Virus record (IMG/VR): IMGVR_UViG_3300018063_000029
Location: 1-39,391 of that record
Length of the DNA: 39,391 nt
Reading direction: 5' to 3' (one strand)
Source of the DNA: a virus
Part shown: piece after piece, positions 1 through 39,391 of the stretch
How the letters are laid out: every line of letters starts with the position of its first letter
Position numbering within the stretch: position 1 is the first letter of the stretch
The notes under the pieces: model-generated
What the model was told of the DNA's origin: nothing
Seen by the model: only the letters and a program-made list of their open reading frames with translations
Databases searched by the model: none
Translations under genes and position numbers: made by a program

Positions 1-138
1 CGCCGTTGGGCTCTTCGCCGTGCTGCTACTCGTCTCGGGGTCGGAGCAGTGCGCCTGCGCTTCCTTGAGCGTCAGGCCTGTCTTGATCGTGCGGCGACGT
101 GGATAGGCGTCCTTGTAGAACCGGACGACGTGGTACAT
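1..138 (-). CDS. small phage protein, truncated by window edge
   Basis: The frame begins with ATG at 138 and stays open to base 1, giving 46 residues that start MYHVVRFYKDAYPRRRT and include EAQAHCSDPETSSST. This resembles a small, widespread phage protein of unknown function with a conserved EAQxHCxDPETSS segment. The ATG overlaps the stop of the upstream leftward gene in an ATGA arrangement, so the two are translationally coupled. Joining base 1 to base 39391 does not give the expected family C-terminus, so the gene is treated as cut by the window. No function is assigned. Confidence 0.7.
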   Translation of the reverse strand, partial: MYHVVRFYKDAYPRRRTIKTGLTLKEAQAHCSDPETSSSTAKSPTA

Positions 139-467
139 CAGTCCTCCAGTCCTTCGCGCGCATCCGCGAGCGCTTCGGTTTCGGTTGAGAACGGGCCGTA
201 AGGCTCACCGTCAGGCAGGCAGCCCGGGAAGCATGACCACCAGTACCAGCCGCCCGTGATGTCTTCCTCCGCCACGATCGCATCGAGCATCGCCTCACGC
301 GTCTTGCTGTTCATCGTCGCAAGGCGAAACGCGTGACGCTTCATGTACTCGTGGCACAGGTCCTCGTCACGCTCGGCCACTTCGTGCGCCGTTAGCTGGA
401 AGGTTTCGATGTCCGGTAGTGCGTGCGGATCGCTCTCACGCTTCGGGTCGCTGTAGTGCTGCGCCAT
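138..467 (-). CDS. hypothetical protein, 109 aa, Trp-rich C-terminal half
   Basis: This leftward gene begins MAQHYSDPKRESDP. Its acidic N-terminal half ends near an EAMLDAIVAEED helix, followed by GGWYWWSCFPGCLPDGEPYG and a short helical tail. The C-terminal half looks like a compact aromatic domain of a type seen in small phage early proteins, but no function is known to me. ATG at 467 overlaps the upstream TGA, and the downstream gene overlaps its own stop, so it is the middle member of a tightly packed three-gene set. A GTG at 470 is an alternative start adding one residue. Confidence 0.72.
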   Translation of the reverse strand: MAQHYSDPKRESDPHALPDIETFQLTAHEVAERDEDLCHEYMKRHAFRLATMNSKTREAMLDAIVAEEDITGGWYWWSCFPGCLPDGEPYGPFSTETEALADAREGLED

Positions 468-649
468 CACGCCACCGTCCTAGCGCGCACGTTCGCGCCC
501 GGGACGCAGGCGCGGCGGAAGCGCTCTTCGTCAAACGTGGGGTTGTCGTCGCGGAATAGGTCAACAAACGACTGTTCGACCGCGGTATGTTGCGGACTGT
601 CGTACCGCTGTGTGATCCGTGCCGCCTTCTCGTAGTCTTTCTTGGACAT
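467..649 (-). CDS. hypothetical protein, 60 aa, first gene of the leftward set
   Basis: The protein runs from MSKKDYEKAARITQRYDS to GANVRARTVA. It is short, charged and probably helical, and I do not recognise its family. The start at 649 is chosen because a GGAGG ribosome site lies just upstream on the minus strand. Longer readings into the upstream region are Arg/Ala-rich and look non-coding. It faces the divergent intergenic region, so its promoter should lie between here and about 900. Confidence 0.68.
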   Translation of the reverse strand: MSKKDYEKAARITQRYDSPQHTAVEQSFVDLFRDDNPTFDEERFRRACVPGANVRARTVA

Positions 650-695
650 GGGCTCTTGGCCTCCGTCTCGGTTGTTGGCGGCTTGATTGCCGCAT

Positions 696-719
696 GCCAG
701 CCAGCACATGCAAGCCAGC
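696..719. repeat. dispersed GCCAGC motif, copy i
   Basis: GCCAGCCAGC is followed after four bases by GCAAGCCAGC. On the minus strand this gives a GCTTGC element next to TGCTGGC, the same composition as the integrase promoter region. I could not find a convincing -10 element beside it. It lies upstream of the leftward gene that starts at 649. Confidence 0.45.
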
Positions 720-815
720 GGCCACCGCGTCGCACCGCTCGCGTGTTGAACGCGCGTGCGCGCGCGACCCGCCGCGAGCGGCAATCGTGCACCGATTCGT
801 TGCGAACTTGCCGGA

Positions 816-833
816 GCTGGCAAGCCTGCAAGC
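816..833. repeat. dispersed motif, copy j
   Basis: GCTGGCAAGC is immediately followed by CTGCAAGC. This is a weaker relative of the dispersed motif, located in the divergent gap. It is kept because of its position near the other copies, but alone it could be chance. Confidence 0.3.
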
Positions 834-898
834 AGCGGGTGTTATGTCGGCTGGTTGACGTCGCTTCGCGCGCCCCTACGTGAGAGCCGAGCACCCGC

Positions 899-942
899 AC
901 CGGTCTCTTGGACCGGTAGGGGGTGGCATCAGCTGCCGCCCC
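899..942. terminator. two adjacent hairpins in the divergent region
   Basis: ACCGGTC (899-905) pairs perfectly with GACCGGT (911-917) around a five-base loop. Two bases later GGGGTGGCA (920-928) pairs with TGCCGCCCC (934-942) around another five-base loop, with one G-T wobble. There is no T-run on either strand. They could be transcription terminators, an operator, or secondary structure near an origin. Only the structure is certain. Confidence 0.4.
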
Positions 943-1155
943 TCGAGCAGGTCACCCCTTGCTGCGCGCGTGGCCCTAACCCTGTGATCTGCCTACGGTT
1001 TCCCCCTGCACCCCCTTCCGACGAGCGCGCGCGGCGCGCGCGTGCGTCCCCCGAGGCCGGGAGGGGGCTTGTCGATGCCTGGGCCCCGGTGGGTGCGCTT
1101 TGGGTCCTACCGCTCCAGGCGGGGGAAAAGGCGGACACGCGAGCCTCTATGGCAG

Positions 1156-1175
1156 GCCAGCCAGCGCCTGCTTGC
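1156..1175 (+). repeat. dispersed GCCAGC motif, copy k, at the late promoter
   Basis: GCCAGCCAGC (1156-1165) is followed by GCCTGCTTGC (1166-1175), which runs into the TTGCAC -35 element of the predicted late promoter. The stretch GCTTGCACGA is identical to that at the leftward promoter near 35640, where another copy of the motif occupies the same position. Confidence 0.5.
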
Positions 1176-1201
1176 ACGAGTGCGCATGCATCTGCTAGGA
1201 T
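1172..1201 (+). promoter_or_regulatory. predicted promoter of the rightward late operon
   Basis: A TTGCAC element (1172-1177) and a TAGGAT element (1196-1201) are separated by 18 bases and preceded by CTGC as an extended -10. The expected start is about 17 bases before the ATG at 1225, leaving room for the GGGGAG ribosome site. It shares the GCTTGCACGA and CTGCTA-GAT features with the predicted leftward promoter at 35615-35643. It is a prediction from sequence only. Confidence 0.5.
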
Positions 1202-1224
1202 AGGAATGTGGGGAGCGCTGCCGC

Positions 1225-1689
1225 ATGAAGCCGGCTACCGGACGACCCGGACGGGAGGTCGCCTTGAGCGCCTCCCATGCTCCCCCACCGCCAGCGGGGT
1301 ACGAGCCCGGGAAGCTTGACGGCTCGATCAGGAAGTACCTCGCGGTCTGCGAGCGCACCATCCGCCACGCCGAGTCCCTCGGGACTCAGGTGTCCGCCTA
1401 CCTCAAGCGCCTAGCGGGCGCACCCGCCGGCAACGATGGGGCCATGGCTGACGCGAACCAGGCGACGATCCTGCTCGAGCGTCTGACCAAGGCCGGCCTC
1501 AACATGGTGAAGGCGACGGACGAGCTGACGCGCCTGCGCTCGTTCCTCGCTGGCGGCCCGGATTCTCGCCCCGACCTCACCATCAGGGGCGAGATCGAGC
1601 TGCGGGGGATCATCCTCGCGGCCGTTCGCGACATGGGCTGGAGCATCATGGACGCGAAGGGGAAGCCCATCGAGATCGAGGCGGCATGA
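1225..1689 (+). CDS. first gene of the late operon, helical protein of unknown function, 154 aa
   Basis: The protein has a Pro-rich leader (about residues 1-30), then long predicted helices rich in Leu, Ala and Lys with KYLAVCERTIRHAE and ILLERLTKAGLNMVKATDEL, and a short C-terminal segment ending IEIEAA. It could be a packaging-associated or terminase small subunit-like protein, since it is helical and first in the operon, but it is far from TerL and I see no helix-turn-helix. A GGGGAG site precedes the ATG, and its stop overlaps the next ATG (ATGA). Confidence 0.75.
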   Translation: MKPATGRPGREVALSASHAPPPPAGYEPGKLDGSIRKYLAVCERTIRHAESLGTQVSAYLKRLAGAPAGNDGAMADANQATILLERLTKAGLNMVKATDELTRLRSFLAGGPDSRPDLTIRGEIELRGIILAAVRDMGWSIMDAKGKPIEIEAA

Positions 1690-1829
1690 TTCAACGGCGC
1701 GGCAGCCGGTACGTCCTCGTGGCAAAGAGCACGGGCAAGGTGCTCGGGACGCACAAGCGGAAGGCCGACGCCGTAGTCCAGGAGCGCGTCATCCAGGCAG
1801 CGAAGCACGCAGCCCAGGGAGGGAAGTAG
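1686..1829 (+). CDS. small basic protein, 47 aa
   Basis: The peptide begins MIQRRGSRYVLVAKSTGKVL and ends AAKHAAQGGK. The pattern of a GSxYVL strand, a GKVLGTHKRKADAV turn and a following helix is one I associate with small uncharacterised phage proteins found beside structural genes. The ATG overlaps the previous stop, and the stop is directly followed by the next ATG at 1830, so expression is coupled on both sides. Function unknown. Confidence 0.75.
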   Translation: MIQRRGSRYVLVAKSTGKVLGTHKRKADAVVQERVIQAAKHAAQGGK

Positions 1830-2174
1830 ATGGCCGCGCAGGCTCTCACCGCCGTCTTTACGGCGTTCATCCGGGGCTCGGCCTCTGGAGACGACGACAT
1901 CAAGGTCACCTGGAGCATCGCGGCGCCGCTCGACAACGCGCAGATCGTCACGCTGACGCAGAACGCCACGACGGCCATCACGATCCCGGCGCTCTGTACC
2001 CTCATTGTCGTGATCCCACCCGCCACGAACACCCAGGTCATCCGGGTCGACGACGCCTCGGGCAAGAAGCTCGGCGCCGCGATCCCGACCATCATCCCGG
2101 CCGAGGGCGACACGACTCTGACGCTGCACCTCGCCGCCGGCTCCAACCAGATCGTAACGGTCCTCTGCATCTAA
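1830..2174 (+). CDS. beta-rich virion-type protein, 114 aa
   Basis: The sequence is dominated by alternating Val/Ile/Thr strands (DIKVTWSIAAPLDNAQIVTL, NTQVIRVDDASG, TLTLHLAAGSNQIVTVLCI) without catalytic motifs. This composition suits a small beta-sandwich protein in the virion, such as a decoration or accessory fibre protein. The start directly abuts the previous stop. The assignment to the virion is inferred from operon position and composition. Confidence 0.72.
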   Translation: MAAQALTAVFTAFIRGSASGDDDIKVTWSIAAPLDNAQIVTLTQNATTAITIPALCTLIVVIPPATNTQVIRVDDASGKKLGAAIPTIIPAEGDTTLTLHLAAGSNQIVTVLCI

Positions 2175-2183
2175 GGAGACTGC

Positions 2184-2546
2184 ATGGCAACACGCGCATT
2201 CACAGCCACCCGGATCGGCCCCGGAATGAACCGGATCGTATGGACCGGGCTGCTCAATGGGGACGACGGGGCGCCGTACTCCGACTTCTACACGACCGAG
2301 AAGGGCGTGCAGGTCGAAGGGACCTTCGGTGCTGGCGGAACCGTCGTCATCGAGGGTTCGCTCGAGGAGCCGCCGACGAACTACCGGACCCTCAACGACC
2401 CCCAGGGCAACGCGCTCTCCTTCACGAGCGCTCGGATCGAAAAGGTCCAGGAGCCCAACGGCGTGATCCGTCCCCGTGCCACTGCGGGCGACGGTACGAC
2501 CAACCTCACCGTCACCATGGTGACAAGGAAGACCCCCGATGTCTGA
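2184..2546 (+). CDS. beta-rich virion-type protein, 120 aa
   Basis: It begins MATRAFTATRIGPGMNRIVW and contains Gly- and Thr-rich strands with EGTFGAGGTVVIEGSLE. Similar small proteins sit next to head genes in many phages and are annotated as hypothetical or capsid-associated. An AAGGAG site precedes the ATG by seven bases. The stop overlaps the next gene by eight bases. Confidence 0.75.
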   Translation: MATRAFTATRIGPGMNRIVWTGLLNGDDGAPYSDFYTTEKGVQVEGTFGAGGTVVIEGSLEEPPTNYRTLNDPQGNALSFTSARIEKVQEPNGVIRPRATAGDGTTNLTVTMVTRKTPDV

Positions 2547-2994
2547 TGTCGTTGCTGCCGCCCGTTCGCTCGCCAAGCTGGGCGCCGCCCTGGCGCAGTC
2601 CGAGGCCGTCATCTTGCGCGCCGCGAGCGCCGATCAGGCGTGCAAGGAGTCCTTGGCGCGGTTGACGTATCTGCGGCGCCAGGAGTCCGAGGCAGCGGCG
2701 GCCTGTACCCTTGCGCGGGAAGAGGCTGCCCGGATCGTCGAGGAGGCCCGCGCTGTCGCCGTGAAGGCGGTGCATCTGGCGAAGCAGGAGGCGGCTGCCG
2801 TCGTCGAGGCGTGCCGCGTCTCATGCGAGGAGCGGGGGCAGTGGGTCGATGGCTTGGTGGCCGCGGCCAAGGAAGATGCGGCCGGGCTCGAGGCCGAGTG
2901 CGCGCGCCTGATCGAGAAGCGGGACGCACTCGCCTCGGAGTGCGAAGAGATCAAGGCCGAGATCGACGCCCTCAAGGCGAAGCTGGGGGCGTGA
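2539..2994 (+). CDS. alanine-rich coiled-coil protein, 151 aa
   Basis: Almost the whole protein is predicted helix rich in Ala, Glu, Lys and Arg with heptad-like spacing, for example RQESEAAAACTLAREEAARI and the C-terminal EEIKAEIDALKAKLGA. Five cysteines occur at scattered helical positions. No enzyme motif is visible. A structural or scaffolding partner is possible. The first bases overlap the previous gene, and the stop overlaps the GTG of the next gene. Confidence 0.72.
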   Translation: MSDVVAAARSLAKLGAALAQSEAVILRAASADQACKESLARLTYLRRQESEAAAACTLAREEAARIVEEARAVAVKAVHLAKQEAAAVVEACRVSCEERGQWVDGLVAAAKEDAAGLEAECARLIEKRDALASECEEIKAEIDALKAKLGA

Positions 2995-3326
2995 GCCGCG
3001 TTGTCACCAGCAAGGCCGCGCTGCTCGAGGTCAAGATCGACTTCGCCGGGACGGGCGATAACACCGTCGTTCCGGGCGTCGCTGGTGCCAGCGTTCGCGT
3101 CTACCATCTCTTCCTCGTCGTCGCGGCCGCGACCTCGTTGACCTTCAAGCGGGGCACGACCGCGTTGACCGGCCCCATGGCGATGACGGCGAACGGGTCT
3201 GTGGTCCTCGACTTCGTGACACAGCCCTGGATGGCGACCGAGGACGGCGAGGCGTTTGTCATCCATCAGACCGGAACAGCCCAGGTGAGCGGCCAGCTTG
3301 GGTACACGCAGATTCCGACTTCGTAG
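2991..3326 (+). CDS. beta-rich virion-type protein, 111 aa, GTG start
   Basis: The protein reads from MSRVVTSKAALLEVKIDFAG to QLGYTQIPTS. GTG at 2991 overlaps the previous TGA (GTGA). A longer frame back to 2640 is rejected because it is the shadow of the coiled-coil gene. The strand-rich sequence with VRVYHLFLVVAAATSLTFK and GSVVLDFVTQPWMATEDGEA resembles small beta-sandwich proteins that precede fibre genes in phages. It may be a fibre-attachment or receptor-tip accessory, which is inference from position. Confidence 0.75.
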   Translation: MSRVVTSKAALLEVKIDFAGTGDNTVVPGVAGASVRVYHLFLVVAAATSLTFKRGTTALTGPMAMTANGSVVLDFVTQPWMATEDGEAFVIHQTGTAQVSGQLGYTQIPTS

Positions 3327-3328
3327 CG

Positions 3329-4954
3329 ATGAGCCACATCGACAACCCGACCCCCAGCGGCGCAGGCAGCTTTCAGCCGCTCGATGCCGATCTGACGGCC
3401 ATTGCGGCGCTTCCCGGGACGGGGCTTCTGGCGCGCATCGCGGCGGACACCTGGGCGCTCCGTACCATGGTGCCGCCCGTCGCCGGGATGACGATCGTCA
3501 ATCCGGGCGGCGTCGGCGGCAGCCCGACCTTTCTTCTCCAACACGACCTGTTGGCCCTGGAGAACGTCGTGGGCACCGGGTTCGCGGCGCGCGTCGACGT
3601 GGACGACTGGCTTCTGCGCACCCTGGTCGCCCCCGCGGCCGGGCTCACCATCGCTAACCCCGGGGGGGTCCTCGGCGATCCGACCTTCGCGCTCGCGAAC
3701 GACTTGGCCGCGCTCGAAGGGCTCGCGACCACGGGGATCGCGGTCCGGACGGCCCTGGACGCCTGGGCGACGCGCACGCTGGTCGCGCCGGCCGCCGGTA
3801 TCACTATCGCGAACCCCGCTGGGCTCGCTGGGGACCCCGTCTTCTCCCTAGCGAACGACCTGGCGGCCCTGGAGGCGCTCGCTATCACGGGCTTCGCGGC
3901 CCGGACGGCGGCCGACGCCTGGGCGCTCCGCACGCTCACCGGTTCCAGCACGGTGAACATCACCAATGGCGCGGGCGTGGCGGGCGATCCGGTCTTCTCC
4001 GTGCTCGCGGGCGGCATCGACCACGGCGCGCTCGGCGGTCTCGGGGACGACGACCATCTGGGCTATCTCCGCCTTGTTGGCCGCGCGGGCGGACAGACGC
4101 AGAACGGCGGCACGACCGCCGCCGACAACATGACGATCAACGCGAACTCGGCGGCGTTCGCTCCGGCGAACACCGGCCGCATCCTCTTGGGCGAGCGCGC
4201 TCAGCTCCTCCCGTTCTCGTTCTCGCTCGGCGCGAACATCCTGAACGCCCTCGAATTGCCGTCCAGCGCGGTCTACACGCACGACAACGCGGGCTCGCTC
4301 CTGCGTGGGTATCAGTTCGCGGGCGAGATGCGGTACACCGCGACGCCCGCCTTCGGCCTCCCCGGCGCCTTCTTCAATTTCGCCAGCACCATCCGCGCCA
4401 TAACGAGCCCGCTCACCATGGCCCCGGTCCCCGTTTTCGGGAGCGGTCCGGCGTATCTCGCGGATGGCGTGCTGTTCACTATGTCCGACGCCTTGGGTGG
4501 GTTCGTGGACGGGCCGACGTTCTCGATCGTGAACGCCGGCACCTTCACCGGCATCTACAACGGCATCACATCGCTCATGACCCTCAACGCGGGCGCCGCG
4601 CTCACCGCACGACGTGTCCTCAACATCCTCGATGCGACCGGCGCTGGGACGCTCACGACTCAGATCGCGATCCGGATCGCTGACCTGACTAAGGGGGGCC
4701 TCAACCTCTCGCTCGTGTCGGTCGGGGCCGGCGTGCAGATGCGCCACGCCGGGCAAGCCGTCTTCGGGGCGAACGCGGCCCCTACGAACGCCTCGGTCGG
4801 TCTCGAAGTGCAGAGCACGACGAGGGCGCTTCTGCTGTCACGCATGACGACCGCCCAGCGTGACGCCATGACGCCCGTGAACGGCATGGTGATCCTCAAC
4901 ACCACGGCCGGTGCCGTGCAGGCGCGTGTCGCCGGAGCATGGGTCGGCCTCTAA
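3329..4954 (+). CDS. tail fibre-like protein with four 52-residue repeats, 541 aa
   Basis: Residues about 21-228 are four imperfect repeats of 52 residues with the frame DLxALxxLxxTGxxxR...W. Each contains [IL]TI-[AV]-NP-[GA]-G and GDPxF elements. Residues about 230-480 are Gly/Ala/Asn-rich beta-type sequence. The end carries the tail-fibre element LLLSRMTTAQRDAMTPVNGM followed by VILNTTAG. This layout fits a receptor-binding or head-fibre protein. Its position at the front of the late operon, before TerL, is unusual, since fibres more often follow the tail genes. The family is assigned from the C-terminal signature and composition. Confidence 0.8.
   Translation: MSHIDNPTPSGAGSFQPLDADLTAIAALPGTGLLARIAADTWALRTMVPPVAGMTIVNPGGVGGSPTFLLQHDLLALENVVGTGFAARVDVDDWLLRTLVAPAAGLTIANPGGVLGDPTFALANDLAALEGLATTGIAVRTALDAWATRTLVAPAAGITIANPAGLAGDPVFSLANDLAALEALAITGFAARTAADAWALRTLTGSSTVNITNGAGVAGDPVFSVLAGGIDHGALGGLGDDDHLGYLRLVGRAGGQTQNGGTTAADNMTINANSAAFAPANTGRILLGERAQLLPFSFSLGANILNALELPSSAVYTHDNAGSLLRGYQFAGEMRYTATPAFGLPGAFFNFASTIRAITSPLTMAPVPVFGSGPAYLADGVLFTMSDALGGFVDGPTFSIVNAGTFTGIYNGITSLMTLNAGAALTARRVLNILDATGAGTLTTQIAIRIADLTKGGLNLSLVSVGAGVQMRHAGQAVFGANAAPTNASVGLEVQSTTRALLLSRMTTAQRDAMTPVNGMVILNTTAGAVQARVAGAWVGL
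3389..4012 (+). repeat. four tandem 52-codon repeats in the fibre gene
   Basis: Units start at residues 21, 73, 125 and 177, each beginning DL and ending near GDPxFxLxN. Units 2 and 3 are the closest pair and unit 4 is the most diverged after the W-x-x-RT segment. The DNA shows the same 156-base period with substitutions, so the array is a fixed, diverged duplication rather than a recent expansion. Confidence 0.8.
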
Positions 4955-5472
4955 TGAGCACGTGGTACGTCGCCGGGGACAAGACGGCGGTATTCAATAC
5001 GACGACAGAGACTTCCTTGATTTCCTCGACGCCGGTTGTGCAAGCAATTCCTGCGAACGAGGTGGTTGTGGGGACCTCGTTCCACTTCTCCATGCTGGGG
5101 GCGTACAAGACTACGCTTGTCCCGCCGACGCTTCGCCTCCGGGTGAAGCTTGGGAGCACGCTGCTTCTAGACACGACGGCGTTGACGCCCCCAGAGGCAA
5201 ACGCGGGAGATGGGTACTTTGAGCTTCTTGGGGATGTTTCTTTTCGTACGCTCGGAGCCGCGGGGAGCGTCGCCGCCTATGGCCACGTGCTGTTTGTCCG
5301 CGGGCCTCTGGCGGCCGACCTCTCGGTCTTTCGGATGCCGCTCGCGACGACCCCTACCGTAGATACGACGACTGCCCAGACCCCCGTCGTCACAGTGCAG
5401 TGGGGCACCGCGAGTAACGACAACAACATCACCGCGCAGTATTTCACGATTGAGCTACTAGGGGCGACATGA
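4954..5472 (+). CDS. beta-sandwich virion-type protein, 172 aa
   Basis: The start is taken at 4954 (MSTWYVAGDK), where ATG overlaps the fibre stop as TAATG. An in-frame ATG at 4939 would add five residues inside the fibre gene. The protein consists of strand-like segments such as VGTSFHFSMLGAYKTTLVPP and a C-terminal NDNNITAQYFTIELLGAT. This style is typical of carbohydrate-binding or fibre-associated modules that accompany phage fibres. The codon choice is slightly less GC-rich than its neighbours near 4985-5060, which may point to acquisition. Confidence 0.72.
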   Translation: MSTWYVAGDKTAVFNTTTETSLISSTPVVQAIPANEVVVGTSFHFSMLGAYKTTLVPPTLRLRVKLGSTLLLDTTALTPPEANAGDGYFELLGDVSFRTLGAAGSVAAYGHVLFVRGPLAADLSVFRMPLATTPTVDTTTAQTPVVTVQWGTASNDNNITAQYFTIELLGAT

Positions 5473-5690
5473 GGTTCATCGAGCAGAAAGCGGAACTTGA
5501 ACAGGCGCACGCGCAGGCCGCTGCCGGGGTTCAGGCGGCCGTCCTACGCCAGGCGCGGTTCGAGGGTGCCATCGGTCTCATCGCGGGCCAAATCGAAGAG
5601 GCTCAGGCCGTCGAGGCGCTGTGCTGCATCACCGACCCCACCCTGGGCCCCTGGCGGGTACGCGCGCGGCGGGTCCGGGGGAGCACGTGA
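5469..5690 (+). CDS. small coiled-coil protein, 73 aa
   Basis: The N-terminal 50 residues form a likely coiled coil (MRFIEQKAELEQAHAQAAAG). The C-terminus has a CC pair and a basic tail VRARRVRGST. Its position between the fibre group and TerL would allow a terminase small subunit role, but no DNA-binding motif is visible. ATG overlaps the previous stop, and the stop overlaps the GTG of the next gene. Confidence 0.65.
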   Translation: MRFIEQKAELEQAHAQAAAGVQAAVLRQARFEGAIGLIAGQIEEAQAVEALCCITDPTLGPWRVRARRVRGST

Positions 5691-5830
5691 TCCTCGTCCT
5701 CGCCCTACTTCTGATGCTGGCTTGCCCACGCTGGCTGCGATCAAGCGTGCCGTTCGTCGAGAATCCCCGATTCTGCGCGCTCAACCCCGGCGAGGGCAAC
5801 TTCTGCCGGATTCAGCCGTTTCCCGCATGA
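5687..5830 (+). CDS. small membrane or lipoprotein-like peptide, 47 aa
   Basis: GTG at 5687 opens a 47-residue peptide with an N-terminal hydrophobic run MILVLALLLMLAC followed by a soluble tail with two more cysteines (RFCALNPG and NFCRIQPF). The hydrophobic run ending in Cys resembles a lipoprotein signal, though the lipobox is imperfect. The GTG overlaps the previous TGA and the TGA overlaps the ATG of TerL, which supports a real gene. A copy of the dispersed motif lies inside it at 5716-5735. Confidence 0.55.
   Translation: MILVLALLLMLACPRWLRSSVPFVENPRFCALNPGEGNFCRIQPFPA
5711..5735 (+). repeat. dispersed motif, copy g
   Basis: CTGATGCTGGCTTGC at 5711-5725 is identical over 15 bases to 39118-39132. 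It is followed by CCAC and GCTGGC. It falls within the codons of the small hydrophobic peptide. Confidence 0.5.
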
Positions 5831-7437
5831 CTGACCTTCGCACCGCCGCCGAGGCATCCGAGATACTGCGCGAGCGCCGCGCGAAGGACGGCCTCATCGC
5901 GGCCCTCTATGACTGGAGCGACGAGACGCGGGTCGGGCTCTTCGCCCACCAGCGCGCGTTCGTCGAGAGCACCAAGGACGAGTCTTGGCTGCTCGGATCG
6001 AACCGCTGCGCGAAGTCCGAGGGGCTCGCCATCATCGCCGCGAGCTACGGCCGCTACGGCGTTCTCGATCCGCGCCAGGCGTACGCGCCGGGCTTCAAGT
6101 TCAGCGGACCGAAGCGCATCTGGGTCGTCTCGCTCGACTACAACCAGTCGCGCACCGTGATGCAGGCCAAGCTGTTCAACAATGGCGCCCGCATCGATCC
6201 TCGCCCCCCACTCATCCCCGACGAAGAGATCGCGGACTGGAACATCACGAACCAGACGCTGATCCTCCGCTGCGGGACCATCTACGTCTTCAAGTCGAAC
6301 GACGCCGGCCGGGATGCGTTCCCTGGCGCGGACGTCGACCTGATCGGCTTCGACGAGGTGCCGGACGAGGAAGTCTTCGAGGAGTGCTCCATCCGCATCG
6401 GCGGCGGTCGGAAGCTCCTCATCCGGGGCGCCGCGACGATCCTGCCGCCGGCCGGAGTGCCTGGCGGCGTGCGCTGGATTTTCACGAAGAGGGCGCAGCC
6501 CTGGCTCTCGAAGGGGACGACGGCCAAGGAGCGGAACGAGAAGAGCCCGCACCTCGACATCTTCACGGCGGGCATCCGCGATAACAAGACGATCCTCCCG
6601 GAGGAGATCGAGCGCCTCGCATCCGTCTTCCAGCCCGGCTCGCCCGAGTACCTGATCCGCGTGGAGGGCATGCTGCTCCCGAGCATCGGCGGCGCCATGT
6701 GCTACCCGCACTTCAATCGGGAATTCCACGTCGTCGACCAGCTCGCGCCGCTGGGCGCGGACGGCGTGCGCCACCCAGTCATCCACCCATTCATGCCGCT
6801 CTGCCTCTGCGTCGACTTCAACCCGGAGAACGGCGTCTGGACGATCGGGCAGCGGACGGGCAAGGTCTTCCGCGTCGTCGACGAGATCACCCTGGAGCGC
6901 AGCGACGTCGCGTCGATGACCTACGAGTTCCGCGCGCGGTACCCGGCTCACCAGGCTGAGCTGTGGATTTACGGTGACGCGACGGGTCTACGGCTCGAGT
7001 CTCAGACTGGGATGGCGAACTTCCACCTCGTTCACCACTACCTGTCTGGGTACCCAGTCCCGATCCGCTTCAAGCTTCCGAAGGCGAACCCGCTTGAGCG
7101 GGACCGCGTCGAGTCCGTGAATCTCCAGATGCGCCCACCTACCGGAGAGCGCCTGGTCGAGTTCTCGCCCCTCTGCATCGAGACGATCAAGGACGCTGAG
7201 GGCTCGAAGTGGAACGCGCGCTTCAAGATCGACAAGCGGTACGGGCGGCGCTCGGACGGTATGGACTGCGTCGGCTACTGGGTGAACTTCGAGGCCCCGG
7301 CGCGCTCGGCGTTCCAGGCGACCGCCACGCTCCGATCCGTCAAGACGCCCGCGTACTTCCGTAGCCCGAACCCAACATACACCGCGCGGCCCGTGAAGAT
7401 CGGTCAGCGTTGGTACGGGAGGAGCGTCAGTGGCTGA
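5827..7437 (+). CDS. terL: terminase large subunit
   Basis: This is the ATP-driven DNA packaging motor with headful or cutting nuclease. The 536-residue protein has a Walker A-type loop at residues 57-64 (GSNRCAKS), a Walker B strand at 171-177 (DLIGFDE, catalytic Glu177), and an RNase H-like nuclease domain from about 325. Candidate nuclease acidic residues are Asp330 (LCVDFNPENG), Asp384 (YGDATG) and Asp477/Asp480 (RRSDGMD). The glycine before the Walker A lysine is replaced by alanine. The start at 5827 overlaps the previous stop (ATGA). A longer upstream frame is discarded as it runs through two small genes. It is followed directly by the portal gene. Confidence 0.93.
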   Translation: MTDLRTAAEASEILRERRAKDGLIAALYDWSDETRVGLFAHQRAFVESTKDESWLLGSNRCAKSEGLAIIAASYGRYGVLDPRQAYAPGFKFSGPKRIWVVSLDYNQSRTVMQAKLFNNGARIDPRPPLIPDEEIADWNITNQTLILRCGTIYVFKSNDAGRDAFPGADVDLIGFDEVPDEEVFEECSIRIGGGRKLLIRGAATILPPAGVPGGVRWIFTKRAQPWLSKGTTAKERNEKSPHLDIFTAGIRDNKTILPEEIERLASVFQPGSPEYLIRVEGMLLPSIGGAMCYPHFNREFHVVDQLAPLGADGVRHPVIHPFMPLCLCVDFNPENGVWTIGQRTGKVFRVVDEITLERSDVASMTYEFRARYPAHQAELWIYGDATGLRLESQTGMANFHLVHHYLSGYPVPIRFKLPKANPLERDRVESVNLQMRPPTGERLVEFSPLCIETIKDAEGSKWNARFKIDKRYGRRSDGMDCVGYWVNFEAPARSAFQATATLRSVKTPAYFRSPNPTYTARPVKIGQRWYGRSVSG

Positions 7438-9316
7438 TACGCTCACCATCTTTCAGCGGTACCTCACGCGCGCCGACGTCGCATTCCGGCCGCGCCGCAA
7501 GAAGAACGAGGACAACTGGCGGGCCTACCTCGGCGAGCAGGACTTCTCCTACAAGGCCGATTTTCAGTCGAGGGAGACGACCCCGGGCTTCCCTATCGCC
7601 GTCGAGCACATCGTCGGGACGTTCGAGCGAGCGCTCACGGACTCGGACGACTGGCTCGCCGCCGATCCGGCCGGGCCGGGCAAGCCCTTCCTGGAGCCGG
7701 CGATCATCCAGGACCTGACGCAGTTCTACCTCGAGCGCCTGTGGCAGCCTGGCAACCACCCGGAGACGGGCTACGGCATCCAGGCGTTCGTCGGGGACGC
7801 CTGCAAGCGCGGCATCATGGAGCCGAAGATCATCGCCAAGGTCTTCCCGGTGCTCCGCAAGAAGCGGATGTTCCGCTTCAAGAAGGCCGAGCCGACGCAG
7901 CCCGGCGATTACCGCGCGCACGAGCTGACGGCGAAGCAGCTCGAGCCCATCGACGTCGAGACGATGCGGCTCGCCGTCGAGCTGGTCCCGTACGAGGACT
8001 ACTTCCCCGACCCGAGTCCGCACTGCCGCTACGAGATTCATCGGACGCGCCGGAACCTGCACGAGCTGCTCGCGAATCCCGAGTACAAGCGCGACGCCGT
8101 GCTCTCGCTCCTGGGGCATGCGAACCAGGAGATGACGAAGCGCAACCAGGCGTTGGCGCGCGCCGAGATGACGGTCGGCCCGGACCCGTACGACGTCGAG
8201 GTCTACGAGGGCTGGGGCGACATCATCGACTACGAGACGGGCGAGATGGTCCACGAAAACGTTTTCTGGTCGTGGGCCGGCTCCGAGATTCTCCGCGACC
8301 CCACACCGAATCCGTTTTGGGACGGTACGCGTCCCTTTGTGGTTTCGTCTCTCCTCCGCGTGCCGGGCTCTCTCGAGGGCAAGGCGCTCGCGGACCACGC
8401 CGTCCCAATCTGGCGGGCGATGAACGAGCTGCTCAACCTCATGCTCGACGGCGCTCTCCGCGCTGCCTGGGGCAACGGCCAGCTCCGGCCCGACATCATG
8501 GAGGCCCCGGAGGACGTCGCGGACGGCGTGCCCCCCGGCTACAACTTCGTCCTCAAGCCGAATACCCCTGCGGGGCTCCAGGCGTACGAGCCGCTCACGA
8601 CGGGACAGCTCCCGCCGGCCGTCATCGATCAGATGACCCGGCTCGAGGGCTTCCTCCAGGAATCACTCGCGACGCCCGACACGAAGCTTGGACAGATTCC
8701 CTCGCGCCAGACGAAGGCGACTGAGATCGTGCAGGCGATGCAGTCGGCCGGCTCTCTCTACGAGTCCTTCGCCGCGCGCTTCGAGGACACCTTCCTCGAG
8801 CCGATCTTCGAGAAGTGCTGGCGCCTCATCTGGCAGTACGCGGACGACCTACTCGAGCCCGAGTTGGTGAACATCCTCGGGCCGACGAACACACTGCGGC
8901 TCCTCGACATGAGCCAGGCCGAGCGGTTCAAGATGCTCCACTCCGTTCACTTCAAGGTGCGCGGGCTGCGCGGGATCGCATCGCGTGAGCGGACCTTCAA
9001 CAAAATGATGGTCGTCGTGAACCTCCTGGCCTCGAATCAGCAGTTCGCGGACAACTTCGGCCAGACCAAGGACTTCACGAAGCTGTGGGATCAGCTCCTC
9101 CGTAACACGGGCATTGATCCGCTCACGCTCGATCTGGATGAGGAGGAGTCCGAGGAGACCGAGGGCACCATCGCGGGCGGTCAGCTCGACGCTGCGCTGG
9201 CGGCCAGCTCGGGCGCGTCGCCGCCCAACGTAGAGGCCCCCGCCGAGGCGCAGGCGGGAGCGGATGCGGGGCTTGCGGCGAAGAACCCGGTCGCGAATCT
9301 CGCGGCCACCGGATGA
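7430..9316 (+). CDS. portal protein (head-tail connector)
   Basis: The 628-residue protein has the size and features of the podovirus portal that forms the dodecameric DNA channel at one vertex. It has an N-terminal region with LTIFQRYLTRAD, a central alpha/beta region with PFWDGTRPFVVSSLLRVPG, and a helical stem and crown after SRQTKATEIVQAMQSAGS. An Ala/Gly/Pro-rich tail of about 50 residues may lie inside the head. GTG at 7430 overlaps the TerL stop by eight bases. Assignment rests on family appearance and position right after TerL. Confidence 0.88.
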   Translation: MADTLTIFQRYLTRADVAFRPRRKKNEDNWRAYLGEQDFSYKADFQSRETTPGFPIAVEHIVGTFERALTDSDDWLAADPAGPGKPFLEPAIIQDLTQFYLERLWQPGNHPETGYGIQAFVGDACKRGIMEPKIIAKVFPVLRKKRMFRFKKAEPTQPGDYRAHELTAKQLEPIDVETMRLAVELVPYEDYFPDPSPHCRYEIHRTRRNLHELLANPEYKRDAVLSLLGHANQEMTKRNQALARAEMTVGPDPYDVEVYEGWGDIIDYETGEMVHENVFWSWAGSEILRDPTPNPFWDGTRPFVVSSLLRVPGSLEGKALADHAVPIWRAMNELLNLMLDGALRAAWGNGQLRPDIMEAPEDVADGVPPGYNFVLKPNTPAGLQAYEPLTTGQLPPAVIDQMTRLEGFLQESLATPDTKLGQIPSRQTKATEIVQAMQSAGSLYESFAARFEDTFLEPIFEKCWRLIWQYADDLLEPELVNILGPTNTLRLLDMSQAERFKMLHSVHFKVRGLRGIASRERTFNKMMVVVNLLASNQQFADNFGQTKDFTKLWDQLLRNTGIDPLTLDLDEEESEETEGTIAGGQLDAALAASSGASPPNVEAPAEAQAGADAGLAAKNPVANLAATG

Positions 9317-9337
9317 AAGCGCAAGGAGAGTACGCTC

Positions 9338-9586
9338 ATGTGGGGTAGCTTCGACTGGTCCTCACTCGCTGGCGGCTTCGGCAAGCAGCCGATGGCCGCC
9401 GATAGTCCGGGCTTCGTGGGCCCGAAACAGCCGGCGACCTTCGGCAAGGACTTCCTCTCTGCCGCTGACAAGGCCGGGCCCAGCCGTACCGCTGGCTTCG
9501 ACCCAGAGCAGCCCGTGCGCCGGAAGTGGACGAGTGAGGCCGAGCGCGCCATAGGCCCCGGCATCATAGACGAGAGGAAATCCTGA
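9338..9586 (+). CDS. small hypothetical protein, 82 aa
   Basis: It begins MWGSFDWSSLAGGFGKQPMA and is low in predicted secondary structure, rich in Gly, Pro and Lys. It is probably a small virion or assembly protein because it lies between portal and scaffold. An AAGGAG site precedes the ATG. The stop overlaps the next ATG as TGATG. Confidence 0.7.
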   Translation: MWGSFDWSSLAGGFGKQPMAADSPGFVGPKQPATFGKDFLSAADKAGPSRTAGFDPEQPVRRKWTSEAERAIGPGIIDERKS

Positions 9587-9855
9587 TGCCCCGGACCATC
9601 GATCAGGCGCGCAAGGCCCAGGCCCGCGAGCAGAAGCGGGTGCAGGGGATCGCAACGGATCAGGTGCGGCGCGACGGCTACGTGCGTTCGCCCGGCTTCG
9701 AGCCCGCCGCGCGCGCGGGCACGCGCTACACGCCCGAGAACCTGCGCCCACAGCCGGCGGGCTCGGGCCGCATGAGCGGCGAGGCGGACACCGACGAAGT
9801 ACGGCGGCGCACCAAGAAGGGCGTCGTCATCGACAACTCCGTCTTCGGACGTTGA
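9586..9855 (+). CDS. small basic hypothetical protein, 89 aa
   Basis: The N-terminal part is a basic helix (IDQARKAQAREQKRVQG) and the rest is Arg/Gly-rich with RYTPENLRPQPAG and a final KKGVVIDNSVFGR. No family is recognised. The high net positive charge would suit contact with packaged DNA. Its ATG overlaps the previous stop by one base. Confidence 0.7.
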   Translation: MPRTIDQARKAQAREQKRVQGIATDQVRRDGYVRSPGFEPAARAGTRYTPENLRPQPAGSGRMSGEADTDEVRRRTKKGVVIDNSVFGR

Positions 9856-9866
9856 GAGGAGACGCC

Positions 9867-10421
9867 ATGCCGAACACCTACAAGGGCGGGGCCGGGCCCG
9901 GCCCGAACACCGACGGAACGCGGCCGGGCTACGCCGGGCACGGAAAGCCGTCGCTCGGCTTCGACGTCCGGCCGGAGCACAGCCATCTCGAGCACTTCAC
10001 GGAGGAGAGGTTCCTGCGCGAGGGCCACAACATCCGCTGGCCAGGTTGGGCGGGCCCGGGGCCAATCGGAGGCGGCTCGGAGGACCCGGGCGGGCTCGGG
10101 CGGCGGCCGGCCCAAGGCGACCCCAGCGACTACGGCGACGTGGCGGAATACGTGAAGCCGCGACGGATCGGGGCGCCTGACGTGCGCCGGCCTCTCCGCG
10201 AGGCGGGCTTCACGGCGGAAGACGCCAACCGGCATGTTCGCCTTGCTCGACGGGGCCGGCTCGAGTTTCCCGAGGGGGACCGCATCATGTGGCGTCGACC
10301 GAGCGGGGAGGCATCCGCAATGGGTGTGCAAAGCCCTGCGGCGACGGCCGCGCTCCAGGGCGTGCAGACGCGCTGGCAGGCCCGCAGAGACGCGCGACGC
10401 ATCAAGAAGGAGTCGAAATGA
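9867..10421 (+). CDS. hypothetical protein with EHxxLxHFxxExFLREGHN motif, 184 aa
   Basis: The start is set at ATG 9867, six bases after a GAGGAG site. A TTG five codons earlier is unlikely. After a Gly/Pro-rich leader, residues about 26-57 read KPSLGFDVRPEHSHLEHFTE and ERFLREGHNIRW, which is closely matched near the start of the next gene. The middle is Gly/Pro-rich and the C-terminus is a basic helix (WQARRDARRIKKESK). The two genes appear to share a small module by duplication. A virion or assembly role is inferred from location. Confidence 0.75.
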   Translation: MPNTYKGGAGPGPNTDGTRPGYAGHGKPSLGFDVRPEHSHLEHFTEERFLREGHNIRWPGWAGPGPIGGGSEDPGGLGRRPAQGDPSDYGDVAEYVKPRRIGAPDVRRPLREAGFTAEDANRHVRLARRGRLEFPEGDRIMWRRPSGEASAMGVQSPAATAALQGVQTRWQARRDARRIKKESK

Positions 10422-10951
10422 GCAAGCCTAGTCTCGGGTTCACCAGCACCCCGGAGCATGCATACCTAGGGCACTTCAAGCAGGAGAAGTTCTTGCGCGA
10501 GGGTCACAATGTCGGCCCCGTGCGAGCTGCGAAACTCCAACGGCGGATCGACACGCTCGGCGCTCGCGCCCGAGGCGAAGACGTGGTGGCTGCGCGCGGC
10601 GCGGGCACGGCCGCCGTGCGAGAGGCGCGCACCGCCGCGAAGGCGGGGCGCCGAGCAGCGGCGACCGGCGAGCATCCGGTTATCGCGGCGCGGGCGGCGG
10701 CGCGCGGCGAGGTCCGCTCGGCTCGGCTACAGGGCAAGGCTGACGTGCTGTCGGCCCGGGCCCGCGGTGGGGATGTGAAGGCGGCTCGGCAGGCAGCGAA
10801 GGCCGGTGTGAAAACTGCGAAGACGACCCGCAGGGAGGCCGTCACGGTGGCACGCGCGAACCCCGAGTCCGCGCGCAGTGAGCGCCAGGCGCGTCGAGGC
10901 GCCCGGATCGAGAAGCGCATCGGCCGCCTCCAGAAGCGACTCGGGAACTGA
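10418..10951 (+). CDS. Ala/Arg-rich basic protein with shared N-terminal motif and internal repeat, 177 aa
   Basis: ATG at 10418 overlaps the previous stop (ATGA). An upstream extension is a shadow. Residues 3-33 (KPSLGFTSTPEHAYLGHFKQ then EKFLREGHN) repeat the motif of the previous gene. The rest is a highly basic Ala/Arg/Lys helix with an internal duplication: GARARGEDVVAARGAG matches SARARGGDVKAARQAA about 70 residues later. The composition recalls histone H1-like or DNA-condensing proteins, so a packaged DNA-binding protein is plausible but unproven. Confidence 0.75.
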   Translation: MSKPSLGFTSTPEHAYLGHFKQEKFLREGHNVGPVRAAKLQRRIDTLGARARGEDVVAARGAGTAAVREARTAAKAGRRAAATGEHPVIAARAAARGEVRSARLQGKADVLSARARGGDVKAARQAAKAGVKTAKTTRREAVTVARANPESARSERQARRGARIEKRIGRLQKRLGN

Positions 10952-10974
10952 TCGAACCCAGGAGGAGAATCACC

Positions 10975-11145
10975 ATGGCAACCCGCGTCCCGTACGTTCA
11001 GCCGCGTCGCCCCGTCGCCGCCACTCCCCGTCCCGGCGTCGCGCCCCGTCCCCGGGCCCCGCGCCCCACCCGCGCAGCCGTCCCCAAGAGCGCGCGCCCC
11101 ACGTCTACGCAGGCGTACAAGGGCGGGAACTCGTACCAGGGGTGA
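10975..11145 (+). CDS. Pro/Arg-rich peptide, 56 aa
   Basis: A strong AGGAGG site precedes ATG 10975. The peptide begins MATRVPYVQPRRPVAATPRP and ends STQAYKGGNSYQG. It is disordered in character with repeated PRP and RP pairs and no hydrophobic core. The good ribosome site, neat fit between flanking genes and family-like basic composition argue that it is real. It may bind DNA or another virion protein. Confidence 0.65.
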   Translation: MATRVPYVQPRRPVAATPRPGVAPRPRAPRPTRAAVPKSARPTSTQAYKGGNSYQG

Positions 11146-11149
11146 CCCT

Positions 11150-11665
11150 GTGATCGCGACCGGATCGCGGCGCCCCGGCCTCACGAAGCTGGAGGACAAC
11201 CGGGGCGTCGCTTCGTTCCCCTTCGCCGCCGACTGTCAGGAGTGGTGGGCGATTTGGGGGCCGCGGATCGTGAAGGAAGTCGGTCGCGTCGGGTGGGTGC
11301 TCTTCATCCTCGACGCGCACGAGAAGCTCGTGGAGGGCCACATGCTCATCAGCCGCCTGCTCAGGTCGAAGTCGAAGTGGGAGTCGAAGGGCTGGACGCC
11401 GGACGAGTGGGGCAACGTCGCGGATATCACGATGCAGAGCCTGCGGTGGTACGAGAATCATGCCTCGACGATCATCAAGCAGGTTCCGGAGTGGGCCGCG
11501 TTCTTGATCGCGGGGCAGTACAGCAACTTCTGCCTGCTCGCGCGGCTCGGCCGTGAGATGCGGGCGGCGCAGGAGCAGGGCTACTCGACCGTCGTCCTCG
11601 AGACGAAGGACGGCGGGATCGAGTGCACGCAGGGTGGTGACAAGTTCCTGGAGGAAGTCGCGTGA
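11150..11665 (+). CDS. hypothetical helical protein, 171 aa
   Basis: The protein starts with GTG at 11150 and is mostly helical and Trp-rich, with SFPFAADCQEWWAIWGPRIV, ESKGWTPDEWGNVADITMQS and QVPEWAAFLIAGQYSNFCLL. No known motif is found. The position between small basic proteins and the scaffold suggests an assembly or head-completion factor. Its stop overlaps the next GTG. Confidence 0.75.
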   Translation: MIATGSRRPGLTKLEDNRGVASFPFAADCQEWWAIWGPRIVKEVGRVGWVLFILDAHEKLVEGHMLISRLLRSKSKWESKGWTPDEWGNVADITMQSLRWYENHASTIIKQVPEWAAFLIAGQYSNFCLLARLGREMRAAQEQGYSTVVLETKDGGIECTQGGDKFLEEVA

Positions 11666-11958
11666 GCCGCGACGAGATCACGCCCGCCAAGGCCGAGGTG
11701 CTGAAAAATCAGCACGCGGCGGGCCTGAAGAGTGCAATGATGCTCCGCGCCTTCGGCACGCTGCATACTGACCGCGAGAAGCAGATCGTAGACGAAATGA
11801 TCGCGTGGTTCATCTCCCAGCCATGGGACGAGCGAACCGCCGTTCGATACCTCGCGAAGCTCTCCGAGAACCGTGCTCAGTGGGACGAACTCGAGCACCG
11901 CGCTCGGAAGGGCGAACAGGCGAGGAACACCCTCTTCGGGGGGACGACCGCCGACTGA
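11662..11958 (+). CDS. hypothetical helical protein, 98 aa
   Basis: GTG at 11662 overlaps the previous TGA. The protein is helical, starting MSRDEITPAKAEVLKNQHAA and containing DEMIAWFISQPWDERTAVRYL. I do not recognise it. The gene lies immediately upstream of the scaffold and shares its operon. Confidence 0.72.
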   Translation: MSRDEITPAKAEVLKNQHAAGLKSAMMLRAFGTLHTDREKQIVDEMIAWFISQPWDERTAVRYLAKLSENRAQWDELEHRARKGEQARNTLFGGTTAD

Positions 11959-11982
11959 CGTCGGCCGCCGAAAGGAGAAGTC

Positions 11983-12840
11983 ATGGCAACGGAAGCAGAG
12001 AAGCAGCCTGGAGAAGAGGGGACCGTCGATCACGACGGCTTCGCCAAGTTCGTCCAGGGACAGGCCCAGGCCGATGAGGGTGGCGACACCCCGCCCGCCG
12101 AGGGCCCGCAGGAGAAGCCCGACGACATCATCGAGGTGTCGATCAAGGGCAAGAAGGTCAAGATGACCAGAGAGGCCGCCGAAGCCCACGCCGCGTTCGT
12201 ACGCGATACGCGCGAGCGGGACGGCCGCCTCGGAGGAGAGCTAGCGCAGCTCAGAGAGCGTAGCGCCCGACTGGAGGGAATCGTCGAGTCCGTGCGAGCC
12301 GAGCGCCGCACCGATGAGCAGCCGACGATCAAGCCCCCGCCGGCCGACCTCGCCGAGTCGGACTTCGCCGAGTACCACCGCCAGATGCTCGCCTACCACG
12401 AGGCCAAGATCGAGGAGCAGCGAGCGACCCTGGAAACGCGGTACGAGACGGATCAGCGCGAGCAGCGCACCACATCCGAGAAGGAGACGGCTGAGAAGCT
12501 GTGGGCCGAGCGGTTTTACCGCGTCCACCCGCACCTCAACAAGCCGCGTCTCCGCAAGATCGTCTTCGACGTGTACCGAGAGAACGTGAAAGAGATCAAC
12601 GGCTACACGGACGAGGGCGAGCAGCACGAGCGTCTTGCTGAGCTGGCTGACGAAGCAGTCGTCTCCATCACGCAGGACGGCAAAGATATCACCGCCCCCA
12701 CCATCAACCGACCGCCTCGCCTCGAAGGTGGCGGCACGCCTGCACCGGCTGGCAAGGGAAAGCCCGAGCCGAAGTTCGAGCCGGTGACGGCGGCCGGATG
12801 GTCCGCGAAAAAGCGGGCCGCGCTTCGAGGAGGGCGGTAG
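11983..12840 (+). CDS. capsid scaffolding protein
   Basis: The 285-residue acidic, helical protein lies directly before the major capsid gene, the usual place for a scaffold, which guides procapsid assembly and is then lost. It has a disordered acidic N-terminus, a segment IIEVSIKGKKVKMTREAAEA, a long coiled coil (about residues 75-170) and a basic Gly/Pro-rich C-terminus ending AAGWSAKKRAALRGGR that could contact the capsid shell. AAAGGAG precedes the ATG. The assignment is from position, charge pattern and coiled coil, not from a catalytic motif. Confidence 0.75.
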   Translation: MATEAEKQPGEEGTVDHDGFAKFVQGQAQADEGGDTPPAEGPQEKPDDIIEVSIKGKKVKMTREAAEAHAAFVRDTRERDGRLGGELAQLRERSARLEGIVESVRAERRTDEQPTIKPPPADLAESDFAEYHRQMLAYHEAKIEEQRATLETRYETDQREQRTTSEKETAEKLWAERFYRVHPHLNKPRLRKIVFDVYRENVKEINGYTDEGEQHERLAELADEAVVSITQDGKDITAPTINRPPRLEGGGTPAPAGKGKPEPKFEPVTAAGWSAKKRAALRGGR

Positions 12841-12851
12841 AACGCCCAGCG

Positions 12852-12872
12852 AGCCAGCAAGCTGACGCTGGC
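12852..12872 (+). repeat. dispersed motif, copy e, forming a small hairpin before the capsid gene
   Basis: GCCAGC at 12853-12858 and GCTGGC at 12867-12872 are perfect inverted repeats around an eight-base loop. The left part reads GAGCCAGCAAGC like the other dispersed copies. It sits between scaffold stop and capsid ribosome site. Confidence 0.5.
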
Positions 12873-12898
12873 CCGCACAGAAAGGAACCCAACCCCCC

Positions 12899-13858
12899 AT
12901 GGCCTATTCGTGGGACTTCGACGCCCCTACCGGGACGTTCAAGAATTTCCAGCTCTCCAGTGAGCTGTACGAGACGGCGCTCGAGAACAGCGTCGTCATG
13001 GCTCACGTCGATGTGGAGCAGTCGTTCGGGAAGAACAAGGGCGACACGTTCAACCTGACCCGCTTCACCCACATCGCCGAGCCCGCCAATGCCGAGCTGA
13101 GCGAGCTGCTCCCGATTCCCGAGGTGCAGTTCTCGCTCTCGACCAGCGCGATCACCGTGAAGGAGTACGGCGTGGCCGTGCCCTACACGGGCAAGCTCGA
13201 GCTGCTCTCGAAGTACAACATCGAGAACGCAGTGCAGCGCACCCTGATGGAGCAGAAGAGGCTCGTGCTCGACTCCGTCGGACTCACGCAGTTCAAGAGC
13301 ACGAACGTGAAGTACGTGCCGACCGCCGCCACCACGGGGGTCATCACGTACAACGGCACGCCTTCGGGCACGGCCGTGGCTGACCTGTCCTACTTCCACA
13401 TCGAGGACATCAGCCAGAACATGTACGACGATCTTCGCGTCCCGTACGCGGACGGTGACCAGTACGTCGCCATCTTTCGGGCGAAGACCGTCACCACCAT
13501 CCGGCGGGATTCTCAGTTCATCGCCTGGAATCAGATGAACAACGCTGGCGCCAAGGCAAAGGGCATGGTTGGGGTGATCGAGCGGCTCAAGATCATCGAG
13601 ACGAACCACGCCTCGGCTGGCGCTCTCCCGAACGTCGGCAGCAACAGCTTCGGTCCTGGTGTCGTGTTCGGTCGCGACGCCGTGCTCATGCTCGAGGTCG
13701 AGACGCCGCATCTTCGCGCGGCTCTGCCCAGCAACTTCGGTCGCTTCAAGTCTATCTGCTGGTACGCCCTCTTCGGCATGGGTCTGATCTACACGGGACC
13801 GACGACCCAGGCGACCTCACGCGGTGTGAGCCGCGTGGTCCACGTCACCTCGGCGTAA
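12899..13858 (+). CDS. major capsid protein
   Basis: The 319-residue protein begins MAYSWDFDAPTGTFKNFQLS, a capsid N-arm signature I know from HK97-fold phage capsid proteins of the N4-gp56-like type. It continues with a beta region, EYGVAVPYTG (about residues 89-98), FKSTNVKYVP (132-141), an IEDISQNMYDDLRV helix and a C-terminal GVVFGRDAVLMLEVETPHLR with WYALFGMGLIYTGP. It follows the scaffold and precedes a decoration-like gene. An intact paralogue lies on the opposite strand at 30855-32219, and an N-arm fragment at 27507-27794. Confidence 0.93.
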   Translation: MAYSWDFDAPTGTFKNFQLSSELYETALENSVVMAHVDVEQSFGKNKGDTFNLTRFTHIAEPANAELSELLPIPEVQFSLSTSAITVKEYGVAVPYTGKLELLSKYNIENAVQRTLMEQKRLVLDSVGLTQFKSTNVKYVPTAATTGVITYNGTPSGTAVADLSYFHIEDISQNMYDDLRVPYADGDQYVAIFRAKTVTTIRRDSQFIAWNQMNNAGAKAKGMVGVIERLKIIETNHASAGALPNVGSNSFGPGVVFGRDAVLMLEVETPHLRAALPSNFGRFKSICWYALFGMGLIYTGPTTQATSRGVSRVVHVTSA

Positions 13859-13882
13859 GGCTGGGGAGAAAGGAAAACTCAC

Positions 13883-14365
13883 ATGGATGCAAATACTCCC
13901 GAGCTTCTCATCCTCGGCGCCCCCGCCACGGCCGCTACCGGCGTGGTCCTCCGGGTGCCTCTCACGGAGACGTTCACCGTCGTAGAGTTCGGCTTCTACG
14001 TCGCGGACGGCGCCGACCTCGCGGCCGGCGTCCTCAAGCTCCAGGCCGTGGATACCACGGCTGGCGGGGCCACCTACACCGATCTCTGCGTGCTCACCAG
14101 CACGGCAGCGATGGACCAGGGAGGCATCGGCGCTCGGCGCTGTGACGTGAAGGTGGACAAGATCACCAACGTCGCCTTCGGTCCCGGCGCGTCCGGTAAC
14201 ACGAACGCTCAGATCAACCCGTCGTCCGGAAAGCAGTTCATCGCCGTGCAGCTCAACGCGACGACTGCATTCACCGCTGCGTCGGTCATCGTGCCGTTCC
14301 TCAAGGTGCGGAAGCAGGGCACCGGCGCCGTCGCCGTTGCCGGCGAGACCCTCGTCATCGCGTAA
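13883..14365 (+). CDS. capsid decoration-like protein, 160 aa
   Basis: The protein directly follows the major capsid gene and is beta-rich: MDANTPELLILGAPATAATG, FTVVEFGFYVADGADL and AVAVAGETLVIA at the C-terminus. Size, position and composition suit a head decoration or cement protein on the outer capsid. There is no sequence motif that proves this. It is followed by a strong hairpin, so capsid and decoration genes may end a highly expressed transcript. Confidence 0.68.
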   Translation: MDANTPELLILGAPATAATGVVLRVPLTETFTVVEFGFYVADGADLAAGVLKLQAVDTTAGGATYTDLCVLTSTAAMDQGGIGARRCDVKVDKITNVAFGPGASGNTNAQINPSSGKQFIAVQLNATTAFTAASVIVPFLKVRKQGTGAVAVAGETLVIA

Positions 14366-14374
14366 CACCCGGCT

Positions 14375-14406
14375 GGGGGTCGCCAGGACAGCACCTGGCG
14401 GCCCCC
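14375..14406 (+). terminator. 13-bp hairpin after the capsid/decoration genes
   Basis: GGGGGTCGCCAGG (14375-14387) pairs with CCTGGCGGCCCCC (14394-14406) around ACAGCA, with one G-T wobble and no mismatch. There is no T-tract, so it may be a partial terminator or an mRNA-stabilising structure that sets the level of downstream genes. Confidence 0.6.
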
Positions 14407-14453
14407 TCCGCTCGAAAGGACCCGCGCAAGCGCGCCCGAAAGGAGACTGACCA

Positions 14454-14816
14454 ATGTTCAATGCGCAGCAGGAGAAGCTCCGGGAGAACGACCCCGTGAA
14501 GGTCGTCCTGAGCTGGTCGTCCTCGCCCTTCATCTACACCGGCGTGGACAGCAGGACGCAGAAGGTGCCGAATCCCGACTACCATCCCGTGATCTGCCTC
14601 ACCGAGACGGGGAAGTTCGTCGATTGCGATGGCCGACCGATTCCGCTCACGCGGGTGCCGGCCTACCTCCGCGAGGCGGCGAAGCCCCCGAAGGCCGCCG
14701 CGCCCCCGACCCCGCGTGAGATGAACCTGGCCGAGGCTATGCAGGAGTCCGAGACGCCTGCCGACCCGGCCCCGAAGCCTGCCCGGAAGCGCGGGCGTCC
14801 CAAGAAAGCAGCATAG
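14454..14816 (+). CDS. hypothetical protein with AT-hook-like tail, 120 aa
   Basis: The N-terminal 80 residues form a compact domain with KVVLSWSSSPFIYTGVDSR and HPVICLTETGKFVDCDGR. The C-terminal 40 residues are Pro/Ala/Lys-rich and end PARKRGRPKKAA, which contains the RGRP core of an AT-hook. An AT-hook binds the minor groove of AT-rich DNA, so binding of packaged DNA inside the head is possible, but in a GC-rich genome it may only be a basic tail. An AAAGGAG site precedes the start. Confidence 0.72.
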   Translation: MFNAQQEKLRENDPVKVVLSWSSSPFIYTGVDSRTQKVPNPDYHPVICLTETGKFVDCDGRPIPLTRVPAYLREAAKPPKAAAPPTPREMNLAEAMQESETPADPAPKPARKRGRPKKAA

Positions 14817-14826
14817 GAGGCCCACC

Positions 14827-15126
14827 ATGGCAAAGCCCTCTGGCGTATTCCGTATCGTCGAAGTCATCAAGCAGGGTCCGCGCCCGTCGGAGAGCGTGGC
14901 CATCACTGGCGCGTTCCAGACCCTGACCCGTCCGGCCGGCGCGGACGGCGTCGCCATTTTTCCGGACCCCTCGTACGCCGGCACCCTGACACTCAAGGGC
15001 ATCACTGGTGACACGGGCATCGTCGTCAACGGGAAGGAGCCCACCGTCCTCATGACGGCGGCGGACGTCGGCCTCCTCGGGAGCGTCGCCGGGACGTGCG
15101 CCGTTCGCTGGTTCCGACTCCAGTAG
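14827..15126 (+). CDS. small beta-rich virion protein, 99 aa
   Basis: The protein reads MAKPSGVFRIVEVIKQGPRP to AGTCAVRWFRLQ and is strand-rich without motifs. An AGGAGG site precedes the ATG. It lies between head genes and the tail adaptor and is followed by an exceptional hairpin. It could be a head-completion or decoration protein. Confidence 0.7.
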   Translation: MAKPSGVFRIVEVIKQGPRPSESVAITGAFQTLTRPAGADGVAIFPDPSYAGTLTLKGITGDTGIVVNGKEPTVLMTAADVGLLGSVAGTCAVRWFRLQ

Positions 15127-15131
15127 CCCCT

Positions 15132-15173
15132 GTCGTCGAACGGCGACATTTCGGAATGTCGCCGATCGACGAC
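15132..15173 (+). promoter_or_regulatory. 42-base near-perfect hairpin directly before an SD sequence
   Basis: GTCGTCGA (15132-15139) and CGGCGACATT (15141-15150) pair with AATGTCGCCG (15155-15164) and TCGACGAC (15166-15173). The 18 pairs are interrupted by one A-A mismatch and closed by the tetraloop TCGG. The structure ends three bases before the GGAGG site of the adaptor gene at 15185. There is no T-run, so translational control, RNA processing or attenuation between head and tail genes are alternatives to termination. Confidence 0.7.
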
Positions 15174-15184
15174 TTGGAGGTTGA

Positions 15185-16174
15185 ATGTCCGTACTCCGCA
15201 CCGTAGCTGACCTGCGTCAGGACACACTCTTCCGTTCCGGCGAGCCGCCGACCGACGTCACAGGCTCGTTCTGGACCAAGAGCCTCGAGTACCTGAACCG
15301 CGTCCAGCAGCAGCTCATGCTGGGCGGGACCGTCGCGGTCGGCCGGGACCTAGCGACGAGCGCCGGCATCTACGCCCACCTCGTGGACCTTCCCTGCACC
15401 GACTGGTGGTGGGCGAGGCGGCGGGGGGTGTTCAACACCCTCGCCCGCACGCAGCGCACGGGCAGCGGCACGCTCAGCCCTGGTGCCAGCTCGGTCACGG
15501 TCACGAGCGCGATCACGACGGACGTCACCGGCCACTACGTCGTCGTCCAGCAGCGACCGACCGTCCTGCGCGTGCAGAGCCTGGCGTCGGCGGGCACGGT
15601 CATCAACTTCGATGCCCCCTACCCGGACGACGCTATCGACGCCCCGACCCTCGACATCGTGCAGCTCGAGTATGACCTGGCGTTCGACTTCCTCCGCTTC
15701 GCCACGCCGCCCTACACCCACAGCATCTTCGGGACGCCGATGGACGTGAGCACCATCGGGCAGCGGAACATGGAGTGGCCGCTCTCCCGGCTCATCCAGG
15801 GCCGCCCGACGCGCGCTTTCCGGGTCGGCAACCGTCGCGTCGCGTTCAACACCTACGACGCGCGCGCCTACCGCATCGAGTACGAGTACGTCGGCATGCC
15901 GACCGACCTCGTAGAGGGCGGCGAGGTCGTCCTGCCCGAGCACCACCGGATGGTGCTGTCGGTCGGCGCGGCCATGCTGATCTGCTTCGACAAGGGTGAC
16001 GGGCGGGCCCAGAACCTGGCGAGCGAGTACCGGGAGCTGGTCGCCCGCCTAGTGCAGGAGCACCGGAAGGCCATCGGCGGCGGCTCCGCGCACTTCGGCG
16101 CGTTCAAGGTGCGCCGGCCGTTCATCATCCCCCAGCGCGCTCCGCAGAGCCTAGGGGAGCTGTACCTCGTCTGA
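15185..16174 (+). CDS. head-tail adaptor (tail tubular A-like) protein, 329 aa
   Basis: The protein sits between capsid-related genes and the large tail protein, where podoviruses place the adaptor that joins portal and nozzle. It begins MSVLRTVADLRQDTLFRSGE and has a helical start with EYLNRVQQQLM and a central beta insertion. A late helical region contains LPEHHRMVLSVGAAMLICF, and the end is SLGELYLV. The adaptor role is inferred from order and helical layout. GGAGG precedes the ATG, and its stop overlaps the next ATG as TGATG. Confidence 0.72.
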   Translation: MSVLRTVADLRQDTLFRSGEPPTDVTGSFWTKSLEYLNRVQQQLMLGGTVAVGRDLATSAGIYAHLVDLPCTDWWWARRRGVFNTLARTQRTGSGTLSPGASSVTVTSAITTDVTGHYVVVQQRPTVLRVQSLASAGTVINFDAPYPDDAIDAPTLDIVQLEYDLAFDFLRFATPPYTHSIFGTPMDVSTIGQRNMEWPLSRLIQGRPTRAFRVGNRRVAFNTYDARAYRIEYEYVGMPTDLVEGGEVVLPEHHRMVLSVGAAMLICFDKGDGRAQNLASEYRELVARLVQEHRKAIGGGSAHFGAFKVRRPFIIPQRAPQSLGELYLV

Positions 16175-18648
16175 TGGCCGGCACGCCTCCCGAAGTCTAC
16201 GACGGTCTCATCGCGATCCTCCCGCTCGGGCGGGCAGGGCAAGTCGCGTGGGAGAACCGTCTCCTCCAGTCGCCCTTCGAGCTGCTCGACGCGAAAGGTG
16301 TGACGTTCGAGGATAGGCACGTCCGCAAGGAGGCTGGAATCTCGAACTTCGACCCGAACGGCGTGGCAGTCGCGGCGGGCTACTCCGGGGGCTCCACGTC
16401 GACTGCCTGCATCGGAGCGTTCGTACTGGCGTCGTTCCCGGGCAACGGCGCGGGCACGCCGGCCCAGGTCGGAACGGCCGCAGCGAACGCGGGCGCGAAC
16501 GTCGGCGGCCTGAGCACCAGCGTGCCCGCCGCCGGCTGGTCGGTCGGCGACACCGTCATGGTGTGCTTCAACCTGACGGACTTCGGTGCGTCGCCGGGCA
16601 CGACCCTTGTCACGGACTCGAAGGGCAACACCTACACGAAGATCGCCGATGTCACCACGATCTTTTGCCACACGGCGCTGTACGCCTCGAAGCTGACGAC
16701 AGCGCTCATCGCGAGCGACACAATCGACCTCGACTTCGCGGGAGCCCCGGACTGTACGGTTGCGATCGCGGGCTTCTCGAACCTGACCGAGGCTGTCGAG
16801 AATACGGCGACCAGGACCCGGGCCGTGGATACCGCCATAACGGTCGGTCCCCTGGCGTCCTCTACCACGGTGCCGCTGCTGCTCGTCGCCTCGCTCGGGG
16901 CTCTCCAGACTGGCACCGCGACGTTCACCCCGGGCGGGGGCTGGACCGAAGCGATCGAAACCAGCTCGGCCAGTGGTGACTTTCCGACAGACTGTGCCCT
17001 CCATTTCCGCGTGGACACGTCGTCGCCCATCATCATCGCCATCCATGACTGGTACTCCGGCCTCCGGATCGCGAGCGGCGGTACGTTCAAGGCGACGACG
17101 ACGCAGGGCAGCTCGACGGTCACGGGCACGGGCGGCACCCTCTGGACCAGCGGCACCGAGGCGCAGCGCATCTTCCCGGGTGACCAGCTCATCGTCTACG
17201 ACGGTTCGAACATCGAGCGCCGCACCGTGCTGGCCGTCGCGAGCGATACCTCGCTCACGACTACGGAGCCCTGGGTGACCAGCTTCACCGCTCAGGACTA
17301 CGTAGTGGTGCGGGGTTCGCGGCTGCTGACGGCCACGACGGGCGGCAACATCTTCAAGGAGCGCTCTGGCGACCTCGACGCCGTAACGCTCAAGGCCGGC
17401 CTCTCGAAGACCGCGCGTCCCGGGAAGTTCATCGTCGCCGGCAAGGAAGACGGGAACCTCATCCGTAAGGTGCTTTACATCAACGGGTCCGACCGGCCGC
17501 AGCTGCTCTCCGACGACGGCGCGACCACGACGAACTTCACGACGGAGAACCCGGACTGGGACAGCACCGCGACCAACGCGGGCGCCAGGCCGGCGAATGG
17601 CGTCGTACACCGGGACCGGGTCGTCCTCATCGTTCCACGGGGGAAAGACCCACACCGCCTCTACCTGAGCAGCCCAACGAACCATACCGACTTCGGAACG
17701 ACGAACGGCACGACGCGCAGAGTGCGCTCGGACATCGGGGACGAGCTGTGGGGACTCGCCTCGTTCCAGGGCGTCCTCTGGTGTTGGAAGTACCCGGTCG
17801 GCATCTTTTACATCGACGACTCCGACCTCGATCCGCTCAACTGGATCGAGCGCACGAAGAGCCAGGCGGTCGGCTGCGCGCCGTCGCCCTACGCCGTCTG
17901 CCCGATGGACGACGACGTGATCTTCATGTCCGCGACTGGCGCCTTCCACCTTCTGTCGGCGGTGGACACCCTCGGCGGCGTGCGCGCGTCGGACATCTCC
18001 TGGAGGCTGGGGCTCAACAAGTGGCTGCGCGACAATCTGAACCTGGGGCGCCTCGGTCAGACGCTCTCGGTCTGGTATCCCGACAAGAAGGTCGCGCTCT
18101 TCTCCGTTCCGGCCGTCGGCTCGACGGTGAACAACCTCATGCTCAAGTGGGATTTTAGCGGCGTCGGGGACGAGGAGCCGCCGAAGTTCGGCTACAGCTT
18201 CCGAGACACGCCCGACGCGCTTGCGCTCAAGCGAGACACGGATGGCATCTGGAAGCCGGTGATCGGGGAGGGCGTCTTTGTCAAGCTCCTCGAGCGTACG
18301 GCGCGTAACAAGGAAGGGCTCGCGTACACGGGCGCCGTCCAGACGCCGCACCTGAACTTCGCGCACCTCGAGCCGTCACTCGAGTTCAGACGCAAGCTAT
18401 ATGAGCACCTGGAGTTGGTGCTGGCGCCGGTCAGTGCCGGCACGCTCACCGTCGAGGTCTACGTGGACGGCGTGCTCCGGGAGACGCTCACATACGACGC
18501 CACGCGCCAGCGGCAGCGCCGGCTCTTGCGCGTCGGGGACGGGCACACGATCAGCGTGAAGGTGACGAACAGCGTCCTGGACGAGGACTTCAAGGTGCTC
18601 GCGGCGCTCGTCTACTTCCAGCCCGGGAACAACGACCAGAGCCGCTGA
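16174..18648 (+). CDS. tail nozzle/hub protein with inserted beta domain, 824 aa
   Basis: The conserved parts suggest the beta-propeller tail nozzle that extends the adaptor in podoviruses: an N-terminal GLIAILPLGRAGQVAWENRL, a middle region with RPANGVVHRDRVVLIVPRGK, and propeller-like FQGVLWCWKYPVGIFYIDDS and DDDVIFMSATGAFHLLS. Between about residues 70 and 300 lies a separate strand-rich domain with VTDSKGNTYTKIADVT and ASDTIDLDFAG that seems inserted. The C-terminal 120 residues form another beta domain. It follows the adaptor with a one-base overlap. Function is from position and architecture. Confidence 0.75.
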   Translation: MAGTPPEVYDGLIAILPLGRAGQVAWENRLLQSPFELLDAKGVTFEDRHVRKEAGISNFDPNGVAVAAGYSGGSTSTACIGAFVLASFPGNGAGTPAQVGTAAANAGANVGGLSTSVPAAGWSVGDTVMVCFNLTDFGASPGTTLVTDSKGNTYTKIADVTTIFCHTALYASKLTTALIASDTIDLDFAGAPDCTVAIAGFSNLTEAVENTATRTRAVDTAITVGPLASSTTVPLLLVASLGALQTGTATFTPGGGWTEAIETSSASGDFPTDCALHFRVDTSSPIIIAIHDWYSGLRIASGGTFKATTTQGSSTVTGTGGTLWTSGTEAQRIFPGDQLIVYDGSNIERRTVLAVASDTSLTTTEPWVTSFTAQDYVVVRGSRLLTATTGGNIFKERSGDLDAVTLKAGLSKTARPGKFIVAGKEDGNLIRKVLYINGSDRPQLLSDDGATTTNFTTENPDWDSTATNAGARPANGVVHRDRVVLIVPRGKDPHRLYLSSPTNHTDFGTTNGTTRRVRSDIGDELWGLASFQGVLWCWKYPVGIFYIDDSDLDPLNWIERTKSQAVGCAPSPYAVCPMDDDVIFMSATGAFHLLSAVDTLGGVRASDISWRLGLNKWLRDNLNLGRLGQTLSVWYPDKKVALFSVPAVGSTVNNLMLKWDFSGVGDEEPPKFGYSFRDTPDALALKRDTDGIWKPVIGEGVFVKLLERTARNKEGLAYTGAVQTPHLNFAHLEPSLEFRRKLYEHLELVLAPVSAGTLTVEVYVDGVLRETLTYDATRQRQRRLLRVGDGHTISVKVTNSVLDEDFKVLAALVYFQPGNNDQSR

Positions 18649-19421
18649 TGGACCGACTACTACATGGGCACAAGCTGGCGGCTAGCGCCACGCAGTCCCG
18701 GTCAAGCATCGTGACGATCATCGAGACTGAACTCGATGCCCTCGCCCAGAAGCGGGTAGGCTACCGACAGGGCGGTGGCGCCGCGAGCACGTCCGTGATC
18801 CTCGGACAAGGCTCGGTCGGACTGCCGGCCCCGACCGTCTCCGGCGCACCGACACTTGTGACGGATACGGACGGCTCGTGGATCAACTACGCCACGGGCA
18901 CTGCGCTTGACGCGATCGCGGGACACAACTTCGGCTCCCATACAGACCTTCGTCTCGACACGCAGACGGACCTCTTCTTCCTGATGAAGACCGGCCCAGC
19001 CGCTACGGACGTGACGGACGTTCGGATACTGGTGGGGGCGCGCAGTGTGGTCCTCTCCGCTTCGGTAGGCGATGCGGACCCGGGCAGCATCGACAGCCTG
19101 CTCTTTCGGTACTCCACGAGCGCGGGCGATACAACCTTCAAGACGAAGAGCCGAGCGAGCGATGGGGTGGGCGGCAACGAGACGGTGAAGGACACAGGAG
19201 TGCCGATCGCGCTGGACACGATCTACGTCTTCCGCATTGACGGGCGGGATGCCGCCAACGTGAAGTACTACATCAATGGCGTGCTCGTCTCGACCCATAC
19301 GTCGTCGGACTTCTTGCCCACGGCGACCATCGGGATGTCGGGGCAGTGGAAGATTCACAACCTCAGCGCCGGAACCGCCCGCAACATGAAGTGGAAGAAG
19401 TACTACCAGATCAGCAATTGA
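18648..19421 (+). CDS. LamG/concanavalin-like tail protein, 257 aa
   Basis: After a short helical start (MDRLLHGHKLAASATQ), the protein is beta-rich with TDLFFLMKTGPAATDVTDVR, TIYVFRIDGRDAANVKYYIN and GVLVSTHTSS. The pattern of strands with an R-x-D-G-x...YYING turn resembles LamG/concanavalin-like modules that bind sugars. As it follows the nozzle, it could be a tail tip or receptor-binding component. The family call is tentative. Confidence 0.68.
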   Translation: MDRLLHGHKLAASATQSRSSIVTIIETELDALAQKRVGYRQGGGAASTSVILGQGSVGLPAPTVSGAPTLVTDTDGSWINYATGTALDAIAGHNFGSHTDLRLDTQTDLFFLMKTGPAATDVTDVRILVGARSVVLSASVGDADPGSIDSLLFRYSTSAGDTTFKTKSRASDGVGGNETVKDTGVPIALDTIYVFRIDGRDAANVKYYINGVLVSTHTSSDFLPTATIGMSGQWKIHNLSAGTARNMKWKKYYQISN

Positions 19422-19429
19422 GGCCGTCG

Positions 19430-19864
19430 GTGAGCACGAGAACATACCGCCAGGTCACGGAAGCCGAGCCCGCCGTCGTCGAGTACCTCATCCAGCACCG
19501 CTGGCGGCTGGGCGACGAGCCCCCGCGCAAGCTCTGGGTCGCGGAGGAAGATGGCGCAGTCATCGGCGCGCTCGTCGTATGGGCCGGCGCATTCCTGAGC
19601 ATCGCCGTCGTCCTGCCGCCGCCGGCACCAGAAGACACGCACCGCCCGTTCCTCGTCTTCATGCGCCTGCTCGAGCACTTCGAGCGGTGGGCGCGCGAGG
19701 CCGGGCTCAAGTTCTACACCTTCGCCGTCCACCACACGGAGACGGCGCTCCTCAACATCGCGCGCAATGGCCTGGCCGAGGAGATCGGGCGCGATGACGA
19801 GGGCTACACACGCTTCTTGCGGCTGCTCAGCACGCCGCTGCGGAAGCCGAAGGAGGCCGCCTAA
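19430..19864 (+). CDS. GNAT-like acetyltransferase domain protein, 144 aa
   Basis: GTG at 19430 follows a GAGG site by six bases. Longer frames run into the previous gene. The order of a first helix (VTEAEPAVVEYLIQHRW), strand pair (LWVAEEDGAVIGALVVWAG), a long helix (FLVFMRLLEHFERWAREAGL), a strand (KFYTFAVHH) and a late NIARNGL segment fits the GNAT N-acetyltransferase fold. The acetyl-CoA loop is not textbook (no clear RGxGxG/A), so it may be a non-catalytic virion version. Its place among tail genes is typical for such phage GNAT-like proteins. Confidence 0.65.
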   Translation: MSTRTYRQVTEAEPAVVEYLIQHRWRLGDEPPRKLWVAEEDGAVIGALVVWAGAFLSIAVVLPPPAPEDTHRPFLVFMRLLEHFERWAREAGLKFYTFAVHHTETALLNIARNGLAEEIGRDDEGYTRFLRLLSTPLRKPKEAA

Positions 19865-20880
19865 TGGCCGGAGCAGCAGCCGCAGTCAAGGGAGGTGGCG
19901 CTCTCATCGAGGGTGCCGGAACCGCCATGCAGTACCTGGGGAAGGGGAAGAAGGGCAACAAGACCTTCGATCCTGACCTCTACCGTAACTCGCAACTCTT
20001 CGAGCGCCTTTTTCAGCGCGGAACCGAGGACATCCTCAACGAGGAACGGACCGCCGTCGAGGAGGCGGTCAAGCAGGGTGCCCTCATCAGTCCCGAGCTG
20101 TACCGCACGTTGGGTTATGAGCCCATCATGGAGGACCGCTCCGAGGCGCTCGCGATAGCGACGCGGAAGCGGGACGAGATTCGTGCGCGGTTGACGGCGA
20201 AGATGGGGAAGGGGAAGGGCAAGATCATCGGGCGCAAGAAGCTCCAGCGAGCGCTTCGAGTCGCGGAGGCTGAGCTGGGCGACCTGTCGGCCGCGCCGCT
20301 CCGGGTCATCGGGATCGAGAAGCGCGCGACCCCTCCTGACCCGACCGGCTCCGAGGGCGGCTCGTTCCGCACCGCCTTCGACCTGGAGAACGAGACGCTC
20401 CGGCGCGCGCTCATCGGGGAGGACCCGCTCGACCCGACCCTAAAGCGCGAGTACGAGGAGCGCGAGCGGACGCTCCGCGAGCGGCTGCGCCGGACCCTCG
20501 GCACGGACTACGAGACGGCCAGCTCCGGCATAGAGGCGCTCGCGAACTTCGACCGCGAGAAGGCGGAAGCGTTCGCGCAGTACAACCGGGGGACCATCAA
20601 GGACTTCTCGGCCATGACCGAGAGCCGCGCGGGGGCGATCTCGACCCTCACGGGCGAGCGCCTCCAGCAGCTCAGCTTCCCGGCCGACTCTGCGGCCAAG
20701 CGCGGGCTCGCGCTCGGCGACGTGGCCGAGTCCCGCGTCAAGCAGGAGGAACTTCTGCTTGAGCAGCGAAAGAAGCAGGGCAGGGCAACACTCATCCCGA
20801 AAGACAGCAAGGGCCTCGTCGCGGGCGGCATCGTGCTCGAGACATTCGGCGCCGCCTTCTCCGGCGGCGGGCTGAAGTAG
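19864..20880 (+). CDS. internal virion protein, 338 aa
   Basis: The protein is helical, charged and Ala/Gly-rich at both ends: MAGAAAAVKGGGALIEGAGT at the start, and AGGIVLETFGAAFSGGGLK, a short hydrophobic, Gly-rich stretch, at the end. The middle has long charged helices (EEREELR-type) without Cys. Together with the next two genes it resembles the three internal head proteins that podoviruses eject with DNA. This is inferred from order and composition. ATG overlaps the previous TAA. Confidence 0.7.
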   Translation: MAGAAAAVKGGGALIEGAGTAMQYLGKGKKGNKTFDPDLYRNSQLFERLFQRGTEDILNEERTAVEEAVKQGALISPELYRTLGYEPIMEDRSEALAIATRKRDEIRARLTAKMGKGKGKIIGRKKLQRALRVAEAELGDLSAAPLRVIGIEKRATPPDPTGSEGGSFRTAFDLENETLRRALIGEDPLDPTLKREYEERERTLRERLRRTLGTDYETASSGIEALANFDREKAEAFAQYNRGTIKDFSAMTESRAGAISTLTGERLQQLSFPADSAAKRGLALGDVAESRVKQEELLLEQRKKQGRATLIPKDSKGLVAGGIVLETFGAAFSGGGLK

Positions 20881-20894
20881 AGAAAGGAAAGGCC

Positions 20895-21758
20895 ATGGCA
20901 GACGAATCCGACTTCGGGCCGGCGCTCGACGCAGAGGACCCCGGCGACATCGTGCCGCAGGACATCCGCCAATCCGACACGATGACCGTCGCGAAGCAGC
21001 TCCTGGGCGACGAGCTGGCGGATCGCTATGGCGACGTCCTCGGCGGGCGGGGCTACGAGAAGCGCGACTTCGGCCGCGACTTCCTCATGTCGGCGGCGTA
21101 CGGCGGCCAGGGCGCCGAGGAAGTGCGCCAGCGGGTGCGTAAGACCTATGATACTGCGTACGCGCGCGAGCTGGAGGCGGCGCAGCAGCAGGACCAGGAG
21201 AACCGTCTCCGCGTGGACAGCGTGGTGAAGACGATGCGGGATGTGAAGAACATCCCGAAGCAGCATCGCAAGGCGTTCCTCAAGTCGGCCTTCGAGAGGC
21301 TAGGCTTCTCGTCGGACAAGTTCGCCATCCAGGTGATGGCGGACCCCGAGGCGTTCGCGACCGAGAACCTCTACAGCCCCGAGATGCTCCAGCTCGCGAA
21401 CGACAAGCCCGAGGACTTCCTCGCTCGCGCCGAGGAGATCATCGGCGACGGCACGAAGGCGGCGGCGCTCCTGAGCAGCCTCCAGCAGGCGAAGCTGAAT
21501 CGGAAGCACGGCCAGAAGCTCGTGCTCGACCTCTCGCGGCAACGGGCCAAGGCACGGGAGGAGCGGAAGACGCGCCGCCTCCGCCGGCGGGGCCTCGAGC
21601 TACGCGTGCGGCGGCAGGAGCAGGTCATCGAAAAGGGCGACCAGCCGAAGGGCCTGACTGGCATCCCAGAAATCGATGCAGAGCTGAGTGGAGCGGCGGC
21701 TCCCTCGGCGGCTGGCGGCGACGTCTCAGCGGCCAAGAAGAGGCTCGGGCTGCCGTAG
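20895..21758 (+). CDS. internal virion protein, 287 aa
   Basis: The protein has an acidic disordered N-terminus, then helices with YGDVLGGRGYEKRDFGRDFL, a central coiled-coil segment, and a highly basic helix (about residues 200-250, REERKTRRLRRRGLELRVRR). An AAAGGAAAGG site precedes the ATG. The stop directly abuts the next ATG. It is probably an ejected internal protein, by position between two such genes. Confidence 0.7.
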   Translation: MADESDFGPALDAEDPGDIVPQDIRQSDTMTVAKQLLGDELADRYGDVLGGRGYEKRDFGRDFLMSAAYGGQGAEEVRQRVRKTYDTAYARELEAAQQQDQENRLRVDSVVKTMRDVKNIPKQHRKAFLKSAFERLGFSSDKFAIQVMADPEAFATENLYSPEMLQLANDKPEDFLARAEEIIGDGTKAAALLSSLQQAKLNRKHGQKLVLDLSRQRAKAREERKTRRLRRRGLELRVRRQEQVIEKGDQPKGLTGIPEIDAELSGAAAPSAAGGDVSAAKKRLGLP

Positions 21759-24700
21759 ATGGGCCGGCTCGAGGACCTCCTCCTCGTCGAGGGGGCGGGC
21801 GAGCTTCCGCCCGAGATGCAGGCCGACCTGGACACGCTGCGCGCGGCCGGCGAGGTGCCCCCGCGCCCGGCTCCCGCCGCCCCCACGGGCCTCGCTGCCT
21901 TCGGCCGGTCTGGGGAGAGCACCCTCACCCCCGAGGACTGGCGGGCGGTCGGAGCGCGCGCCAAGAAGGCCGCCCCCCTGGCGATCCGGGCCGGCGCCGG
22001 GGTCGTGGCGAGCGTGGTCGGCGCCGTCCCCAGCCCGGTCACGACGCCAGCCGCCGCGGTGATCGGCGGGGCGGGCGAGGCGGCGGCACAGGGGGTCGAG
22101 GTCGCGCTGGGCGAGCGCGAGGCGCTGGCCCCGGCGGCCATCGCCGTCGAGGCCGGGCTCTCGGCGGTCCCCCTCGGGAAGGTCGCCAAGGGCGCGGGCC
22201 TGGTGAGGACGGCCCTCAAGGAGGGCGGGAAGCTCGCCGCCGTCGAGGGCGTGGGCGTCCAGGCGCGGTCCCTGGCCGAGCGGGGAGAGCTGGCGAGCCT
22301 GAGCGAGACGGCGGTAGGGGCTGGCGCCGGGTTCGTGCTGGGTGGGGCGGGGGGCGCGGTGGCGGCGCGGGGCGCGCGGCCGGCGGCTGAGACCGCGGTC
22401 GAGACGGCCGAGGAGGTCGGCCCGAAGCCCCTGGCGGAGGCCGCTCGCGCCGACGGCCTCGCGCGCGGCGCGGAGCCCGAGGAGGCTGTGCAGCTCGGGC
22501 TCTTCGACGACACGGGCCACATACGCCCAACCGCCGTAGAATCCTCGGGAGTTGTCACCGAGGGCGCCACCTCGCGCGGGGCGAAAGAGCTGGTCGGCGC
22601 CGTCAAGGCCGAGGGCCAGCAGGCGGCCGAGCTGCTCGCGTCCACCGACGCGGCGAAGGCGAACAAGCGGCTCTACCTCCAGGTGAGCGAGGTCCTCGAG
22701 CAGCGCGCGCGGGAGGGTACGCTCGACGCCGCCGGGCTGATCGACGACATCGAGGCGCGCGGCCTCTCGATGACGGAGTACATCCGCGACTACCTGACGC
22801 CCTCCGTGTCCCGGTCGGGCCGTATCCTCCAGGTGTACTCGGACCTCGCACAGCAGCTCGCGAAGCGGCCCGGCATGGAGGAGGCGGTCGGGCTCCTGCG
22901 GAAGGCGAACAAGACCAACCGCGTCTTCGACTTCCTCGACAAGCTGAACGACACGCGCCGCGCCCTGCTCATCACGCAGGTGCGTACCGGCGTGCGCAAC
23001 GCGATCACACAAGGTGCGACGGCGGGCGTGGACCTGCTCGAGGCGGGGTTGACGGGCGGGGTCCGGGGGATGCGCGACCACCTGGAGTCGCTCGTTCGCG
23101 CGACGAGCCGCATCGATTCAACGGCCGAGGTCGAGCGCCTGCTCAAGGTGCGCTCCGACCTGCGTGGCTCACTCGGGAAGTTCGAGTACAGCGCGCCCGA
23201 GCTGCTCGACGACGTGCCCGTGCTGCGGGCGACGATCGGCCGGCTGACGGAGTGGACGACCGCCGTCAACCGTTGGCAGGAGATGTTCTTCCGCCATGCG
23301 AAGTTCAACGCGACCGTGCGCCAGGAACTCCGGAAGCGCGGGCTCGGGCCCGAGCTGATGAACGACTCGGCGAAGCTCGACGAGCTGGGCATCCTCGACA
23401 CGGCCGTCGAGAGGGCGCTCGAGGTCACGTTCGCCGCGCAGCGCCCGGGCGGGATCAACACCGCGATGACCGGCATCCCGAAGCTCCTCCTCACCTCCAT
23501 CGCTCCGTTCCCTCGGTACATGGCGAATGCGGCCGTCTTCGTCGCCAAGCGCAACCCGCTCGGGCTCGTGCGGCTCGCGACCCAGGCCGGGCGCCAGAAC
23601 TCGCGCCAGGTGTTCGCGGAGGCCGCGACCGGGACGATGCTCCTGGGCGGCGCCCTCGCGCTCCGCTTCTCCGAGAACGCCGGGGAGAAGTGGTACGAGG
23701 TGAAGGCCGGGGACAAGCGGTACGACATGCGCGGCTTCGCCGGCCCGTTCGCCGCCTACCTCTTCACGGCCGAGGCGATCCGCCGGAAGCTGGAGACGGG
23801 GCGCATCGGGTACGAGGGCACGGATTGGCTCGAGGGCATGCTCTCGATGAACCGCCTGGCGGGCACGGCCGCCACGATGCTCGCGTGGATGAAGGGCGAC
23901 CTGGGTGACCAGAAGACCCAGGCGAAGATCGAGGCGCTCGTCGGGGACTGGATCGGCGGCTTCGCGACGCCGGCCGCCAACATCAAGGACGCGCTCACGC
24001 TCGCCGGCCGCGAGGAGGCGGGCGTTCTACGCGACACGCGCGAGTCGCCGCTCTTCGGACCGGGGCAGTCGCGCCTGCCCATCGTGGGCGAGCAGCTCCC
24101 GCCCCGCATCTCTCTCACGACGGGCGCGCCGATCAAGTCCGAGGCACCGTTCGTGTCGGGCTTCCTCGGGCTGAACGTCCGCACGACAAACGCGGTCGAG
24201 AAGGAGCTGAACCGGCTCGACCTCAAGCAGGGCGACGTCGCCCCGAAAACAGGCATTCCGAAGGCCGACCGCGAGCTGTACCGGCGCGTCGGCAAGATCG
24301 TCGCCGCCATCGGCCCGAAGGTCGTCGGCACTGATGCGTACGCGCGGCTCTCCCCGGCCGAGCAGACGCTGGCGCTCAAGGGGCTCTTCAAGAACGCGCG
24401 GGCGCTCGCGAAGGACCACCTCAAGGCGACGAACCCGAGCCTGTGGGCCGCCGTCGTCGCGAGCGACAAGATCACCGCCGACCAGCGCCGACTCCTGGAG
24501 GAGCGCGGCGTAGACGTGCCCGCCATCATCCAGCGGTTCGTAGACAAGTCCCCCGAGGGAGCCAGCAAGCCAGCGCAGGCTGCCCCGCCGACCCCCGCGC
24601 CCGGGCCCGCCGCGTCCACCGACATGATCGGAGACGTCGCGACCGTCGTCGGCATCGACCCGGCCGTCGTGCGCGCCGTCGTCGAGCAGGAAAGCGGCGG

Positions 24701-25022
24701 CGACCCTGAGGCGATCGGTCCGAAAACACCTCACTCTGGCGGTCAGAGAGCGCGGGGCTACATGCAGCTCCTGCCCTCGACGTTCGAGGAGCTGCGCCCC
24801 CAAGTCGAGGCGATCCTTGGGCGGAAAGCCGACATCGGCAACCAGGTGGACAACCTCGTCGCCGGCTCCGTCCTCTACAAGAGCCTACTCGCGGAGCATG
24901 GCGACCTGGAGACGGCGGCGCGCTTCTACCACGGCGGCCCCAACACGCGCATCCACGGCCCGAAGACGGAGAACTACGGCCGCGCCGTCGCGGCCCGCTA
25001 CGAGCAGTACGCAGGAGCGTGA
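21759..25022 (+). CDS. large internal virion protein with C-terminal lytic transglycosylase domain, 1087 aa
   Basis: Most of the protein is an Ala/Glu/Arg-rich helical scaffold typical of ejected inner-core proteins, with a Gly/Ala-rich hydrophobic stretch at about residues 75-150. From about residue 955 to the end is a lysozyme-like SLT domain: VVGIDPAVVRAVVEQESGGD with catalytic Glu978 in the ES motif, then ARGYMQLLPSTFEELRP, and a C-terminal YHGGPN segment. Such domains cut peptidoglycan during DNA entry. The linker before it (near residue 940) contains a copy of the dispersed DNA motif. It precedes the lysis cassette. Confidence 0.87.
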   Translation: MGRLEDLLLVEGAGELPPEMQADLDTLRAAGEVPPRPAPAAPTGLAAFGRSGESTLTPEDWRAVGARAKKAAPLAIRAGAGVVASVVGAVPSPVTTPAAAVIGGAGEAAAQGVEVALGEREALAPAAIAVEAGLSAVPLGKVAKGAGLVRTALKEGGKLAAVEGVGVQARSLAERGELASLSETAVGAGAGFVLGGAGGAVAARGARPAAETAVETAEEVGPKPLAEAARADGLARGAEPEEAVQLGLFDDTGHIRPTAVESSGVVTEGATSRGAKELVGAVKAEGQQAAELLASTDAAKANKRLYLQVSEVLEQRAREGTLDAAGLIDDIEARGLSMTEYIRDYLTPSVSRSGRILQVYSDLAQQLAKRPGMEEAVGLLRKANKTNRVFDFLDKLNDTRRALLITQVRTGVRNAITQGATAGVDLLEAGLTGGVRGMRDHLESLVRATSRIDSTAEVERLLKVRSDLRGSLGKFEYSAPELLDDVPVLRATIGRLTEWTTAVNRWQEMFFRHAKFNATVRQELRKRGLGPELMNDSAKLDELGILDTAVERALEVTFAAQRPGGINTAMTGIPKLLLTSIAPFPRYMANAAVFVAKRNPLGLVRLATQAGRQNSRQVFAEAATGTMLLGGALALRFSENAGEKWYEVKAGDKRYDMRGFAGPFAAYLFTAEAIRRKLETGRIGYEGTDWLEGMLSMNRLAGTAATMLAWMKGDLGDQKTQAKIEALVGDWIGGFATPAANIKDALTLAGREEAGVLRDTRESPLFGPGQSRLPIVGEQLPPRISLTTGAPIKSEAPFVSGFLGLNVRTTNAVEKELNRLDLKQGDVAPKTGIPKADRELYRRVGKIVAAIGPKVVGTDAYARLSPAEQTLALKGLFKNARALAKDHLKATNPSLWAAVVASDKITADQRRLLEERGVDVPAIIQRFVDKSPEGASKPAQAAPPTPAPGPAASTDMIGDVATVVGIDPAVVRAVVEQESGGDPEAIGPKTPHSGGQRARGYMQLLPSTFEELRPQVEAILGRKADIGNQVDNLVAGSVLYKSLLAEHGDLETAARFYHGGPNTRIHGPKTENYGRAVAARYEQYAGA
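24561..24574 (+). repeat. dispersed motif, copy a (GCCAGCAAGCCAGC)
   Basis: This exact 14-mer also occurs on the minus strand at 39123-39136. Here it encodes part of the Ala/Pro linker in front of the transglycosylase domain, so it falls between protein domains rather than inside one. Confidence 0.6.
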
Positions 25023-25024
25023 CG

Positions 25025-25285
25025 ATGGACACGGTGCTGAGGTTCTGGCCGCTGCTCATTGCCCTGGTGACGCTAGCCGGAACGGCCGGGGCAGGGCGGT
25101 ACGCGCTGGGCGTAGTCATCAGGCGCCTCGATGCCCTCTCGGCGAAGCTCGACGACACGAACAAGTGCGTCGCCGCTATGAGCACGACGGTCGCCGTCCA
25201 AGCGACGCAGCTCGCTGCGCACACGGAGCAGGATCGCCTCCAGTTTCATAACATCGAGCAGCGGCTCGAGAGGATCGCACAATGA
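25025..25285 (+). CDS. one-TM coiled-coil protein of the lysis cassette, 86 aa
   Basis: The protein has one N-terminal membrane segment (WPLLIALVTLAGTAGAGRYA) followed by a coiled-coil-like region (VIRRLDALSAKLDDTNKCVA and a final HNIEQRLERIAQ). This is the shape of an i-spanin or a small DUF2730-like phage protein. ATG 25025 is chosen because AGGAG lies seven bases before it. A GTG at 25019 is the alternative. It overlaps the endolysin start by four bases. Confidence 0.68.
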   Translation: MDTVLRFWPLLIALVTLAGTAGAGRYALGVVIRRLDALSAKLDDTNKCVAAMSTTVAVQATQLAAHTEQDRLQFHNIEQRLERIAQ

Positions 25286-25620
25286 CTGTCGGAGAGAAGC
25301 AGCGGCTCTTCGCGCAACTGCTAGCGCGCCTGCTCGACAAAGCCCACGAGCTGGGCTTCGGGGTAACGCTCGGAGAGGCGTGGCGTTCAACCACCACGGC
25401 GCGCGCCATGCAAGAGCAGGGGCGCGGGATCGCGAACAGTCTGCACATCGAGCGGCTCGCCATCGACCTCAACCTCTTCAAGGGCGGCGAGTATCTCTCG
25501 CGTACCGAAGATCACCAGGCGCTCGGAGAGTGGTGGGAGGCGCAGCACGCACTGTGCCGCTGGGGCGGGCGCTTCCGTGACGGCAACCACTACTCGCTCG
25601 AGCACAACGGGAGAAAATGA
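25282..25620 (+). CDS. endolysin, M15-family peptidase, 112 aa
   Basis: The protein matches short phage M15 (VanY/CwlK-like) L-alanyl-D-glutamate endopeptidases, which cut peptidoglycan cross-bridge stems at the end of infection. The zinc motif SLHIERLAIDLNLF supplies His55 and Asp62. A downstream DGNHYSLEHNGRK supplies the third ligand, probably His103. The length is normal for single-domain versions. ATG overlaps the previous gene, and the stop overlaps the holin start. Confidence 0.87.
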   Translation: MTVGEKQRLFAQLLARLLDKAHELGFGVTLGEAWRSTTTARAMQEQGRGIANSLHIERLAIDLNLFKGGEYLSRTEDHQALGEWWEAQHALCRWGGRFRDGNHYSLEHNGRK

Positions 25621-26030
25621 TGATCGCCGCCGCCATCGGGCCCGTCTTCACCTTCCTCGACACCGCCCTCAAGCGCGCGTTCCCGGACAAGACGGAGCGC
25701 GAACGCATCCAGGCGCAGCTCGAGCAGGCAATGCTCCAGGGCGACATCGCGCTCCTCCAGGGCCAGCTCGCCGTGAATGCCGAGGAAGCCAAGAGCGAGC
25801 ACCTCTTCGTCTCCGCCTGGCGCCCCTTCGTCGGCTGGACTTGCGGCGCAAGCTTCGCCTGGTCGTTCGTCTGCCAGCCTCTCCTTGCCTTCGCGCTCGC
25901 CGCCGCCGGGCACCCCGTCGAGCTGCCCGCGCTCGACACAGCGAGCGTCCTCCCCGTCCTCCTGGGAATGCTCGGGATCGGCGGGATGCGAAGCTACGAG
26001 AAGGTCGTGGGCGCGAACAAGCGCCGCTAG
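25617..26030 (+). CDS. holin, three-TM gene-transfer-agent-type
   Basis: The 137-residue protein matches the 3TM holin family named for gene-transfer-agent release. It has an amphipathic N-terminal region (GPVFTFLDTALKRAFPDKTE), a central helix, then SAWRPFVGWTCGASFAWSFV and PVLLGMLGIGGMRSYEKVVG, two conserved membrane blocks. Holins form membrane lesions that time lysis. It overlaps the endolysin gene by four bases and is the last gene before the attachment region. Confidence 0.85.
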   Translation: MMIAAAIGPVFTFLDTALKRAFPDKTERERIQAQLEQAMLQGDIALLQGQLAVNAEEAKSEHLFVSAWRPFVGWTCGASFAWSFVCQPLLAFALAAAGHPVELPALDTASVLPVLLGMLGIGGMRSYEKVVGANKRR

Positions 26031-26046
26031 GTCGTCCGGATGTGAG

Positions 26047-26096
26047 CGCCGGGCAGGATGCCTGGCGGGAATCCCGACGGTAGGTGGGGACCGTCG
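26047..26096 (+). terminator. tandem hairpins after the lysis genes
   Basis: CGCCGGGCA (26047-26055) pairs with TGCCTGGCG (26059-26067) across a three-base loop with one wobble. CGACGGT (26075-26081) pairs perfectly with ACCGTCG (26090-26096). They follow the holin stop at 26030 and could end the late transcript. They also lie in the flank of attP, where integrase arm sites would be, so they may serve recombination instead. No T-run is present. Confidence 0.5.
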
Positions 26097-26131
26097 ACCG
26101 CCCTTGACGTCGGGCCCCGCACCGGTATAGG

Positions 26132-26194
26132 TGGCGGAGAAGGGAGGGAGTCGAACCCTCCCAGGTCCACGGGGGACCCGAACCGGTTTTGAAG
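26132..26194 (-). other. attP: attP core: 3' half of a selenocysteine tRNA gene
   Basis: Read on the minus strand, the segment holds an anticodon loop CTTCAAA (26194-26188), the 3' anticodon stem ACCGG and a long variable arm GGGTCC/GGACCT with a five-base loop. A T-arm GAGGG-TTCGACT-CCCTC follows, then the 3' acceptor strand CCTTCTCC, discriminator G and CCA. The UCA anticodon, long variable arm, G73 and 8+5 bp acceptor/T geometry point to tRNA-Sec. The 5' half is missing: bases beyond 26195 do not pair. A tRNA 3' half beside an integrase is the classical attP arrangement, in which integration restores the host tRNA. Confidence 0.82.
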
Positions 26195-26200
26195 GCCTGT

Positions 26201-26224
26201 GCTTGCCACTGCTGGCATGCTGGC
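26201..26224 (+). repeat. dispersed motif, copy h, in the integrase promoter
   Basis: GCTTGCCACTGCTGGC is followed by ATGCTGGC. The TTGCCA is also the predicted -35 of the integrase promoter, so the motif lies across -35 and spacer. The related copy at 696-719 has the same elements in a different order. Confidence 0.45.
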
Positions 26225-26231
26225 GTATCCT
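26203..26231 (+). promoter_or_regulatory. predicted integrase promoter
   Basis: TTGCCA (26203-26208) and TATCCT (26226-26231) are separated by 17 bases, and the integrase ATG lies 19 bases beyond. The element starts just outside the tRNA-like attP core. The spacer is made of GCTGGC repeats. Prediction from sequence only. Confidence 0.45.
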
Positions 26232-26249
26232 CGTGGTGGGAGGACCCCC

Positions 26250-27137
26250 ATGAACGAGTACACCGGGCACGACGGGCAACGGCAGAACTGGAAGGGGCCA
26301 CAACCCCAGTCGGCGACGATCGGCGAGGGCCTTAGCCTTGTCCTGGACGACTACACAGCGAACGGAAGGCACAGCCGCGCCGACGCTGAGCGCCGGATCA
26401 GAAAGCATCTGCTACGGCGGCTGCCCAGCGACCTCGAGCTCACCCGCCTGACGATCGCGGACCTGCTCCGTTACGCCGGGGAGAGGCGGGGGGAGGGAGC
26501 ATCCGCAGCTTCCGTCAACCGGGAAGTGGCCCTCCTGCGGCGCGCCTGCACGCTAGCCGGGGTCGCCTGGCCGGCGCTGCGCTGGCGCAAGCTCCAAGAG
26601 CGGTCGCCCCGGGCGGGCTTCTTCGAGCGCGCCCAGCTTGACGCAGTGCTCGCCCGGCTGCCGCCGCCCGTCGCCGCGGTCGTGCAATTCTTGCACTTTA
26701 CGGGCTGGCGGAAACGCGAGGCGTTCACCCTCCGCTGGAGCCAGGTGGACTTCGACCGCGGCGAGGTCACGCTGCTCGCCGGCACGACGAAGACGGGCGA
26801 GGGGCGGGTCTGGCCGATGTTTCCGCAGCTCAGGGCGCTGCTCGAGGGGCAGGCGGCGGGGAGGAGGGGGGAGTACGTCTTCCACCGGGACGGCGTGCCG
26901 ATCCGCAGCATCTACGCCGTGTGGAATCGCGTGTGCCGGGCGGCCGGCGTCCCGGGCCGCTTCCTCCATGACTTCCGGCGGACGGCGGCGCGGAACCTGA
27001 TCGAGGCGGGCGTGGACAAGCAGGTCGCGATGCAGCTCCTGGGCCACAAGACGCCCTCGATCTTCGACCGCTATCGGATCGTGGACGGGCGCAACCTGCG
27101 CGACGCCGCCGAGAAGCTGGGGAAGGCGCTAGGCTAG
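26250..27137 (+). CDS. int: tyrosine recombinase (phage integrase), 295 aa
   Basis: The enzyme would insert the phage into, and excise it from, the host tRNA-Sec gene. A core-binding helical domain (about residues 20-110) precedes the catalytic domain. All expected catalytic positions are visible: Arg154 (TGWRKREA), Lys181 (GTTKTGEGR), His240 and Arg243 (FLHDFRRT), His266 (LLGHKTPS) and nucleophile Tyr275 (IFDRYRIV). ATG 26250 is preferred to upstream codons because GGGAGG lies six bases before it and earlier codons run into attP. The gene ends four bases into the convergent gene on the other strand. Confidence 0.93.
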   Translation: MNEYTGHDGQRQNWKGPQPQSATIGEGLSLVLDDYTANGRHSRADAERRIRKHLLRRLPSDLELTRLTIADLLRYAGERRGEGASAASVNREVALLRRACTLAGVAWPALRWRKLQERSPRAGFFERAQLDAVLARLPPPVAAVVQFLHFTGWRKREAFTLRWSQVDFDRGEVTLLAGTTKTGEGRVWPMFPQLRALLEGQAAGRRGEYVFHRDGVPIRSIYAVWNRVCRAAGVPGRFLHDFRRTAARNLIEAGVDKQVAMQLLGHKTPSIFDRYRIVDGRNLRDAAEKLGKALG

Positions 27138-27457
27138 GGGCAGGCGGGCGTGACGGCGACGGCCTGGCGCCGCTCTAGGGTCACGTCCAGGACTGCGATG
27201 GTGCTCCGCGCGCAGTCCACGGCGCCGCTGCGCTTGACGAGCGCGACCATCTCGATGACCTCGAGCACGCCATCCCCGGTCACGTCCGGGCCGGGGTAGC
27301 GGCAGGTCACCATGGAGCGGCCGGCGATGCCAGTCGTGCGCCGCAGCTCGGCGCGCGAGGTGAACGTGCAGAAGCCGGTCGGCCCGGCGAGCTGGGTGCT
27401 GGAGCCGGCGGGGGCCGCCAGGGAGAGCAGCAGGCCAACGAGGATGATGGGTCGCAT
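27134..27457 (-). CDS. secreted protein with dockerin/EF-hand-like calcium loop, 107 aa
   Basis: An N-terminal signal peptide (MRPIILVGLLLSLAAPAGSS) indicates export. Residues about 55-75 read PGPDVTGDGVLEVIEMVALV, which looks like a single dockerin-type calcium loop followed by its helix (D-x-T-G-D-G pattern). Four cysteines could form disulfides outside the cell. It is the last gene of the leftward operon, tail-to-tail with the integrase. It may be a lysogenic-conversion or surface factor. That role is inference. AAAGGA precedes the ATG by seven bases. Confidence 0.68.
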   Translation of the reverse strand: MRPIILVGLLLSLAAPAGSSTQLAGPTGFCTFTSRAELRRTTGIAGRSMVTCRYPGPDVTGDGVLEVIEMVALVKRSGAVDCARSTIAVLDVTLERRQAVAVTPACP

Positions 27458-27506
27458 GTGCGTCCTTTCAGGTACTACAGTGCCCGATGGCAGTCAGGGT
27501 CGCAAG

Positions 27507-27794
27507 CTACTCGTCCTCTGCGGGGCACGGCCCGAGGTGGAACTGCGGCCGGTGCTTGTACCACCACCAATCGATTCGCGCGCGCAGCCGGCGCCACAGC
27601 GGGATCGGCGGATTACAGTCGCGGCACGTCATGCCCGACATGCCACGATGCCCGTGGGCGTAGTGGTAGGTGCGCGAGCTGGCTTGGAACGCGCGCTGAG
27701 CCTCCGCGTCTTGACGCAGCATCTCGTGGTGGATGATATCCGAGAGGCGAGCATTCTTGTACGTCCCGGTCGGCGCGTCGAACGTCCAGCTCAT
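27507..27794 (-). CDS. small protein starting with the major-capsid N-arm motif, 95 aa
   Basis: The protein begins MSWTFDAPTGTYKNARLSD, matching the phage's own major capsid N-terminus (WDFDAPTGTFKN) and the capsid paralogue at 30855-32219 (WVFDAPSGTYRN). At DNA level CGGGACGT and AAGAAT in this stretch are shared with the capsid gene. After about 30 residues the similarity ends. The remainder has a CRDC pair, a Trp-rich basic helix (RLRARIDWWWYKHRPQF) and an acidic end. ATG overlaps the stop of the zinc-ribbon gene upstream (ATGA). An alternative GTG start at 27872 would displace that gene. Function is unknown; a capsid-docking or decoy peptide is a hypothesis. Confidence 0.68.
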   Translation of the reverse strand: MSWTFDAPTGTYKNARLSDIIHHEMLRQDAEAQRAFQASSRTYHYAHGHRGMSGMTCRDCNPPIPLWRRLRARIDWWWYKHRPQFHLGPCPAEDE

Positions 27795-27967
27795 AGACAG
27801 CACCGCCCCATCCGGTCTCCGCAGCACGGGCAGGTACGTTTGCGGAGCGCCCACCCGAGGCAGATCGGGCACCGCAATGGACGAGTAAGGACAGAGACGA
27901 AGAGCCAGTGGCCCCAGCCGCGCAAGCCGAACGGCCGTTCACCCCATGCCCGCACCCACGCGGTCAC
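27791..27967 (-). CDS. small zinc-ribbon-like protein, 58 aa
   Basis: GTG at 27967 overlaps the previous gene's TGA, and its own TGA overlaps the next ATG. The peptide has an aromatic N-terminal half (LRGWGHWLFVSVLTRP) and a cysteine cluster RCPICLGWALRKRTCPCCGD followed by a late CC pair. The spacing CxxC-x10-CxCC resembles a zinc ribbon or knuckle. I know no named family. The perfect double overlap with neighbours supports its reality over competing frames. Confidence 0.62.
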   Translation of the reverse strand: MTAWVRAWGERPFGLRGWGHWLFVSVLTRPLRCPICLGWALRKRTCPCCGDRMGRCCL

Positions 27968-28101
27968 GACAGATACCCCGTGCCCACGAGCACGACGCCG
28001 TACGCTATGAGCGAGAGGGCAACAGCCCAGGAATCCACGCCCAACTGCAGGGCGATGACCTCCAGGGTAGCGCCGACCAGAAAGATGAGGTTGCCCTTCA
28101 T
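27964..28101 (-). CDS. small two-TM membrane protein, 45 aa
   Basis: The peptide MKGNLIFLVGATLEVIALQL followed by GVDSWAVALSLIAYGVVLVG forms two likely membrane helices with a short turn. The start overlaps the preceding stop (ATGA), and the stop overlaps the next GTG. Such tiny membrane proteins may act in superinfection control or as antiholin-like factors, but nothing specific is shown. Confidence 0.62.
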   Translation of the reverse strand: MKGNLIFLVGATLEVIALQLGVDSWAVALSLIAYGVVLVGTGYLS

Positions 28102-28175
28102 CGTGTCATCCAGGCGAGAAGTATCAACCCGCCGATCATGACGCGGAAGACCCACGGTGAGATCGGATCGTTCAC
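28098..28175 (-). CDS. 25-aa single-TM peptide
   Basis: The peptide reads MNDPISPWVFRVMIGGLILL then AWMTR, one hydrophobic helix with a basic end. GTG at 28175 overlaps the HAD gene's stop, and TGA overlaps the next ATG. Its size is near the lower limit for a gene, so the case rests on the coupled overlaps and on filling exactly the space between two genes. Confidence 0.5.
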   Translation of the reverse strand: MNDPISPWVFRVMIGGLILLAWMTR

Positions 28176-28540
28176 TCGAGCCCCCGCGTCGAGCGGCCGG
28201 CCGGCGCGCCCGTGTTGACGACGACCTGCACGCAGCGGTCGTCCCACAGCTCGATCATGTGGAAGTCCTTGACGTTCGTGATGGGCAGCGCCTTGCCGAT
28301 GTGCAGACGGCACCAGTCTTGGATCGCGCCGACGACCGCCTCGTAGTCCCGGTCACCCCCGAGGTTGGAGACGCGCGCCGTGAAGATGCGGACGTCGTGC
28401 CCGTACTCCCAGACCCACCGCCGCACCCGCTCGACCATCGGGCCGATGGGGGCACCGATGGCCGTCGCGTCCCAGGACTGCCCGTACTCGTAGTGCGCGA
28501 GCGTCCCATCCAGGTCCACGCCGATCCAACCCTTGCTCAC
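28172..28540 (-). CDS. HAD-superfamily hydrolase, 122 aa
   Basis: The N-terminal motif WIGVDLDGTLA supplies the nucleophile Asp9 and acid Asp11 of HAD phosphatases. A later VRIFTARV (motif II-like Thr) and LPITNVKDFHMIELWDDRCV (motif III/IV region, Lys and Asp-Asp) complete the fold. Small phage HAD proteins often remove phosphate from nucleotides or sugars. The substrate is not visible here. GTG at 28540 is chosen for the GGAGG site five bases upstream. Confidence 0.82.
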   Translation of the reverse strand: MSKGWIGVDLDGTLAHYEYGQSWDATAIGAPIGPMVERVRRWVWEYGHDVRIFTARVSNLGGDRDYEAVVGAIQDWCRLHIGKALPITNVKDFHMIELWDDRCVQVVVNTGAPAGRSTRGLE

Positions 28541-28671
28541 GACGACCTCCACTTGTAGAGAGCCAGCGGGCCGAGCCGCCCGATGCGCGACGACGAATAG
28601 CCGCGCCACGGGCTCAGCCAAACGAGCCGAACCTCGAACACGAGGCCGAACAGCTCCAGCTCGATGCTCAT
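28537..28671 (-). CDS. small hypothetical protein, 44 aa
   Basis: The peptide MSIELELFGLVFEVRLVWLS continues with PWRGYSSSRIGRLGPL and ends YKWRSS. It is preceded by a strong GGAGGAGG site, and both ends overlap neighbours (ATGA and GTGA). The N-terminal half alternates hydrophobic residues like a beta strand or short membrane segment. Function unknown. Confidence 0.6.
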   Translation of the reverse strand: MSIELELFGLVFEVRLVWLSPWRGYSSSRIGRLGPLALYKWRSS

Positions 28672-28814
28672 TCGTCCTCCTCCATCAGGCGGCGCCGCCA
28701 GCCCTCGGTCCCGAAAAAGTCCTCCCCATCGAGCTCATCGAGTTTTCGGAGGAGCTTCCGGAGGTACTCGCGAAGATAGTATGCGGTGAATTTTCCTACC
28801 TCGTGGTGCTTCAT
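28668..28814 (-). CDS. small helical phage protein, 48 aa
   Basis: The peptide begins MKHHEVGKFTAYYLREYLRK and contains DELDGEDFFGTEGWRRR, a segment I associate with small phage proteins of unknown function found near replication genes. It overlaps the exonuclease stop and the following gene by four bases each. Confidence 0.68.
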   Translation of the reverse strand: MKHHEVGKFTAYYLREYLRKLLRKLDELDGEDFFGTEGWRRRLMEEDE

Positions 28815-29389
28815 GCCGCCTCCGGCATCTTCACCAGGTCAACCAGCCTGGTGAGCAGGTCGGCCGCCATGCGCGCGTCGCCGAGCGCGTGGTGCGCGGC
28901 CTGCTTCTCGATCCCCAGCTCCTCGACCACCTGGAGAAGCCCGCCCATCCCGGCGCGTAGCCGGCCGGCGAGACAGAGGTAGCGGACGGTGTTCATGGTG
29001 CAGACCGTCCTGTGCGAGAAGATCGCCTCGTACCGGGCCGCGTTCCCGGTGATGCGGGCGAGCCGCTTGAGGTAACCGACGTCAAAGCCGGTGTTGTGCC
29101 CTCCGAGGAGCACTTGGTCGCGGCCGAAGACGCCCTGGCAGAAGCGGACGAACTCCTGCCAGACGAGCGCCGGCCCGAGGCCGCTCTCCCGGATGTGCGC
29201 CTCGGTGAAGCCGTTGACCTTGAGGGCACCAGGGTCGAGCCGGCCCGGATGGTCGTTCACTAGGCTGTGGAACTCGGGCTCGGGGAGGCGCCCCTTCTCG
29301 CTGTCCCACACGCAGGCGCCCAGCGAGATGAGCGCGTCCGTCGCCGGGTCGAGGCCGCCGGTCTCGGTGTCGAAGATGACGTACTTCAT
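28811..29389 (-). CDS. DnaQ-like 3'-5' exonuclease, 192 aa
   Basis: The protein is a DEDDh-type exonuclease of the DnaQ/RNase T fold. Exo I is FDTETGG (Asp7, Glu9), Exo II is GHNTGFDVGYL (Asp103), and Exo III is HHALGDARMAADLL (His167, Asp171). These enzymes remove nucleotides from DNA or RNA ends for repair, proofreading or nucleotide recycling. The polymerase in this operon has its own exonuclease domain, so this enzyme probably acts separately. It overlaps both neighbouring genes by four bases. Confidence 0.9.
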   Translation of the reverse strand: MKYVIFDTETGGLDPATDALISLGACVWDSEKGRLPEPEFHSLVNDHPGRLDPGALKVNGFTEAHIRESGLGPALVWQEFVRFCQGVFGRDQVLLGGHNTGFDVGYLKRLARITGNAARYEAIFSHRTVCTMNTVRYLCLAGRLRAGMGGLLQVVEELGIEKQAAHHALGDARMAADLLTRLVDLVKMPEAA

Positions 29390-29871
29390 CGCGCACCGCC
29401 CGTCCGCGATCCGATGACGGTCCGTGTCTCGCTGCTCTCCTCCAGCGGGCGGAAGATGTCGTCTAGCTCTGCCCGCGTCGGGGCGTGGGTGGTGGGGGGC
29501 GGGGGGTCCTGCTGCGTCAGCTCCACGATCAGCCGCGCGGCGGCGCCTGGCGTCGGCCGGTCATCCACGAGGTTGCCCGTCGCCTTCGCGTCGAGCAGGA
29601 TCGCCATGCAAGCCGCAGCGTGCGCGACATGTGGCTGCCCGCTCTCCGGGTCTAGCTCCTCACCGTCATGCGCGGCGAGTATGTGGCGCATGGCTGCGGC
29701 AGCGTAGATCGACCAGCGCACCTTCTTCTCACGCCAGTTGTACTTTCCGTACTTGGCGGCTCCGAGCGCCATGACCCGGCTCAGGTAAAGCAATGCCGCT
29801 GGCGGAACAAGATCGAGCGGCGGCTTCTTGAGGCCGAACAAGTCCTTGGGGTTGATGCCCTGCTCGCTCAT
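29386..29871 (-). CDS. dATP/dGTP diphosphohydrolase-domain protein, 161 aa
   Basis: Residues about 14-95 match the N-terminal dATP/dGTP diphosphohydrolase domain family common in phages: LDLVPPAALLYLSRVMALGA, AKYGKYNWREKKVRW, a central AAMRHILAAHDGEELDPES and HVAHAAACMAILLDA. The helical all-alpha NTP hydrolase would hydrolyse purine dNTPs and shape the nucleotide pool. The C-terminal 65 residues are Pro/Thr-rich with an acidic ELDDIFRPLEES. The start at 29871 follows a GGAGG site. Longer frames overlap the cupin gene. Confidence 0.82.
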   Translation of the reverse strand: MSEQGINPKDLFGLKKPPLDLVPPAALLYLSRVMALGAAKYGKYNWREKKVRWSIYAAAAMRHILAAHDGEELDPESGQPHVAHAAACMAILLDAKATGNLVDDRPTPGAAARLIVELTQQDPPPPTTHAPTRAELDDIFRPLEESSETRTVIGSRTGGAR

Positions 29872-30254
29872 GCAACCTCCTGGCGGCCGACCGCAAGCCT
29901 CACGAAGCGGAGTTCGGCGGGCAGGTACTCTTGCCAGTACCGAGCCCACGGTCCGCGGAATGAGAGGACCCAAGTACGGCCGCCGCTCACGACCTTGTGG
30001 AACGTCTCACGGCGCGTGATGACCGGGCGCCAGCTCGGCATGTGCATCTCCGTCGTGCCCCCCAGGTGGTGCTCGACAAGCCGGCCGCGCAGTACCCACG
30101 AGACCGAATCGAAGGCGTGGCTGTGGTACGCGTTGCGGCTCCCGTTCTCGAAGCAGAGCAGCACGACCGAGCACAGGCGCTTGGCCTCGAGCAGCCAGAG
30201 GCCCCACACGGTCGAAGCGGGGCCGCCGTCCTTCCCGTAACGGAAGAGGCTCAT
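29868..30254 (-). CDS. cupin-like protein, 128 aa
   Basis: The motif AYHSHAFDSVSWVLRGRLVE has the cupin layout of His-x-His followed by a Glu/Trp/Gly turn, and a second part ETFHKVVSGGRTWVLSFRGP supplies a later His. A metal-binding beta-barrel is likely. Related phage cupins are uncharacterised. It sits between nucleotide-metabolism genes, so a sugar- or nucleotide-related role is possible. Confidence 0.75.
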   Translation of the reverse strand: MSLFRYGKDGGPASTVWGLWLLEAKRLCSVVLLCFENGSRNAYHSHAFDSVSWVLRGRLVEHHLGGTTEMHMPSWRPVITRRETFHKVVSGGRTWVLSFRGPWARYWQEYLPAELRFVRLAVGRQEVA

Positions 30255-30646
30255 GCGGCCCCCTGCGTGATGAGCCGGCGGGCCTCGCTCATCGAATGCG
30301 GAACCTGGCGCTCGACGGGCTCACAGCAGAAGAGTGTGTCCAGGAAGAAGTAGACCGGGATGCTGTTCCTGGTGGCGAACGCGACCTCGGCGTCGCCGCC
30401 GGCCGACGTGCCCGACATCCGGTACAGGGCATCGCAGCGGCGGATGCACTTGAAGTCGTACGCCAGCCACTGCTCATACGTCCTCGGGTGCATGATCTCG
30501 AGGCACAGCGCCTTCTCATGCGGGACGATGACGATGTACCCCCGCTCGATCAGCGTGTTGCCGACGTCCACGGCTCGGCGGATGTTGCCGATGGTGTCGC
30601 CGGTTGTGAGCGGGCCGCTCACGTAGATCAGGGTCGGTCGCTTCAT
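30251..30646 (-). CDS. nucleoside 2-deoxyribosyltransferase-like protein (DUF4406 type), 131 aa
   Basis: The N-terminus IYVSGPLTTGDTIGNIRRAV and following NTLIERGYIVIVPHEKALCL are the signature of the DUF4406/deoxyribosyltransferase-like family that binds nucleoside sugars. A later SGTSAGGDAEVAFATRNSIP carries the conserved Gly-Ala-Glu segment. These proteins are thought to exchange or remove bases from deoxynucleosides or bind ADP-ribose-like ligands. Its neighbours also act on nucleotides. Confidence 0.82.
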   Translation of the reverse strand: MKRPTLIYVSGPLTTGDTIGNIRRAVDVGNTLIERGYIVIVPHEKALCLEIMHPRTYEQWLAYDFKCIRRCDALYRMSGTSAGGDAEVAFATRNSIPVYFFLDTLFCCEPVERQVPHSMSEARRLITQGAA

Positions 30647-30858
30647 GCCGCCCTCCGTGCAACCTTGCGCTCGTGGTCCTGGGCCGTCACGTCGAGGAAG
30701 TCGGCTACTCCCACCACATACGCGACGATGTACCCGCGCTTCCGCATCCTTGGCACCAGCCAGCGCAGGTGCCGCGCAGCGTTGTGGATCGCGTCGTTCA
30801 GTGTGCGCTCGCCGCGGAGTGCCTTACGATTCGGGATACTCGACTTTCGCTTCTTCAT
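30643..30858 (-). CDS. small basic protein, 71 aa
   Basis: It begins MKKRKSSIPNRKALRGERTL and is basic throughout, with a helical middle (NAARHLRWLVPRMRKRGY) and a short hydrophobic stretch (IVAYVVGVADFLDV). The start at 30858 overlaps the stop of the capsid paralogue (ATGA), so the two are coupled. It might bind nucleic acid or act with that protein, which is inference. Confidence 0.65.
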   Translation of the reverse strand: MKKRKSSIPNRKALRGERTLNDAIHNAARHLRWLVPRMRKRGYIVAYVVGVADFLDVTAQDHERKVARRAA

Positions 30859-32219
30859 CCTGCCCTCCGGCACGTCGAGCAATCATCTTCGTCGTACCCG
30901 AACGTGCCCTTGTGAACGTTGCTGCCGTGAATGCTGCTGTGAATGCTGCTGTGCCCGCCGGCCACCAGGATCGCGAGCCCGTAGCGGGCCTTGTGCATCC
31001 CGGTCGCGTACGCGATGCGGGGCGCGGCCTTGATGCGCCGGCCGAGAGCGGCTGCGCGCTCCCGCAGCGTCGGCGGGACGGGCGCGCTCGTGACGTGGAT
31101 CGCCCGCGTGTCGTACAGGAGCTTCGCCGCCATGATCGCGTACCAGGCGACCGCCTTGTCCCGGCCGTAGTTCGCGGGGACCGCGCACCGCAGCTCGGGC
31201 TCGAGCGCCTCGACGGCGGCGACGGCCTCCTCCCCGAAGATGACCGCTTCCCCGAGGCAGCCGCTCTTGCCGACCATGGGGAGAACGTTCTCGTTCGTCG
31301 CAATTAGGCGCACCTGACCGACCTTCCCGATCTCGCCGAGCATCGGCTCGCGGTACTGCGCATAGGCGGCCAGCGGGATGAAACGCGCCCGGTCCTGCCT
31401 GACGTGGGTGAATGCGCGAGCCTGCGCGACCATCACGAGGTACACTCCCTCGATCAGCGGCGTGTGGTACGTCGTGGTGAGGTAGTCAGCGAGCAGCTCG
31501 ATGTCCTCGGCGATCAGGTTCCGGGTTGCGATGATGGGCCGGCGCCGATCGCGAAAGAACGGGAGACGCGCCAGGAGCCCCTTAAAGCGGGGCTTCGTAA
31601 GGTCCGTCCCGAGGTGCCAGTCCGGTCCGACCCCGAGCGGCGTGAGCGAGTGGAGTCGGACGAGCGGGACGTACTTGAGCGGCGTGGACTTGAGCGCTCC
31701 GCCGATCATCGCGTTGTAGGTGCGCGTGAGCAGGCCGACGAGCGCGCTCTGCACCGGGCCGGGGGACTTCGGGTCCAAGTCTTCGTTCAGGCTGGTGAAC
31801 GGGACCGCCGTCCCGTACTCGCGCAGCTTCACGTCGACCGTGGTGACCTTGACCTCGGTCTCGGGTAGTCGCTGGCCCTCGTGCAGCTCCACAAGCTGCG
31901 AGGTCTCCACGTCGATCCGGCAAACCGTCTGGCAGCGCGCGCCGGGCGGGGCGACGATCCAGCGGACGAGCGAGAAGAAGACGCTGAGCTTCCGCGCCTT
32001 CTCGCGCAGGCGATCCGCGAGGCGCGGATTCCTGTACGTCCCGGACGGCGCGTCGAAGACCCAGGCGTCAGGGTCGGGCGGCGGCTCCGTAGCCTTGAAG
32101 AAGACGTCCACCGGCCCGATCCATCGCCGGCTACCGGCGACACCATCTGACGTTGGCTTGCTGGCTCGGCGAACGCTCTTCGCCCGCGCGCACGTTACCT
32201 TGCGACGCTTCGCCTTCAT
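30855..32219 (-). CDS. second major-capsid-protein homologue in the replication operon, 454 aa
   Basis: Residues 53-379 match the phage's own capsid protein from end to end: WVFDAPSGTYRN (capsid WDFDAPTGTFKN), REYGTAVPFT (KEYGVAVPYT), LKSTPLKYVP (FKSTNVKYVP), VIFGEEAVAAVEALEPELR (VVFGRDAVLMLEVETPHLR), AVPANYGRDKAVAWYA (ALPSNFGRFKSICWYA) and IHVTSA (VHVTSA). A basic 52-residue N-extension and a 75-residue C-extension with HSSIHSSIHGSNVH and CSTC are added. ATG 32219 overlaps the upstream stop, and the stop overlaps the next ATG. The intact frame and coupling argue for a working protein. Its function is unknown; see findings. Confidence 0.88.
   Translation of the reverse strand: MKAKRRKVTCARAKSVRRASKPTSDGVAGSRRWIGPVDVFFKATEPPPDPDAWVFDAPSGTYRNPRLADRLREKARKLSVFFSLVRWIVAPPGARCQTVCRIDVETSQLVELHEGQRLPETEVKVTTVDVKLREYGTAVPFTSLNEDLDPKSPGPVQSALVGLLTRTYNAMIGGALKSTPLKYVPLVRLHSLTPLGVGPDWHLGTDLTKPRFKGLLARLPFFRDRRRPIIATRNLIAEDIELLADYLTTTYHTPLIEGVYLVMVAQARAFTHVRQDRARFIPLAAYAQYREPMLGEIGKVGQVRLIATNENVLPMVGKSGCLGEAVIFGEEAVAAVEALEPELRCAVPANYGRDKAVAWYAIMAAKLLYDTRAIHVTSAPVPPTLRERAAALGRRIKAAPRIAYATGMHKARYGLAILVAGGHSSIHSSIHGSNVHKGTFGYDEDDCSTCRRAG
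30927..30950. repeat. two exact 12-bp tandem repeats in the capsid paralogue's tail
   Basis: GTGAATGCTGCT occurs twice in tandem, preceded by a related 15-base unit from 30912. On the coding strand it gives the repeated SSIH segment of the His-rich C-terminal tail. Being in frame and exact, it looks like a young expansion. Confidence 0.75.
32151..32165 (-). repeat. dispersed motif, copy b (GCCAGCAAGCCAACG)
   Basis: This 15-mer is identical to the copy at 35091-35105. Here it lies in the codons of the disordered N-terminal extension of the capsid paralogue (residues about 19-23), outside the capsid-homologous part. Confidence 0.6.
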
Positions 32220-32587
32220 GCCGGCACCCCCGCCTCTCGCGCCTGCTCCAGGCACTGGCCCAGCGCGACGTAGGCCACGGTGCTCGCGGGCCGCGCGTAC
32301 GCTAGGTCGGACTGGTCGAGGAAGTTCGTGGCGACGGCATTGTACCGCCGGAGTGCGCCCTCCATCTTCTGCACCTCGGGCACGATGACGGCCCGCTCGG
32401 TGCAGAAGACCTGCACCAGCTTGCCCGTCCCCTGCTGGCGGCTGCTCTTCTCGATCCGCCCAAGCACGCCGTTCTCCACGACGTCCGTCACACGCAGCGC
32501 CTGCATGTACGTCGTGCTGCCCGAGCGCACCGGGTAGACGAGGAGCGCGCCGATGCGAATCTCCCGGTCGAACATGTCTCGCTTCAT
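32216..32587 (-). CDS. hypothetical protein, 123 aa
   Basis: The N-terminal half has strands DREIRIGALLVYPVRSGSTT and ALRVTDVVENGVLGRIEKSS, reminiscent of small SH3-like barrel proteins in phages. The C-terminal half is helical (ASTVAYVALGQCLEQAREAG). No catalytic motif is visible. It overlaps both neighbours by four bases and lies directly upstream of the capsid paralogue. Confidence 0.7.
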   Translation of the reverse strand: MKRDMFDREIRIGALLVYPVRSGSTTYMQALRVTDVVENGVLGRIEKSSRQQGTGKLVQVFCTERAVIVPEVQKMEGALRRYNAVATNFLDQSDLAYARPASTVAYVALGQCLEQAREAGVPA

Positions 32588-32916
32588 GCTGCCTCCTTCA
32601 CAATCGCGTCGAGGATGCGGACGCATAGACGGCCACTCCCGCCGGCCGCGTCATCGAAGAGGCTGACGAACCGCGTAGCCCACGGTGGCATCCGCAGCGC
32701 CTCGCCGGCATGATCGAAGCAGGTCTTGCTGTAGTCGCAGACGAACACGTCGCGGAGCAAGCCGTATTGGCCGCCGAGGATCGCGTACCCCGTTGCCTCT
32801 ACGAGGGCGCAGCCCTGGATGCACTGGCTGCGGAACCGGCGCCGGCTGTTGCGCTCGAAGAACGCGCGCACCCGACGCAGGCTGGGGAAGTCACCGAGTT
32901 TCTTACGAACGGTCAT
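32584..32916 (-). CDS. hypothetical protein, 110 aa
   Basis: The protein begins MTVRKKLGDFPSLRRVRAFF with a basic helical half and then a CIQGCALVEATGYAILGGQY segment and VCDYSKTCFDHAGEALRMPP. Several cysteines suggest metal binding or disulfides but show no known pattern. ATG 32916 is chosen for its GGAGG site. Longer frames run through the homing endonuclease. Confidence 0.68.
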   Translation of the reverse strand: MTVRKKLGDFPSLRRVRAFFERNSRRRFRSQCIQGCALVEATGYAILGGQYGLLRDVFVCDYSKTCFDHAGEALRMPPWATRFVSLFDDAAGGSGRLCVRILDAIVKEAA

Positions 32917-33236
32917 GCTGCCTCCTTTAGTAGTTGTCGGATACGGGCACTGCGGCGCTTCCCCATCAGAGGAAGAAGCTGGCGCATGAGCGCGACAGCG
33001 CTTCGCCCAGCCTTGGCCGCACGATAGGTGGGCTTCCAGCCGGGACGCTGGTGCGACGGTGAATGGGTCCACCGCGCGCGGGCACCCATCAAAGCAGCGG
33101 CGCGCTCGACGACATCACGGTCTGTCATGTTCAGATAAATCTGTGGCGTTGCGGGGGTCCGACGAACGTTGCATCGCGTGAAGCAGCCCTCCCCTTCGAG
33201 AAGGCCTGCGAGCCAGAGAAGATCGCCGCGTCTCAT
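32913..33236 (-). CDS. LAGLIDADG-type homing endonuclease domain, 107 aa
   Basis: The N-terminal LLWLAGLLEGEGCFTRC matches a LAGLIDADG motif (LAGLxEGEG) with the catalytic acid at the Glu of EGEG. The C-terminal half is basic and helical with RSAVALMRQLLPLMGKRRSA. With only one motif, the protein would act as a dimer. It lies directly after the DNA polymerase and overlaps its stop by four bases, a spot where homing endonucleases often insert. No intron in the polymerase is seen. Confidence 0.8.
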   Translation of the reverse strand: MRRGDLLWLAGLLEGEGCFTRCNVRRTPATPQIYLNMTDRDVVERAAALMGARARWTHSPSHQRPGWKPTYRAAKAGRSAVALMRQLLPLMGKRRSARIRQLLKEAA

Positions 33237-35089
33237 GCCGCCATCTTCTCGACCCGCCCATAGTTGGTGCCGGCGCTGATCTCGACGCGCGGGCGAAGTC
33301 GGAAGTCGAAGCCCGTCATCATGTGCTGAGCCAGCCTCGCGACCTTGGCCGCGTTCTCCTCCGGCGCCTCGATAACGACCTCGTCGTGGACTTGAAGGAG
33401 CATCGCAGCGCCGAGCCGCTCGAGGGGCTGCTCCAGACGCTGCATCGCCGTCCGCATCATCTCCCCGACGCCGCCCTGGATGAGCCGATTCCAGGCGACG
33501 AACGGCGGCGTGAGATTCCCGTCGAAGTGGACGACGCGCCCCGTCCAGAGCCGGATGCAGCCGACCTGCTGGGCCCGCTCCTCCAGCTCCTTCATCATGT
33601 GCTTGACGCCGGGGCAGAGGTCGAAGAACTCATCGACGACGCGCGGGCCTCGCTGGCCCTTGTAGGCGCGCCACTCGGCGTCGCCCCACGTCTCGCACTT
33701 CGAGCCGAACTCGGCCTCCAGCTTCGCGACCGACTTGAACGGCCAATCATGCATCTCGGACAGCTTACGGCCGCGCGCACCGTACTGCACCGCAAGCCAG
33801 CATATCTTCGCGCCCTGGCGGTCGGTGCCCGTCTTCTGCGCGAGCTCAGCGTACAGGTCGCGGCCGGCGTGATACGCCTCGGCCAGCGACTCATCGCCGG
33901 AGTAGTGGCCGCCCAACCACATCTCCGCGCGCTCGTAGTCTCCAGCGAGAAGGGCGTGGCCCGGCCTCGCGACCACAAGCTCCCGGACGCGCATGAACCA
34001 GTCCGGGCTGCGCTTCGGAAGGTTCTGAAGGTTGGGCCGGGAGCACGATAGGCGCCCGCTCCGCGTGCCTCCACGATCCTGGGGGTCCCGCGTCAGATTC
34101 TGTTGGGGATGGACGACACCCTCAGCGTCCAGGGCCTCAAGGACGCCCTCATAATACGTCCCCTTCATCTTGCCGAGCTGCTTGTAGCTGATGATCTGCG
34201 CGGCGAGCGGATGGCCCGACCGGCGCAGCGTCTTGGCCTCCGCATCCTTCGTGCCGCACAGCCGCGTGACCTGTTGCCAGCTGCCGGGGTTGAACGCCGG
34301 CCCGGACTGCCGACGGATCGCCTCGAGTACCGCGAGCTGCTCAGCGGTGCAGCGCGTGATGCGCCGCTCGCACTCGGATCGATCGATCAGCAGTCCGCGC
34401 CGCTCGATCTTCGCGAGCAGGCGCGCGTAGTCGTACATCTCGGTCGCGAGCTGCGTGAGGTTCCATTCCTCCAGGTGCGGGCGGTACAGATTGCGGAGCG
34501 CGCGCGTATCGAGCACGTCACCGCAGGCGTAGTCCGCGACCTGCTCCGGCGTCAGCTCGGACATGTGCCCCATGAGCTGGCGGGCCGCCTTGAGCCGGGG
34601 GTGCAGGGCGCGCAGCATCTCGAGCAGCCGCGCCTTCTGCGCCGCCTTCTCACTGGCGCCCCTGAGGTACTTGCTGCCGAGTCCCTCCAGGGAGAAGGTC
34701 GGTTCGTTCTCGTTCGCGAGGAGCGCGTCGATGATCGTGTCTTCCTTGCGGATCGAATCGTCGTGGAGCAGCCGGCGGTAGAACCGCTCGTGCTCGACGG
34801 CGATCATCGGGCAGTCAAAGCGGATCATGTTGTGTCCGAGCAGTGTCACGCCCGGCCGCGTGATGGCGTCGAGCAGGGGGTCGAGCAGCCGCTCGGGCAG
34901 GTTGCGCCCGTTCTTGTGGCGGAAAGGGAAGTACGCCGCCTCCCCATCCGCCTCAACGGCAACGCCGAAGAGCCGGTCCCCTAGGTAGGGGCGCAGGCCG
35001 GTCGTCTCGAGGTCGACGCAGAGGTGCTCACACCTCGCTATCCTCACCATGGAGGACTCGTATTGGGCGTCAGTCGAGACGAGCGGCAT
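33233..35089 (-). CDS. family A DNA polymerase with 3'-5' exonuclease, 618 aa
   Basis: This is the phage replicative polymerase. The exonuclease domain has Asp26/Glu28 (CVDLETTG), Asp92 (HNMIRFDCP) and Tyr187/Asp191 (YACGDV). The polymerase domain has motif A GDYERAEM (Asp384), the O-helix RQGAKICWLAVQYG (Lys428, Leu432, Tyr436) and motif C QVHDEVVI (His568, Asp569, Glu570). The position equivalent to E. coli Phe762 is Leu432. ATG 35089 has no good ribosome site; instead a copy of the dispersed motif abuts it. ATG 35050 is an alternative start before the exonuclease motif. Confidence 0.93.
   Translation of the reverse strand: MPLVSTDAQYESSMVRIARCEHLCVDLETTGLRPYLGDRLFGVAVEADGEAAYFPFRHKNGRNLPERLLDPLLDAITRPGVTLLGHNMIRFDCPMIAVEHERFYRRLLHDDSIRKEDTIIDALLANENEPTFSLEGLGSKYLRGASEKAAQKARLLEMLRALHPRLKAARQLMGHMSELTPEQVADYACGDVLDTRALRNLYRPHLEEWNLTQLATEMYDYARLLAKIERRGLLIDRSECERRITRCTAEQLAVLEAIRRQSGPAFNPGSWQQVTRLCGTKDAEAKTLRRSGHPLAAQIISYKQLGKMKGTYYEGVLEALDAEGVVHPQQNLTRDPQDRGGTRSGRLSCSRPNLQNLPKRSPDWFMRVRELVVARPGHALLAGDYERAEMWLGGHYSGDESLAEAYHAGRDLYAELAQKTGTDRQGAKICWLAVQYGARGRKLSEMHDWPFKSVAKLEAEFGSKCETWGDAEWRAYKGQRGPRVVDEFFDLCPGVKHMMKELEERAQQVGCIRLWTGRVVHFDGNLTPPFVAWNRLIQGGVGEMMRTAMQRLEQPLERLGAAMLLQVHDEVVIEAPEENAAKVARLAQHMMTGFDFRLRPRVEISAGTNYGRVEKMAA
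33792..33801. repeat. partial dispersed motif inside the polymerase gene
   Basis: GCAAGCCAGC matches ten bases of the motif inside the O-helix codons. It may be chance, since it is inside a conserved coding segment. Confidence 0.2.
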
Positions 35090-35090
35090 G

Positions 35091-35105
35091 CGTTGGCTTG
35101 CTGGC
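35091..35105 (-). repeat. dispersed motif, copy c, directly before the polymerase ATG
   Basis: GCCAGCAAGCCAACG on the minus strand is identical over 15 bases to copy b and ends two bases before the ATG at 35089, where a ribosome site would be expected. It fills most of the 23-base gap between the SSB-like gene and the polymerase. Confidence 0.65.
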
Positions 35106-35112
35106 ACCCGGC

Positions 35113-35565
35113 CTAGGCTGAGAGCAGCTCTTTCACCTTGGGGAACGTCTTGGTCTTCCCCTTCGCCGCCTCGTTCTTGATGAGGAGCTGGCACTCGGCC
35201 CCGATGAAGGCGCTCTTCTTGATCCCCTCACCGTCGTCCGGCACGGGCTTGCCGAGCGCCTCACACGTCGGCGGGAACTTCGACTTCTCGTGCAGCGAGT
35301 AGCTCGTGTACCAGGCGAGGAGCCCCTCGGCCTCGCGCCCCTTGATCGCGAAGAGCCACACGATCTGGTCGCGGGGCTCGCCGTTGTTGAAAGGGTTGGC
35401 CGACGTCTTGTGCTTCATCTCCACCAGGACGCCCGGGACGACCCCGTTCTTCTGCGTGCCGGTGAATGTGCTGTCGCCGCCGGCCGAAGCCTTGGCGGTG
35501 CCCACCACGTCGTCGGCGCCGGCAGGCTTGCCGGGCAGGGTGGCGGGCTCGGTCGGGATGCTCAT
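35113..35565 (-). CDS. single-stranded DNA-binding (OB-fold)-like protein, 150 aa
   Basis: The protein lies between the nuclease and the polymerase, the usual place of a phage SSB. It has strand-rich segments VVPGVLVEMKHKTSANPFNN, RDQIVWLFAIKGRE and a C-terminal AFIGAECQLLIKNEAAKGKT plus FPKVKELLSA that fit a five-strand OB barrel ending. The OB-fold call is from pattern and context, with no single diagnostic motif. GGAGGAAG precedes the ATG, and a strong promoter candidate lies about 50 bases further upstream. Confidence 0.65.
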   Translation of the reverse strand: MSIPTEPATLPGKPAGADDVVGTAKASAGGDSTFTGTQKNGVVPGVLVEMKHKTSANPFNNGEPRDQIVWLFAIKGREAEGLLAWYTSYSLHEKSKFPPTCEALGKPVPDDGEGIKKSAFIGAECQLLIKNEAAKGKTKTFPKVKELLSA

Positions 35566-35614
35566 ACTGTCTTCCTCCTCTGTAGTCGGTGGGGCGTTCC
35601 CCTGATCTCACTTC

Positions 35615-35643
35615 CCATCATAGCAGGCGGACCGCGGTCGTGC
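35615..35643 (-). promoter_or_regulatory. predicted leftward promoter before the SSB/polymerase genes
   Basis: On the minus strand TTGCAC (35643-35638) and TATGAT (35620-35615) are separated by 17 bases, with CTGC giving an extended -10. The spacer holds the perfect palindrome GACCGCGGTC, a possible operator. Just upstream is the motif GCCAGCTTGCCAACG, in the same position as the motif copy at the late promoter. This is the only gap of about 100 bases in the leftward operon between 39391 and 27134. Confidence 0.6.
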
Positions 35644-35646
35644 AAG

Positions 35647-35661
35647 CGTTGGCAAGCTGGC
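35647..35661 (-). repeat. dispersed motif, copy f (GCCAGCTTGCCAACG)
   Basis: This differs from copies b and c only by AA to TT at the centre. It directly precedes the GCTTGCACGA that starts the predicted leftward promoter. Confidence 0.55.
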
Positions 35662-36360
35662 TCACCGTACGTACGCCTCGATGGTCGGCCGAAGATAGTG
35701 CAACGCGCGCAGCCAGGAGAACGCGCGCCAGCCATGCTCGAGGTCATCGCGGGTCCAGTACAGGTGCTTGAAGGTCCCTGTATCCTTACCCACCCGAAGA
35801 ACATGCGCGCCCCCCAGCCGGACCGGGCCACCGAACCACTCGGTCAGCTTCTTCTCGACGAAGACGGTGTACGCTGCGATCTGGATCATGTGGTCCGCGT
35901 AGGTGCCTTTGCTGCTCTTCCAATCGTAGAGGTCCAGGTCGGGCTGGCTGAGCCCTAGGGCGTCGAGGCAGAAGCCCGTCTGATACTCCTCGTCTACGCC
36001 GAACAGCTCTGTGGCAACGATGATGGCCCGCTGGTCTCTGTACCATCGCTCGAAGCTGTGGAACCCCTGCATCGCCTTCTTCCGATCCTCGGCGCCCAGG
36101 ACGAACAGCTCGGACTCGGCCGCCTCCTCCGGGTCGCGGCCCTGGATGCGCCCCTCGATCATGGCGTGCGCGGCCGTCCCGATGTCTCCAGCACGCTGCA
36201 CGGTCGTACCCCGCTCGTCCCGGATGTTGCGGCCGGCGAGCCCTTCACGGTTCGCCCAGCGCATGAGCGGGTCCTTGTTCCAGCCCAGGTTCTGGCCGAT
36301 GACCCAGGTGGTGCCGGGGAGCCGTTCACCCCGCGCGTTGTAGTACGGTTGGGTCGGCAC
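35662..36360 (-). CDS. Cas4/RecB-like PD-(D/E)XK nuclease, 232 aa
   Basis: The motifs of the RecB/Cas4 nuclease family are in order: GTAAHAMIEG (His65), an acidic EEYQTGFCLDALG (Glu125, Asp133 region) and DLDLYDWKSSKGTYADHMIQ (Asp146, Lys148, then the QxxxY-type QIAAYTVF). In phages such nucleases sit by SSB and recombination or replication genes and process DNA ends. GTG at 36360 overlaps the previous TAG by one base. Confidence 0.87.
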   Translation of the reverse strand: MPTQPYYNARGERLPGTTWVIGQNLGWNKDPLMRWANREGLAGRNIRDERGTTVQRAGDIGTAAHAMIEGRIQGRDPEEAAESELFVLGAEDRKKAMQGFHSFERWYRDQRAIIVATELFGVDEEYQTGFCLDALGLSQPDLDLYDWKSSKGTYADHMIQIAAYTVFVEKKLTEWFGGPVRLGGAHVLRVGKDTGTFKHLYWTRDDLEHGWRAFSWLRALHYLRPTIEAYVR

Positions 36361-36617
36361 TAGAACCCTACGCCGTTCGCCCGCGCCTGGATGCGGTCGA
36401 GGTGCTGGCGCTGCGCCGCGATGCAGTCCTGCACCTTGCGTGCGATGTCGGATGCATCGAACAAGTCGAGCCGGAAGCAGTGCTTTGTGGCACCTCCACG
36501 CGGACCCTGCGCTAGCAGCTCAACCTCGATCCACGCGCCATCCCCCGCCGCCCGGACGATGTTGACGCAGCCCGCCCAGCGGGGCCGGATGTCCACGAGG
36601 GTCTTAGTTCGGCTCAT
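36360..36617 (-). CDS. hypothetical protein, 85 aa
   Basis: The protein begins MSRTKTLVDIRPRWAGCVNI, has alternating strands (GAWIEVELLAQGPRGGATKH) and a C-terminal helix (ARKVQDCIAAQRQHLDRIQ). No family is recognised. GGAGG precedes the ATG. Both ends overlap neighbours by one base, so it belongs to the nuclease/SSB group. Confidence 0.7.
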   Translation of the reverse strand: MSRTKTLVDIRPRWAGCVNIVRAAGDGAWIEVELLAQGPRGGATKHCFRLDLFDASDIARKVQDCIAAQRQHLDRIQARANGVGF

Positions 36618-36790
36618 CAGTCCTCCGACCCTTGCTCCTCGCAGAGACGAGGACACTCGCAGAACGTTGTCGGTCGGTCGCAGAGCGGGCAGTACGCCTG
36701 CTTGACCTGCTCCGGGAACGGCCACGCCTGGACGGCCGCCGGCAGCGGGACGGTGAACTTTGGCATCTGGAACTGGTCGCCCCGGCCCAT
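36617..36790 (-). CDS. small zinc-ribbon-like protein, 57 aa
   Basis: The peptide begins MGRGDQFQMPKFTVPLPAAV and carries AYCPLCDRPTTFCECPRLCE, five cysteines in a CPxC...CxC...C pattern that suits a single zinc site. Both ends overlap neighbours in TGATG form. Small zinc-ribbon proteins in phage early operons often act on transcription or recombination partners. No specific function is claimed. Confidence 0.65.
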   Translation of the reverse strand: MGRGDQFQMPKFTVPLPAAVQAWPFPEQVKQAYCPLCDRPTTFCECPRLCEEQGSED

Positions 36791-37158
36791 CAGTTGAGCT
36801 GTGCGCTGGGGACGAACACCCTGCGGGGGAGCTTGCCCTTACGTCGGGGGCACACGAGCTGCCCTTTGCGGTTGACCTTGCAGACCTCGTATACGGCCGG
36901 CTTCGGGGCCGGGCACGTGACTGCGCCGCAGACGCAGATGGTGTCACCGCACTCGCTCGTCGGGCACACTACATCCGGGCACGGCACGCAGGGGAGCGCC
37001 TCGACGCAGGTGATGTCGACCGGCTCGGGCACGGACGGGCACAGCTCGAAGCAGTCGTGGCGCTGGCAGAAGTCGATAGAGCCGCTGCCGTTACCCGAAG
37101 CACGCGCGGTGCCGGCGAGCGCGATCAGGAGCGCGCCAATGATGATAGTCTTTGTCAT
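36790..37158 (-). CDS. secreted cysteine-rich protein, 122 aa
   Basis: A clear signal peptide (MTKTIIIGALLIALAGTARA) precedes a mature part of about 100 residues with 13 cysteines in CP/VC/EC pairs, for example ALPCVPCPDVVCPTSECGD and ICVCGAVTCPAPKP. It ends in a basic KGQLVCPRRKGKLPRRVF tail. The spacing suggests a disulfide-rich or metal-binding exported protein. An ATG four codons upstream is possible but leaves no spacing for the AAAGGA site. Export from an early-type operon hints at a cell-surface role. Confidence 0.72.
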   Translation of the reverse strand: MTKTIIIGALLIALAGTARASGNGSGSIDFCQRHDCFELCPSVPEPVDITCVEALPCVPCPDVVCPTSECGDTICVCGAVTCPAPKPAVYEVCKVNRKGQLVCPRRKGKLPRRVFVPSAQLN

Positions 37159-37183
37159 GGTAGCATTCATCCTTTCGATTGGG

Positions 37184-37402
37184 TTAGTCGTTGAACGTCC
37201 GAGCGGTGAGAAGCGTGAGCGCGGCGGCGTATACCTCCGTCTTCTCGTTGTCATCGAGGTCGTCGAACCCCGGCAACGTCTTGAGGAGCGCCTTCCACGC
37301 TGGGCTGCCCGGCACGCAGCCGGCCCAGGCACCAACGAAACGCGCCGCCTCGGCCAGGCCGCCGTCGCCACGGTCGTCTGTGAACTGGATGCCCTTCTTC
37401 AT
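37184..37402 (-). CDS. hypothetical protein, 72 aa
   Basis: The protein begins MKKGIQFTDDRGDGGLAEAA and is helical with acidic FDDLDDNEKTEVYAAALTLL near its end. No motif is recognised. It overlaps the previous stop by four bases. A 25-base gap follows before the secreted protein gene. Confidence 0.68.
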   Translation of the reverse strand: MKKGIQFTDDRGDGGLAEAARFVGAWAGCVPGSPAWKALLKTLPGFDDLDDNEKTEVYAAALTLLTARTFND

Positions 37403-37626
37403 ACGAGCACCGACTTCTCGGCCGGTGGGTACTTGGCGAGCGCGGCGTCCAGCTCGGCGCCTACCGTCTCGACGCGCCCCTCGACCTCGACCTGGCGCAC
37501 CCCCGCCATCCCGGGCAGCGGGATGAGCGTGAGCACGGTGCTGAGCCCCCCTGGCGAACTCTCGCCAGAGATGGCTGACTCGGCGGGAAGCCAGACGCTC
37601 CCGCCCTTCACCTTGAACACTGGCAT
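37399..37626 (-). CDS. hypothetical protein, 75 aa
   Basis: The protein begins MPVFKVKGGSVWLPAESAIS and seems to be a small beta structure with VRQVEVEGRVETVGAELDAA at the C-terminal half. A strong GGAGGAAG site precedes the ATG at 37626. Function unknown. Confidence 0.68.
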   Translation of the reverse strand: MPVFKVKGGSVWLPAESAISGESSPGGLSTVLTLIPLPGMAGVRQVEVEGRVETVGAELDAALAKYPPAEKSVLV

Positions 37627-37627
37627 G

Positions 37628-37924
37628 CTACTTCCTCCTCTTCTTGGGCGGTTTGCCCTTGATGTATTTGACTCCCTGGACCCACCCGGTCGGAATGACC
37701 GTAACGTCCGTGACGTAGTCCTCGGTGTCACCCTTCTCAGCCGGATCGGAGGTGTGCGCGATGATGGTGCGGCCATCTTCGGTCTCCGCGATGAGGTAGC
37801 CCGACGTGATGCGGCGCGTGAGTTGCGCCTTCTCTTCGACGTCGGAGAGCGCCCACATCTCGGTATGCGTCATGGCGTCGAGCCACTCGACCTCGACGAG
37901 CGGCAGCTTCGTACGGCGGCTCAT
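37628..37924 (-). CDS. hypothetical protein, 98 aa
   Basis: The protein begins MSRRTKLPLVEVEWLDAMTH and has strands with SGYLIAETEDGRTIIAHTSD, followed by VTVIPTGWVQGVKYIKG and a basic end KPPKKRRK. The central strand pair TSGYLIAE...RTIIAHT is reminiscent of small phage beta-barrel proteins of unknown role. It overlaps the previous gene and is one base from the next. Confidence 0.7.
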   Translation of the reverse strand: MSRRTKLPLVEVEWLDAMTHTEMWALSDVEEKAQLTRRITSGYLIAETEDGRTIIAHTSDPAEKGDTEDYVTDVTVIPTGWVQGVKYIKGKPPKKRRK

Positions 37925-38202
37925 GCCTCCCTCCTCTTCCCGAACACCTGCTCGACCATCCGTTTCTTCTCGGCCTCGAGCCGCTCGACGATCTTCATGC
38001 GGAACGGCAGTGCCCGCTCGTGCGCCCGGCGCCAACGCGCATCCTTCTCCCGGTCCAGCCGGCGCTGCGCTGCACGGACGTCGCCCCGGCAGCGGGCCTT
38101 GCGGGCGTCGGACTCGGAGAGGCGGATGCGCCCCTCCTTGATGTAGTACCGCGTGGTCTTGTAGAACCAGCGCGGGACGATGCTGGTGAACAGGCTAGCC
38201 AT
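37921..38202 (-). CDS. basic coiled-coil protein, 93 aa
   Basis: The protein begins MASLFTSIVPRWFYKTTRYY and continues as a highly basic helix, KARCRGDVRAAQRRLDREKD to KIVERLEAEKKRMVEQVFGK. Nucleic acid binding or pairing with the ATPase next to it is possible. The ATG overlaps the ATPase stop by one base. A long upstream extension of this frame is only the shadow of the ATPase. Confidence 0.68.
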   Translation of the reverse strand: MASLFTSIVPRWFYKTTRYYIKEGRIRLSESDARKARCRGDVRAAQRRLDREKDARWRRAHERALPFRMKIVERLEAEKKRMVEQVFGKRREA

Positions 38203-39391
38203 CAGTCGGCCTCCAGCGAGCCGCCCTCGTAGGGGCCGTGCATGTGCGCCTTCACGGCGTCCTTCCCGAGCCCGGTCTTCTTCCGCACCGCCGCCTGCGT
38301 TACCTTCTCGCCGGCCTCGCGCAGCTCGCTGATCGCCTTGTGGACCGCCTCTCGGTTCGTGTTGGAGACGCGGTCGTTGCGGTTGACCGCCGTACCGGGG
38401 TCCACCAAGGTGTAGAGGCCGGCGCTGTACCGGAGCGTCAGCTCGATCTCCTCGCCCAGGCGGGAGATGGTCTTCACACGGCGCAGGTCCTCGGAGCCGG
38501 GCTGGTAGAGGAGCGCGCAGATGTCCATGTCGCCCGAGAGCGCCGTGCTCCCCCGGCCGGCGCGGGACACATCGTCCCGGTTGTCCTTCGACTTCGAGCT
38601 GTGCCGTACGAACACGGTACCGACCGCGCGGCCCTTTGCGCCCTGGAACGGGTTGAGGATGGAGACGACACCGGCCGCGTTCTCGCCCTCTCCCTCGACG
38701 CCGGCTAGGCGGGAGAGCGTATCCACGAAGAGAAGCTGCGCACCGACCGTCGTGCAGTAGTCGAGCAGCCCGCCGACGACCTCGGCCCACAGGCGACCGA
38801 ACGTGTCGGACTGCGTGAGCAGGTGCAGGTCGGGCTCGCCACGGATGCCGGCGCGCTCGAGCGTCTTCTCCAGGGACAGGCCGACCTGCTCGGTGTAGAG
38901 GACGACGGGCGTCTTGCGGACGGAGCATCCAAGGAAGGGCTCGCCCCGCAGGACGGAGCGGATCATCTGCCCGTTGAAAGTGGTCTTCCCCTTCTTCACC
39001 TCCCCGACGATCTCGGTGAAGCAGGAGGGGGCGACAAGGTGCTGGACGATCCAGTCCTCGCGTAGCTCGACCTTGAAGTCGGACGCCCGCCGGATCAGCG
39101 AGATGATGGGAGCCTGGCTGATGCTGGCTTGCTGGCTCCCTGGACGATCGTCTACCAGGGGGCCGGCGGTCCCGGGCTCCAGGGCGCGCTTCTCGCACGC
39201 CCGGTTCAGCTTCTCGGTGACGTGCTCGATCGTCCAAGGCTCGTGCGGGCGGCCGAGCGGGAGCTGGCGCGCCCAGCCGGCGAGGAGGCCGAGCGCGATG
39301 TCGTACGGGAGGTGGCGCGCGGCCCACCAGCTCAGGCGGGACAGCGTTTCCTCCTGGCTGCCCGACGTGCAACCCTGCGGATTCGCAAGAG
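38202..39391 (-). CDS. RepA/KaiC-type AAA ATPase (replication), 5' end outside the window
   Basis: The frame is open to the window edge (395 visible residues). Counting from the first visible codon, Walker A is GEVKKGKT (129-136) and Walker B is AQLLFVDTLSRL (Asp223). SLSGDMDICALLYQPGS and a winged-helix-like C-terminus (EKVTQAAVRKKTGLGKDAVK) follow. The N-terminal 70 residues (LSWWAARHLPYDIALGLLAG and PWTIEHVTEKLNRACEKR) resemble the helical primase C-terminal region that precedes such ATPases in primase-helicase fusions. It is the likely replicative helicase or loader. A motif copy lies in the linker near residue 88. Confidence 0.85.
   Translation of the reverse strand, partial: LANPQGCTSGSQEETLSRLSWWAARHLPYDIALGLLAGWARQLPLGRPHEPWTIEHVTEKLNRACEKRALEPGTAGPLVDDRPGSQQASISQAPIISLIRRASDFKVELREDWIVQHLVAPSCFTEIVGEVKKGKTTFNGQMIRSVLRGEPFLGCSVRKTPVVLYTEQVGLSLEKTLERAGIRGEPDLHLLTQSDTFGRLWAEVVGGLLDYCTTVGAQLLFVDTLSRLAGVEGEGENAAGVVSILNPFQGAKGRAVGTVFVRHSSKSKDNRDDVSRAGRGSTALSGDMDICALLYQPGSEDLRRVKTISRLGEEIELTLRYSAGLYTLVDPGTAVNRNDRVSNTNREAVHKAISELREAGEKVTQAAVRKKTGLGKDAVKAHMHGPYEGGSLEAD
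39118..39136 (-). repeat. dispersed motif, copy d (GCCAGCAAGCCAGC)
   Basis: The 14-mer at 39123-39136 (minus) equals copy a. Extended to 39118, fifteen bases also equal 5711-5725. It encodes the linker between the primase-like region and the ATPase domain. Confidence 0.6.

Follow-up and report, generated by a model that had tools for sequence, protein, structure and literature searches.

The DNA analysed here, which we call the window, is an IMG/VR viral record of 39,391 bases. Its plus strand encodes terminase, an SU10-type portal, a major capsid protein (MCP), and tail and lysis proteins. Its minus strand, from approximately 39.0 to 27.1 kb, encodes a family A DNA polymerase, exonucleases, a dATP/dGTP diphosphohydrolase and a DUF4406 protein. 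An integrase gene at 26199-27137 points to a temperate phage. Compared with the relative G002, approximately 6 kb that would separate the early operon from the start of the late genes is absent (window 1-1225 and 39000-39391), indicating that the record is probably an incomplete genome. We thus regard the window as, probably, the incomplete genome of a temperate phage. The genes considered here are:

12899-13858, plus strand: the phage's own MCP, 319 aa, encoded in the late operon 3' of the terminase and portal genes
27507-27794, minus strand: 95-aa ORF, the first approximately 28 aa of which match the MCP N-arm (MSWTFDAPTGTYKNARLSDIIHHEML) in a profile search, the rest being unrelated
28811-29389, minus strand: DnaQ/RNase T-like 3'-5' exonuclease, last gene of the ATGA chain
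29386-29871, minus strand: dATP/dGTP diphosphohydrolase, 85% identical in G002
30251-30646, minus strand: DUF4406/DUF7768 protein, nucleoside 2-deoxyribosyltransferase-like, at the downstream edge of a variable slot
30643-30858, minus strand: 71-aa basic orphan gene, the ATGA-overlapped downstream neighbour of PARA
30855-32219, minus strand: PARA, a diverged MCP paralogue of 454 aa with a predicted HK97 fold (from ORF, homology and model)
32216-32587, minus strand: 123-aa orphan gene, the ATGA-overlapped upstream neighbour of PARA
32913-33236, minus strand: LAGLIDADG-like ORF (LAGLLEGEG motif) directly after the polymerase, with a 45% homologue 3' of the MCP gene in G002
33233-35158, minus strand: family A DNA polymerase, first gene of the ATGA chain, with a provisional start

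The PARA reading frame starts with ATG at 32219 and ends with TGA at 30855. It is one of ten genes that run without a break from the polymerase to the DnaQ-like exonuclease, each overlapping the next by exactly 4 bp (ATGA; nine overlaps). The gene is thus found outside the late head operon with its terminase and portal genes, on the opposite strand and between polymerase and nucleotide genes. Both the placement in a replication operon opposite the late genes and the ATGA overlaps on either side of PARA had been pointed out in a preliminary description of this DNA, and both hold. In G002, three other small genes, also overlapping, are found between the polymerase and the DUF4406 gene, which makes the PARA site look like an accessory slot. 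A chimeric contig is unlikely, as G002 has homologues of the polymerase, DUF4406 and dATP/dGTP diphosphohydrolase genes around the slot in identical order. From its strand and neighbours only, PARA is predicted to be made, probably, alongside the replication proteins and before the late capsid genes. A scan for promoters and terminators gave nothing above shuffled sequences, and PADLOC gave no defence-related match for PARA or its neighbours. We also note that the dATP/dGTP diphosphohydrolase is encoded near the family A polymerase; among the genes of the window, which comes from an incomplete record, we recognised no PurZ.

PARA is a homologue of the N4-gp56 / PHROG 1357 type of MCP, similar over the full fold and with an HK97 fold in the predicted structure. 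A BLASTP comparison with the phage's own MCP gave 351 aligned columns, spanning the whole fold, with 27% identity (E=1e-31). PHROG 1357 (major head protein) matches both PARA (E=4e-10) and the MCP (E=3e-15), and NCBIfam TIGR04387 (N4-gp56 MCP) does the same at scores below its curated cut-off (E=3e-7 and E=5e-13, respectively). The profile of the MCP family scores PARA at 190.9 bits. The intact, 454-residue capsid homologue proposed for 30855-32219 is thereby confirmed, and the profile searches place PARA and the MCP in one family and not in another. The capsid motifs listed in the preliminary description are present in the order given there; their spacing differs, by an insert of 41 residues and a deletion of 11 residues.

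The AlphaFold2 model of PARA has an HK97-like core, mostly with pLDDT values of 70-91, and tails and an insert at about 40-45. The model of the MCP has an overall pLDDT of 69 and a pTM of 0.73. Both models, which the preliminary description had proposed to compare, match HK97-fold capsids. All Foldseek matches of PARA in the PDB are capsids or encapsulins, with E-values down to 1e-12. The best PDB neighbours of the two models are capsids of tailed phages (NF5, P-SCSP1u, GP4, N4 and Pan3) and encapsulins, and the top match of PARA in BFVD is an N4-gp56 MCP.

The coding signal of PARA is normal for this phage. GC content by codon position (0.66/0.49/0.89) and a codon adaptation index (CAI) of 0.70 equal the values of the phage core genes, whereas the CAI in the two shifted frames is 0.38 and 0.32. 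There is thus no sign in its GC3 (0.89) or CAI of an untranslated frame, which the preliminary description had named as an objection, and homology and codon usage led us to reject a chance ORF or an antisense shadow. Among columns that are at least 95% conserved in approximately 60 MCPs, here termed near-invariant, PARA keeps 27 of 38 residues (71%), compared with 22% in columns that are less than 50% conserved. It falls short of the retention seen in functional MCPs, as genuine diverged MCPs keep 30/34 to 34/34 of the near-invariant residues. We take the difference between 71% and 22% to mean that the fold is held by selection, with some capsid-specific constraints released. On these sequence criteria PARA is a selected gene, not debris.

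PARA can be divided into the following parts:

32070-32219, minus strand: basic N-terminal extension, aa 1-50, net charge +9, with aa 1-41 predicted to be disordered
31083-32069, minus strand: capsid-fold core, aa 51-379, with N-arm hairpin and helix, E-loop, spine helix, and A and P domains
31533-31655, minus strand: basic insertion of low confidence, aa 189-229, absent from all MCPs
30858-31082, minus strand: C-terminal extension, aa 380-454, basic, with five His and two Cys, mostly of low confidence

The three additions, an N-extension of 50 aa, an insert of 41 aa and a C-extension of approximately 74-75 aa, are each basic and mostly predicted to be disordered. The basic N-extension had been described before, and its net charge of +9 bears this out. 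Overall, PARA has a net charge of +21 and a pI of 9.8, compared with a median charge of -8 (range -20 to +3) in the MCP family. The 11-residue deletion is located just before the HVTSA terminus. PARA lacks both glycines of the GKxKG turn at the E-loop base (G44 is replaced by P and G48 by C), and also the near-invariant Y189 and W210. The best kept parts are the N-arm and the C-terminal block FG..A...PELR..P...GR.KAVAWY..HVTSA.

In a tree of 65 sequences, PARA is found on a branch of 2.2 changes per site (the median tip being 0.19) with no supported sister. The AU test rejected PARA as sister to the phage's own MCP (p=0.02); a placement next to the related MCPs as an entire clade was not rejected (p=0.57). 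A recent duplication of the phage's own MCP is therefore rejected, and with it the view of PARA as a simple duplicate; a deeper origin at the clade base, through a split that predates the phages of this clade, was not rejected. Based on these tests, PARA would be either an ancient paralogue or a gene acquired long ago from the wider MCP family. The best core identity, 39%, is with the MCP of locus L043, which is weak evidence given the long branch.

No orthologue of PARA was found in IMG/VR by an exact-peptide search, nor in phages or plasmids by tblastn. The preliminary description had proposed a profile search for a conserved location in early operons; a PARA orthologue was not found in the records searched. 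G002 and G006, relatives that include the polymerase region and have MCPs 67-69% identical to the one in the window, both lack PARA. The closest relative, L005 (83% MCP identity), is a 14-kb fragment of the late region, and the absence of PARA there is uninformative. Degenerate capsid motifs retrieved 398 relatives from IMG/VR; among the best 80 of the 398, identity to PARA peaks at 34%, and every one of the 80 is a single full MCP. One MCP copy was found in each of 22 larger records, many records being fragments, and a related MCP used as a query against GenBank phages matched 52 places in 52 records.

Other pieces of capsid sequence were also found. The N-arm in the ORF at 27507-27794 is complete and begins at the same residue as in MCPs. 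It scores 22.8 bits against the profile (E=5e-5), a value reached by none of the 3237 reported shuffles. The ORF contains seven His and three Cys, and over 51 nt its DNA is, by eye, nearer to the N-arm of PARA than to that of the MCP. No N-arm-only proteins were found among 34 other loci. G006 encodes, just upstream of its polymerase, a 70-aa ORF (L027 3731-3943, minus strand) that ends in a segment resembling the MCP A domain (HFSGEIGRIESVRFVCS). BLASTP of this ORF against 78 MCPs gave E=4e-5, a value reached by none of 2793 reported shuffles. A decayed PARA orthologue was considered and rejected for this fragment, which scores higher with ordinary MCPs than with PARA. We regard the N-arm ORF and the G006 fragment as leads, not as proof of a system. 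In an all-against-all BLASTP of the ORFs of the window, the only pair besides the capsid-related matches was 9852 with 10289, which is unrelated to the capsid. These adjoining late ORFs (9852-10421 and 10289-10951) have in common a repeated segment of approximately 30-45 aa (51-67% identity) that is repeated in relatives too.

Homing endonuclease-like ORFs are found around the capsid gene in this group. At approximately 3940-4690 of L008, the MCP gene is split after MAYSWD by approximately 0.7 kb with a LAGLIDADG ORF; the arrangement is intron-like, and no Rfam intron model matched. The LAGLIDADG-like ORFs at L006 7907-8320 and at 32913-33236 of the window are homologous, the former being located directly after the MCP gene and the latter directly after the polymerase, hinting at endonuclease-driven shuffling of capsid sequence.

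The closest described system is Ccm, the cos-phage capsid morphogenesis protein of the Staphylococcus satellite SaPIbov5, which has a capsid fold and 23% identity to the capsid protein (CP) of the helper phage (PMC6893505, PMC8569155, PMC5052747). Ccm occupies the pentamers of small capsids, its expression cuts the helper titre 1,000-10,000-fold, and escape mutations are found in the CP of the helper (PMC6893505, PMC8569155, PMC5052747). It was overlooked in the preliminary description, and the statement there that no described system with this arrangement was known misses it. Like Ccm, PARA is a diverged capsid-fold homologue of an MCP (27% identity), encoded outside a capsid operon and alongside an authentic MCP in the same cell. 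Unlike PARA, Ccm is borne by a satellite and acts on a helper; the PARA gene is part of a replication operon, and the phage that bears it encodes terminase, portal, MCP and tail proteins itself. PARA also differs in its basic N- and C-terminal extensions. To our knowledge, strongly basic tails are not a hallmark of Ccm.

With the N4-gp56 / PHROG 1357 MCPs, for which Ralstonia phage GP4, N4 and Pam1-type capsids are structural neighbours, PARA has in common the sequence family and the predicted fold. These MCPs are late structural proteins of approximately 310-320 aa, mostly acidic and found once per genome in the records checked, whereas PARA is encoded in an early operon, basic and 454 aa long. 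Phage capsid paralogues and an MCP-derived interferer of assembly in a satellite are thus already known. In the open-licence papers searched, we came across no autonomous phage whose replication operon encodes a basic MCP paralogue accompanied by a free N-arm protein. A paper on a "second major capsid protein" was rejected as precedent, as the phrase there means a neighbouring subunit and not a second gene.

Among the roles listed in the preliminary description, an assembly-directed one has the best precedent as a predicted role. We tentatively suggest that PARA may be a neofunctionalised capsid paralogue, placed in an accessory slot of the replication operon and acting on the capsid assembly of the phage itself or of a competitor. 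A copy of an N4-gp56-type MCP would have entered the slot between the polymerase and the DUF4406 gene long ago and there acquired basic tails and a basic loop, the fold being kept under selection. PARA would then bind the MCP via the retained contacts (N-arm, P domain and A-domain core), and the bound protein would enter, cap or nucleate shells. The changed E-loop turn and the bulky added tails would make it unable to form a normal mature lattice. The outcome could be that the phage's own assembly is delayed or redirected, or that competing phages or satellites whose capsids are related have their assembly poisoned. We infer early timing, MCP binding and the effect on assembly, and a Ccm-like mechanism would be the most likely.

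In HK97-type capsids, capsomeres contact one another through N-arms and P domains (PMC6813328, PMC8569155), and in SPP1 the N-terminus of the MCP binds the scaffold (PMC6813328). Given these roles of the N-arm, a protein that keeps it and has an altered E-loop and tails could enter, stall or redirect assembly. The second early ORF, which bears the MCP N-arm alone, also speaks for an assembly role. As the integrase suggests a temperate phage, exclusion of competitors would pay. It should be noted that a poison encoded within a phage must somehow spare its own particles, that no orthologue shows a conserved location and function, and that the strongly basic tails could mean binding of nucleic acid instead.

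This last point leads to an alternative to the assembly effector that we consider somewhat unlikely, namely that PARA acts outside virion biology. It would then form an oligomer or a small encapsulin-like shell inside the cell, or bind nucleic acid and work with the replication genes. The charge reversal to +21 in a family with a maximum of +3, distributed over N-extension, insert and C-extension, is consistent with this, as is the position in one ATGA chain between the polymerase and the nucleotide and exonuclease genes. Encapsulins, in which the HK97 fold is used outside virions, are among the Foldseek matches of PARA, but here Foldseek cannot tell encapsulins from capsids, and the MCP model matches an encapsulin too. 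The sequence relatives of PARA are phage MCPs, and it retains the N-arm and HVTSA terminus of the capsid family. An unsystematic look identified no cargo-loading motif.

More doubtful is an anti-defence decoy, in which PARA and the N-arm protein, made before the MCP, would occupy host sensors that detect capsids without triggering them. MCPs directly trigger CapRel-SJ46 and staphylococcal Thoeris (PMC9712102, PMC11312562), parts of the MCP are mimicked by two separate ORFs, and PARA is encoded in a variable slot. Against a decoy, it is the assembled hexamer that the Thoeris sensor recognises, our searches of the literature revealed no capsid decoy, and the PADLOC result above lends it no support.

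Slightly less probable still is that PARA is a functionless passenger, an MCP gene caught by recombination, perhaps carried along by the homing endonucleases often associated with capsid genes of this group. Such an origin would fit the LAGLIDADG ORFs, found close to the polymerase here and adjacent to or within the MCP genes of G002 and G004, the capsid-like fragment before the polymerase in G006 and the lack of a PARA orthologue in our searches. Approximately two substitutions per site without a stop or frameshift, the selective retention of invariant residues (71% vs 22%), host-like codon usage and the exact ATGA coupling argue against it. T4 gp24 is a vertex paralogue of gp23, a virion subunit encoded with the late head genes, and PARA resembles it as a second HK97-fold capsid paralogue in one phage. 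Such a minor or vertex subunit of the phage's own virion, with an odd gene placement, would agree with the fold and the retained N-arm and C-terminus, but is very unlikely in view of a gene in the opposite-strand replication operon, relatives (G002 and G006) that make capsids without PARA, the loss of the E-loop turn and the basic tails.

Combining the leads, it is conceivable, though we consider it unlikely, that an autonomous phage deploys early capsid mimics, the basic full-fold PARA and a free N-arm protein, before its MCP is made, poisoning related competitors or satellites or blinding capsid-sensing immunity; relatives may hold other capsid pieces in the operon. If PARA is instead a shell or DNA-binding protein outside the virion, it would represent a present-day capsid fold leaving virion duty with the parent gene still in the genome. 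If our preferred reading is true, that of an assembly-interfering MCP homologue encoded in the replication operon of a phage, autonomous phages too would be seen to reuse the capsid fold as an early effector, and PARA would offer a testable route to exclusion between phages, or between phages and satellites, or to evasion of capsid-sensing immunity.
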